44,431 bases of DNA from the NCBI GenBank assembly GCA_004292515.1, contig RDXB01000089.1:1-44431 (forward strand), in the 5' to 3' direction. Made by a program: the position numbers and the translations under genes. Positions 1 to 44,431 of the stretch are shown here, piece by piece. The notes beneath the pieces were generated by a model. That model did not search any database. It saw only the letters and a list, made by a program, of their open reading frames with translations, and was not told where the DNA came from. Position 1 is the first letter of the stretch; each line of letters opens with the position of its first letter. Origin of the DNA: Oscillatoriales cyanobacterium (lineage in GTDB: Bacteria; Cyanobacteriota; Cyanobacteriia; CACIAM-69d).

Positions 1-52
1 GATCGCCTCGGTTGTACAATTAGGGCGCTTTCTGAATCGCGCCACCAAAGCC

Positions 53-2380
53 GTGTCAACCCCCGAAACCGTTCTCGAATCCGCACCCTTCCCGATCGCT
101 GAAATCACCGCCGAAGGCATCAAGCCCGACGAATACGTCGATATTGTGAATCGACTGGGCCGCCACCCCAACAAAGCCGAACTGGGGATGTTTGGCGTGA
201 TGTGGTCGGAACACTGCTGCTACAAGAATTCTCGCCCCCTGCTCAGCCAATTTCCCACCAGCGGCCCGCGCATCCTCGTGGGCCCCGGCGAAAACGCTGG
301 CGTGGTGGATCTCGGCGATGGGCTGCACCTGGCCTTCAAGATCGAATCCCACAACCACCCGTCCGCCGTGGAACCCTTCCAGGGGGCGGCGACCGGTGTG
401 GGCGGCATCCTGCGGGACATCTTCACCATGGGGGCCCGCCCGATCGCCATTCTCAATGCCCTGCGGTTTGGCTCCCTGGATGACGCGCGCAACCGCCGCC
501 TGTTTGAAGGGGTGGTGGCCGGTATTTCCCACTACGGCAACTGCGTGGGCGTGCCGACTGTCGGCGGTGAGGTTTATTTTGACCCCGCCTACAGTGGCAA
601 CCCGCTGGTGAATGCCATGGCCCTGGGGCTGATGGAAACGCCGGAAATCGTGAAGGCCGGGGCGATCGGGCTGGGCAACCCGGTGCTGTACGTGGGGTCA
701 ACCACCGGCCGCGACGGCATGGGTGGGGCCAGCTTTGCCAGTGCGGAGCTAACCGATGAGTCGATGGACGATCGCCCGGCCGTGCAGGTGGGCGATCCGT
801 TCCTCGAAAAATCCCTGATCGAAGCCTGCCTCGAAGCCTTCAAAACCGGCGCAGTGGCGGCGGCCCAGGACATGGGTGCGGCGGGCATCACCTGCTCAAC
901 GGCGGAAATGGCGGCCAAGGGCGGCGTGGGCATTGATTTGGATCTCGACAAGATTCCCGTGCGCGAGTCCGGGATGGTTCCCTACGAATATCTGCTGTCG
1001 GAATCCCAGGAGCGGATGTTGTTTGTGGCCCACAAGGGCCGCGAACAGGAATTGATCGACATCTTCCACCGCTGGGGTCTGCAAGCGGTGGTGGCCGGGG
1101 AAGTGATCGAGGAGTCGATCGTCCGCATCCGGTTCCAAGGCGGGATCGCGGCGGAAATTCCGGCCACGGCTCTGGCGGACAACACCCCGATCTATCGCCG
1201 GGAGCTGCTGGCGGAAGCACCGGCCTACGCGCAACAGGCTTGGGCTTGGTCGCCGGACTCGCTGCCCACTTGTTCCGTGGCGGGACTACCCGATCGCCCC
1301 TGGAGCGCGGTGCTGCAAAGCCTGCTGGAAACCCCCTCGATCGCCTCAAAATCCTGGGTCTATCGTCAGTACGATCACCAGGTGCAAAACAACACGGTGA
1401 TCGTCCCCGGTGGGGCCGATGCGGCGGTGGTGCGGCTGCGGCCCCAACTAGCCCAGGACAACGGCGCACCCTTCACCAAGGGCGTGGCGGCCACGGTGGA
1501 TTGCAACGCCCGCCATGTGTACCTCGATCCCTACCAAGGGGCTTTGGGCGTGGTGGCTGAGGCGGCCCGCAACCTCTCTTGCGTGGGGGCAGAACCGCTG
1601 GCCGTGACCGATAACCTCAATTTCGGTAGCCCCGAAAAACCCGTGGGCTATTGGCAACTGGCGAATGCTTGCCGCGGCCTGGCCGATGCCTGCCGGGAAC
1701 TGGGCACGCCGGTCACGGGCGGCAACGTGTCGCTCTACAACGAAACCCTGGATTCCGAGGGCAAGCCCCAATCGATCTATCCCACACCGGTTGTGGGGAT
1801 GGTCGGTTTGGTGGAGGACATCGCCACGGTAACGGGCCAGGGCTTCCAGTCGGCCGGCGATCGGATTTATCTGCTGGGGGCAACGGCTCCCGTCACCCTC
1901 GGCGCGTCGGATTATTTGGCGGCGATTCACGGCACGATCGCCGGTCGGCCGCCCGTGGTGGAGTTCGATCGGGAACGATCCGTGCAAGCCGCTTGCCGCA
2001 ACGGAATTCGTCAGGGCTGGATTCGATCGGCCCACGACTGCGCTGAAGGGGGCCTAGCTGTCACCCTGGCCGAGTCCTGCATTAGCGGCAACCTGGGCGC
2101 AACGGTGACGATCGACCCCGGGAGCGATCGCTGGGATGCGGCCCTGTTTGGCGAAGGCGGCGCGCGGATCGTGGTGTCCGTGGCTGGCGATCGCGCAGCC
2201 GAGTTTGAAACCTGGCTGACGGAGCAGCTCGGGTCTGATTGGGCCCAACTGGGAACCGTTGGGGGCGATCGGCTGGTGATCCAAGCACCGGACGGCGCAA
2301 CGGCCCTCGATGCAGTGCTAGCTAATCTGTCCGAAGGCTGGAGCGAGGCGATCGCCCGTCGAATGGAACGGTTGGCCTAA
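53..2380 (+). CDS. purL: Phosphoribosylformylglycinamidine synthase subunit PurL
   Basis: PurL catalyses the ATP-dependent conversion of FGAR to FGAM in de novo purine synthesis in the cytosol, using ammonia supplied by PurQ with PurS. The 775-aa product has the size of the small-type PurL, not the ~1,300-aa fused enzyme. Recognisable motifs are [19 protein letters not shown] near residue 40, [20 protein letters not shown] near residue 100 (ATP/metal-binding region), GGEVYFDP, and the second AIRS-like half with [12 protein letters not shown] and [11 protein letters not shown]. The start is GTG at 53; the frame stays open to the window edge, so a slightly earlier start cannot be excluded. No purS, purQ or purF is visible here. 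It converges on the CheA-like gene, from which it is separated by a hairpin. Family assignment is certain. Confidence 0.97.
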
Positions 2381-2395
2381 GCCAATTGCCTGTGG

Positions 2396-2416
2396 GGGTG
2401 GGTTTCAAACCCACCC
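2396..2416. terminator. Perfect inverted repeat between convergent genes
   Basis: Arms GGGTGGGTTT and AAACCCACCC are perfect 10-bp complements around one base, lying just after the purL stop and before the convergent CheA stop. It can form a hairpin on either strand. No U-tract follows, so it is either a weak bidirectional terminator or a small dispersed palindrome. Confidence 0.45.
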
Positions 2417-2513
2417 TACCCAGACGATCGCACCAGCCCTGGTCAAATCGCGATCAGCCATACTGCGCGATTAATCATACCGATCGCGAACCTGCTCTCA
2501 AACGGGAAACAGC

Positions 2514-5500
2514 CTAGCGAGCTGCGGCCCGATCGGCCGTTAAGTGCTCAACCTTAGCAATCAGTTCCTGGGTCACATGGGGCTTCAGCATATAGTCCGC
2601 TGCCCCCAAGCTGAGGGCCACTTGCCGGTATTGGATGCCGCTACAGGAAGTCAGCAACATCACCGGCACTCGGGCCACGCCGGGATACTGCCGCCGCATA
2701 TTCAAAAATTCCAAGCCAGTCATCCGGGGCATTTCCAAGTCGGAAATGACGAGATCCACATCCGATCGCTGCCGTAGCAAGTCGAGGGCTTCTAGACCAT
2801 CAGCCGCTTGCAAAATTCGGTAGCCCTGGCGCTCTAGGGTCAGGCTCAACAAACGACGCTCTGTGTTGGAGTCTTCAACGACTAACAGGGTTTTGTGGGG
2901 GTTGGGGGTTGACGGGGGCGGACTGATGGCGGGGGCGATCGCTTCGGTGGCCGCAACCGTGACTTCCGGGAGCCGGTCAACCAGCCGGTCAACCAGCCGA
3001 TCAACCAGTGGCGGGGGAGCGGCCGCTGGTTCCAGTTGGGAGATTTCTGAGGGGGGATTGGTGGCGACGGGTAACGGCTCATCGCTACTAGCGAATGGGC
3101 CGATCGCCGTCGTCACACTGGCCGGCAAGGCCTCCGCCTGCACCAGCAGCTCATTGCCATCGATCGCCAATACCATCCGCCCATCGCCCAGCACGGTGCA
3201 GCCATAGATGTAGCGGGGAGCGGGCAGGGCCTCCGACAGTTGGCGCAACACCAGTTCTTGTTCGCCCACCACCCCATCGACTTCGATCGCCACTGGATAG
3301 TCACCGGCATCCATCAACAGCAGCGGTGCCAGCCGATTACTCAAAAACGGGGTAATTGCGCCCATGTCCGATCGCAACAGGCCCGGAGCCAAGGAACCAT
3401 AGCGCATCAGCTCCGCTAGCTTGCGAATCGGGATCGTGGTTTCCGGTTCATCATCACTGGCTTGCCATCGCAAAATCCGCTGACCGCCAAGCATTTGGGT
3501 CTGTTCTGGCTGGGGAATCAGGATTTGGCGCACACTTTCCGAGGGCAGGGCATAGACGGCCCGATCGGCTTGGCACACCAGCAGCCGGGCGGTCATCAAA
3601 CTGAGGGGCACGCGCAAGATAAACGCCGTGCCGCGACCGGGGCTGGACTGGATGCTGACGGAGCCTTTGAGCGATCGCAGTTGCGATCGCACCACATCGA
3701 GGCCCACGCCCCGACCCGACAGATCAGTGATTTTGTCAGCCGTCGAAAAGCCCGGTTCAAACAGCAGGTCAAACAATTCGCGATCGCTCAGGCTGCTCGA
3801 TCGCTCCGGGGCCAAAAAGCCCCGCTCGATCGCCTTTTCACGCAGTTTCTGGGCATCAATGCCGCGGCCATCATCGGCCACCCAGATCAACACATGGTTG
3901 CCCTGCTGTTGGGCCCGCAGTTCGATCGTGCCGGTTTCCGGTTTGCCCTGAGCCAGTCGATCGGCCACGGGTTCGATTCCATGGTCAAAGGCATTCCGCA
4001 CCAAATGCAGCAGCGGATCGTAGAGCTGTTCGATCGCCACCTTGTCGATCGCCACCCGTTCGCCCACCACCCGCAGCGTCACGGGTTTGCCATAGCGGCC
4101 GCACAGTTGCCGCACCAAGGGCCCAAAGCGATCGAACACCGCCGCCGCCGGTTGCATCCGCGTGTCCATCAAGCGATCGCGCACTTGCCCCAGCAGGCGG
4201 CGCTGCTTATCCAAGGTGGCGGCCGTCTGTTGGGCATAGCGCTCCACCACCTCAGCCGTGGAATCGATTCGATCGGCACTATCCAAAGCCGTATCGATCG
4301 CCTGACGCAACCCCAAATCACCCAACCCCAAATCACGGCGGCCCAAGTCTCCTAGGCTCGATCGATGGGGATCGCTGCCCAAGGACGACTGCTCCAGCCG
4401 ATCGCGCGCTTCACTCAGACAGCGACGATGCTGGCGTAGCCCTTGGCGAAATCGCTCTAGCGCCGATCGCAACTGTTCATCTTGCAGGCTTTGGCGGTTT
4501 TCATTAATCAGCAACTCCCCCACTAGGTGCTGGAGTGCCTGCAAGCGATCGATTTCTACCCGAATCAGCGCCACCGGGGCGATCGGGCGGTTGTCAGCCG
4601 GCTTGGGATCCAGGCGCTGAGGCTCGGGCGATCGGCCGGGTTCTGGGGTTAGCTCCACAACCGTCGGGGTCGCTATGGCAATGGGCGCAGGGGGCACAGG
4701 GGGCACAGGCATAGGGGTCGGCACTGGCCCCGCCAATGTCGATGTCTGCACCGCCACCGCCGAGCTGATCGCCTCTTCGTCGGTCAAGTCCAGCCACTCG
4801 GCCACCCCTTGGGTCAAGTCCAGGGCCTCGTCATCCTGCTCACCCACGCTCCCGCCCGCCAAAGCCAGCAAGGCCGCAGACACCTCACCCCCCCGCGTTC
4901 GATCGCCCGCCAAAACCGCCTGCTGGGCCGAGCGCCAATTGTCCAAAACCATTTTGGCCACCAACATGGGGCGATCGCCACTCACCTGCAACGCATGGAG
5001 CGCCGTTTCCGCGATCGCCTGGAACCCCGTCAAGCCCAAGGACTCACCCAGTCCCAAAAAAACTTCAGACTGGGTTGCCACCGTTTCAGCCGCCCGCACC
5101 GCATCGTTGGCTTCCACCAAGGCGGCTAGCTGCTCAATTCGCTCCAGCACCCCGGTTTCAAAAATCGACTGCACCAGGTCAAAGCCCAATTCTGCCGAGG
5201 TGGGCAACCGTTGCTCGCGCTCAAAGCAATCGCCCAGCAGGGTTTGCAGTTGGGCAAACAGGTCGATCGCCGTATCCAACACCTCCCGATCGACCTCGCA
5301 CCCCTGTTCCCACTGGGTTGTCAAGGCCAAACGCAAACATTCGTAGAGCTGAAACAGCAGCCCTTCCAGGTTGAAATCAATCACCGCTGCCGGATCAAAC
5401 AGGGCCCGAAACACATCTTCCATGTGGTGGGCGATCGTCGAAATGGTCTCCAAGCCGACGTTGGCCGAAGCCCCCTTCAGCGTGTGGGTCGCTCGCATCA

Positions 5501-5630
5501 GGGCGTGGATACGCTGCTTGGACGGATCATCGCGCAACTGCAACAAATCCGTTTCGATCGATCGCAGCAGGTCTTGGGACTCGCTGAGGAAATATCCGTA
5601 AGCTTCCTCGCGGATGGCAGGATCGAGCAT
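2514..5630 (-). CDS. CheA-type hybrid histidine kinase with C-terminal receiver (PixL/HmpE/PilL class)
   Basis: This is a cytoplasmic chemotaxis-type kinase. An N-terminal Hpt domain has phospho-acceptor His49 in RATHTLKGAS. A long Pro/Ala-rich linker follows, then a dimerisation region. The ATPase domain (about residues 520-670) has N-box HLVRNAFDHG and glycine boxes DDGRGID and GRGVGLDVV. A CheW-like domain spans about 675-835, and a receiver starts near 915 with Asp964 in VISDLEMPRMTG and the conserved Lys in YMLKPH. Translation probably starts at ATG 5630 (MLDPAIREEAYGYF, the usual CheA start); the frame extends upstream to 5681 through a Pro-rich stretch unlike a protein start. It is the last gene of a minus-strand cluster with an MCP 121 bp upstream, which implies the two work together. 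Whether output is phototaxis or pilus control is inferred from context. Confidence 0.93.
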   Translation of the reverse strand: MLDPAIREEAYGYFLSESQDLLRSIETDLLQLRDDPSKQRIHALMRATHTLKGASANVGLETISTIAHHMEDVFRALFDPAAVIDFNLEGLLFQLYECLRLALTTQWEQGCEVDREVLDTAIDLFAQLQTLLGDCFEREQRLPTSAELGFDLVQSIFETGVLERIEQLAALVEANDAVRAAETVATQSEVFLGLGESLGLTGFQAIAETALHALQVSGDRPMLVAKMVLDNWRSAQQAVLAGDRTRGGEVSAALLALAGGSVGEQDDEALDLTQGVAEWLDLTDEEAISSAVAVQTSTLAGPVPTPMPVPPVPPAPIAIATPTVVELTPEPGRSPEPQRLDPKPADNRPIAPVALIRVEIDRLQALQHLVGELLINENRQSLQDEQLRSALERFRQGLRQHRRCLSEARDRLEQSSLGSDPHRSSLGDLGRRDLGLGDLGLRQAIDTALDSADRIDSTAEVVERYAQQTAATLDKQRRLLGQVRDRLMDTRMQPAAAVFDRFGPLVRQLCGRYGKPVTLRVVGERVAIDKVAIEQLYDPLLHLVRNAFDHGIEPVADRLAQGKPETGTIELRAQQQGNHVLIWVADDGRGIDAQKLREKAIERGFLAPERSSSLSDRELFDLLFEPGFSTADKITDLSGRGVGLDVVRSQLRSLKGSVSIQSSPGRGTAFILRVPLSLMTARLLVCQADRAVYALPSESVRQILIPQPEQTQMLGGQRILRWQASDDEPETTIPIRKLAELMRYGSLAPGLLRSDMGAITPFLSNRLAPLLLMDAGDYPVAIEVDGVVGEQELVLRQLSEALPAPRYIYGCTVLGDGRMVLAIDGNELLVQAEALPASVTTAIGPFASSDEPLPVATNPPSEISQLEPAAAPPPLVDRLVDRLVDRLPEVTVAATEAIAPAISPPPSTPNPHKTLLVVEDSNTERRLLSLTLERQGYRILQAADGLEALDLLRQRSDVDLVISDLEMPRMTGLEFLNMRRQYPGVARVPVMLLTSCSGIQYRQVALSLGAADYMLKPHVTQELIAKVEHLTADRAAAR

Positions 5631-5751
5631 AGGGCAGGCTAGTCCGATGGGAGGGGGCGGGGGCGGGCGAGATCGCCCCATCGAAACAACGATCGCTACA
5701 ACGATCGCTCAACAGCAGCCTAGACCACCGTTGAGCGCGTATGGGTCCAGC

Positions 5752-8700
5752 CTAATTCACCTTGAATCGGCCGACGCTGGATTGCAACTCCTGGGAAATG
5801 GCCAGCAACGCCTCAAAGGAAGCCGCCAGGGCCACCGAATCCGCCGAGGTGCGATCGGCCATGCCCGCCACTTCGGTCATGGTGTGGGCCACGGCTTGGG
5901 CCTGTTGGGTTTGGGTGGCAGCGGTTTGGTTAATCCCCTCCACCAAGTTGCCAATCTGGGCCGTCACACTGACCATTTCGCTCAGGCTTGATCGCGTGTC
6001 GCTGACCAAATTCGTCCCTGCCACCACCTGCTGAATCCCGGCTTCCATCGCCTGAGACACCGCCTGGGTTTCTGCCTGAATTTCCTCGACTAGGGCCGCA
6101 ATTTCCGTCGTTGCATCAGCGGACTGGCGCGCCAGCGATCGCACCTCATCGGCAACCACCGTAAAGCCCCGACCATATTCGCCCGCCCGAGTCGCCTCAA
6201 TTGCCGCATTCAAGGCCAGCAATTGGGTTTGGGTGGTGAAGTTGCTAATCAGGCTGACGATCTTCGAGATCTTTTGGGACGACTCACTCAAGGAACGAAT
6301 CTTGCGGCCCGTCTCCGCCACCGTGTCCCGAATCGACAAAATTGCATCCACCGTCCGGTTCATGGCCGCATCGCCCTGCTGGATTGTCGTGGCCGCCTGT
6401 TGCACCGCCTGGGTCACCTGTCGAGCGTTTTGGGTCACGTCGGTGGTGGCCGCCGCCATCACCTGCACCCGCTCCACGGCGGCCGCCAGGGTCTGCGACT
6501 GGCGCTGGGCCTGTTCCGAGAGTTCGGCGATCGCGCTGGAACTGGTGGTGGAAGTCAAGGCCACCTTAGAAGCCGTTTGCTGAAGCTGCACCACAATTTG
6601 CCGCAGACTTTGCAGGGTGTTGTTGTAGGCATCGGCGATCGTCCCCACCTCGTCTTCGGTGATCGGTGCGCGCACGGTCAAGTCCCCTTCTAGGGCTGGC
6701 CGCACCGCCAACAGCAGCTTCAGAGCCTTGCTTTGCAGGTCTTCGCGGGCGGCCTTGTCGCGCTGGGAGGCTTCTTCGAGGGCGATCGACTTCAGCCGCA
6801 ATTCCTCTAGAATTTCCGCCTGTTGAATGGCCACCCCCAATTGCTCCGCCACCCGCAGACCCGTTTGGATATCGAGATCATCCCAATCGCGCGGGCCGCT
6901 GTTTTGGTAAATGGCCAACAGACCCCACAACTCCGTGCCCCTAAAGATCGGCACATGTAAATAGGCCTTTGCTTGCATCTGCTCCAGCACCGTGATGTAG
7001 CACTGGGGATAGCCCATTTTGTAGACATCAGGCACCCGGAAAAATTGCCCTTCCCGATAAACGCCGCCTTGGTTGTCCTGCAAGTAGGTATCCGCCACCA
7101 CATAGCCCCGCTCCCGCAGCCGCTGGAAGGCGTTGCACTCACTAGACACCTCTTGCAGACCAAAGGCCTTGGAATCCACCTGGATTAGGGGTCGCCAGCC
7201 GGAGCCGACGGATTCGGCCATGAACTGACCGCTCCAATCTTCATTGAAAGCGTAGATCCCGGTGCGATCGCACTGAATCAGGGCCCGCAGCTCACTGGTG
7301 GTGGCACGGAAAATGGATTCGAGATCCAAGGATTGGCGCACCTTGGTCACCAGGGAGGTGATCCCCCGCTCCCGATCGGCGACCCGCTCAAGTTGCCGCT
7401 GCTGACGGTTGAGCTGATCGATGTATTCCGCCTGTTGTAGAGCCAGGCCCAGTTGGGTAGCCAAGCGGGCCAGAATTTGCCCATCTAGCTCTTCCCATTG
7501 GCGAGTGTTGCTGTTTTGGTAAATGGCCAGCAACCCCCACAGGTCATTGCCTTTGAAGATGGGGACGATGATGTAGGCCTTGGCTTGGAAGCGATCGAGC
7601 AGTTCCAAGTAGCAGCGCGAGAAGCCCGCCTTAGCCACATCCGGCACCATCATCACTTCGCCTTGGCGGTAGTTGCCGCCTTGGTTGTCTTGCAAGTAGG
7701 TGTCGTGGACTTGGGCCCCTTGGCGAGGGCGGCCCCCGTTGCGGTTGTTGGGGTCGTAGTAACTGCCGTTGCGCAGGCTGTCGTCTTCGAGCAGCCGAGT
7801 CCAGCCAGAGCCAACCGCTTCGGCCACAAATTCACCACTCCAGTCCGGTGCAAACCGAAACACACTGGCGCGATCGACCTGAAAAATCTGGCGAATTTCT
7901 TGAACCGTGGTGTTGAACAGGAGTTGAATATCCAATGACTCGCGGATCTTGTTCATCACGGCCAACAGGGCCCGATCCTGCTGGACATTGCGTTCGAGCT
8001 GAACTTTTTGATCCTGAAGCTGTTGCAAATATTCTGCCTGCTGCACCGCCACGCCCATCTGTTGGCCCATTTGGGTCACGAGGTCGGTTTCTTCCGCCTC
8101 CCAGTTGCGGACGCGATCGTTTTGATACACCGCCAACAGGCCCCAGAGTTTGTCGTTGGCAATCACCGGGGCAATGATGTAGGCGCGACACTGGAATTGC
8201 TCCAGTAGCTTCAGGTGGCAGGGGTCATAGTCTTGGGTTTGAATGTCCGCCACCGTCAGGGTTTCGCCCTTGATGTAGCGACCGCCCTTGGTGCGCTCAA
8301 AGTAGCTGTCGCGAAAGCTCTTGCCGATCAGGGGTTTCCAGCCGCGTTCCATCGACTCCGAGACAAAATCGCCGCTCCAGTCTTCATTGAAGCGATAGAC
8401 GGCGGAGCGATCGCAGCTGAACAGAATCCGCAACTCATCGGTGGTGGTTTGCATGATCGTGTTCAGATCCAAAAATTGGTGGATCTTATCGACGATCATG
8501 GCGACGGCCCGTTGGCGGGCCACCTGTTTTTGGAGTTTGTCGATCGCCTCAAGCTGGGCAATCCCGCGCCCAATTCGATCGCTGAGGGCCCGCATCAGTT
8601 CCCGCTCGGCGATTGTCCAAGGGCGGGCCCCACTGTTTTGGTAGATGGCCATCAACCCCCACAGCCGATCGCCCTGGGTCAGCGGCGCAATCAGGTAGGC

Positions 8701-9318
8701 CCGGCATTGGAACCGCTCCAGCAGTTGCACATGGCAAGCGCTCAGGCCCCCTTGGTAGATGTCATCACAGGCGTAGAGTTCCTTGGCGCTGTAGCGTCCC
8801 CCTTGGGTGCTGCTCATGTAGCTGTCGTTGAAGCTGTTGCCGAGCAAGGTGGGCCAGCCGGGAGCTACGGCTTCGCTGACAAACTCACCTGACCAGTCGG
8901 GGTTGAAGCGGTAGACCGCGGCTCGATCGCAGCCCAGTTGTAGCCGCAATTCTTGGCAAATTCGCCGCAGCAGCTCATCAAGCGTTTGGCTGTTGTCGAT
9001 CGCCTGCTCCAGTCGCGGGTCTAAGGCGCGACCAGACTCGATGACGTGGCTAATCGGAGCGCCTTCTAGGGTTTCTAAGGCTGGGGCGATCGTGTCGGCA
9101 AAGTGCTCGATCTGCTCCATTTTTTCCATGACAAAACGATCGGGCCGGCCCGATCGCTCCAACTCTGCCTTGAGCGCATCGACCGCATCTTGGAACCGGC
9201 GCAAATCCACCACGGGCATGGGCGCGGGCATAGGCTCAACGGGCAGGCTCTGGGGCGTGCCATTACGGGATGAGCGATCGTCGCGAGCAGTCCGGGAAGC
9301 GTCAAAATATGCAGTCAT
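5752..9318 (-). CDS. Soluble MCP with four phytochrome/cyanobacteriochrome-like GAF domains (PixJ-like)
   Basis: The predicted protein has 1,188 aa and no transmembrane segment. Four tandem GAF domains each carry the DWSGxFVxES-type strand and a Cys at the bilin-attachment position: Cys195 ([11 protein letters not shown]), Cys367 ([11 protein letters not shown]), Cys569 ([11 protein letters not shown]) and Cys773 ([11 protein letters not shown]). In this family the Cys-His pair is the canonical bilin attachment site; GAF3 and GAF4 have Cys-Tyr. [10 protein letters not shown] occurs in GAF3 and GAF4. No clear DXCF motif is seen. A HAMP-like segment ([15 protein letters not shown]) and an MCP signalling hairpin with tip [19 protein letters not shown] near residue 1,043 follow. 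ATG 9318 is preferred over the upstream start at 9366. The gene lies between CheW and CheA genes, as in pixJ/hmpD-type clusters. Light sensing is inferred from the Cys residues; these could also be apo-GAFs. Confidence 0.92.
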
Positions 9319-9594
9319 AGGAATAGCTCGGAAAGCAACCGAAGAAACAAAACCCAACCAACTCAAGCCATCAAGGCTCCAACAATCGAAACAAGGCGCT
9401 CAACAGATTTCTAGCAGAGACATCCCTGGCTAAGAGAACTCCTAATCAAGAAAACTCCTAATTTCCTAATTGAAGAAGATCCCCAGCAACCAAGATCCCT
9501 ATCCAAGAAAATCTCTTTGGGTATAGGATTCCCCCTTGATCATGCCGAAATTACCCTGGGTCTCGCTAGTCACCCCCAACGGGTCGCCCTAACC

Positions 9595-11499
9595 CTAAAC
9601 GGCCGCCTGGGCACTCGCGCGGGCGATCGCACGGGGATTTAAGACCATGCTGCTCGCCTCACTGAGATAGCCCTGGACAAACGGCAACAACCGATCGGGA
9701 AAAAGCCCAGCGCTGGGGGGCTGAACATTAGGCGAGTCATGCCACTCGATGTCTTCAATTTGTGGAACAACTAAGCCCAGGTTTTGTGCGTCGCATTCCA
9801 ACACGATCGCCACCGCCATCGAGGTAGCTGTGAGGTTTGGTGCGATCGCCGGAAAGCCCACCAACTGGTTGAGGTCGATCATCCAGACAATTTCGCCCCG
9901 CCAGTTATACACCCCTAACACCGATTCTGGCATATGGGGCACGGGCAAAATGTCCGTAGCAGCAATTCGCAGCACTTCGCGAACTTCATCCACTGGCAAT
10001 AGGGCTGTGTCTTCAAATCCCAAATGGAAACGCAGGAAACGTTGGCCTTCTCCGGAGGTGGCCGGGGCTTCGGGAGCCAGGGTGGGCACTACGCCGCCAG
10101 GGTCTTCGCCTTGGTGTAGCCACTGACTGAGGGGATCCATCGGAATGGCGATCGGGGTGGCCAGGGTTGGCGCAGAGGAGGCTGCGGACTCAGGGGGCAA
10201 GGCGGGTTCGGGGGACAAGGCTGGGGCTACTCCGCTGGTCATCCCATTAGTCATCCCGTTAGTCATCCCGTTGGTGATCGGGGAGGGGCTGAATCCCGGG
10301 TCGATCGGCTCCATCGGCAGGGCCAATGGGGGGTCGGCGATCGCCGGTTCCTGGCCGTCAGTGGCCATGGCCTGGGTGGCAATATCAACCAATGCAGATA
10401 AGCCTTCTGCATCGAACAGATCCAAGTCATCTTCGTCATCCCAGCTCGAAAACGGGGACGCTGGTTCGTCGGCGGGGGCCGCGTTGTTGAAGTCGATGGC
10501 CGGTTCGATCGGGGAATTGACCCAAGCAAAGGGAGCCGATGGATCTAGCGCTGGATCTAGTGCTGGATCTATCGCTAGATCCAGGGTGGGATCGAAATTG
10601 GATGCCAAACTCGCTGCCACCTCTGGTTTCGGAGCCGGGGCACTAGCCGGGTTGGCTATGGTGGGGGCGGCCGGTGGGGGTTCGGTGCTTGTGTTCGTTC
10701 CTGTATTCGTTCCTATGTGCATTACTGGGAGCGGTTCTGGGAGCGGTTCTGGATCTGGTGCGATCGACTCTTCTGAGAGTGCATCGGCCGGTAGATCAGC
10801 CGCAAAATCGCCCAACAAATCGAGGTCATCAAAGCCCCCGCTTTCCTCCTCCTCCACGGTTGCGACCGGGGGAATGGGCAATGTATTCAAGTCAGGCTCA
10901 GGCACGGGGTCAGGCGCGGGGGTGGCTGGCTCGCCCGGGGCGATCGCCCCATTCCCAAGGGACTCCGCCAAGGCCAGCAGGGCCGATCGCGGATCGGGCG
11001 AGGTGGCTAGCAGTTGTGTCACCAAATTGGCTAACTCATCGGTGGCCGAGTCAGCAGCAGGCTCCGGTGCAGGTTCAGCAATGATGGCCGCAACGGGTTC
11101 GCGATCGGCGATCGGAGGCTCCTCGTCGGCCAGCTCACCATGTAGGTTGCGCTCTGCCACGGCCACCGCTGCATCATCCCCATCGAGATCGGGCAAATCC
11201 CAGTCCTCGTCTCCCGCCAAGTCCTCTAGGTCGTCGGTGGGTGACTGATCCGCATCAGCCATCACTGCCAGATCCGCTGTATCCGCCAGCTCGGCCGGCT
11301 CGGATAGCTCGGATGGCTCGGACAGCTCGGCGATCGCGGCGGATTCTGGTTCCAAGGTGTCTAGATCGTCGCCAAAGTCTAGATCTCCTGCAAACTCATC
11401 TTCAGACTCATCCTCCCACCCGCTGACAACGCCCAAATCCTGTTCAGTGGCGGGTGCTGGCTCCTGCCCAACAACGGGTTCAGGCACTTCAGCTAGCAA
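9595..11499 (-). CDS. CheW-domain protein with long acidic N-terminal region (downstream half of a split gene)
   Basis: The C-terminal ~150 residues form a CheW domain (GQRFLRFHLG, PVDEVREVLR, VLGVYNWRGEIVWMIDL), the adaptor that links MCP to CheA. The ~480 residues before it are an acidic, Ala/Pro/Asp/Glu-rich low-complexity region containing one helical module (DELANLVTQLLATSPDPRSA) of the kind repeated three times in the gene upstream. No ATG or good ribosome site lies near the 5' end. The only start candidates are TTG at 11499 and further codons up to 11565, where TAA at 11568-11566 closes the frame. Between 11565 and 11499 this frame reads an uninterrupted Glu-Pro run, while the overlapping upstream ORF reads Arg-Thr-Gly there. 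It therefore most likely is the 3' part of one gene with 11489-14239. Typical CheW proteins have only ~160-180 aa. Confidence 0.85.
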   Translation of the reverse strand: MLAEVPEPVVGQEPAPATEQDLGVVSGWEDESEDEFAGDLDFGDDLDTLEPESAAIAELSEPSELSEPAELADTADLAVMADADQSPTDDLEDLAGDEDWDLPDLDGDDAAVAVAERNLHGELADEEPPIADREPVAAIIAEPAPEPAADSATDELANLVTQLLATSPDPRSALLALAESLGNGAIAPGEPATPAPDPVPEPDLNTLPIPPVATVEEEESGGFDDLDLLGDFAADLPADALSEESIAPDPEPLPEPLPVMHIGTNTGTNTSTEPPPAAPTIANPASAPAPKPEVAASLASNFDPTLDLAIDPALDPALDPSAPFAWVNSPIEPAIDFNNAAPADEPASPFSSWDDEDDLDLFDAEGLSALVDIATQAMATDGQEPAIADPPLALPMEPIDPGFSPSPITNGMTNGMTNGMTSGVAPALSPEPALPPESAASSAPTLATPIAIPMDPLSQWLHQGEDPGGVVPTLAPEAPATSGEGQRFLRFHLGFEDTALLPVDEVREVLRIAATDILPVPHMPESVLGVYNWRGEIVWMIDLNQLVGFPAIAPNLTATSMAVAIVLECDAQNLGLVVPQIEDIEWHDSPNVQPPSAGLFPDRLLPFVQGYLSEASSMVLNPRAIARASAQAAV

Positions 11500-14239
11500 G
11501 GTTTCGGGTTCTGGTTCTGGTTCCGGCTCGATCGCCTCGGGTTCCGGTTCTAACTCGGGTTCCAGTTAGATCCGCTAAATCTGGATCGGCTAAATCCACT
11601 AGATTTAGATCCGCTAAATCTGGATCGGCTAGATCAGGTAAATCATCAGGTGTTGTGTCTGCGGCCGGTTCGATCGCAGGTTCAGGGATCACAACACTGG
11701 TTGGCGGGGTAGGAAGAATCGCGGGGGCCGGCTCGGGCGCTAACCCAGCCAAACGCGCGATCGTGGCGATCGCGCTGTTGAGGTCAAAATCACTGCGATG
11801 TTCGGCCAAGCTGGCCAATTGCGTAATGGCTGCCAACGCTTCCCGATGCCCGATCGCGTCGGAGGGGGCCGGCGCTGGTTGCTCGGCAGGCACGGCAGAC
11901 TGTGCAGCTTCCGGGGCCATATCTTCAGCGATCGAGTCAGGCTCCTCAGTCAGGTCTAGGGCCACCTCCTGATCAGCGGCCAAGGAGAAGATCGGCTCGG
12001 GTTCTACCTCATCCTCATGGCCGTCTAGCGTAGTCGGGACTTCGGGATCAGGCGCGTCATCTAACTCGATCGCTTCCTCAATCACCTCATTGATCATCAC
12101 CTCATCGATTGCTGGATCGGCCAAATCCTCGATCGCCAGATCTGCATCCTCAGGCGCGTCATCTAACTCGATCGCTTCCTCAATCACCTCATTGATCATC
12201 ACCTCATCGATTGCTGGATCGGCCAAATCCTCGACCAAATCATCGATCACCAAATCCTCATCCTCAGCGATGGGGGCAAGGTCTTCAACCACCTCATCCA
12301 CCGCCAGGTCAGCTAGCTCCTCGATCGCTTCGTCAATCACCTCGGGACTTTCATCGTGGACGATTGCCACATCTTCGATCACCTCAGGCATAGGAGCCGG
12401 GGCGATCGGCTCAGGCACAGGCGGACTAGCCAACAAACTCAGCCGCTCGATCGCCGTCAGGGCGCGGTTGATGTCGGCCGTGGGGTTGGAGGCCACCAGG
12501 GCGACCAACTGCGCGATCGCGTCGGTGGCTTTTTCGGCAACACTCACGCCGGGTTCCGAGTGAGCCGCCGTGGCTGGCGCGGTCTCCTCGGCTAATTCGG
12601 CGGGTTCCTCCGGTAATGGTTCAAATGGTTCAAATGGTTCAGCGGCCTCCCCGATCGCCTCCATCTCCAGTGCTAAATTCGGTTCGCTGTCTTCTGCCGT
12701 GACTGCGTCAATTGCGTCGGACTCTGCTGTGGGAGTGGGAGCCATTTCCGCAAGCGGCTCCTCGGCGATCGGTTCCTCAAGGGCTAATTCAGCAGCAGCC
12801 AAGTCTTCAACAGCCACTCCTTCAGGCTCAGGCAGATCGTCAGTCAAAATCTCAGCCTCGGCCGGGATTTCTGCATCCAAAGCATTGCTGGTTTGTTCGA
12901 TCGCTGCCCAATCGGCCAACTCTTCTTCGGTGAGGGCCAGGGCATCGGGGTCAATGCCTAAAAAATTCGCATCTTCTGGGTCAACTGGATCGATCGCCGT
13001 CGTTGCTGGCTCGGCGGTCAACTCTACAATGGCTAACTCCACGGCGGTCAACTCCACCGCAGTTGGCTCGATAGCAGTCGGCTCAATAGCAGTTGGCTCG
13101 ATAGGCTCGACGGCAATCACTGCACCCTGGGCTAGCTGCTCATGGTCAGTGCTGAAATCAGCGCTGATTTCAGCACTGATTTCAGCGTCGATCTCGTCCG
13201 CGATCGGTTCTGGGGCTATGTCTATAACCACCGTTCCATCGTCGATCGCCTCGTCCTTGGGTAGGTCTGGGCCGGGTTCGCCGGGTTCGCTCGGCTCATT
13301 AACCGCCACCTCGATCGACTCCAGATCCGCCGCGATTGGGTCAGCCTCAACCGCCACGGGCGCGATCGCACCCACCGCATTGACCAAAGAGGCCGCGGCC
13401 TTTTCGAGGCTGCTGGCCAAACCACTCAGGGCAACCAAGGTGGCTTGCAGTTGGCTCACTTCAGCAGCGGCCGCTTCTGCCAAAACTTGGCCGGGGGCAA
13501 TGGGATCGATCGCACCATCGAGACCCGTTGCGTCCGCGCCCTCATCCAAAACGCCGGCCGCGACTTCTGCGGACTCCACAGCCTCTGCGGACTCTGCGAC
13601 TTCTGCGGACTCTGCGACTTCTGCGGACTCCACAACTGCGGGCGCGATCGCCTCGGGTTCTGGCTCACTGACCGTTTCGAGGGTGAGATCTTCAAGATCC
13701 TGCAAGTCCTGCAAATGCTGCTCATCAACGGGCAAGGCGATCGGAGCTGCTAGGGAGTCGGCGAGTGTGGCGATCGCCTCGGGTTCTGGCAGCGCATCGA
13801 TCGGCTCCTCGGCCGGCGCGCTTGGCTGGGGGGGCGGGGTTTCCAGGGCGAGGTCAGCCGTCAGATTTGTGGACAACTCCACTGGGTCTGGGTCTGGGTC
13901 TGGGTCTGGGTCGATCGAGGGCAACGGCGGCAGGTCGATGTGATAGCACCACTTGGGCGATCGCTCTGTCATGGACTGGCCACCCACCTTGACTGCTTGA
14001 ATCACCGATCGATCCAGGCCGTTGATGGCTAACTGCTCAATGGTCGGTTCGATCGTCTCCAAAGCCAGCCGCGCCGAAGGAGCCTGCTCACCCGCTAACA
14101 ACAAATACAAACAGCCGTCCTTGAGGGCAGCCTTGACCGTAATCGTTGGCTCAAGGCGATCGCGAATCAACAGCGCGATCGCCTGGGGATTGGCGCTCAG
14201 GGCCTGCTGCGTAAGGATGATTTGTTGTTGTGCGTCCAT
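11489..14239 (-). CDS. Giant acidic Ala/Glu-rich repeat protein, upstream half of a split CheW-fusion gene
   Basis: The 916-aa frame starts at ATG 14239. Residues 1-105 form a compact domain (PQAIALLIRDRLEPTITVKA, LYLLLAGEQAPSARLALE, IQAVKVGGQSM, WCYHID) that resembles a small domain I recall from other cyanobacterial proteins; its function is unknown. The rest is strongly acidic, dominated by Ala, Glu, Asp, Pro and Ile, with three predicted helical modules: SQLQATLVALSGLASSLEKA, DAIAQLVALVASNPTADINR and EALAAITQLASLAEHRSDFD. A further module sits in the CheW ORF downstream. There are internal DNA repeats of 18, 39 and 102 bp. The last ~20 residues (TGTRVRTGTRG...) switch abruptly to basic/Thr composition, the mark of reading past a frameshift. 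With one base removed at about 11566 the frame runs into the CheW ORF, giving 1,547 aa. It could act as a long flexible scaffold (inference). Confidence 0.75.
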   Translation of the reverse strand: MDAQQQIILTQQALSANPQAIALLIRDRLEPTITVKAALKDGCLYLLLAGEQAPSARLALETIEPTIEQLAINGLDRSVIQAVKVGGQSMTERSPKWCYHIDLPPLPSIDPDPDPDPDPVELSTNLTADLALETPPPQPSAPAEEPIDALPEPEAIATLADSLAAPIALPVDEQHLQDLQDLEDLTLETVSEPEPEAIAPAVVESAEVAESAEVAESAEAVESAEVAAGVLDEGADATGLDGAIDPIAPGQVLAEAAAAEVSQLQATLVALSGLASSLEKAAASLVNAVGAIAPVAVEADPIAADLESIEVAVNEPSEPGEPGPDLPKDEAIDDGTVVIDIAPEPIADEIDAEISAEISADFSTDHEQLAQGAVIAVEPIEPTAIEPTAIEPTAVELTAVELAIVELTAEPATTAIDPVDPEDANFLGIDPDALALTEEELADWAAIEQTSNALDAEIPAEAEILTDDLPEPEGVAVEDLAAAELALEEPIAEEPLAEMAPTPTAESDAIDAVTAEDSEPNLALEMEAIGEAAEPFEPFEPLPEEPAELAEETAPATAAHSEPGVSVAEKATDAIAQLVALVASNPTADINRALTAIERLSLLASPPVPEPIAPAPMPEVIEDVAIVHDESPEVIDEAIEELADLAVDEVVEDLAPIAEDEDLVIDDLVEDLADPAIDEVMINEVIEEAIELDDAPEDADLAIEDLADPAIDEVMINEVIEEAIELDDAPDPEVPTTLDGHEDEVEPEPIFSLAADQEVALDLTEEPDSIAEDMAPEAAQSAVPAEQPAPAPSDAIGHREALAAITQLASLAEHRSDFDLNSAIATIARLAGLAPEPAPAILPTPPTSVVIPEPAIEPAADTTPDDLPDLADPDLADLNLVDLADPDLADLTGTRVRTGTRGDRAGTRTRTRNLAS
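11563..11568 (-). other. Apparent single-base frameshift joining the acidic ORF and the CheW ORF
   Basis: On the minus strand the acidic ORF reads GCG GAT CTA ACT GGA. Dropping one of the two A's gives GCG GAT CTA CTG GAA CCC GAG, i.e. Ala-Asp-Leu-Leu-Glu-Pro-Glu, which continues directly into the Glu-Pro run and CheW. The extra base sits at the edge of a 27-bp direct repeat. It could be a sequencing or assembly error, a real mutation, or a slippage switch. Confidence 0.7.
11566..11631 (-). repeat. 39-bp-period direct repeat inside the acidic gene
   Basis: A 27-bp sequence (TTAGATCCGCTAAATCTGGA and the next seven bases) occurs at 11566-11592 and again at 11605-11631. It encodes Ala-Asp-Leu-Ala-Asp-Pro-Asp-Leu runs. 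Its left edge coincides with the frameshift. Confidence 0.85.
12048..12234 (-). repeat. 102-bp-period tandem repeat inside the acidic gene
   Basis: Bases 12048-12132 are identical to 12150-12234 (85 bp, period 102 bp = 34 codons). They encode the duplicated segment with DEVMINEVIEEAIELDDAP. Exact identity implies a recent duplication or gene-conversion-like maintenance. Confidence 0.9.
13561..13634 (-). repeat. 18-bp minisatellite in the acidic gene
   Basis: Near-identical copies of TCTGCGGACTCTGCGACT follow in tandem and encode repeated Glu-Val-Ala-Glu-Ser-Ala on the minus strand. A neighbouring GGGTCT run at about 13882-13910 encodes Asp-Pro repeats. All repeat units are multiples of 3, so copy changes would keep frame. 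Confidence 0.85.
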
Positions 14240-14963
14240 TGCCTATCTGCTCCCAAGTCCTAAAACCCAATGCCCACCACTGCTTGCACCCCACTCCATC
14301 GACAGCCACAAAGCTAGCCACACAGCCAGCCCACAGCTAGCCACACAGCTAGCCACAACCGTTGCCCCAGAAACAAATTTGCACTCTATCCCTGCCGAAG
14401 CCGTGGGGATTTTTTGAGTTTTGCATTGTCCTAGATCAGCCCATGATGGCTGCTAGCGGTTATTGATGACTTGATTTTGATTGATCATGTGATCAGATAT
14501 GGTGATCAGGTATGGTGCGATTGTCTCAACTGACCCAATCAACCCATGCTGCTAAAACGCTCCCAAAGCCTTTCCCAGTCTTTCAGAGTCCCTGAGATCT
14601 AACGTGCCCGTATTCCAAGATCGCTATAACATCACCCTGACGATCGCTTCCTGACGATCGCTTCATCGTTGATCGGCTCTATTTGTGTGTTCTAGAGGCA
14701 TTCTCAAGGGCTTGCTCGATCGCCGCTTAGATAGATGACCAAATAGATGGCCAACCGGAACATCGCTGCCATAGGAAGGGTGGGTCATACCTCAGCGATC
14801 AGGCGGATTGGGTTAGGACAGCGGCTCCGCGATCGCGCATCCCCGATTGCACCCCACCGCCAACCGTTGGCGATTACCCCTCACGTTCAATTTGCCCCCA
14901 CCTCTGGGATAACCGACGCATATCGCGAGTCGGTGGATTGTCAGGGCAGTTCAGCATATTTCT
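14240..14963 (-). other. 724-bp spacer where a CheY gene would be expected
   Basis: Clusters of the pix/hmp type usually carry a ~120-aa CheY gene between the PatA-type and CheW genes. Here I see no receiver-like reading frame. The spacer holds short tandem repeats instead: AGCTAGCCACAC-like units at about 14308-14356, TATGGTGATCAG-like units at about 14485-14520, and CTGACGATCGCTTC twice at about 14638-14665. A promoter for the downstream giant gene may lie here; I cannot place it. Confidence 0.6.
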
Positions 14964-16499
14964 TCACGTTTTATGATGCGTCTCGGTGGGGGTTGGTCGC
15001 GATCGATCACTAAGGCTGCTCGGAGACTTTGGGGGGGAATCGAGGGTCAAATATTTCTGAATCAGGGGAGCGATGCGATCGGAGCGCAACGGCTTGGCCA
15101 CAAAAGCCGAAGCCCCACTGAACTTAGCCCGCACCCGATCGATGGCCCCGTGATTGCTGGTGACGATCGCGATTGGAATGTGAGCCAAGGTCTTGACCCG
15201 ACGAAGTTGCGCGCAAATTTCATAACCGTTGGCGATCGGCATCACCAAATCCAGCAAAATCAAATCTGGCCGCTGTTCGATCGCCACTGCCAATGCCCTA
15301 GTCGCATCCATCACGTGGAAAAATCGACAGCCCAAACGATGCACCAACGGCTTGAGCAAACGCCCCACCATTGGATCATCATCAATCAACAGCACCAGCG
15401 GCGGCCGTGTTTTGGGCGCAGTCGCAGAGGACTCCGATGGCGATGACGCTGATGATAATGACGGCGATGTTGACGGTGACGTTGACGGCGATGCTGATGA
15501 TAATGACGGCGACAACTCCGCCGCCAGGGCTTGATTAAGCCCCACAAAATTTTGGGGAAGAGCAGACAGGGCGCGGTTTGAATCTCCGATCGCCGTTGGG
15601 ATGGGCTGGGTAACTCCCGTGATGCCCGCCGGTTGGTTGGCTTGGGACAATGAGATCGGGGCGATCGGGAGTGATGCCGGGGCGGAAGCGGCCGCCAGCG
15701 CCGATTTCACCGACGCTTGCAAGAATGCCTCTTGGGGCCAATCGCCCAGGGTCAAAAACTTCAAATTGCCTTGCCGATAGAGGTGATGCAGGATATGCAC
15801 CATGATCGGGAGCGGTTGCCGCATCAGCAGGGCCAAATCCCAGGTCGATCGCTGGCCGTTCAGCAGCGGAGCTAGGGTCAAAAACGTTGAAGACTCTTTT
15901 TGGGTAATGGCAGATGGCGACCAACCAACTTGATCAAGCTGGGGAGCGCGATCGGCCAAATTCGGCGACAACCCAACGGATTCCCACCGTTGCAGCAGCT
16001 TAATCGCCTCCTTCATCACCTCCGCCAGCTGATCGCTATCCAGCATTTGTTGCGAAGCGGCGATCGCCTCAGGCAGCGCTGGCACATATTTATCCCACTG
16101 GCAGCTCACGGACGAGTCCGCACTGGCCACCAGCAGCACCTCTTGGGCCACAGCGCCAATGATTGACCGGGCCACCTCCGAAGTCATCTGACCAGCAGCC
16201 ACCCCCGCCGCCAACCACCACACCTCCCAGAGAGGCAAATTGGCGGGGCGCATTTCCGTAGGCGCAAAGCTAATGGAGGTACGCTTTAATGCTCGCTGCC
16301 AGCGCCGCACCCGAAACTGCTGGTCGATCGCCCACAGCAACTGACCCCGCAAAAAAATTAAGCGCCAGCGAGCCTTGCCCTGGGCCAGCACCAGCGAGCC
16401 AGTAGCTTGGCGTTGGGCAATAGTTGTCAACATCCGCGAAATTTTGGTGGATCCCGCGCTCACCGGTTCCATTCCTGACTCCATCCGAGGGTTGGTCAT
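14964..16499 (-). CDS. PatA-type response regulator (DUF4388-like N-terminus, C-terminal receiver; PixG/HmpA/PilG class)
   Basis: The 511-aa product has an N-terminal PatA/DUF4388-like region (TGSLVLAQGKARWRLIFLRG, followed by LLWAID), a middle helical region, a Ser/Pro/Thr linker near residues 330-360, and a receiver starting about residue 365 with LLIDDDP, phospho-acceptor Asp417 in LLDLVMP and Lys in VAKPLRS. In cyanobacterial tactic clusters such proteins are the first gene and take phosphate from the CheA hybrid. ATG 16499 is chosen because GGAG (complement of 16508-16511) lies eight bases upstream; the frame extends to a TTG at 16520 that overlaps this site. The linker is encoded by imperfect GATGACGGCGATG-like DNA repeats at 15440-15515. 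It is probably the promoter-proximal gene of the cluster. Confidence 0.9.
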   Translation of the reverse strand: MTNPRMESGMEPVSAGSTKISRMLTTIAQRQATGSLVLAQGKARWRLIFLRGQLLWAIDQQFRVRRWQRALKRTSISFAPTEMRPANLPLWEVWWLAAGVAAGQMTSEVARSIIGAVAQEVLLVASADSSVSCQWDKYVPALPEAIAASQQMLDSDQLAEVMKEAIKLLQRWESVGLSPNLADRAPQLDQVGWSPSAITQKESSTFLTLAPLLNGQRSTWDLALLMRQPLPIMVHILHHLYRQGNLKFLTLGDWPQEAFLQASVKSALAAASAPASLPIAPISLSQANQPAGITGVTQPIPTAIGDSNRALSALPQNFVGLNQALAAELSPSLSSASPSTSPSTSPSLSSASSPSESSATAPKTRPPLVLLIDDDPMVGRLLKPLVHRLGCRFFHVMDATRALAVAIEQRPDLILLDLVMPIANGYEICAQLRRVKTLAHIPIAIVTSNHGAIDRVRAKFSGASAFVAKPLRSDRIAPLIQKYLTLDSPPKSPSSLSDRSRPTPTETHHKT

Positions 16500-17439
16500 T
16501 ACGGATGCTCCACGTTGCAATTAGCCGTATGAAATGGTTGTTTGATACGAGGGACAAATGTCACTGATGCACCGTGATGTCCAGCCAGTCAAAGCGACAG
16601 CCATGCTGACCACCCTAGCTCCCGAAAGAGCGAGCAGTGTGCTCCGTTGGAGGTTGATTAGATTAATAGCCTTAACTAAAAATTAAACAATACTTGCGCC
16701 CCTGCTACAGTCATTTTTAAACTATCCGTTGCAATGCTTCATGATGGTTATAGTAGACCTGCCAATCTTGGTCAGTTTCAGCACGGGTCAGCCTGAGCGC
16801 AAAACCACCTCAAATCCCGTCAGTACTTAGTACATGACAGTCAACGATCCGAGCTAAGACCATGGATTGGGATCTATAAATTTGGGGCAGCGGACTCGTC
16901 AGCAGATTGATACTGAGCCTGCACTACTGCTGAAGATGAATGCAGGCTTACGTCAGACCAATGGCCAGTAAGGGGCAATTAATCCTTTCATCGGTCAACA
17001 GTCATGATCAGCCATGTAGCTGTAAAGCTGATACATATGCCACTTTTTTGAAGTGAAGCAATATCTGTAAAGAAGTCTAACAATTTTTTTTCAAACTGCC
17101 GAGTCTTCTCAAGTTGGGAGGCTGACTCCTAGGGCAATCAAAAGGAGAATGACTCAGCCCAGAATAATGATTGAATAATGAGCCTACTTTGAAGTAGGTG
17201 ATGACCCCAAATGCGACTCCAAATTTGACCCCAAATTTGACTGCAGATCTAGGGAGTTGAGCTGAGGTTGAGCTGTCCCGATCGCTGATTTTTGCTCTTA
17301 ACCGCGAGCGATCGCCCTCAATCGCACTAGCTTGATCATGCCCAAGGGACTGGCTAGATCTGTCAAATCATGGCCATGAGAGGAGCGATCGAGTGGCGAT
17401 CGAGTCTTGATCGCCACGCGGTCAAATGGTGACCAAGGG
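16500..17439. other. Long spacer upstream of the taxis cluster
   Basis: About 940 bp without a credible gene, between the PatA-type gene and the end of the SUI1-type gene on the same strand. It is more AT-rich than its surroundings and should contain the cluster promoter and the leader of the PatA-type mRNA. Visible items are the hairpin CCTACTTTGAAGTAGG at 17183-17198 and a repeated CCCAAATTTGACC-like unit at about 17205-17245. No transposase or RNA gene was recognised. Confidence 0.5.
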
Positions 17440-17826
17440 CTAGCCACCGCTGCGCTTGGCCTTGTAACCCTGCTCAGTTAGTAACGTCACCAACCGATCG
17501 GCATAGTCGCCTTGGATTTCGATTGTGTCGTCCTTGAGCGTGCCGCCTGTGCCGCAGCGATTTTTGAGGGTTTTGAGCAGGGCTTGCAGGGTTTCGGGCT
17601 TGTGCTGAAATCCACTGATCACCGTGACGGTTTTGCCGCCGCGACCCTTGCGGGAAATTTGCACCTTCAGGGTTTGTTGGGCGGGGGGCAAGTCTGGCAC
17701 CGCCCGGGCGATCGCCTCGGTGTTGGCATTGGGGCCAAATTCGGAGTAGACCACACGCTGAGTTGCTGAGTTTTGACGGGTTGAGGCGTTGGCGCGATCG
17801 TCCTGGCGGCGGCGAGGGTTGGGCAT
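17440..17826 (-). CDS. SUI1/YciH-family translation-associated protein
   Basis: A short basic protein of about 128 aa. Its C-terminal ~75 residues match the SUI1/eIF1 fold: LKVQISRKGRGGKTVTVISG, then LKTLKNRCGTGGTLKDDTIE and IQGDYADRLVTLL. This family binds the small ribosomal subunit and in eukaryotes and archaea enforces start-codon choice; the bacterial YciH role is less settled. The N-terminus (PNPRRRQDDRAN) is basic and probably flexible. ATG 17826 is preferred because it begins the basic region; an in-frame ATG at 17859 would add 11 residues. A palindrome CGTCTACTATTAGACG lies just upstream of the longer start. No operon partner is evident. Confidence 0.88.
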   Translation of the reverse strand: MPNPRRRQDDRANASTRQNSATQRVVYSEFGPNANTEAIARAVPDLPPAQQTLKVQISRKGRGGKTVTVISGFQHKPETLQALLKTLKNRCGTGGTLKDDTIEIQGDYADRLVTLLTEQGYKAKRSGG

Positions 17827-18040
17827 TGTAACAAGGATTCCCGTGCGGTTGAAATTCATCGTCTACTATTAGACGTTAATTCATCGAGTCTCGGTGGTCA
17901 GAGGTGCTATTGGGTGATCGCTCAATAACCTAAAACTCAAAACCCAATCCACCCACCGCGCGATCACGCTGGACTCGTGCCCCAACCAATGCCTGACCGG
18001 TTGTGGTGATTGTTCGATGGCTGGCTCAATGTTCACCGCT

Positions 18041-18186
18041 TAGGGCCTGTCATCAATTAGTCCAAAGCCCTGATTCCACCGTGCCGCGATCGTGAGGGGC
18101 AGGATGCTTGGGCATCTTGTGACAACAATTGAGGCATGAAAAATTGATGACTTCAGACTCATTCTGGGAAATGATGACACCCTTTA
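18041..18186. mobile_element. MITE-like element, family 2 (diverged copy)
   Basis: It begins TAGGGCCTGTCATCAA and ends GAAATGATGACACCCTTTA, imperfect terminal inverted repeats bounded by TA. The interior (CCTGATTCCACCGTG) matches the copies at 39302 and 42952. No coding capacity. Confidence 0.65.
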
Positions 18187-18204
18187 GGATATGTTGTTCG
18201 ATTT

Positions 18205-18375
18205 GAACGCTTGATTTAGACGTTTTAGACGTTTGATGGGGCTGTTTGGTTTAAATGTTTGGTTTAAGTGCTTGGTTTAAGTGTTTGATTTGAGTGTTTG
18301 ATGATTTGAGCGCCCGATCGCGTTTAGTTGGGATCGTGTTTAGTTAGGATCGCGCTTGACTGGGATCGCGCTTGA
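18205..18375. repeat. Degenerate tandem repeats upstream of the unknown gene at 18416
   Basis: Units of about 13-14 bp like TGTTTGGTTTAAG recur from about 18240 to 18305, followed by 15-16-bp units like GGATCGCGCTTGACT up to about 18375. They occupy the expected promoter region of the next gene. Confidence 0.75.
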
Positions 18376-18415
18376 TATAGATGTTTTGATTGCCTTTTTG
18401 GCTTGGAGGAGCTGC

Positions 18416-18859
18416 GTGAACGCCGCCGAACGCGCCAATTCGATCGCCCTTGCCAGCCAAATTGCGGCTGCGGTGAACTTATTTCGGGTCGCTTTTCCCG
18501 ATGTTCGCGTCGATCTCAAGCCTTGGTTAAACGATGCGGACACCCAAGCCGCTGTCGATCCCGACTCGATCGATCTTGGCTTTCACTTTCCGGGCTACAG
18601 TCGCTCCTGTGCTTGCCGCAGCTTGTTGGTGCAAATTCGATTTTTTGCAGATCCCGTTGATGACATCCAACGGGCGATCGGGGTGGAAGTGGCGGGCTAT
18701 GACCACCGGGGTCAGCAATGGCGCGTTTCCACGATCGATGCTTGGCAGTTTGAAGGCTCTACTCAACCCAAACCTGAGCAGGGCGATCGGCTTAAAACCT
18801 ATTGTCGCGATGTGCTAGAGCTGTTTAATGGGCGATCGAGCAGCGACTCAGCCGCTTAG
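18416..18859 (+). CDS. Conserved-looking protein of unknown function
   Basis: I do not recognise a family. The 147-aa product begins with a helical stretch (NAAERANSIALASQIAAAVN) and then a mixed, globular-looking region (FPDVRVDLKPWLND, DLGFHFPGYSRSCACRSLLV, GVEVAGYDHRGQQWRVS). It has no signal peptide, no membrane segment and no obvious catalytic motif; CxC in SCACRS is the only notable pair. The start is GTG 18416, six bases after a GGAGGA ribosome site at 18406-18411. The longer frame from 18356 reads through repeat DNA and is unlikely to be translated. It converges on the GGDEF gene. Confidence 0.7.
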   Translation: MNAAERANSIALASQIAAAVNLFRVAFPDVRVDLKPWLNDADTQAAVDPDSIDLGFHFPGYSRSCACRSLLVQIRFFADPVDDIQRAIGVEVAGYDHRGQQWRVSTIDAWQFEGSTQPKPEQGDRLKTYCRDVLELFNGRSSSDSAA

Positions 18860-19059
18860 GGGCGATCGTCATCTCCGAATCGATCGCCAAAACCCCTTGA
18901 TTTTCCCCGCCCCAATGCCCGCCCCAATGCCCGCCCCCCATGATCGTCACAAGGGGCTTGAGCATCTTGCTGCACCACGATTGCGTAACGGTGGAATCAG
19001 GGGCGTGATCAAGTTGACCAGAAGAGTTGACCAGAAAAGTTGACCAGAAAAGCCGCTCC

Positions 19060-21114
19060 CTAAGCAAAGGTCGTGCCCGTGGCCGAGCAGGCCCGATTGC
19101 GCCCCCGCGTCTTCGCCTCAAACAGGGCTAGATCCGCTGCTGCTACCAGACTTGATGGGTCGGTGTTGGCACGGGGGATAATGCTCGCTGCGCCCAGGCT
19201 GATGGTGACGATCGGGGAAACGGGTGAATAGGCGTGGGGAATTTGTAGCTCGCGGATGCTCTCGAGGATGCTGCTGGCCACGATCATGGCCCCATCCAGG
19301 TGGGTTTCCGGCAAGATCACCGCAAACTCTTCGCCCCCATACCGAAAGGCCAAATCACTCGATCGCTTGGCCGTTTGAGCGATCGCCCGGGCCACCTGCC
19401 GCAAACAATCATCACCAGCCAAATGGCCATAGCGATCGTTGTAAGTCTTAAACGAGTCAATGTCGCCCACTAAAATGGCCAAAGACGATTGTTGGCGCGT
19501 GGCCCGCTGCCACTCGCGGGCAAGGGCCTCGTCAAAGCTGCGGCGATTAGAAATGCCCGTTAGGCCGTCAAGGGTCGCCAGTCGTTCTAATTTGCGGTTT
19601 GCCATTTCCAAGCGCCGGTAGAGTTCTGCTTGCTGGATTGCAATCGCGAGCTGACCAGACAGTTGTTGCAAAAATTCTCGTTCCCAGGGTTGCCATTGGT
19701 GCGGGCGATCGTGCTGGGAAATCACCAAAAATCCCCACTGATGATGCTCTCCAGGGCGGCGATCAACCATCACCCCAGCCAAGCTAGCATCCATAGACAG
19801 GGGCGTTTTGGGAATAGCCTCACCATGCAAAATTGGCGTGGACAGAAGCGCTAAAACACCCAACTGTAAAGCCGCCTGGCGATCGGATTCATCAAAATAG
19901 GCATCAACGGTCAAATCATCAATACCCCAAACCTCTTGCGGCTCAAGGTGCAACAGGCGATCGAAACAAGCACTTTTCTTAAAAGCCGCATTCCAAACCG
20001 CCGTGTCATCCCCCTCATTCGGATCGATCGCCAACAATTCAGTCATCGGACTAGGTTGGGTGCGGCGGGCCCGCAAGTGGGGCTGGCGTGGGGCACAGTC
20101 TTGGGTGCTGTGAATCAGTTGTGCAGCGGTTTTTGGACCCACCCCATCGGCCTCCAACTCCACGTAGCGATAGATGGCAGTGCGATCGACCCCCAACACC
20201 TGTCGCACCGTCTGCACCGTGGTTTGCAGAATTTGCCCCAAATCCAGCGATCGACGAATTTGGTGAGTTACCTGACTGAGCAGTTGTTCCCGTTCCGCCT
20301 GCTGCCACAACAGCGATTCAGCCCGCTGGCGCTCCGTAATATCAGTTACAACACCGAGCAAATGTCGCTCCGACGAATTGGGCAAGAGTAAGGGTTTTTT
20401 AATGGTTTGAAACCATCGAACTTCCCCATTAGAACTGCGCCTTGGCTCCTGGGCAATATACTTTTCCTGAAGGGTTTCCAAGATAGTCTGCTCCTCGCGC
20501 TGGAATTGTTCAGCCTGCTTAAAATTAGGATTAATATCCGCTTCAGTTTTGCCCAACATACTTGCAGGCGTTGTGTTATAGAACGTGGCGATCGCCTCAT
20601 TAACCAACACAAACCGACCGTGCTCATCCTTGACAAAAATAAAATTAGGATTTGCATCCACAATCGCCCGCAGAAATGATTCTTGACGTTGCAGCGCTTC
20701 ACTGGTTTGGCACAAGTCATCCAAAATCTGCTGGCGTTCGATCGCATAGCGCAAAGCCCGCGACAGCAAATTGGGACGCAGCTCATCCTTAAGCAAATAG
20801 TCTTGGGCCCCCTCGCGGAGAGACGCAAGCCCCGTCGATTCATCATCGAGGCCCGTCAGCACCACAATCGGTACATCGGCCGCAGTCGATCGCACGCGCC
20901 GAATCGTGTCCAATCCATAGCTATCGGGAAGCGCCAAATCCAGTAGCACGACATCGTAGTGCCGTTGGCTCAGTAACGTCAGCGCGTCACTCAGTCGATC
21001 GACCCGTCGCCAACGAAAGCCTTGGGCCGTTAACCGAGTCAGCATGACTTCCAGTAATCGCGCATCCGTGGGATTGTCTTCCACGACCAGCACTTCAATC
21101 GCTGAGTCACCCAC
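19060..21114 (-). CDS. Response regulator with PAS, GAF and GGDEF domains (diguanylate cyclase)
   Basis: The 684-aa protein has a receiver (residues 1-125; Asp59 in VVLLDLALPDS, Lys in YLLKDEL), a PAS domain (about 150-275; AIVDANPNFIFVKDEHGRF, LGVVTDITERQ), a GAF domain (about 285-490; DRTAIYRYVE) and a C-terminal GGDEF domain with RYGGEEF near residue 590. The catalytic GG(D/E)EF motif is intact, so it should make c-di-GMP from two GTP. The inhibitory I-site RxxD is present as RSSD five residues before GGEEF, so product inhibition is expected. The GAF lacks the Cys-His bilin signature. It is a monocistronic-looking gene. Phosphorylation at Asp59 by an unidentified kinase would control it. 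Confidence 0.95.
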   Translation of the reverse strand: MGDSAIEVLVVEDNPTDARLLEVMLTRLTAQGFRWRRVDRLSDALTLLSQRHYDVVLLDLALPDSYGLDTIRRVRSTAADVPIVVLTGLDDESTGLASLREGAQDYLLKDELRPNLLSRALRYAIERQQILDDLCQTSEALQRQESFLRAIVDANPNFIFVKDEHGRFVLVNEAIATFYNTTPASMLGKTEADINPNFKQAEQFQREEQTILETLQEKYIAQEPRRSSNGEVRWFQTIKKPLLLPNSSERHLLGVVTDITERQRAESLLWQQAEREQLLSQVTHQIRRSLDLGQILQTTVQTVRQVLGVDRTAIYRYVELEADGVGPKTAAQLIHSTQDCAPRQPHLRARRTQPSPMTELLAIDPNEGDDTAVWNAAFKKSACFDRLLHLEPQEVWGIDDLTVDAYFDESDRQAALQLGVLALLSTPILHGEAIPKTPLSMDASLAGVMVDRRPGEHHQWGFLVISQHDRPHQWQPWEREFLQQLSGQLAIAIQQAELYRRLEMANRKLERLATLDGLTGISNRRSFDEALAREWQRATRQQSSLAILVGDIDSFKTYNDRYGHLAGDDCLRQVARAIAQTAKRSSDLAFRYGGEEFAVILPETHLDGAMIVASSILESIRELQIPHAYSPVSPIVTISLGAASIIPRANTDPSSLVAAADLALFEAKTRGRNRACSATGTTFA

Positions 21115-21349
21115 CGCCTACTTACCCCCATCAAAGCGCCAAACCCTAGCGCCAATCTGCAACGTTATTGATCAACTCAACCTTCAGCCACTATTCCTGT
21201 CATCAATCTTAAGCGGCTCCCCGCCGAACAGCGGTGCGCACCATCAGGTCTTTCATGATCGCGGTTGACCAGCCCTGTCGCTACCGTCACACCCCCACCC
21301 TCCTGGCACTGTCGCCTGAGCTACCAGTTGGGCAGGTAGGGAACGTCAG

Positions 21350-21412
21350 CCCTTTGCCCTCGTCGATTTCTGGGGTCAGCAAGGGATCGATTCTGGCTTT
21401 TCCGACATCTTC
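21350..21412. mobile_element. Decayed right end of a family 1 element
   Basis: Bases ending GATTCTGGCTTTTCCGACATC align with the right end of the neighbouring copy (CAATTTTGGCTGTTCAGGCATC), including the upstream TCGAT...GGGG block. It lies directly against the left end of the intact copy, suggesting tandem insertion. Confidence 0.5.
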
Positions 21413-21549
21413 TTAGAGGATGTCTGAAAAGTATCTTTTGATTCGGGCCAAGCACCAATAGTCGTGGGGGCAAGGGGCTTAAGCCCCTTGTCTGTGTCGA
21501 TCGATGGGGCGTGCAAAGTATCAATTTTGGCTGTTCAGGCATCCTCTTA
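21413..21549. mobile_element. MITE-like element, family 1 (best copy)
   Basis: About 137 bp. The left end TTAGAGGATGTCTGAAAAG and the right end, read inward as TAAGAGGATGCCTGAACAG, are terminal inverted repeats. The centre carries the perfect 20-bp palindrome CAAGGGGCTTAAGCCCCTTG at 21471-21490. No ORF of note. Related copies are at 31264, 37071 and 37775. Confidence 0.75.
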
Positions 21550-22519
21550 GAGCAACTTAGAGCAACGGTTAGCCGCATGGGGTTAGCTAGCAAAGCTGTG
21601 ATCGAGTCGGGCACGGGTCAGCCCTGTGGTCATCGCTCCAAGATTGACCATAGATTTCAGACCATGAAAGTTAGCCAAAAGGGCTTCCCCCCACATCGTG
21701 ATTGTTGACCCAAACATTACAGAACTATGTAGACTACCCAATCTAGCCTAACCTAACTTCTTAACCAAAACTGCCAATTATTGCGGAATCCATCCAAGAT
21801 ATTAACGATTGATAACTGTTGATCGATCGCCAGCTCAATGATTGTTAATCGATCAATTCTGCTGCATAGTCAATGGAGGCGTATCGCATCTTAGTGGCTG
21901 ATTGTTGATCATGATCACAACTTAAGCCCCTGGAGTCCGTAGAATGCTCGTTTTCAACGGTAGCAATTCGTACGAACTGATCAGCATTATCTGGGTTCAT
22001 TCAGTCATTTCTAGGACTTTTCTGGTGCTTGGATTTATCCCGACTCATCCCAACTCATCCAAACCAGCCTCATCTCAATCGGTTACTTGAAGGTCACTCT
22101 ATGGAAGATAGGCAAGGGCGAATGTTTAATCGATGGCTTGATTGATATTTTCATTAATACAATCTGAATAGATGAAAGGGCAATTGATCACATACTAAGG
22201 AGTGATCAATAGTTGGCTGAAGTTGGCTGAAATTGAATCTCGATGATGCGGTTAAGAGGCGGGAATAAATTAATTTTTTTGGGATTTAGTCACTATTCAG
22301 TTGTCACCTTTATATCGCTGAATTAGCCCGTCGGCCCGTAGGATGATCATTGTCTACCTGCTAATGGCTTCATAGCATACTTGATAAAAATCACTAATTA
22401 TTTTAGGTAAAGGCTGTAGGGTCTGTCATCAAGGTCTGTCATCAAGGTCTGTTATCAATAGGATGATGCCCTTGGGATCGTTTCAGGTATTGCTACAGGT
22501 ATCGCTACGGGTATTGCTA

Positions 22520-22700
22520 TGAAGACAGACCAGGTGGAGGGATGGGCTACACCAGTGCAGATAACGGGGCACTACCAGGTGATCTAGCGCCTAGGGCCAG
22601 CTCCTGGGGGATGGTGAACCGCTCAAGGTTCCTGACCGCAGGCAAGGCGACGGCGATCGCCCCACATCACCGGGGAGGCGGCCTGCCCGTGTAAGATAAA
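22520..22700 (+). ncRNA. Possible structured RNA or leader upstream of the DUF3110 gene
   Basis: A GC-rich stretch unlike the surrounding spacer, with a series of possible hairpins: GTGC/GCAC at about 22557-22574, CCAG-CTC-CTGG, GAACC-GCTCAA-GGTTC, CCTG-ACCG-CAGG and GGCGATCGCC, plus longer-range GCAGGC/GCCTGC pairing. It ends shortly before the DUF3110 gene. I could not match it to RNase P, tmRNA, SRP RNA, 6S or a riboswitch class I know. Strand assignment is a guess. Confidence 0.3.
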
Positions 22701-22779
22701 AAGCGCCGAACGTCCGGCCAATGGGTCTTGTTGATTCGTGCTTGGGCGATCGGGTTCCGGTAGACTTCAAGCCCTGACT

Positions 22780-23181
22780 ATGCGTGTTTTCGTTCTTCTG
22801 TTTAATGCCCGCACTGAAAATGAAGGGATTTACAGCATTTGGTTGCGCGATGCAGAAGGGGTCGAGCGCAACTGTGTGCTGATGTTTGAAGACGAAGATG
22901 ACGCAACGCGCTATGCGGTGTTGCTCGAAGCGCAGGATTTTCCCTTGGCAACCGTAGAAGCGCTCGAAGATGATGAGGTGCGCGAATTTTGTAAAGAAGC
23001 GGGCTATGAATGCCAGTTAGTTGCTCAGGGTGAGCTGGCGATTCCGATGGATAGTAATCGATCGCCCGATGAGATGAATTGGCAAGCAGAGGGCGCACCC
23101 GCACCAGAACCAGAGGATGAGGGAGCAATGAGCGCCGCCGAACTGGAACGAATTCGGCGACGCTTAGAAGGACTGCTCTAG
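22780..23181 (+). CDS. DUF3110-family protein
   Basis: The 133-aa product begins MRVFVLLFNARTENEGIYSI and continues with LMFEDEDDATRYAVLLEAQD, the pattern of DUF3110, a family typical of cyanobacteria and plastids with no established function. The C-terminal third is acidic and ends in a helix (AAELERIRRRLEGLL). ATG 22780 is the natural start; the frame extends back to 22738 without support. It is followed convergently, 76 bp away, by the permuted-papain-like gene. Confidence 0.88.
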   Translation: MRVFVLLFNARTENEGIYSIWLRDAEGVERNCVLMFEDEDDATRYAVLLEAQDFPLATVEALEDDEVREFCKEAGYECQLVAQGELAIPMDSNRSPDEMNWQAEGAPAPEPEDEGAMSAAELERIRRRLEGLL

Positions 23182-23257
23182 GCTGGCTGGTGGATGGTTT
23201 GATCTTGGTGTGGGGTTTGCGATTCGCCGCGATCAAACTTGCCTTCCTAGTCTTTTC

Positions 23258-23920
23258 CTAGTCTTCGCCCCAGCCGTTTGGATTGAGGGTGTTGAACCCA
23301 GGAATTAGTCGTTTTTGACCTTTCAACTGTACGTAATCGTTTTCATAAATCGAAAACATACAGAGGTCGATCGGGGTTACTTCTGAGGCATTGAGCGAGC
23401 CGATCGCCCCGCTAGCTTCGAGGGCGGCGGCGGCTAACTCGGAGCAGAAAAACCGTGAAAAGTCTTCAGCATTGCGGCTGAGTTTGGCGGGAATGGGCAG
23501 ATGGTTGGGCAGATCAAATGCCGATCGAATTGCTTGGCCAATATCGTAGGAGCGGTGTTCGTTGTGGAGCAAAAAGTTATAAAACTTGCGCAAATCCATC
23601 TTTTCGCGAATGTCGGCTCGTAGGGGCAGCCACCACATATCACCGGGGTAAAACTGGACTCGATCGCTCAGTCGATTGGCAATTACTCCGGCCCGCGTGC
23701 CGCTGGCTACGGTTGATTCCATCACCTGATTAAAGAATCCATCCTGGGCTTCTCCATAAATAAATAGCTTGGTTTGAAAGACAATGCCAATGTGAGTAAT
23801 GTTCGATCGGGTGGCGAGTTTGATCAGTGATGAAAATCCCACGTTGCTCGAAAAGGCGATAATGTCGCCGGGATTCATCGATTTGCGAACTTGTTCGTAG
23901 GATGCAGAGTTCCAGGGCAT
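23258..23920 (-). CDS. Permuted papain-like (YiiX/NlpC-P60 type) putative cysteine amidase/peptidase
   Basis: The 220-aa protein shows the circularly permuted NlpC/P60 pattern: an N-terminal GDIIAFSS, the catalytic His in NITHIGIVFQ about residue 43, and the catalytic Cys in FFCSELAAAALEASG about residue 165, with QFYPGDMWWLPL between. No signal peptide or membrane segment is seen, so a cytoplasmic location is likely. Substrates of bacterial members are mostly unknown (amide or thioester bonds in lipids or peptides). It is divergent from the oxidoreductase gene, with an 18-bp triple repeat between the two. Confidence 0.75.
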   Translation of the reverse strand: MPWNSASYEQVRKSMNPGDIIAFSSNVGFSSLIKLATRSNITHIGIVFQTKLFIYGEAQDGFFNQVMESTVASGTRAGVIANRLSDRVQFYPGDMWWLPLRADIREKMDLRKFYNFLLHNEHRSYDIGQAIRSAFDLPNHLPIPAKLSRNAEDFSRFFCSELAAAALEASGAIGSLNASEVTPIDLCMFSIYENDYVQLKGQKRLIPGFNTLNPNGWGED

Positions 23921-23978
23921 AGGGATTAGGGCATGGGACTGATGGACTGGGAGAGATGAGATCCGCCGTGGCGTAGAC

Positions 23979-24034
23979 CGTTGTTTTAAACCAGGCCGTT
24001 GTTTTAAACCAGACCCTTGTTTTAAACCATAGAC
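23979..24034. repeat. Three 18-bp direct repeats in a divergent promoter region
   Basis: TTGTTTTAAACCAG-like units start at 23981, 23999 and 24017 (period 18 bp), between divergent genes at 23920 and 24115. TTTAAA is palindromic, so the array could be an operator; this is a suggestion only. Confidence 0.6.
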
Positions 24035-24114
24035 GGGCAGATTAGCGATCGAACCATGCCGGCAGAGCCGATCGGCAGGTTGGGTTGGTATGAAGATGAA
24101 GTGACTGGAGCATT

Positions 24115-25485
24115 ATGGCGGCCTGGTACGAGCAGCACGATTGGATCATCTTTGGCGGGACGGCGGCCGGGCGTTTGGCGGCCCAACGGGCGGCTCGGGC
24201 AGGTCAGCGCGTGGCCCTGCTGGAACCACCAAGCCAAACAGCACGCCAAACAGCACGCCACTGGGCAGCGTTATTGGTTCAGCAAGGTGGCGCGATCGCA
24301 ACGGGAGCCTTGGACTGGCAAGGGTTAAATCGACAGGCCCAGTGGCACACTCGCCAAGGGATCGCTGAGGCGGCTTCCTTGGCGGCCTTGGGTGTGGATT
24401 ATTGGGTGGGCGATCCGATCATTGAACGATCGCGCCGGGGTGAGTCGCTGGTGCGGTTGGGCGATCGCTGGTTGCGGGGGCGGCAGTGGTTGGTGGCAGC
24501 ACCTGGGCGATCGACCGTGCCCGCTTGGACGGCCAGTTGCTCGGCCCGGGCCTACACCCCTGAGTCGATCGCGGAGATTGCCGATCGCGGAGTGCGGCCG
24601 GGGGAACGTTGGCTGGTGATGGCCGACAGTCCCTTGGCGATCGAGTTAGCGGGGGCGTTGCGGGGGCTGGGAGCGCAGGTCACGGTGGCGGCGGCGGGCG
24701 ATCGGCTCTTGCAGGGGCTGCCGAGGGTGGCGGCTGATTGGTTACAGGCAGAATTGGCGGCGCGATCGATCGAAACGATCCTGCGAGCCACGCCCCAACA
24801 GTCCAAGGTGCTGGAGGGCCAAACCTGGGTGCAAATTGGCGATCGGGCCCTGGAAGTGGATTGCCTCCTGAGCGATCGCTACGATTCACCCCAGCTCCCC
24901 AAAGGCTTGGTGAGCGGGCTGCCAGGCCTGTGGGAGTGGGGAACGACCGATCGCCTACAACTGCTGGTGTCTCCAGAACTGGGTCGGACTGTGCCCCCCA
25001 TTTACGGTTGTGGAGCCATTTTGGGGGGCTATCCCCTACCGGATTTGGCCGCGATCGAAGCTCTATGGATTGTGGAGGATCAGGATCGCGCGCCCTGGCA
25101 GCCCGGCCCACCCATCCGCTACGACTGCCAACCCTGGGGGGTAGGCGGCGATTGGTCGCTGGCTGTGGTGGGTCAGTTTGAGGATTCACAGGATTTAGCC
25201 GATCGCCCGCGCGATCGCCCCACTGAACACCGTGACCAGCCCGTGCAGACCGTGACCCTCAACCAATCGGCCGGGCGCTGCCAACTGCAATTTGATGATC
25301 AGCAGCAGTTGCGATCGGCCGTCTTGCTCGTGCCAGCGGCCCACATGGCCTTGGTGGCCGTTGGTGCTCTCTTGGGGCGATCGGGTGGCTTGTCGGATCT
25401 GGTGCAGCTACCAACCGGTGGTTCTGAGGCGATCGAGCTGCTACGGCAAACAGCGATCGTTGCCCAGACCCTAGATTCGCACTAG
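24115..25485 (+). CDS. FAD/NAD(P)-dependent disulfide-oxidoreductase-like protein lacking the redox Cys pair
   Basis: The 456-aa protein has the two-dinucleotide fold layout of the glutathione reductase/mercuric reductase family: an N-terminal FAD-binding loop (WIIFGGTAAGRLAAQRAARA), a second nucleotide-binding unit near residue 165 (ERWLVMADSPLAIELAGALR) and a C-terminal part resembling the dimerisation domain. The CxxxxC redox motif normally found ~40 residues in is absent, and the first loop reads GGTAAG rather than GxGxxG. It may therefore catalyse a different flavin reaction or serve a non-catalytic role. ATG 24115 is preceded by GGAG at 24107-24110. There are no obvious operon partners. 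Confidence 0.75.
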   Translation: MAAWYEQHDWIIFGGTAAGRLAAQRAARAGQRVALLEPPSQTARQTARHWAALLVQQGGAIATGALDWQGLNRQAQWHTRQGIAEAASLAALGVDYWVGDPIIERSRRGESLVRLGDRWLRGRQWLVAAPGRSTVPAWTASCSARAYTPESIAEIADRGVRPGERWLVMADSPLAIELAGALRGLGAQVTVAAAGDRLLQGLPRVAADWLQAELAARSIETILRATPQQSKVLEGQTWVQIGDRALEVDCLLSDRYDSPQLPKGLVSGLPGLWEWGTTDRLQLLVSPELGRTVPPIYGCGAILGGYPLPDLAAIEALWIVEDQDRAPWQPGPPIRYDCQPWGVGGDWSLAVVGQFEDSQDLADRPRDRPTEHRDQPVQTVTLNQSAGRCQLQFDDQQQLRSAVLLVPAAHMALVAVGALLGRSGGLSDLVQLPTGGSEAIELLRQTAIVAQTLDSH

Positions 25486-25501
25486 AGCCACGATCCTAGA
25501 G

Positions 25502-25557
25502 CCTGAGATCAAGATCCTGAGATCAAGATCCTGAGATCAAGAGCCTGAGATCAAGAC
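25502..25557. repeat. Four 14-bp tandem repeats
   Basis: CCTGAGATCAAGAT occurs four times head to tail, with changes only in the last base, directly after the oxidoreductase gene. The remaining spacer to 25811 shows nothing else I can name. Confidence 0.9.
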
Positions 25558-25811
25558 GATTGAGGCAGGGAAAATTGGAGAAGCAGGCAACCCGCATCGA
25601 ACCGCCATCCAAGGGTTTTGGGCATTTGATAGCACCCCTTAGTGCAGTCACCACCCCCTTTCGATCTCCCCTTGAGCTTCCCTGCCTGGGATTTCAACCT
25701 GTCAGCCGGAGAGCGGTGGGTTTTTGTCTATGTTGATGCCCGTCTATGCTGATGCTCGTCCATGCTTATGATTGATGGGGTATATTTCATCGTCTGCGCG
25801 GGGTCTGTGCT

Positions 25812-26327
25812 GTGGACTCGGTTTATATTCCTCATCTGCTCAAAGCGCCTAACCACACCCTGGGCTGGGAGTTCAAAGATTTTTTGCCGGGTCTGGAAAC
25901 CCTCACGCCCGTGCGCGGTCATTTGCAAGTGACCCATCGCGGCACGTTTATTGAGGTGTCGGCCCAGGCAGAGGGGATCGTCACGCTGACTTGCGATCGC
26001 TGCCTTTGTCAATACAATCAACGGCTAGTGGTGGATGCCCAAGAACCAATCTGGCTCGATGAAGCGGCCGACAGCAAGCCGCTGCCCCTCGATCAAGAAA
26101 TCAGCACTGAAGACCTCACGGAATCCCTCTCGCCGACGGGCCACTTCCATCCCGCAGATTGGCTCTATCAGCAATTGTGTTTGGAACTGCCGCCCCAACA
26201 GCTTTGTAGCCCCGATTGTCAGGGGGTGTTGCTGCCAGATCAACCCCCAGCGGCGGCGGAGGCCACAACGGATCATCGGTGGTCAGCCCTGGCGAATTTG
26301 AAGCAGCAATGGGATCAGCCCCAATAG
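25812..26327 (+). CDS. YceD/DUF177 family protein
   Basis: The 171-aa product matches the DUF177/YceD pattern: the LxxLxxVRGHLQVTHRG-like strand, TCDRCLCQYNQ (the CxxC part) and the C-terminal LCSPDCQGVLLP. YceD proteins are linked to accumulation of 23S rRNA and are usually encoded with rpmF, which is not adjacent here. The four cysteines (CxxC and CxxxC) may bind metal. Start is GTG 25812. It converges with the metallophosphoesterase, 30 bp apart. Confidence 0.9.
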   Translation: MDSVYIPHLLKAPNHTLGWEFKDFLPGLETLTPVRGHLQVTHRGTFIEVSAQAEGIVTLTCDRCLCQYNQRLVVDAQEPIWLDEAADSKPLPLDQEISTEDLTESLSPTGHFHPADWLYQQLCLELPPQQLCSPDCQGVLLPDQPPAAAEATTDHRWSALANLKQQWDQPQ

Positions 26328-26357
26328 CCTAGCTCTGTGGCCATTGAGGGGCGATCG

Positions 26358-27296
26358 CTAGCCAGCAGATGCCGATCGCAACGTCATCAAGTCGATCGCC
26401 TGGCCAGCCCACCAGTCCGCCGCTGCAACTGTGCCGGTGCGTGTCACCCACAGGGACGCTGCTCGATTCACCCGGCCCTTAAGCAACTCCACCCATAGGA
26501 AATGGTGGCAGCGGCCCACTTCGCGTTCGATCGTCCGGGGGGCAGCAGCGGCATTGAAATAATGTGTGCCATAGGAGTCGATCGCGTGGGTTTCACGTAG
26601 GCGATCCTTGCGGTGGCGTAGACGGTGGTGCATATGTCCAAAGGCCACCAGGGCCAGGCGCTGGTGGCGGGCTTGCATGGTGCGGATCGCGAGCCGCAAA
26701 TCGGGATCGCCAAAGTCGCCGCCCAAGGGATGCCAATCGCGACCGCAGGGCGACTCTGGCTCAAACCCCAAGCCCTGGGGGCCGTTGTGTCCGATCGCAA
26801 TCAGGGTCGGCTGCGTGGTGCGGGCGGCCATGGCGGCGATGTGGTCGGCGGATTGGAGCATATCCAAAATGCCGTAGCGATCGCGGTAAAACTCCCGGTA
26901 GCTCCAGTTGGGGCCACCCCAGCTAAAGGGCCGGCCGCCCACCACGCTCAGACCCAACTCGGGCCAATCTAGGCAGCCATAGCCCACATGGCAATCGCCC
27001 AGCAGATCCAGTTGCTGTTGCACCCGATCTTCACGGCTTTGGTCGTAGGGGGCTTTTTTGCGGCCCCAAGGGGTGGCGGTATACCAAGCGTCGTGGTTGC
27101 CCAAAATCACGGCTTTGGGCAGCGGCAGTTGAGCGATCGCCCGCGTGATGTCTACGGCTTCGTTGCCAAAATCCCCCAAAAAAAGCGCCGCATCCACTCC
27201 CAGCGCCAACAGGGCCGATCGATCATCGTGGTTCCACTGCTCGTGAATATCCCCGACAATAGCCAAGCGAATCGGGCGATCGACAACAACTGACAT
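26358..27296 (-). CDS. Calcineurin-like metallophosphoesterase (cyanobacterial type)
   Basis: All five metallophosphoesterase motifs are visible: AIVGDIHEQW, LFLGDFGNEAVD, VILGNHDAWY, AIGHNGPQ and VAFGHMHHRLR, which bind a di-metal centre. The 312-aa protein has no signal peptide. It resembles the group found across cyanobacteria and plants of unknown substrate. ATG 27296 (MSVVVDRPIRL) is preferred to the in-frame TTG at 27308. The gene stands alone, convergent with yceD and divergent from the glycosyltransferase. Confidence 0.9.
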   Translation of the reverse strand: MSVVVDRPIRLAIVGDIHEQWNHDDRSALLALGVDAALFLGDFGNEAVDITRAIAQLPLPKAVILGNHDAWYTATPWGRKKAPYDQSREDRVQQQLDLLGDCHVGYGCLDWPELGLSVVGGRPFSWGGPNWSYREFYRDRYGILDMLQSADHIAAMAARTTQPTLIAIGHNGPQGLGFEPESPCGRDWHPLGGDFGDPDLRLAIRTMQARHQRLALVAFGHMHHRLRHRKDRLRETHAIDSYGTHYFNAAAAPRTIEREVGRCHHFLWVELLKGRVNRAASLWVTRTGTVAAADWWAGQAIDLMTLRSASAG

Positions 27297-27387
27297 GGGC
27301 AGCAACAAGACTAGGGAGCGATGGGGTTAATTAACAGTCTGTTTCATCTTCTAATAAGTGGGCAGTGAATGGGGCAAGACTGATCGG

Positions 27388-27439
27388 GACAAGCGATCGA
27401 GACAAGTGATCGAAACAAGCGATCAGAACCAGAGATCGG
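27388..27439. repeat. Four 13-bp tandem repeats upstream of the glycosyltransferase
   Basis: Units GACAAGCGATCGA, GACAAGTGATCGA, AACAAGCGATCAG and AACCAGAGATCGG follow each other between two divergent genes. Confidence 0.8.
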
Positions 27440-27490
27440 AAACACCGATCGCAACCAAACGGGTGATGGATCGAATCAGGGATCGGGCCG

Positions 27491-28657
27491 ATGCGAATTG
27501 CAGTTGAGGGGTGGCTGAGTGCGCCCCATTCCTACACCACGGTCAATCAGTTCCAATGCTTGGCCATGCTGGAACGGCCGGGGCTGACGGTGTTTCATCG
27601 GGAGCGGCCCCTGGCGCGTGGCTGGCGATCGGTTGCGGGGCAGCTCGATTCGGCGCGATCGCACCGGTTGACCCAGATGCCACCGCCCGATGGTGAGCGG
27701 GTCGATCGCTGGTTGCGGGCCGATGCACCCTATCGGTTCGGGCCAGAACCCCGTGCCGATCGGTTGTTGGTGTTTGCCACGGCTGAGTTTGGCAAGCTGC
27801 ATCACGAATATTGGCAATGGATGGGAGCTAGATCCTGGGCCGAAGCCTGTGGGGACTCGGGGGCGATCGTCGTTACGCCATCATCCTGGTCGCGCCAAGG
27901 GTTTTTGGCCAGTGGTGTACCGGCGGATCAGGTGGCGATCGTGCCCCACGGGATCGACCCCACCCTTTACCATCCCCTACCGCTGGGCGATCGCGTGGCC
28001 CTGCGACGGGCTTGGGGCTGGTCTGATGCGTTTGTGATTTACAACGTGGGCGGCACAATTCCGCGCAAGGGCAGTGATCTGATTATCCGGGCGGTGGCGG
28101 CGGTGATGGAGCGCTACCCGCAAGTGCGGCTGGTGATGAAGGCGAACGATGCGATTTATGGGGGTGATCGGGCGGGGGCAACCCAATGGGCGGCTCAGGT
28201 GCGATCGCTCCTGCCCGATCGCCTGGCGGATTTGCTGTTGGCGCGATCGGTCTACCTCAGCAAATTTTTGGACTATGGGGATATGGCACGGCTCTATCAG
28301 GCGGCCGATGCCTACCTTTCCCCCTACCGAGCTGAGGGATTCAATATGCCGGTGTTGGAGGCGATCGCCTGTGGGTTGCCGGTGGTTTGTACTCAAGGCG
28401 GCCCGACCGATGACTTTATCCATCCCGACTTTGCCCACCCGATCGCCAGCCAACTCCAGCCCCACCATATCCAATATGGCGACGGTGAACAGGAAACGGT
28501 TTGGATGTGGGAACCCAGCTTGGAGGCAACGGTAGCGGCATTGGCAGGGTTGCTCGATCGCCCAGATTGGGTGGCCCAGGCCCAGCAACGCGGCCCCCAA
28601 TGGGCCCACAGTCGCTTCACTTGGCAACGGGCGATCGATCGGCTACTCGCAGCTTAG
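27491..28657 (+). CDS. GT4-type glycosyltransferase
   Basis: The 388-aa protein ends in a typical GT-B C-terminal domain: VGGTIPRKGSDLIIRA, YLSPYRAEGFNMPVLEAIAC (the E-x7-E nucleotide-sugar motif) and GLPVVCTQGGPTDD. The N-terminal half is divergent but has SSWSRQGFLASGV and IVPHGIDPTLYHP, which are common in family 4. It should be a retaining, cytosolic or membrane-associated transferase; donor and acceptor are unknown. Start is ATG 27491. The nearby CsaB-type gene suggests, weakly, cell-surface polysaccharide work. Confidence 0.9.
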   Translation: MRIAVEGWLSAPHSYTTVNQFQCLAMLERPGLTVFHRERPLARGWRSVAGQLDSARSHRLTQMPPPDGERVDRWLRADAPYRFGPEPRADRLLVFATAEFGKLHHEYWQWMGARSWAEACGDSGAIVVTPSSWSRQGFLASGVPADQVAIVPHGIDPTLYHPLPLGDRVALRRAWGWSDAFVIYNVGGTIPRKGSDLIIRAVAAVMERYPQVRLVMKANDAIYGGDRAGATQWAAQVRSLLPDRLADLLLARSVYLSKFLDYGDMARLYQAADAYLSPYRAEGFNMPVLEAIACGLPVVCTQGGPTDDFIHPDFAHPIASQLQPHHIQYGDGEQETVWMWEPSLEATVAALAGLLDRPDWVAQAQQRGPQWAHSRFTWQRAIDRLLAA

Positions 28658-28678
28658 GCGCAACAGCCCTGTAGGTTC

Positions 28679-28743
28679 GCCCCACTGCTGCCCCACTGCT
28701 GCCCCACTGCCGCCCCACTGCTGCCCCACTGCTGCCCCACTGC
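28679..28743. repeat. Six 11-bp tandem repeats between convergent genes
   Basis: GCCCCACTGCT is repeated six times with a single substitution (GCCCCACTGCC in copy 3), between the glycosyltransferase and sigma factor stops. Confidence 0.95.
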
Positions 28744-28836
28744 GATCGTCCGTCCACAACCGATGAAAAAATACCTCTCAACCGTGGTCAAGAGGGACTG
28801 CATCAACAAGCTCCAACGAACAGCACCTCGGAAACC

Positions 28837-29793
28837 TTAGCTAGCCAGATATTCGCGAATATCAGCCTTGTGTTTGCGTAGCTTGGTTAGGGCTTCGCGC
28901 TCAATTTGGCGTACCCGCTCCCGGCTGATTTGCAGGCGATCGCCAATCTTAGCCAGGGTCAACGACTGACCATCCCCAAGACCAAACCGCAACGACAACA
29001 CCTCACGTTGCTGGGGGGTCAGCTCAGACATGATCGTTTCGATGTCGCCCCGCAGAGAAGCTTGGGTTGCAAACTCTTCGGGGGATGCGCCCTCATCTTC
29101 AAGCAGTTCGCCCAGTTCCGTATCTTGGTTGTCGCCCACGCGCAAATCCAACGATAGGGGCTGACGCGCCCGCTCCAGATAGTCGCGAATTTGCTTGGGG
29201 GTCAGACCAATTTCGTCACCCAATTCCGCGATCGTGGCGCTGCGGCCCAATTGCTGCGAGAGGGTGCGTTGGGCTTTTTTAATTTTGTTGAGCTTTTCGG
29301 TAATGTGAATCGGTAGCCGAATGGTGCGGCCCTTTTCGGCGATCGCCCTTGTGATCGCTTGGCGAATCCACCAATAGGCATAGGTGCTGAACCGATAGCC
29401 CTTGGTGGGATCAAATTTTTCAACGCCGCGCTGCATCCCGATCGTCCCTTCTTGGATCAGATCCAGCAAATCGACATTGCGCTTGATGTATTTCTTGGCC
29501 ACGGAAACCACCAGTCGCAGGTTGGCTTCCACCATTTTGCGCTTGGCGCGATCGCCCTCACGGATGGCCCGCTTTAGCTCAGTCGGTTCAAGGCCGACCT
29601 GGCTAGCCCACTCCAGCAGGCTCGGCTCATAGCCTAAGCGAGCGGCCAAATTGTCTTTTGCCTCTTGCAGGGCGCTCAGTCGCTGAACCTGTTTGCCCAA
29701 GACAATTTCTTGCTCGTGGGTTAGCAGGGGTACGCGTCCAATTTCCCGGAGGTAGGCGCGAACGGGATCGGTAGCTGTGGTGTCTTTTTTCAT
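28837..29793 (-). CDS. Group 2 sigma-70 family RNA polymerase sigma factor
   Basis: The 318-aa protein has region 1.2 ([20 protein letters not shown]), region 2 ([48 protein letters not shown]), region 3 and region 4 with the helix-turn-helix [20 protein letters not shown]. There is no long region 1.1. This is the size and type of the cyanobacterial non-essential sigmas (SigB/C/D/E class) used in light, carbon or stress responses. Region 2.4 is like the primary factor, so it should read ordinary -10 elements. Which letter it carries cannot be decided here. A good promoter candidate lies at 29836-29864. Confidence 0.93.
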
Positions 29794-29835
29794 GGCAGTT
29801 CGGCTCCGCGAACGACCGCTGGGCGATTGGGGTAA

Positions 29836-29864
29836 GTTATATAGTAACGAATTTTGAAGCGCAA
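29836..29864 (-). promoter_or_regulatory. Candidate promoter of the sigma factor gene
   Basis: On the minus strand TTGCGC (29864-29859) and TATAAC (29841-29836) are 17 bp apart, about 40 bp upstream of the ATG at 29793. Spacing is ideal for a sigma-70 promoter. Confidence 0.45.
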
Positions 29865-30065
29865 ATGCTGTCTTGATGGCAAGGATGTAAAGAAATGCGA
29901 CAACTCGAAGTCATTGCGTTGTTAACTTTAGCATACCCAACTTTCCGGGCCGGGTTTGCATCTTGAGTCACAAAAAACCGCAACCCCAACGGGTTGAGGG
30001 CGATCGGCCGGCAACCTTGAGACAACCTTACTGAATTCTTAGGGTGGGCTTAACGTTAGGCTTGG

Positions 30066-31145
30066 TTACGCCAAGCTGCGAGCCAGCATTAGGCGATGAA
30101 CCTGGGCCCGATCGCGCAGTTGTTGAACTTGTTCAGGGGCGATCGGGTTGGGTTGTTGCCAAGCCGCCAGCCAGGCCGCCGCGATCGCCTCTGCTGTGGT
30201 GGGCAGGGCCCGATCGCCCGCCGTCGTTTCCAAGTCCCAACCGGGCGCGCCGATCGCTTCTAATAAAACCCGCACCTTGGGGTCATAGCTCAATCCCCAA
30301 CAGCGCGATCCTTCCGCCGCCGCCATGATCAGCGCGTGCAGCCGCATCCCAATCGTCAAATCCATTTGGCGAAAGAGGCCCTTGAGTCGGGCGGGATCGG
30401 TTTCGCTGACAATGCGCGATCTCCCTGATCCAAGGCGATCGGCTAAATACTCGGCCACTTCACCATCGGCGATCGGCTGAAAGGGAATCAAGACGATCAG
30501 CGCGCCGGTTTGGGTTTGGAACCGATCGAGCGCCTCCGCCAGTCGAGCGAGCCGATCGAGGGTGAGGGTTCGGTGCGATCGCAGGGCCACGGCCACCTTC
30601 GGGCCCGGCGCAAGTTCAGCGACGGGCGGACTCGCCAAAACCCACACGGGATCGGGAGCCATTTCCACCCCCTTGACCTGCCAGGTTTTGAGCAAACTGG
30701 CCGAAGCCCGATCGCGCACCGTCACCCCATCACACCGTTGAAAAATTGATCGGGTCAGGGCCAAAATCCAGCCGCGTTTTAGGGGCCCCACGCCCTGGGC
30801 CCAAGCCACCCGCCGCAATCCCAACGCCTGCGCCGCGATCATCAACCCGGCATAGTAGAGCGGGCTGGCCCAACTGGTGGCATCCTGCATCAGGCTGCCG
30901 CCACCCCAAATCAAGGCATCGCTCGATCGCAGGGCCGCCCACAGGGCTCGCCCCGATTTGCGCGGAATGGCTGTCACCCCATAGCGATCGCGCGTTTCGG
31001 CTGGGTTGCCCGACAGCACCAGCGGCTCGACCCCCGGCGGCAACAGTTGCAGCAGCGTGGCCAACAAAGCTTCATCGCCGCCGTTGCCCTGGCCGTAGTA
31101 GCCACAGAGAATTGCCCGCCGCACAGGCCGCCGCTTCGATCGCAT
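30066..31145 (-). CDS. csaB: CsaB-type polysaccharide pyruvyltransferase
   Basis: Members of this family transfer pyruvate from PEP to sugars of cell-wall or surface polymers, creating ketal groups that anchor S-layer proteins. Characteristic motifs are LCGYYGQGNGGDEALLATLL at the N-terminus, ALIWGGGSLMQDATS, RRVAWAQGVGPL, and the C-terminal IGMRLHALIMAAAEG and GLSYDPKVR. The length (359 aa) is normal. ATG 31145 is chosen over the in-frame TTG at 31157. It shares strand with the sigma factor gene downstream but is 272 bp away, so it is probably independent. Confidence 0.9.
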   Translation of the reverse strand: MRSKRRPVRRAILCGYYGQGNGGDEALLATLLQLLPPGVEPLVLSGNPAETRDRYGVTAIPRKSGRALWAALRSSDALIWGGGSLMQDATSWASPLYYAGLMIAAQALGLRRVAWAQGVGPLKRGWILALTRSIFQRCDGVTVRDRASASLLKTWQVKGVEMAPDPVWVLASPPVAELAPGPKVAVALRSHRTLTLDRLARLAEALDRFQTQTGALIVLIPFQPIADGEVAEYLADRLGSGRSRIVSETDPARLKGLFRQMDLTIGMRLHALIMAAAEGSRCWGLSYDPKVRVLLEAIGAPGWDLETTAGDRALPTTAEAIAAAWLAAWQQPNPIAPEQVQQLRDRAQVHRLMLARSLA

Positions 31146-31263
31146 GGTGATTTTCAAAACCGGGGATGGCTAGGGAAACTGGAGCAGGAATCACGGTCAA
31201 TTGGAACTGGAAATGCCCGCGATCGCAACCCCTGCCGCAGTGGGTGCAGGATAGCCGGATGGT

Positions 31264-31490
31264 TGAGGGGATGCCTGAACAGCCAAAGTTGATACTCTGT
31301 GTGTCCCATTGATCAACAGAGACAAGGGGCTTAGAGCGTGTCGTCATTTCTCCTGAAATCCTGATTTCACCGTTAGGAGATCGTGGGGAGCAAGGGGCTT
31401 AAGCCCCTTGTTATGACCATTCCTAAGCCCCTTGCTGCTACGACTATTAGTGCTTGGTTCGGGCCGCAAGATACTGCTTAGACATCCTCT
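31264..31490. mobile_element. Family 1 element interrupted by a short family 2 element
   Basis: Outer ends GGATGCCTGAACAGCC (left) and, read inward, AGAGGATGTCTAAGCAG (right) belong to family 1. The family 1 palindrome is split: the left half ends AAGGGGCTTA at 31333 and the right half resumes TAAGCCCCTTG at 31424. Between them (31332-31425) lies family 2-like DNA starting TAGAGCGTGTCGTCATTTC with its own copy of the palindrome at 31391-31410. TA is present on both sides, consistent with target duplication. Confidence 0.75.
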
Positions 31491-31681
31491 GGGATCAAGT
31501 CGGTTGTGCTTGATTGACCTAAATCGATCGCGTTGCTCCTGGTTTTTCAGAACTGTTTTTCAGAACTGTTTTTCAGAATCGATCGCAGAATAGATCGACC
31601 TGAATCTTTGACCGGATAGCCGGGATCTTTGCCGTGGTTTCGATCGCCCCTGTATCCGCTGCGTTTGGCCGTGACCCTGCC

Positions 31682-33097
31682 ATGACGATCGCCCCTTGGC
31701 ATTGGCGATCGCTACCGTTGGCCGGGCGATCGTCGGTGGCGATTTTTGCAGTCCTGTTTGCGGCGGAACTCAGCGGCGGGGAGATTGCTGTATTGCTCGA
31801 TAGTCCGCCAGCTCCGTCGCGCTGGAGCGAGTCTGTGCAGGAGTTGGGGCGCTATTCGATTTGTGCGGGTCGGCCCCGATCGGGCCGGGTCTGGACTCCG
31901 CCCGTGGGGGAAATTTTGCCGATGTTGCGCGATCGACTGGGGGAGTCGGGCGGGGGATCAGGCGAGATCGAGGGGCCGCCCTTGCCCTTTCGCGGGGGCT
32001 GGCTGGGCTGGCTGGGCTATGACTTGGCCTGGGAAATTGAGCAGTTACCCGAACTGCGATCGGATCAATTGCCATTTCCCGTGGGTTTTTGGTATGAACC
32101 CGATTGCTTTGCAGTGCTGGATCATCGGAGCGATCGCCTCTGGTTAGCAGCCACTGAGCCAGCGGATCTCGATCGGTTAGCAGCGCGGCTCGATCAGGCT
32201 GACTCGTCCATCCTCAGCCCACCGGAGATCGATCGCCCCTTGGCCGCGCCGTTGCCACCGCAATTCCTTAGCGATCGGGCCGCCTACACCGCTGCCGTCC
32301 GCCAAGCCCAGGAGCACATCCGAGCCGGTGATATTTTCCAAGCCAATCTCTCCTTGCGATTTTCTAGCCCTTGCACGGCCAGCGGCTGGGATCTCTACCA
32401 GTCCTTGCGCCGGATCAACCCTTCACCCTTTGCCAGCTATTGGCAAACGCCTTGGGGAGAGGTGGTGAGTTGCTCGCCGGAGCGGTTGGTGCAGCTGGGC
32501 GATCGTCAGGCCAGCACCCGCCCGATCGCCGGAACCCGACCAAGGGGCGCTGATCCCGCCGCTGACCAAGCCTATGAACAAGCCCTCCTCAGCGATCCAA
32601 AAGAGCGGGCCGAACACGCCATGCTCGTTGACTTAGAACGCAATGATTTGGGGCGAGTTTGCGATTGGGGCAGCGTGGCGGTCGATGAATTTTTCACGGT
32701 GGAGCGCTACAGCCACGTGATGCATTTGGTGAGTAATGTGACCGGTTGCCTCGCCAGCGATCGCGACCCCATTGACTTGATGCGCGCCACTTTCCCTGGC
32801 GGGACGATCACCGGCTGCCCGAAAGTGCGCTGCATGGAAATTATTGAAGCCCTCGAACCCGTACGCCGCAGTTTGTTCTATGGCTCCTGTGGCTATCTCG
32901 ATCGAGGCGGCAACTTGGATCTGAATATTTTGATTCGCACGTTGCTGATTCCGAAGGTCGATCGCCCGAGCGATCGCCTGGTTTGGGGGCAAGTGGGCGC
33001 GGGTATTGTGGCGGATTCAGATCCCGATCGCGAATGGGAAGAGTCCCTGGCGAAAGCACGCGCCCAACTCGCCGCCCTGGCAGCCGTCGAGCCATAG
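31682..33097 (+). CDS. Anthranilate/aminodeoxychorismate synthase component I (TrpE/PabB family)
   Basis: The 471-aa chorismate-binding enzyme has the C-terminal catalytic core: RAGDIFQANLSLRF, SCSPERLVQLGDRQ, TRPIAGTRPRG, HAMLVDLERNDLGR and GTITGCPKVRCMEIIE. It converts chorismate with ammonia to anthranilate or to aminodeoxychorismate. PIAGT (Ala where E. coli PabB has the reactive Lys, PIKGT) is the anthranilate synthase-like form, but many PabB proteins share it, and the short N-terminal half (PLAGRSSVAIFAVL) looks PabB-like. I cannot separate tryptophan from folate function. ATG 31682 is preferred to GTG 31634. No glutaminase subunit is adjacent. Confidence 0.87.
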   Translation: MTIAPWHWRSLPLAGRSSVAIFAVLFAAELSGGEIAVLLDSPPAPSRWSESVQELGRYSICAGRPRSGRVWTPPVGEILPMLRDRLGESGGGSGEIEGPPLPFRGGWLGWLGYDLAWEIEQLPELRSDQLPFPVGFWYEPDCFAVLDHRSDRLWLAATEPADLDRLAARLDQADSSILSPPEIDRPLAAPLPPQFLSDRAAYTAAVRQAQEHIRAGDIFQANLSLRFSSPCTASGWDLYQSLRRINPSPFASYWQTPWGEVVSCSPERLVQLGDRQASTRPIAGTRPRGADPAADQAYEQALLSDPKERAEHAMLVDLERNDLGRVCDWGSVAVDEFFTVERYSHVMHLVSNVTGCLASDRDPIDLMRATFPGGTITGCPKVRCMEIIEALEPVRRSLFYGSCGYLDRGGNLDLNILIRTLLIPKVDRPSDRLVWGQVGAGIVADSDPDREWEESLAKARAQLAALAAVEP

Positions 33098-33157
33098 TTG
33101 CCCAGCGGGTAATGTGTTCTAGCGCGGGAAGTTAGTTAGACCAATTGGGTGATGCAA

Positions 33158-33880
33158 CTAATCGGGCGATCGCGGTGGCACACCCACCACATCCAAGGGC
33201 AGGGTCAGGGCGATCGCCCCTTGGACATTTGAGCCAGACAGGTTCGCTTCCCGCCACTCCGTGCACAAACCATAGGCCTGGGTCAGATCCGCCCCCGCAA
33301 AATTAGCCTGGTGGCAATGGGCCTCTTCGAGGTTGGCTCCAGTCAGGTTAGCTCCGGCCAAATCTGCTTGGCTCAGGTCGGCTCCGTGCAGATCGGCTCC
33401 GTGCAGATCGGCCCCGCGCAGGTCGGCTCCCCGCAGATCGGCCCCAGCCAGATTGGCATTGGCCAAGTTTGCGCCACCTAGCAGGGCCCCGACCGCCATC
33501 GATCGGGCCAAACTCGCCCCCATCAACATTGCTCCCCGCAAGTTAGCGCCGCGCAGATCCGACTCGCTCAAATCCGCCTGCATCAGGTTCGCGCCCGACC
33601 AGTTGGCCCGCGCATCGGCCCCGATCGCCACCAGCCCCACGGCGTTGACCCCCAAGGCGATCGCCCGGTTAAATTGGGCCCGCCGACAATCGGCCCCGAC
33701 CAGCACCGCCCCCATCAGTTGGGTGTTGCTGAGGTCAGCCCCGGCCAACGGAGCTTCGGTTAAATCAGCACCGCTTAGGTCATGGTTCGACCAATCGCGA
33801 CCGTCTTCCGCATGAATAGCCGCCACGGTTGCGGCCCGTTGCTCGTGGAGGTTGGTCAGGTCTGTTGGTTGGTCTAGCAC
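33158..33880 (-). CDS. Pentapeptide-repeat protein
   Basis: The 240-aa protein consists largely of A(D/N)LxX repeats, e.g. GADLRGADLRGADLHGADL near residues 145-165, which fold as a right-handed quadrilateral beta-helix. A short N-terminal helical stretch and one insertion near residues 75-95 (AIALGVNAVGLVAIGADARA) break regularity. No signal peptide or membrane segment is visible. Function is unknown; such proteins are numerous in cyanobacteria. Start is GTG 33880 with GGGAG about nine bases upstream. The two halves of the repeat region have near-identical 15-bp DNA units at about 33375-33450. Confidence 0.92.
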   Translation of the reverse strand: MLDQPTDLTNLHEQRAATVAAIHAEDGRDWSNHDLSGADLTEAPLAGADLSNTQLMGAVLVGADCRRAQFNRAIALGVNAVGLVAIGADARANWSGANLMQADLSESDLRGANLRGAMLMGASLARSMAVGALLGGANLANANLAGADLRGADLRGADLHGADLHGADLSQADLAGANLTGANLEEAHCHQANFAGADLTQAYGLCTEWREANLSGSNVQGAIALTLPLDVVGVPPRSPD

Positions 33881-33955
33881 AGTTAATGGCTCCCGAATAG
33901 CGGCTCCCGAATAGCGACTCTTGCAGGGCGACTCCTAAAAAGCAACTCCTGAAGG
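33881..33955. repeat. Short direct repeats upstream of the pentapeptide gene
   Basis: CGGCTCCCGAATAG-like units repeat at about 33888-33915, followed by degenerate GCGACTCC-type units to about 33950. They cover the ribosome-binding and leader region of the gene at 33880. Confidence 0.6.
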
Positions 33956-34059
33956 GTGGCCCGAGCCATGTAGCTCGGGTAAATCCTGGGGTAGTTCTGT
34001 AGGCAGTCGGGGGGCAGGACTGGGGCGATTGAGGAGCGATTGATCGCGATCGTCAATCT

Positions 34060-35418
34060 CTAAATCCCAGTGCTACCCGAAGTGGGTGGAGGGCCAATTG
34101 CCGTCCCGTCGTCATCGAGCAACCACAGGCCCGACGTAGCGCGCAGGGGTACTTGCGGCAGTTGCCACCCATGCTGTAGGCCTTGGGCCAACAGGGTCAG
34201 GGTATTCAACAGCTTGGGATCCCACCGGCCAGCATCTTGGCGATAGCGTTGCAAAATGACTTCGGGCGGGTCGCCCGCCACCTGCGATCGCTGAAAGTCC
34301 GCACAGAGTGCCACCAACCGCGACTCCAGAGGAATCGTGTCACCCGCCAACCCTGATGGCAGGCCTGCACCATCCCAGCGCTCATCCAAATGGTTCAGCA
34401 TCATCGCGATCGATCGCAATCGCGGCATCAACCGCAACACTTGCGACCCCCGCAGGGTACAAAAGTCGCCCATCTGTGCCTTGGCTTCCTCCGCCACTTT
34501 CGCAAGGGGCTGCTCGATTCGATGCAGCAAGGCAACCAAGCGAATCGACTTCAGTTGAGCCGCCGATAAATCGAGCAATTGCCCCATTGCTTCCGCCAGA
34601 GCTGCCACATCCGTGGAGGCTGTGGGGTTTTTAGCATCGGCCAGGTCTAACAACTCCGCCAGCCGCAAAAAAGCCTGGATTTCATTGGAAACCAGGTTGC
34701 GATCCAAGGGCGTGACCGTCTCGAACCCAAGTTGAGCGATCGCCATGTCAGGGTGGCGATCGCGATGGGTGGCTTGCAGATAGTTGACCACTTGGCTGGT
34801 CACCACCCACCAGTCATCGATCGGGGTGGTTTGGCGTTCGATCGCCACAGCCGCCAGTTGCTGCTCTAGTTGCTGGGCCAGTTGGGGGCGATAACGTGCC
34901 ACCCGTTCCACCAGCAGCGCCGCTCCCCGATCGACCCATTGGGGCACAAACGTCCACAAACCGTAAAACTTGCGTTCCAAGTCGGACTGGGGCGTCCCGG
35001 CCGGGCCATAGTCCGCTGGCGACAGCTCCTGGCACAACACCATCGCGCAGTAGGACGGCGAAACAATGGTCAAATGCCATTCTTGGGAAACTGGGTCTGT
35101 GGAGTCGATCTCCACCAGATCTACGTTCGATCGCTCCCCGGTGGGATGTTCAGCAAACCCCGCATCCGGGGCCGCCAAAATCGCCACCTGGCGCGATCGC
35201 TCCGCCAACTGTCCATAGCGATCGGCTTCCTGTAAATACCACTTGCCCAACTGAAAGGCCGCCAACACCACCGGCTGGCCTTGGGACTGGGCGATCGCAT
35301 CCTCCAGGGCATGGCACAACGACACCAACGTGTTTTTGTAGTACACGCCCAAATGGAGCACAGCCCCTTCCGCGCGCGCTTGCGCCGTTAATCGTTGCAG
35401 AATTGAATCAGGTAGCAC
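34060..35418 (-). CDS. DICT sensory domain fused to a degenerate HD-GYP-like domain
   Basis: The N-terminal ~180 residues match the DICT domain (YYKNTLVSLCHALEDAI, VVLAAFQLGKWYLQEADRYG, SQEWHLTIVSPSYCAMVLCQ, YGLWTFVPQWVDRGAALLVE), a probable light/signal-input module common in cyanobacteria. The C-terminal part aligns with HD-GYP c-di-GMP phosphodiesterases (HLDERWDGAGLPSGLAGDTI, IPLESRLVALCADFQ). However, the HD pair is HR (ALLHRIEQ) and GYP is GLP, so catalysis is probably lost. A binding or regulatory role is more likely. The start GTG 35418 has GGAT upstream; TTG 35427 is also in frame. It stands alone at the edge of a long gene-free region. Confidence 0.82.
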   Translation of the reverse strand: MLPDSILQRLTAQARAEGAVLHLGVYYKNTLVSLCHALEDAIAQSQGQPVVLAAFQLGKWYLQEADRYGQLAERSRQVAILAAPDAGFAEHPTGERSNVDLVEIDSTDPVSQEWHLTIVSPSYCAMVLCQELSPADYGPAGTPQSDLERKFYGLWTFVPQWVDRGAALLVERVARYRPQLAQQLEQQLAAVAIERQTTPIDDWWVVTSQVVNYLQATHRDRHPDMAIAQLGFETVTPLDRNLVSNEIQAFLRLAELLDLADAKNPTASTDVAALAEAMGQLLDLSAAQLKSIRLVALLHRIEQPLAKVAEEAKAQMGDFCTLRGSQVLRLMPRLRSIAMMLNHLDERWDGAGLPSGLAGDTIPLESRLVALCADFQRSQVAGDPPEVILQRYRQDAGRWDPKLLNTLTLLAQGLQHGWQLPQVPLRATSGLWLLDDDGTAIGPPPTSGSTGI

Positions 35419-35742
35419 AGTTCGCAAACATCCAGGTAATCAACAAGATTCAGTGAACGCGAACCATTAGCACCAACAATTAACTCATACCAGCAATTCA
35501 CACCCGCCACTGAACATAGTCGTGACTAGGCGAAATATCATTTGACCACTTTCAATTATCCATTTGAGAGCGCCCGTTTATTCTCGCCCATCCTCGACAG
35601 CTAACCCAATCCCGTGCTGATGGAAGCCTCCCAGCCAGCGATCGCCCAAACCACCTGCGCCAGAGTCCCGATCGCTCCGCCCAACGCAAAACAGCGCCTT
35701 AGCAGGATCGACAAAGCCCAGCGGCCGTGCTGACCCACTGGA

Positions 35743-35790
35743 CAGTCATTCTGGGCTGTCATTCTGGGCAGTCGTTCTGGATAGTCATTG
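35743..35790. repeat. 13-bp tandem repeats
   Basis: CAGTCATTCTGGG, CTGTCATTCTGGG, CAGTCGTTCTGGA and TAGTCATTG follow head to tail. Confidence 0.85.
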
Positions 35791-35814
35791 TCAGGGGGGC
35801 AGAGCAAGATCATA

Positions 35815-35935
35815 GGACTTACGCAGAACTTGCCAAAACCCTCACCCCAACCCTCCTCCTGTCCTGGGAGCGGGGCTTGCCAACTCCCCTGCTCCAACTT
35901 GCGAGCAGGGGCTGGGGGGAGATGAAGGCGACGAC
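35815..35935. repeat. Dispersed inverted repeat (ACTTACGC / CCCTCACCCCAACCC type)
   Basis: GGACTTACGCAGAACTTGCC followed by CCCTCACCCCAACCC and, after a hairpin (CCCCTGCTC at 35886-35894 pairing with GAGCAGGGG at 35903-35911), GGGCTGGGGGGAGATGAAGG. It resembles a GC-rich inverted repeat I know as common in filamentous cyanobacteria. Bases 36020-36060 (ACTTACGAAGTGCGAAGGCG) may be part of a related unit. Confidence 0.55.
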
Positions 35936-36268
35936 GATTGACACGATTGACACGATCAAAAACTGATTTGCAACACAACTTATCGATTCGTGAGCGGCAA
36001 GGCAGAGGGCGATCGCCAGAGACTTACGAAGTGCGAAGGCGTTTTTTAAAGATTTCATGAAGCAAAGAGTCAAAAACTTGTCGATATTGTCTGACTTAAG
36101 GAATAATTAGATTTAGGAAATGTAGTGAACGCTAGCGCAAATCAACCCGAGGGAGAGGCATTTGTGCCATCTACACAGTCCGGTGTGTTTTCTGCACTCA
36201 TTTCTGAAAGCACCACGACCGACAGCCCCTCAGTAATTGATCGTGACAGTGCTTGCTCTTGACCTACA

Positions 36269-36296
36269 AAATCTTCGCCCCGAAGCCCTGTGACAG
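36269..36296 (+). other. Two adjacent short hairpins of unknown role
   Basis: CTTCG-CCC-CGAAG is followed immediately by CCCTG-TGA-CAGGG. Together with the purine-rich stretch to about 36420 this could be part of a small RNA, but no family is recognised. Confidence 0.25.
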
Positions 36297-36939
36297 GGGT
36301 GGCACTTGCGCCAGCCCGTGGAAACTAGGCAAAAAAAATCGGAATCGCGAGGGGGGAAGGCGACTCCGAAATCGTCTACGTCTTTTGGGAGGAAAACTCG
36401 AGGGCTTCCATAATATGGGGCCCTTTGGCTTTCGCTCTTTCAGAATATTAGCATTGCATCCCTAGAAATTGGTATCACCTTGGGCAGGGGTGGGTGTAAA
36501 AGTTTTGAGATCTAGCGGACTAACCAACGATTGCTTCCACGATTGGAATGCGTTGATTGGTCGTTATGTTTTCGTTGGTTACTTAGGTATCCCACCCCGT
36601 CCTTAATCCCCCAGGGGCAGCACCACCGCCGACCCTTTTGGGATGCCTTATAGGAATCTTCTAATTTCTCCTAGGAGTCCGGGTAGTGCCCGTGAGGTGA
36701 TGCTCCTTGGCAAAACATTGCTAATGTGGCGAGGCTTTTACCCGTTCATGATTGCTGAATGACGGCACTACTAGAACTTTGATGGTATTTTGGCTCGTCC
36801 TAGCGTTGCTGTGCCAGGACAGGGGGTGTGGTCAGGTAAGCAACAGTGCTGATCATGATAATGAATACTAATCAGTAATCATATTTAATGTTATTTGATC
36901 ACGTTAAATCGAATATCGTCAATGCCTTACTCATGCGGT

Positions 36940-37017
36940 TTGACCGACTAAACTTGACCGACTAAACTTGACCGACCAAGCGTTAAATGGGTGATAAATG
37001 GGTGATAAATGGGTGAT
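36940..37017. repeat. Two consecutive tandem arrays (14 bp and 11 bp)
   Basis: TTGACCGACTAAAC three times (36940-36981, last copy diverged), then AAATGGGTGAT three times (36985-37017). Confidence 0.9.
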
Positions 37018-37070
37018 GGAGTTGGGTGATCGATTCACTAAGTCTTTTAATTAAGTCCTTAGAGAATATC

Positions 37071-37223
37071 TAAGAAGATGTCTGAAAGGTCAAAGTTGAT
37101 GCTCTAGATGCCCCAGCGACCGACGGAAACACGGAAACCTTGAAACAAGGGGCTTGGGCATTCTGCTGCTAGGACGATCGGGGCTTGGTTCGGGCCGCAA
37201 GATACTTTGCAGACGTTCTCTTA
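37071..37223. mobile_element. MITE-like element, family 1 (inverse orientation)
   Basis: Ends TAAGAAGATGTCTGAAAGG and, read inward from the right, TAAGAGAACGTCTGCAAAG. Interior blocks GTTGATGCTCT, GATGCCCCAGCGA, ACAAGGGGCTT and TTGGTTCGGGCCGCAAGATA match the other copies. The central palindrome is degraded. Confidence 0.7.
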
Positions 37224-37774
37224 GGCTGGCATTGGTCTGGTGAGTGATTTAGCTGGCGATCGGCTAACCTTTGGGCTGTTTGATTTAAGAATGCAAAGCA
37301 GATTCAGAGAGATGATCAAGCAGCTCCATTTCACCGGCAATGATCGGAAAATCAACAAAATATTAACCAAACGTTAATTGGTATCATTGTTTTTAATGAT
37401 TTAAAACAGTTTTTTAAAAATCTTAAAGTTCGAGCTGCTTTTTAACCACAGCCAAGCTATTTATACTGGTCTAATTGTTACGGAAATTGACAGTATTTAA
37501 GTTGATTGCCATTTTATACAATTCCAATTGTCTTCATATTTTCTCTGGGAAATCTCGCTAGAATTAACCCTAATTGAATAGTCAGGCATTGAATAGTCAG
37601 GCCAAAATGCAATTATCCGACTTGTCAATCCTTTTTTGGTTTCTGAGTCTGTTATTGCTTCGTCAGTTTCCGTCCTTGAAGTTATTGAGTTTACAGCCTT
37701 GAAATTGACAAATTATTGCAATTTTCAGTTGTGGCTAATCACTTGAATAGGGAAAGATACGGTCAGATCATCAT

Positions 37775-37912
37775 TTAGAGCATGTCTGAGAAGGATCTTT
37801 CGGCACGGGTCAAGCACTGATTGTCGTGGGGGGCAAGATGCTCAAGCCCATTGTCGGCGTTGATCGCTGGGGCGTGCAGAGTATCAGTTTTGGCTTCTTA
37901 GATATCCTCTTA
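37775..37912. mobile_element. MITE-like element, family 1
   Basis: Left end TTTAGAGCATGTCTGAGAAGG; the right end, read inward, is TAAGAGGATATCTAAGAAGCC. The interior shares GCACGGGTCAAGCACTGAT, GTCGTGGGGGGCAAG and GATCGCTGGGGCGTGCAGAG with the copy at 21413, in the same orientation. Confidence 0.7.
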
Positions 37913-38260
37913 GATTGCAAGCTGTTGCCAACGAAAAGGAAGGGTTGATCATTCCTTCGGCGCTTCCATTCAAGCGGTTGGCAATCTTGATTGTTGTCCT
38001 CAGAAACCTTCTTGACTGTTTGTGATCAAACCCAAATTGCACCACAAAGGCTGATTAGCTCTGCACTGCCAATGATCACAAGGTTGTGCGAGGTTGCACG
38101 AGGTTGATGGTTTTTCTGGCGGAGTTGCGACGGGGTGCGCGATCGCGGCCCTTATCCAGGATCTAGAACATTCACCCAGGGCACGAAGCGATCGAAAGAG
38201 CGATCGAAAGAGTGATTGGAAGTGATTGAAACAGCGATCGACAACCCAATTCAGCTCTTG

Positions 38261-38299
38261 GGTCTGGGGACTGATCGCCTGTCGGCTATCCCCCAGACC
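38261..38299 (+). promoter_or_regulatory. Hairpin in the cbiM upstream region
   Basis: GGTCTGGGG (38261-38269) and CCCCAGACC (38291-38299) are perfect 9-bp complements. This is 73 bp upstream of cbiM and just before a TTGACA box. It is not a cobalamin riboswitch as far as I can see; it may be a terminator of upstream transcription or a metal-responsive structure. Confidence 0.4.
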
Positions 38300-38306
38300 G
38301 GGATTG

Positions 38307-38336
38307 TTGACAGCCCAGAATCTTGGTTTTTTTAAC
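38307..38336 (+). promoter_or_regulatory. Candidate promoter of cbiMQO
   Basis: A perfect -35 box TTGACA at 38307-38312 is followed after 17-18 bp by TTTTAAC. An imperfect dyad GTGTT...AACAC at 38338-38360 lies between this and the ATG and could bind a metal regulator. Confidence 0.4.
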
Positions 38337-38371
38337 AGTGTTCAACGTTTTGCACAACACCAGAGTCCGGC

Positions 38372-39304
38372 ATGCATATTCCTGATGGTTTTGTATCGAT
38401 GCCCGTTGTGTTCGCAACCGGGATGGGTAGTGCGGGTGCGATCGCCCTAGCCCTGAAACAATCGCGATCAGCCTATGGCATCAAGCAGGGCCCAATCCTG
38501 GGATTAACCACCGCTTTTGTCTTTGCGGCCCAGATGATTAACTTTCCGGTGGCGGGCGGCACTAGCGGCCACTTGCTGGGTGGAACCCTAGCGGCGGTGC
38601 TGACGGGTAATCCTTGGGCGGGCACTCTGTCGATCGCCACGGTGTTGTTGATTCAGGCGGTGTTGTTTGCCGACGGTGGGATCACGGCCCTCGGTGCCAA
38701 TATTTTGAACATGGCGGTGATTGGGGTTTGGACGGGCTGGGGTTTGACCCAAGTGATCCAGCGTTTGTTGGGAGGGTCTCGTCAGCGGTTGCCCTTGGCG
38801 GCGGGGATTGCAGCGGGGGTGAGTGTGGTGGTGGCGGCGATCGCCTGTGCGATCGAGCTGGTGCTGTCGGGGACGGCGGCCTTTGCCCTGGTGCTGCCCG
38901 CCATGACCGGCATTCACATCCTGATCGGGGTGGGTGAGGGGATCATTACTGGCGGTGTGTTGGGTTACTTGATGGTGGCGCGGCCCGATTTACTGCCGGG
39001 GTCACAGCCCCGTTTGCATCGCTGGCAGGGGCTGGCGATCGGGATTTGTCTGATCGCCGGTTTATTGTCCCTGCTGGCCTCGTCTTGGCCCGATGGACTG
39101 GAAAAGGTTGCGGAAGATTTGGGCTTCATTAACTTGGCAGAGGTGGTGCGTGTGCCGGTGGCGACCCCTTTTGCGGACTATGGCATTGAGGGATGGGGGC
39201 CCCTGGGAACGACCATCACGGGGCTGTTGGGCTGTGTTGCCTGTTTTGGGGTGGCCTTTGGTATCGCCAAGTTGGTGAGTCCGAAGCCCTCGGAAGAGGT
39301 CTAG
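38372..39304 (+). CDS. cbiM: ECF cobalt/nickel transporter substrate-binding protein CbiM with C-terminal PDGLE-type part
   Basis: The membrane S-component of a Co2+/Ni2+ energy-coupling-factor transporter. The extreme N-terminus MHIPDGFVS supplies the metal ligands (N-terminal Met, His2) and GTSGHLLGG supplies another His. About six hydrophobic segments follow. Residues ~225-300 (after RPDLLPGS) add a transmembrane helix, SSWPDGLEKVAEDLGF and another helix, the PDGLE module that replaces a separate CbiN. Length is 310 aa. It is the first gene of cbiM-cbiQ-cbiO. The TAG stop (39302-39304) is made of TA plus the first base of a family 2 element. Whether Co or Ni is carried cannot be told; B12 synthesis genes are not in view. 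Confidence 0.93.
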   Translation: MHIPDGFVSMPVVFATGMGSAGAIALALKQSRSAYGIKQGPILGLTTAFVFAAQMINFPVAGGTSGHLLGGTLAAVLTGNPWAGTLSIATVLLIQAVLFADGGITALGANILNMAVIGVWTGWGLTQVIQRLLGGSRQRLPLAAGIAAGVSVVVAAIACAIELVLSGTAAFALVLPAMTGIHILIGVGEGIITGGVLGYLMVARPDLLPGSQPRLHRWQGLAIGICLIAGLLSLLASSWPDGLEKVAEDLGFINLAEVVRVPVATPFADYGIEGWGPLGTTITGLLGCVACFGVAFGIAKLVSPKPSEEV

Positions 39305-39517
39305 AGCCTGCCGTCATTTCGCCTGAAAACCCGGTTCCACCGTGACGAGATCCTGGGGGCAAGGGGTTTAAGCCTCTTGTTAGGACGATTGGGGCAGGAA
39401 AAATCAACCGTTTCAGCTTGCTCCTAGGAAATGACGACAGCCCCTAAGCCTCTTGTTACGACGATTGGGGCAGGAAAAATCAACCGTTTCAGCTTGCTCC
39501 CAGAAGATGACGACCAG
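39302..39517. mobile_element. Family 2 MITE-like element with duplicated right half, inside the cbi operon
   Basis: A full copy runs from TAGAGCCTGCCGTCATTTC to GAAATGACGACAGCCCCTA (39302-39446), bounded by TA. The right half, from AAGCCTCTTGTTA onward, is then repeated with a 76-bp period up to about 39513 (GATGACGACCAGCCC). It separates cbiM from cbiQ by about 316 bp. Confidence 0.75.
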
Positions 39518-39620
39518 CCCTCCGCCAATTGGTCATCCCCGGCGGGTTTGGTTTTTGGTTTGTCCGTTTGTCCCTAATCGATCGCCCGATTGCCCCTACC
39601 TTTTCCACCCGAGCCATCGC

Positions 39621-40325
39621 ATGATGCTGTTGCCCGTTGCCCCTACTTACCGACCCCTTGCTGACCAGCCAGACCGTACCGGGGCGATCGCCCTCCGGTT
39701 TCGGCTGGCGATGATCATCACCATCGGCGCGGCTTGCTTGCGGCCGGGGGCCTGGCCGTTTTTGGCGGTATATGGCCTAATTGTGCTGGTTTGGGCGGGG
39801 GCATTGCGAGTGCCGGTGCGATCGCTCTCGCAGATTTTGGGCGCAGAGTTGCTCTGTTTGAGTTTGATTGCGTTGCCCCACGGCTGGGAGCGGGCCAGCT
39901 TTTTGATGGGGCGATCGCTGGTATGTTTGGTGTCGATTAACAGCGTGCTGCTGACCTTGCCGCCCCATAGCTTGGCGATCGCCCTCAAGAGCCTGCCCCT
40001 GCCCGCCGCCCTCCAAGAAACGGCCCTCCTGGCAGGGCAATATTTAGAAATTGTGATTGACGAGGTGCGACGGATGCAGCGGGCGGCGGCCTGTCGGGGC
40101 TTGGCGGGGTCGAGTGGGTGGTTGCGCTACGTCAGTGCGGCCTCGATTGGATCTTTGTATGTGCGTAGTCTCGATCGAGCCGAGCGGGTCTATGGGGCGA
40201 TGACCGCCCGGGGCTACGGCGGCCGGTTTCCCATCACTACCGAACCGGCCGATGCGCGCCAGGGATGGTTGTGGGTCGCTGCCGGAGCGATCGCGCTGCT
40301 GTCCGGCGCGTCCTACTGGCCCTAG
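39621..40325 (+). CDS. cbiQ: ECF transporter transmembrane component CbiQ (EcfT family)
   Basis: The 234-aa membrane protein couples the S-component to the ATPase. It has hydrophobic segments (e.g. AMIITIGAACL, FLAVYGLIVLVWAGAL) and the two cytoplasmic coupling motifs with Ala-Arg-Gly-type cores: RRMQRAAACRGL and AERVYGAMTARGYGG. ATG 39621 is chosen; the frame extends to 39453 but that part runs through a repeat element and is not protein-like. ATG 39624 is an equal alternative. It is followed by cbiO after 103 bp. Confidence 0.92.
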   Translation: MMLLPVAPTYRPLADQPDRTGAIALRFRLAMIITIGAACLRPGAWPFLAVYGLIVLVWAGALRVPVRSLSQILGAELLCLSLIALPHGWERASFLMGRSLVCLVSINSVLLTLPPHSLAIALKSLPLPAALQETALLAGQYLEIVIDEVRRMQRAAACRGLAGSSGWLRYVSAASIGSLYVRSLDRAERVYGAMTARGYGGRFPITTEPADARQGWLWVAAGAIALLSGASYWP

Positions 40326-40428
40326 GGCGATCGCACAATTCCCCGCATCCCCAGCCAATGGGGGTGAAATCTATTCGGGAAATCTTTTAAGGTAGAAACT
40401 CGCCCCTATACCAACCCACGCGCGTTTC

Positions 40429-41175
40429 ATGACGGTTTTTTCAGAACGCAAAACCGATCGGGCTGAAGTGTTGGTTAAGGACTTGTGCTTTGCCTATCCC
40501 CAACAGCCATCGGTTTTACAAGGCGTTTCGTTTGCAATTCAACCGGGCGATCGGGTTGCCCTGCTCGGCCCCACCGGCAGCGGCAAAAGCACCCTGCTCG
40601 AACAACTGATCGGCCTCAAGCTGCCCACGGCGGGCGAAGTCTGGATTGGGGGGATGCGCGTTGAACCACGCACCTTGCCCCAAATCCGGCGGCGACTGGG
40701 CTTTTGTTTCCAGGACGCGAACGATCAGCTCTTTATGCCAACCATTTTGGAAGATGTGATGTTTGGGCCGTTGAACTACGGCATGCCGATCGCCCAGGCC
40801 AAGAACCAGGCCCGCGATCTCTTGGCCAGATTTGGTCTGGATGTCTATGAAGCGCGATCGGCCCACGAGCTATCCGGCGGCCAAAAGCGGCTAGTTGCTC
40901 TGGCGGCGGTGCTGGCCCTAGAGCCGGCGATTTTGATTTTGGATGAACCCACCACGGGTCTTGATCCACGCTGGCGGCGATCGCTCGCTCGCGTGTTAGG
41001 CGAGTTGCCCACCCAAGCGATCGTGATTGCCTCCCACGACCTGCATTGGATTCGGCAAACCACCGACCGCGCCCTTGTTCTCTACGGGGGACAAATTCGT
41101 GAAGACTGTTCTACGGAAAGGCTCTTGGGCGATCGATCCCTGTTGGAGTCCTACGATTTACCGCTGGACTATTAA
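40429..41175 (+). CDS. cbiO: ECF transporter ATP-binding protein CbiO
   Basis: The 248-aa ABC ATPase powers the CbiMQ transporter. Walker A is GPTGSGKSTLLE (near residue 50), Q-loop FCFQDANDQLFMP, signature LSGGQKRLVALAAVLA, Walker B ILILDEPTTGLDP and H-loop VIASHDLHW. The DANDQLF-type Q-loop is usual for ECF ATPases. Only one ATPase gene is present, so a homodimer is expected. The transcript ends at the strong hairpin at 41223-41255. Confidence 0.95.
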   Translation: MTVFSERKTDRAEVLVKDLCFAYPQQPSVLQGVSFAIQPGDRVALLGPTGSGKSTLLEQLIGLKLPTAGEVWIGGMRVEPRTLPQIRRRLGFCFQDANDQLFMPTILEDVMFGPLNYGMPIAQAKNQARDLLARFGLDVYEARSAHELSGGQKRLVALAAVLALEPAILILDEPTTGLDPRWRRSLARVLGELPTQAIVIASHDLHWIRQTTDRALVLYGGQIREDCSTERLLGDRSLLESYDLPLDY

Positions 41176-41215
41176 CTCCAATCCCTTAACTCCAATCCCC
41201 TAACTCCAATTCCCA
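41164..41215. repeat. 12-14-bp tandem repeats after cbiO
   Basis: TAACTCCAATCCC-like units occur three times between the cbiO stop and the terminator. Confidence 0.75.
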
Positions 41216-41222
41216 GTACAGA

Positions 41223-41255
41223 ATGGGGGCCGGCTGAAAACCGGCCCCCATTTAT
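41223..41255. terminator. Strong intrinsic terminator between convergent cbiO and hemL
   Basis: ATGGGGGCCGG (41223-41233) pairs perfectly with CCGGCCCCCAT (41241-41251) around loop CTGAAAA, followed by TTTATT. It can also act on the opposite strand for hemL, though the other side lacks a clear T-run. Confidence 0.85.
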
Positions 41256-41360
41256 TGATCCCATTAATCGACTGACCAGCGATCGTCCTAGCTTCGGGAT
41301 GATCTACTGATTCGGGATGATCTATTGGTCATGAGTTAATCACAGGCGATCATGAGCCAA

Positions 41361-42659
41361 TTACAGACTCGACAACACCTCACGAGCCGCCGCCAAGGTC
41401 GCCTCGATGTCCGCATCCGTGTGAGCCAACGACGTGAAGCCCGCCTCAAACTGTGACGGAGCCAAGTACACACCCCGCTCCAACATACCCCGGTGGAAGC
41501 GGCTGAACTTGGTCAGGTCGGCAGCCTTCGCTTCTTCATAGTTGCGTACCGGGCCCGCCGCGAAGAACATCCCGAACATCCCGCTGACATGGCCACCGCA
41601 GACTTCGTGACCCGCTTCCCGGGCGATCGCCAGCAGACCGTTAATCAGTTTGCCGGTGATTTGGTCGAGATATTCATAGCTACCAGGGCGACGCAGCAGC
41701 TCCAGGGTCTTGATCCCGGCGGTCATGGCCAAGGGGTTGCCCGACAAAGTACCCGCTTGGTACATGGGGCCCGCAGGAGCCACCATTTGCATAATCTCGC
41801 GACGGCCGCCGTAAGCACCCACGGGCAAGCCGCCGCCGATCACCTTCCCGAGGGTCGTCAGGTCGGGGGTAATGCCGAATTTTTCTTGCACACCACCGTA
41901 GGCAATTCGGAAGCCGGTCATTACTTCGTCGAACACCAACAGCGAGCCGTTTTCCTTGGTGATTTCGCGCAGACCCGCCAGGAAGCCGGGTTCGGGGACG
42001 ATGAAGCCCGCATTACCAACGATCGGCTCTAGGATCACGCCCGCGATTTCGCCGGGGTATTCCGCGAACAGGGCCTTGACGGCTTCTAGGTCGTTGTAGG
42101 GGGCGGTCAGGGTGTCGGCGGTGACGTTTTTCGGCACGCCGGGCGAGTCGGGCAAGCCCAAGGTGGCCACGCCGGAGCCAGCCTTGACCAAGAACATATC
42201 GCCATGGCCGTGGTAGCAGCCCTCAAACTTCAGCAGCTTGGTGCGGCCAGTGTAGGCGCGCATTAACCGTTGGACGGCGATGCAGGCTTCGGTGCCGGAG
42301 TTGACGAAGCGCACCATTTCGATGCTGGGGACGGCATCGATCACCATCTGGGCCAACACGTTTTCTAGGTAGCAGGGCGCACCGAAGCTGGTTCCTTTGT
42401 CGATCGCCGCTTTCAGGGCCGCCAGCACTTCCGGGTGAGCATGGCCACAGATGGCGGGGCCCCAAGTGCCCACGTAGTCGATATAGCGGTTTTCATCCAC
42501 ATCCCAGGCGTAAGCGCCTTGGACGCGATCGAACACAATTGGTTGACCGCCCACGGACTTGAAGGCGCGCACGGGCGAGTTCACGCCACCGGGCATGAGG
42601 GACTGAGCCGCAGCAAAAATTTCTTCTGAACGAGTGGTGTTGAGTGCAGTGGCGACCAC
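41361..42659 (-). CDS. hemL: Glutamate-1-semialdehyde 2,1-aminomutase
   Basis: HemL is a PLP enzyme turning glutamate-1-semialdehyde into 5-aminolevulinate, the committed precursor of chlorophyll, haem and bilins. The 432-aa product has [13 protein letters not shown] near the start, [24 protein letters not shown] and the PLP-lysine region [21 protein letters not shown] 42659 is chosen because AAGGAG (complement of 42669-42674) lies nine bases upstream and the length matches the family; an in-frame extension to 42785 is not protein-like. It is divergent from tRNA-Arg and convergent with cbiO. Confidence 0.97.
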
Positions 42660-42844
42660 GGGAGGCTTCTCCTTGTTGGGTGTAATGGTTGGTTGTGATG
42701 GGGTAGCGAATATCAAACCAGTTTTGCAGTCTTCAAATTCTAAAATGAGACGGGCGATCGCTGGCAGAGGTGCTAAGATAACCAAGCAGCGTTGAGCGGG
42801 GCACTATTTTCTAGCGCCTGTTTGTTCTGAAACGCTTGCCACTT

Positions 42845-42918
42845 GGATGCGTAGCTCAGTTGGATAGAGCATCAGATTCCGGTTCTGAGGGTCGGGGGTT
42901 CGAGTCCCTCCGCATCCG
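42845..42918 (+). tRNA. tRNA-Arg (CCG)
   Basis: Cloverleaf read by eye: acceptor GGATGCG/CGCATCC, D-arm GCTC...GAGC, anticodon stem TCAGA/TCTGA with loop TTCCGGT (anticodon CCG), variable GGGTC, T-arm GGGGG-TTCGAGT-CCCTC, discriminator G. CCA is not encoded. It decodes CGG, a fairly used Arg codon here. Confidence 0.95.
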
Positions 42919-42951
42919 TCCAAGGTTTTCTGCTAGTCATAACAAGGGGCT

Positions 42952-43096
42952 TACGTCCCGTCGTCGTATCGCCTGAAACCCTGATGCCACTGTTAGCGGA
43001 TCGTTGAGGGCAAGGGGCTGAAGCCCCTTGTTACGACGGTTGGGGCGCGGGAAATCTACCGTTGCAACGTCCCTCCTGAAATGACGACGGGCCCTA
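42952..43096. mobile_element. Family 2 MITE-like element abutting the sucD-like stop codon
   Basis: Ends TACGTCCCGTCGTCGTATC and GAAATGACGACGGGCCCTA. The central palindrome CAAGGGGCTGAAGCCCCTTG (43011-43030) has one central change. The left flank ACAAGGGGCT is itself half of a palindrome, a sign of insertion into an older copy. The right end supplies part of the TAG stop of the sucD-like gene. Confidence 0.75.
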
Positions 43097-43996
43097 GTCC
43101 TTGGCTTTGGTGGTGAGGGCGCGGCGTAGGAGTTCGGGAATTTTGGAGGGGCGATCGGCGACTTTCACTTTGGCTGCTTTCAGGGCCGCCACCTTGGTAG
43201 CCACGTCGGTTTTGCCGCCTTTGCCGATCGCGGTGCGGGAAGCCACGATCGCATTGGCATGGCCGATCGCTCGATTCACGGGGGCAAAGTGACCGGCAAT
43301 GTAGGCCACCACGGGCTTGTCGATCGTTTCGGCAATGTAGCGAGCCGCTCGCAATTCCCCATCGCCGCTGACCTCGCCCACCAAGACGATCGCCTCGGTG
43401 CGATCGTCCTCATCCAAAATTTGCAGCCATTGCAGCAGGGAAGACCCCACCACCCGATCGGCTCCAATGCAAGCGGCGATCGATTGGCCCATTCCCGCCC
43501 GGGTAATTTGCAACGCCACCTCGTAGGCCAGGGTGCTGCACCGGCTGACAATTCCGATCGATCCCGGTTGGTAGCAGTCCGTGGGATGTAGCCCCAGCAA
43601 CACCTGGCCCGGCACGATGATCCCCGGGCAGTTGGGCCCCACCACTAGGGTGTCCGTGGCTTCGGCAGTACGCACCAGCCGCATCATGTCCAACGGCGGG
43701 ACACCCGCCGAGACGATCACAATTTGTCGGATACCAGCCGCGATCGCCTCCAGGGCTGCATCGGTGGCAGTGAAGGGCGGCGAAAAGATAATTGCCACAT
43801 CAATTGGCCCCACTTCGGCGATCGCCTCTTCGACCAAATCAAAGGTGGGAATTGCTTGGATCGATCGCCCGCCCTCACCGGGACTGACCCCCGCCACCAC
43901 CTGCGTTCCATAGGCTCGCATCAGAGGCACATGGATAATCGCCAGGGACTCGGCAATGCCGCAAATCAAAACCTTGGTTGCAGGGCTGAGTTTCAT
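43094..43996 (-). CDS. sucD: Succinyl-CoA ligase (ADP-forming) alpha subunit-like protein
   Basis: The 300-aa product has the CoA-binding fold (ATKVLICGIAES, VVAGVSPGEGG), the motif VVGPNCPGIIVPGQ, the ligase part GSIGIVSRCSTLAYEVALQI and a His in AIGHANAIVASR at the position of the phospho-His of SucD (usual form GHAGAI). SucD with SucC converts succinyl-CoA to succinate with ADP/GDP phosphorylation. No sucC follows within view; a gene whose tail is at the window edge could be anything. The tail after the His is more divergent than usual. ATG 43996 is chosen; the longer frame to 44122 is not conserved-looking. The stop codon overlaps a family 2 element. Confidence 0.8.
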   Translation of the reverse strand: MKLSPATKVLICGIAESLAIIHVPLMRAYGTQVVAGVSPGEGGRSIQAIPTFDLVEEAIAEVGPIDVAIIFSPPFTATDAALEAIAAGIRQIVIVSAGVPPLDMMRLVRTAEATDTLVVGPNCPGIIVPGQVLLGLHPTDCYQPGSIGIVSRCSTLAYEVALQITRAGMGQSIAACIGADRVVGSSLLQWLQILDEDDRTEAIVLVGEVSGDGELRAARYIAETIDKPVVAYIAGHFAPVNRAIGHANAIVASRTAIGKGGKTDVATKVAALKAAKVKVADRPSKIPELLRRALTTKAKD

Positions 43997-44109
43997 GCAG
44001 ATGCATTCGGGAGCGTTCAACCCATTCAAGCATGATCGCTTGGTTCCCAGTGACAAGGTTGCTAGCCAGAGGGCGTTTTGAAGACCAAAACCCAAGCCCC
44101 AACGCCAAC

Positions 44110-44340
44110 CTAGGATTTGCACTGAGGGGGCTGGATTTGGAGCCGGAGGGGTTCCAAGGGCAAAGCTCCCACCCAGTGGCGATCGATGACGCAGGTCTGG
44201 GTCTGGACGGTTTTGGTTTTGGGGTCAGCCGTCAAGACCAAGCGGTAATTCGAGGGTAGTTGGCGCGCAAAGGGGCGATTGGTCAACACTTGCCACCAGG
44301 TCAGCGCATCGGGCTTGGCGATCGCTGGCTGTTCCGTCAC
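44110..44340 (-). CDS. Small hypothetical protein
   Basis: A 76-aa frame immediately upstream of the sucD-like gene on the same strand. It looks protein-like (TWWQVLTNRPFARQLPSNYR, TCVIDRHWVGALPLEPLRLQ) with no low complexity, but I do not recognise a family. The start would be GTG 44340; no clear ribosome site is seen. A palindromic CAATTGCTGCAATTG lies just upstream at 44353-44367. It may be co-transcribed with the sucD-like gene, 113 bp downstream. Confidence 0.5.
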   Translation of the reverse strand: MTEQPAIAKPDALTWWQVLTNRPFARQLPSNYRLVLTADPKTKTVQTQTCVIDRHWVGALPLEPLRLQIQPPQCKS

Positions 44341-44383
44341 TAATTCACTAACAATTGCTGCAATTGACTAGCAAATGCAGCAA

Positions 44384-44431
44384 TCAGGAAACTTCCTGCT
44401 TCATCGCGGCGAAGTCGGCTTCATCCGCTCC
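44384..44431 (-). CDS. 3' end of a gene cut by the window edge
   Basis: The last 48 bases on the minus strand read GADEADFAAMKQEVS and a TGA stop. The composition is protein-like and the following spacer is AT-richer, suggesting the true C-terminus of an upstream gene. Too short to identify. Confidence 0.35.
   Translation of the reverse strand, partial: GADEADFAAMKQEVS

Follow-up and report, generated by a model that had tools for sequence, protein, structure and literature searches.

We present here an analysis of a receptor gene found in a 44,431-nucleotide stretch of DNA from an Oscillatoriales cyanobacterium (contig RDXB01000089.1; the whole stretch is called the window). With a probability of roughly 0.7 its product is a pix/tax1-like phototaxis photoreceptor, in which two single-Cys domains close to the red/green cyanobacteriochromes (GAF1 and GAF2) are followed by a domain of the insertion type lacking the second Cys (GAF3) and by an insert-Cys domain (GAF4). 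The gene, its domains and cysteines, the insertion, the operon, the chromophore genes and the conservation are seen directly, and the coordinates of the features are collected in Table 1.

Table 1. Features of the receptor and of its gene neighbourhood (coordinates in the window; residues refer to the receptor protein)
Feature	Residues	Coordinates	Strand	Best match
PixJ/PtxD-type receptor gene, 1188 aa, soluble, four CBCR GAFs + HAMP remnant + MCP		5752..9318	minus	
GAF1: Cys195-His, 9-residue short loop, DSYM, Phe at Trp position	103-265	8524..9012	minus	PDB 6bhn, E 1.2e-44
GAF2: Cys367-His, 9-residue short loop, DSYF, Phe at Trp position	268-441	7996..8517	minus	PDB 6bhn, E 3.5e-53
GAF3: Cys569-Tyr, DTYL, insertion type without second Cys	447-643	7390..7980	minus	PDB 5zoh, E 6.3e-45
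GAF3 loop with insertion, no Cys	507-538	7705..7800	minus	
GAF4: Cys773-Tyr, DTYL, probable insert-Cys type	649-844	6787..7374	minus	PDB 6bhn, E 2.4e-51
GAF4 loop with insertion	709-742	7093..7194	minus	
Cys728, candidate second bilin-linking Cys in GAF4 insertion	728	7135..7137	minus	
MCP signalling domain	998-1152	5863..6327	minus	Pfam, E 5.7e-39
PixL-like hybrid CheA: Hpt, HATPase, CheW, C-terminal receiver		2514..5681	minus	
PixI-like CheW gene, giant acidic N-terminal extension, two overlapping ORFs		9595..14239	minus	
PixG-like response regulator: C-terminal receiver, N-terminal DUF4388 match under cut-off		14964..16520	minus	Pfam, E 0.0015

A single open reading frame of 1188 codons fills the segment from 9318 to 5752 on the minus strand, and the plus strand of this segment is riddled with stops; the first-pass annotation was right about one gene of this length at this place, its strand being corrected here to minus. 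Pfam recognized GAF in four stretches of the protein (family E 2.7e-86), and a weak HAMP remnant separates the GAF array from the MCP domain. A membrane anchor was sought across the whole receptor and none was found, the highest Kyte-Doolittle mean over 19 residues being 1.34, which bears out the earlier description of a soluble MCP. The top solved-structure match of every GAF is a cyanobacteriochrome (CBCR) GAF, and several of the closest structures carry the title methyl-accepting chemotaxis protein; since the best E values lie between 1.2e-44 and 3.5e-53, the resemblance of all four domains to CBCR GAFs is, by these matches, far beyond chance. The four bilin cysteines listed previously (195, 367, 569 and 773) are all present, each in line with AnPixJg2 Cys321; the first two are indeed followed by His and the last two by Tyr. 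Three further AnPixJg2 residues, Asp291, Tyr302 and Tyr352, are also kept in all four GAFs of the alignment, in a numbering consistent with the AnPixJg2 sequence. As in other receptors of the PixJ/PtxD type, CBCR GAFs are here fused to an MCP signalling domain. No Cys of the DXCF kind occurs in GAF1-4, whose motifs read DSYM, DSYF, DTYL and DTYL; GAF3 and GAF4 were rejected as DXCF domains, Tyr occupying the position.

Clustering with genes for CheW, CheA and PATAN/CheY-type regulators, the other mark of this receptor type, was found as well, with the provision that the DUF4388 match, taken by us as the equivalent of PATAN, falls below the Pfam cut-off. The genes follow one another on the minus strand in the order PixG-like regulator, CheW, receptor and hybrid CheA, and the CheW-receptor-CheA order is kept in all six relatives whose surroundings were read (L039 and L104-L108), two of which belong to the same genus. 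No separate PixH-type CheY gene was found between the PixG and CheW genes, in which the cluster differs from tax1 of Synechocystis. The genome contains one heme oxygenase gene and one gene of ferredoxin-dependent bilin reductase (Fe_bilin_red), four T2SSE-family ATPases and three MCP domains. The receptor sequence, the operon and the two chromophore genes support the initial proposal of two bilin-type GAF kinds that plausibly sense several colours.

Some features of the neighbouring genes were noticed in addition. The CheW gene of the window is broken, within simple repeats around 11545-11570, into two ORFs of 916 and 634 aa that do not share a reading frame, which reflects a genuine frameshift or a mistake of assembly; the gene is a single open frame of 1406-1836 aa in L039, L104, L105 and L107. 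In these four and in the window a giant acidic low-complexity extension stands ahead of the CheW domain, and Pfam gave no match to the extension in the window family; the frame is only 199 aa in L106 and 294 aa in L108, which represent two other families. Near the phototaxis cluster there is also a Receiver-PAS-GAF-GGDEF protein, a diguanylate cyclase (19060-21114, minus strand); c-di-GMP affects cyanobacterial motility.

The distance from the conserved Trp at the strand end to the Asp of the DXXX motif is 9 residues in GAF1 and GAF2, 32 in GAF3, 34 in GAF4 and 13-14 in the red/green references, so that GAF3 and GAF4 carry an insertion of about 20 residues ahead of DTYL. Compared with the nearest solved structures of GAF1-GAF4, the red/green CBCRs AnPixJg2 (3w2z) and NpR6012g4 (6bhn), GAF1 and GAF2 are short of four loop residues and of the Trp before Asp, while GAF3 and GAF4 add the insertion and the Cys-Tyr pair. 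Read from the alignment, this insertion is the main difference between the two pairs of domains. The division into Cys-His and Cys-Tyr domains proposed earlier holds, with the loop insertions and the second Cys of GAF4 (Cys728) having been overlooked in it; GAF3 and GAF4 cannot be kept as one kind, as only GAF4 is a candidate for a dual-Cys sensor, the insertion of GAF3 having no Cys.

For comparison, 261 distinct GAF rows, including 5 references, were collected from relatives matched by the whole protein, GAF3 and GAF4 queries and from 80 further regions chosen from the matches listed, so the survey, its insert-Cys set included, was picked by similarity to the window and is not a random sample. 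Rows with domain E above 1e-15, with poor coverage or nearly identical to others were not counted; three insertion rows in which the bilin Cys is missing were set aside, and six poorly fitting GAF-like rows were removed before a 157-GAF tree and are absent from later counts too. In this similarity-selected sample, 141 of the 146 insertion-type GAFs having the bilin Cys contain a second Cys within the insertion. Cys-Tyr is present in 144 of them and Cys-His in the other 2, and Cys-His occurs in 78/86 short-loop GAFs with the bilin Cys; therefore, within the sampled sequences, the Cys-Tyr pair marks the insertion type. Five insertion rows have no Cys in the insertion: GAF3, the counterpart in its genus, and three more, of which L151 is doubtful because it resembles a red/green domain whose loop has been duplicated. 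By these counts, loss of the second Cys in insertion-type GAFs is rare but not unique. In GAF rows of L018 and L020, the insertion Cys is kept and the canonical bilin Cys is lost (Asp-Phe instead); bilin could possibly be attached there through the insertion Cys alone, or no bilin may be bound.

GAF3 is the unusual part of the receptor. It was not filed as an insert-Cys CBCR because its loop is free of Cys, and on account of the insertion together with the Cys-Tyr pair we classify it, from sequence, as a Cys-less insertion domain; the insertion of its counterpart in same-genus genomes is likewise Cys-free. It is improbable, although to be taken seriously, that GAF3 never had a second Cys, being derived from a red/green-type ancestor with an insertion of its own gained later. 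The counterpart in G004 has a short loop of 12 residues, and, once the loop is removed, the tree that joins GAF3 to red/green kin fits as well as the best one (log-likelihood 0.02 lower, p-AU 0.402). Since this tree fits insertion-type and red/green kin alike, a proof that GAF3 lost a Cys was not obtained. Against the red/green origin speak the typical length of the insertion and the Cys-Tyr pair, given the distribution of the two pairs in the survey, and we prefer to see in GAF3 an insertion-type domain. In the insert-Cys CBCRs UG1 and UG2, replacement of the second Cys by Ala gave no significant photoconversion, as stated in passages of PMC5240096. GAF3 and the three other Cys-less rows (one of them doubtful) would be natural versions of this mutant, and could reveal how, or whether, such a domain remains useful. 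No description of a Cys-less insertion CBCR was found in the literature searched, whose coverage leaves most CBCR papers of subscription journals outside.

Judged by their sequences, GAF1 and GAF2 are single-Cys CBCR domains from a lineage close to the red/green CBCRs. Extended red/green (XRG) CBCRs are defined in part of PMC11284453 by the WXDXXL motif, in place of which GAF1 and GAF2 have FNDSYM and FRDSYF, with no Trp, Met or Phe as the last residue and no DXCF Cys. Because the Trp is missing, their colours are not readable from the sequence, and red/green behaviour is uncertain. In the 157-GAF tree GAF2 falls into a group of the window receptor's family alone (support 100), apart from the far-red JSC1 group, and GAF1 is resolved only within its own family; a far-red, JSC1-type nature of these two domains, suggested by the equal loop length, was rejected as the tree does not join them. 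Of 291 genomes in the class, the window genome and three family relatives alone reach 80-100% identity to GAF2, the next match having 52%.

The domains of the receptor diverge at very different rates. Identity to the same-genus gene is 90% for GAF2 and for MCP, 73% for GAF3, 65% for GAF1 and 50% for GAF4, and the respective dN values are 0.057, 0.055, 0.212, 0.268 and 0.473. GAF2, the most conserved of the four GAFs, is as constrained as the output domain, which is 71-100% identical across the five family members compared (the same-family genome G005, from which no full receptor was obtained, is not among them). GAF4 is equidistant (50-52%) from all five proteins compared, which could result from fast divergence, the simpler reading, or from exchange. 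We consider it unlikely that GAF4 was acquired from another receptor through recombination instead of descending together with the remainder of the gene. Its low identity beside that of GAF2, GAF3 and MCP, its equidistance and two trees which set it outside the family's GAF4 group would favour such an origin, but neither tree is significantly better than the family-grouped alternative (p-AU 0.151 with 59 rows and 0.253 with 60 rows), and after excision of the loop GAF4 joins the family's GAF4 group with support 83/99 (71 rows; near-duplicates were left out of all these subsets). The closest potential donor among 388 genomes is at most 54% identical, and fast divergence explains the data equally well. 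A proven domain swap was therefore not upheld, as the tree tests do not reject common descent; dS is of no help in this decision because the values for GAF3 and GAF4 are similar (1.40 and 1.32).

The same rates could mean that the receptor has a single working photosensor, most likely GAF2, the other three GAFs being mainly structural or vestigial; dN of GAF2 is as low as that of MCP and those of the other GAFs are much higher, and PixJ1 of Synechocystis is described in part of PMC5812497 as binding PCB through only the second of its two GAFs. The bilin Cys together with the Asp and two Tyr residues mentioned above is, however, retained by all four domains, and we regard a one-sensor receptor as having a low probability.

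The case of GAF4 as a dual-Cys sensor is based on the insertion. Insert-Cys CBCRs are described in passages of PMC5240096 as having an insertion with a second Cys and DTYL, with dual-Cys photocycles between near-UV/violet and blue, green or orange, the second thioether to bilin C10 being responsible for the near-UV/violet absorption of the dark state. By the same description, Mbr3854g4, Mbl3738g2, NpF2164g3 and NpR1597g2 have the insertion and the second Cys before DTYL, matched by GAF4 with Cys728; their CXXR/K motif is replaced by CNAF in GAF4, and GAF3 has no Cys there. The distance from Trp to Cys728 is 19 residues, the commonest spacing (33 of 66 sampled domains), and that from Cys728 to the Asp of DTYL is 14, the commonest being 13 (30/66). 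Lys or Arg is the third residue after the Cys in 43/66 sampled domains; its absence in GAF4 was not taken as decisive because the motif is reported as poorly conserved among insert-Cys CBCRs (PMC5240096, in part). GAF4 is probably a near-UV/violet sensor, which may be drifting, as it has no Lys/Arg after the Cys and only half of its residues in common with the same-genus counterpart. That GAF4 is a single-Cys sensor with Cys728 idle could be supported by these same two features, but we find it quite unlikely, since Cys728 occupies the usual loop site, which is taken by Cys in 141 of 146 sampled domains at an overall Cys content of only about 1.6% of residues.

With GAF4 taken as a dual-Cys domain, Cys773 would hold the bilin, Cys728 would probably attach to bilin C10 in darkness, so that the dark state would absorb near-UV/violet light, and illumination would shift the domain to a form absorbing at longer wavelength. 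For GAF3, an insertion-type domain from which the second Cys is missing, absorption is expected in the visible range only. Photoisomerisation of bilin in the GAF array would alter the output of the coiled-coil MCP hairpin; CheW would pass this on to the neighbouring CheA, whose activity would be set in this way and which would phosphorylate response regulators acting on type IV pili. This route should operate by analogy with tax1 and ptx, as presented in part of PMC5812497; bilin binding, the colours, the second thioether, the direction of the signal and phototaxis are those parts of the scheme which we infer. The most likely working plan has GAF2 as a conserved channel for visible light and GAF4, adjoining the output domain, as one for violet. 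It is doubtful, and suggested here only tentatively, that the receptor unites three sensor types not yet characterised together, namely a violet insert-Cys domain, an insertion domain with naturally lost second Cys and a new single-Cys photocycle, and the family-confined Trp-less short-loop GAF1 and GAF2 with a photocycle of their own. If this were true, violet could be compared with visible light and the direction of steering chosen.

Neither the number of GAFs nor the general architecture is novel. PixJ-like receptors had been said to usually have one or two photoactive GAFs, which is too narrow, and four chromophores had been considered unusual; PtxD of Nostoc contains seven GAFs, and bilin is bound by at least six of these according to passages of PMC5812497, and three of the six relatives with the full gene read (L104, L107 and L108) have 5, 5 and 7. 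Chromophore number was therefore dismissed as a novelty: receptors of the PixJ/PtxD kind with four, five or seven GAFs occur among the relatives read, and four or more bilin GAFs per phototaxis receptor are not unusual. Like the window receptor, PtxD (NpF2164, Nostoc punctiforme) has several CBCR GAFs fused to MCP and a cluster with CheY, CheW and CheA (PMC5812497, in part). In two of its domains bilin is linked to a second Cys, NpF2164g3 being of the insert-Cys type (passages of PMC5812497 and PMC5240096). The window receptor differs in having four GAFs, with one insert-Cys and one Cys-less insertion domain. PixJ1/TaxD1 of Synechocystis tax1 shares the CBCR-MCP plan and the partners PixG, PixI (CheW) and PixL (CheA), as described in part of PMC5812497, and has two transmembrane segments, two GAFs and a blue/green photocycle, while the window receptor has neither a membrane segment nor a DXCF Cys.

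For specialists, the interest lies in the Cys-less insertion domain GAF3 and in the Trp-less GAF1/GAF2 lineage. More broadly, the combination of the conserved MCP with a variable sensor array allows the change of colour in a steering receptor to be followed within one family, whose arrays vary between two short-loop GAFs combined with two of the insertion type and, at the other extreme, an unbroken run of four insert-Cys GAFs. The latter arrangement occurs in the PixJ counterpart of the same-family genome G003 (L107, 6874-11199, plus strand), where four consecutive GAFs each have the second Cys, and this protein is possibly a dedicated near-UV/violet steering receptor. The seven-GAF counterpart in L108 (5908-11244, minus strand) mixes insert-Cys, red/green, DXCF and far-red-like domains and resembles PtxD.

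Follow-up and report, generated by a model that had tools for sequence, protein, structure and literature searches.

CheW is ordinarily a stand-alone domain of about 160-200 aa and is treated as a minimal coupler of fixed size. In the stretch of cyanobacterial DNA analysed here (44,431 nucleotides, hereafter the window), a CheW frame overlaps the end of a very long acidic open reading frame, ORF1. An earlier note, made from the letters alone, had proposed that the two are one giant CheW fusion gene split by a single-base frameshift. The locus therefore raises the question of whether it holds one gene or two and, if one, what a CheW of such length would do.

One coding region with a single break

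The gene and the site of its interruption are as follows.

9595..14239, minus strand: entire giant-CheW gene, interrupted once near 11565 and 1,548 codons long with one base left out, with intact homologues in relatives
11560..11575, minus strand: frame-break site, bordering a 31-bp direct repeat whose copies (11566-11596 and 11605-11635) are 97% identical

On the minus strand, ORF1 (916 aa) runs from 14239 to 11489; the overlapping CheW frame, one base out of register with it, stays open between 11565 and 9595 (656 aa). The whole interval measures 4,645 nt, which minus one base gives the 1,548 codons; the coordinates, frames and arithmetic of the earlier note were right, and frame-specific composition agrees with them. 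The acidic frame 5' of the break (frame 0) has 1.0 K/R per 100 and zero stops, and the next frame (frame 1) 3' of the break has 0.8 K/R per 100 and zero stops, against 15-22 K/R per 100 and 21-63 stops in the remaining frames of the interval. Since the K/R depletion switches frame exactly at the break, ORF1 and the CheW frame form one coding region. The abrupt Thr/Arg/Gly tail previously described at the end of ORF1 was also recovered, with 7 Arg in the 24 residues past the break. So was the missing start of the CheW frame, for which the sole annotatable start is a TTG at 11499 that lacks a Shine-Dalgarno-like sequence upstream; the ATG at 14239 is preceded by GGGAG.

A CheW-domain search of 59 related genomes recovered this gene from five further members of the Limnothrix family. 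Uninterrupted, gap-free frames encode 1,586 aa in G001, 1,556 aa in G002, 1,390 aa in G003 and 1,321 aa in G005, while the 1,818-aa frame of G004, which passes through a short stretch of N (translated as 33 X), is less surely continuous. The giants of these relatives occupy the same gene position, with a methyl-accepting chemotaxis protein (MCP) gene downstream wherever the contig extends far enough, and the CheW domain is 93% identical between the window and its congeners. Intact CheW proteins of the size and position that the earlier note had suggested looking for are thus present in five relatives, and two separate intact genes, which were also looked for, were found in none of the five. 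Because the relatives' frames are uninterrupted, the break is specific to the window, where it arose either in the assembly or by very recent mutation of the source strain. The linker of the G004 gene (L041) consists of long near-identical acidic repeats together with the run of N, and such linkers assemble poorly.

Two other accounts of the break were weighed. The source strain may now carry two genes, ORF1 with its Arg/Thr tail and a 634-aa CheW translated by coupled re-initiation at TTG 11499. This start overlaps the end of ORF1, whose TGA (11489-11491) follows shortly after it, and constraint is still apparent in both halves. However, that TTG is without a ribosome-binding sequence, the Arg/Thr tail breaks the K/R rule and every relative has a single frame, so that we consider this quite improbable. 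The apparent constraint on either side of the break would likewise suit programmed frameshifting or transcript slippage joining both frames in the window strain, but the relatives need no shift and the break site is without a long homopolymer; we regard this as very improbable indeed. We conclude that 9595-14239 is a single gene, encoding a giant coupling protein of the CheW type, and that the design of this protein is independent of the break.

Among the matches listed from 291 genomes of the class, frames longer than 1,300 aa were confined to the family's five other genomes and the broken gene of the window, with none outside the Limnothrix family. The composition of N-terminal domain, linker and CheW is common to all six family genomes, and the claims about this architecture, mechanism aside, are in our judgement close to certain. 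A plasmid search returned only ordinary, remote CheWs, and a limited literature search found no published description of a giant CheW. Copies of the HIP1 octamer GCGATCGC number 2.8 per kb in 9595-14239 against 1.85 per kb across the window, and may underlie some AIA/AIAP stretches of the protein.

Architecture of the protein and its short counterparts

Within the gene, the following parts were delimited.

13919..14239, minus strand: N-terminal domain of about 100 aa, aabbabb, unnamed and recurrent in Cyanobacteriia (AlphaFold2 pLDDT 92.5; copies in its own genome and class; profile from non-CheW proteins)
10135..13918, minus strand: acidic low-complexity linker of about 1,270 aa with 12 K/R in all, containing islands A, D and E and both module copies
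13358..13462, minus strand: helical island A (QLQATLVALSGLASSLEKAAASLVNAVG), conserved in congeners, with no amino-acid change between G001 and G002
12425..12532, minus strand: helical module copy 1 (KATDAIAQLVALVASNPTADINRALTAIERLSLLAS), from the repeat profile
11735..11848, minus strand: helical module copy 2 (HREALAAITQLASLAEHRSDFDLNSAIATIARLAGLAP), from the repeat profile, only in the Limnothrix family
10945..11043, minus strand: helical island D (TDELANLVTQLLATSPDPRSALLALAESLGNGA), downstream of the break
10354..10410, minus strand: short helical island E (AEGLSALVDIATQAMATDG)
10108..10134, minus strand: W[LF]xxG motif (PLSQWLHQG), just N-terminal of CheW, invariant in giants and aligned short forms
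9598..10056, minus strand: CheW domain (Pfam PF01584), 93% identical in congeners

The CheW end is unequivocal, scoring 79.4 bits against PF01584 (curated cut-off 23.5; E 5e-22), with a dN/dS of 0 between G001 and G002. It carries NWRG, an instance of the N-x-R-G motif that we take to be the receptor-side motif of CheW, whose N and R columns are invariant in alignment A1. The W[LF]xxG motif is invariant in 8/8 aligned sequences, namely the five giants and three short forms (L048, L088 and L089; see below). At 1,321-1,818 aa in relatives, the giants lie outside the typical size of a stand-alone CheW, a size that is no functional requirement.

That the protein has its own N-terminal domain, as had been claimed, is borne out, and this domain proves to be a recurrent, unnamed cyanobacterial one found on unrelated proteins. 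In an AlphaFold2 prediction made with six sequences it adopts a compact and confident aabbabb fold, and its dN/dS between G001 and G002 is 0.055. No match was obtained in Pfam, NCBIfam or PHROGs, nothing credible came from comparing its sequence profile with the PDB, and fold comparison yielded no clear relative, with zero Foldseek matches at E <= 0.001 and a best VIA-align Z of 7.5, which falls within the usual chance range. Profile searches located nine copies in the window's genome (the other contigs being C30, C85, C11, C39, C62 and C60) and matches in 35 of 117 genomes drawn from the phylum, all 35 in the same class. Many cyanobacterial proteins that are unrelated to one another (TPR, CapA-like and membrane proteins) begin with this domain, some with tandem copies, and a profile built from such non-CheW copies alone matches the five intact giants at E 1e-11 to 1e-15. 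Locus L087 in G028 pairs the domain with a giant acidic linker in a second, unrelated case: in its open frame of 1,166 aa, the domain precedes a long acidic stretch rich in Asp and Ser and, at the C-terminus, a hydrophobic segment.

In all six family genomes the linker measures 1,046-1,510 aa, holds 12-20 K/R and has a net charge of -0.24 to -0.30 per residue, a composition which suggests that it is disordered or extended. Its helical islands evolve under far stronger constraint than their surroundings: between G001 and G002 they show 16 synonymous to 1 nonsynonymous changes (dN/dS 0.02), compared with 155 to 195 (dN/dS 0.36) in the remaining linker (Fisher p 5e-5), a contrast somewhat favoured by the choice of islands, which were selected visually for helical character ahead of the dN/dS test and partly for their likeness between relatives. 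The earlier note had described one helical module occurring three times upstream of the break and once downstream. Two of the upstream copies hold: a module profile built without the window scores 16.9 bits at 12425-12532 and 42.2 bits at 11735-11848, and since the best of 1,400 shuffled sequences reached 9.2 bits, these two are a genuine repeat. The downstream copy is borderline in comparison with copy 1 (p 0.006), and the earliest upstream copy is unsupported as the same repeat. A test of whether the four helical islands all belong to one repeat gave no support for islands A and D; both of these are nevertheless conserved helical islands. The module was found only in the Limnothrix family in a search of 96 genomes, once in G003 and G005 and twice in the other family genomes.

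The profile from non-CheW N-domains also matches the N-termini of ten CheW proteins of 289-363 aa from other cyanobacteria (named short forms: L048, L088, L089, L102, L104, L106, L107 and L115). Like the giants, these short proteins have the N-domain followed by CheW and, where the surroundings could be read, lie in the same type of locus. They differ in the gap between the N-domain and the CheW-side match, which is 4-35 aa in the short forms and 1,036-1,525 aa in the giants. For a short form of 314 residues, AlphaFold2 gave a confident N-domain and a poor linker and CheW, with a mean pLDDT of 64. When 49 CheW domains are placed in a maximum-likelihood tree, the giants form one clade (100/99), grouped with two short fusions at 91/81, which is below the tree tool's own mark for strong support. 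The simplest history, judged from these sequences, is that the giants apparently derived from an existing two-domain CheW by expansion of the gap, from about 300 to about 1,300-1,800 aa. In L048 a 280-aa frame at 8487-9329, lying between the short-form CheW and the MCP, resembles by eye a transposase-nuclease of the PD-(D/E)XK/Rpn type.

The phototaxis setting of the locus

The neighbouring genes lie on the same strand as the giant CheW, with the MCP and then CheA directly downstream of it and a PatA-like regulator upstream.

14964..16520, minus strand: PatA/PixG-like response regulator, weak DUF4388 match and receiver
5752..9366, minus strand: MCP with four GAF domains, a bilin-Cys position in each (CH, CH, CY, CY), and no evident transmembrane segment by hydropathy
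2514..5681, minus strand: CheA with Hpt, ATPase, CheW and receiver domains

The phototaxis setting already suggested for this protein is strengthened by the adjacent MCP: its four GAF domains are cyanobacteriochrome-like, and its best PDB matches are MCPs with phytochrome-type GAF domains. The receiver of the upstream regulator is clear; its DUF4388 match is weak and under the cut-off for that family. In Synechocystis, the CheW of the tax1/pix operon is PixI, and the locus also encodes a PATAN regulator, a cyanobacteriochrome MCP and a CheA (PMC5812497). The giant CheW is, like PixI, the CheW of a locus of this type, with the qualification that the DUF4388 match of its regulator is below cut-off. 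An ordinary CheW has about 160-200 aa, to which the giant adds the N-domain and a linker of more than 1,000 aa. Judged by gene content, identification of the giant-CheW locus as a tax1/Pix-like phototaxis locus is well supported.

By hydropathy alone, no stretch resembling a membrane span was found in this MCP or in the MCPs of the relatives. An array built on an MCP without a span would need another anchor. However, the MCPs beside short-form or ordinary CheWs are likewise without a span by hydropathy, so that its absence does not explain the giant linker.

A possible role for the acidic arm

The closest architectural parallel is ParP of Vibrio, which consists of an interaction domain, a long proline-rich linker and a C-terminal CheW-like (AIF) domain, and couples array formation to localisation, its N-terminal domain binding ParC (PMC5706961). 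The giant CheW matches ParP in this domain order, which is a likeness of architecture; the ParP linker is proline-rich and far shorter, while that of the giant CheW is acidic. The AIF domain is moreover nearer to CheA-P5 than to CheW, with residues up to W305 lying within the C-terminal domain (PMC5706961). The giant CheW may work like ParP, yet we do not class it as a ParP.

By analogy with ParP, the CheW end would insert into the MCP/CheA array, as its homology implies, and the N-domain would bind a partner or landmark elsewhere; the linker would stay extended and soluble, giving a long reach and keeping arrays apart, and the helical islands could serve as docking sites along it. Architecture and mechanism taken jointly, a single gene for an adaptor that resembles ParP and bears a long acidic arm, make up a reading that we hold to be reasonably probable. 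The mechanism by itself is a tentative suggestion. We put forward with similar reserve the idea that the position or spacing of a photosensory array is set by a giant disordered CheW arm, comprising a tether of more than 1,000 residues, docking islands and an N-terminal anchor. A tether or spacer function, as first suggested in the earlier note, is therefore one that the protein may have. Two observations weigh on it: proteins that have nothing to do with taxis also carry the N-domain, which may thus serve for something other than anchoring arrays, and Limnothrix has been described as slightly motile or non-motile (PMC6256058), which counts against the tether reading.

The same features could be read in other ways. 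With a charge of about -300, the linker might be mainly a repulsive coat, an entropic or electrostatic brush that limits array packing or sets spacing, the N-domain and islands being secondary; extreme net charge and K/R depletion are indeed kept in six genomes despite fast change of the linker sequence. A pure brush, however, needs neither islands at a dN/dS of 0.02 nor a conserved N-domain, and the short forms retain the N-domain without any brush, so we think this unlikely. We are similarly doubtful that the protein is a multivalent scaffold, on which islands and N-domain gather multiple copies of a signalling partner at the array and whose length is a by-product. The two true module repeats and further conserved islands would fit such a scaffold, and a candidate partner, the PATAN-like regulator (with its sub-threshold DUF4388 match), is encoded directly upstream, but the copy number is low, the true module occurring once in G003 and G005 and twice in the others.

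Whichever part the acidic arm may play, the analysis exposes a recurrent cyanobacterial domain missing from Pfam and NCBIfam. Furthermore, a lineage that has kept on its CheW an acidic arm of more than 1,000 residues, with strongly constrained islands, allows a direct test of how linker length and charge affect array assembly, the short forms with their gap of 4-35 aa being natural controls.
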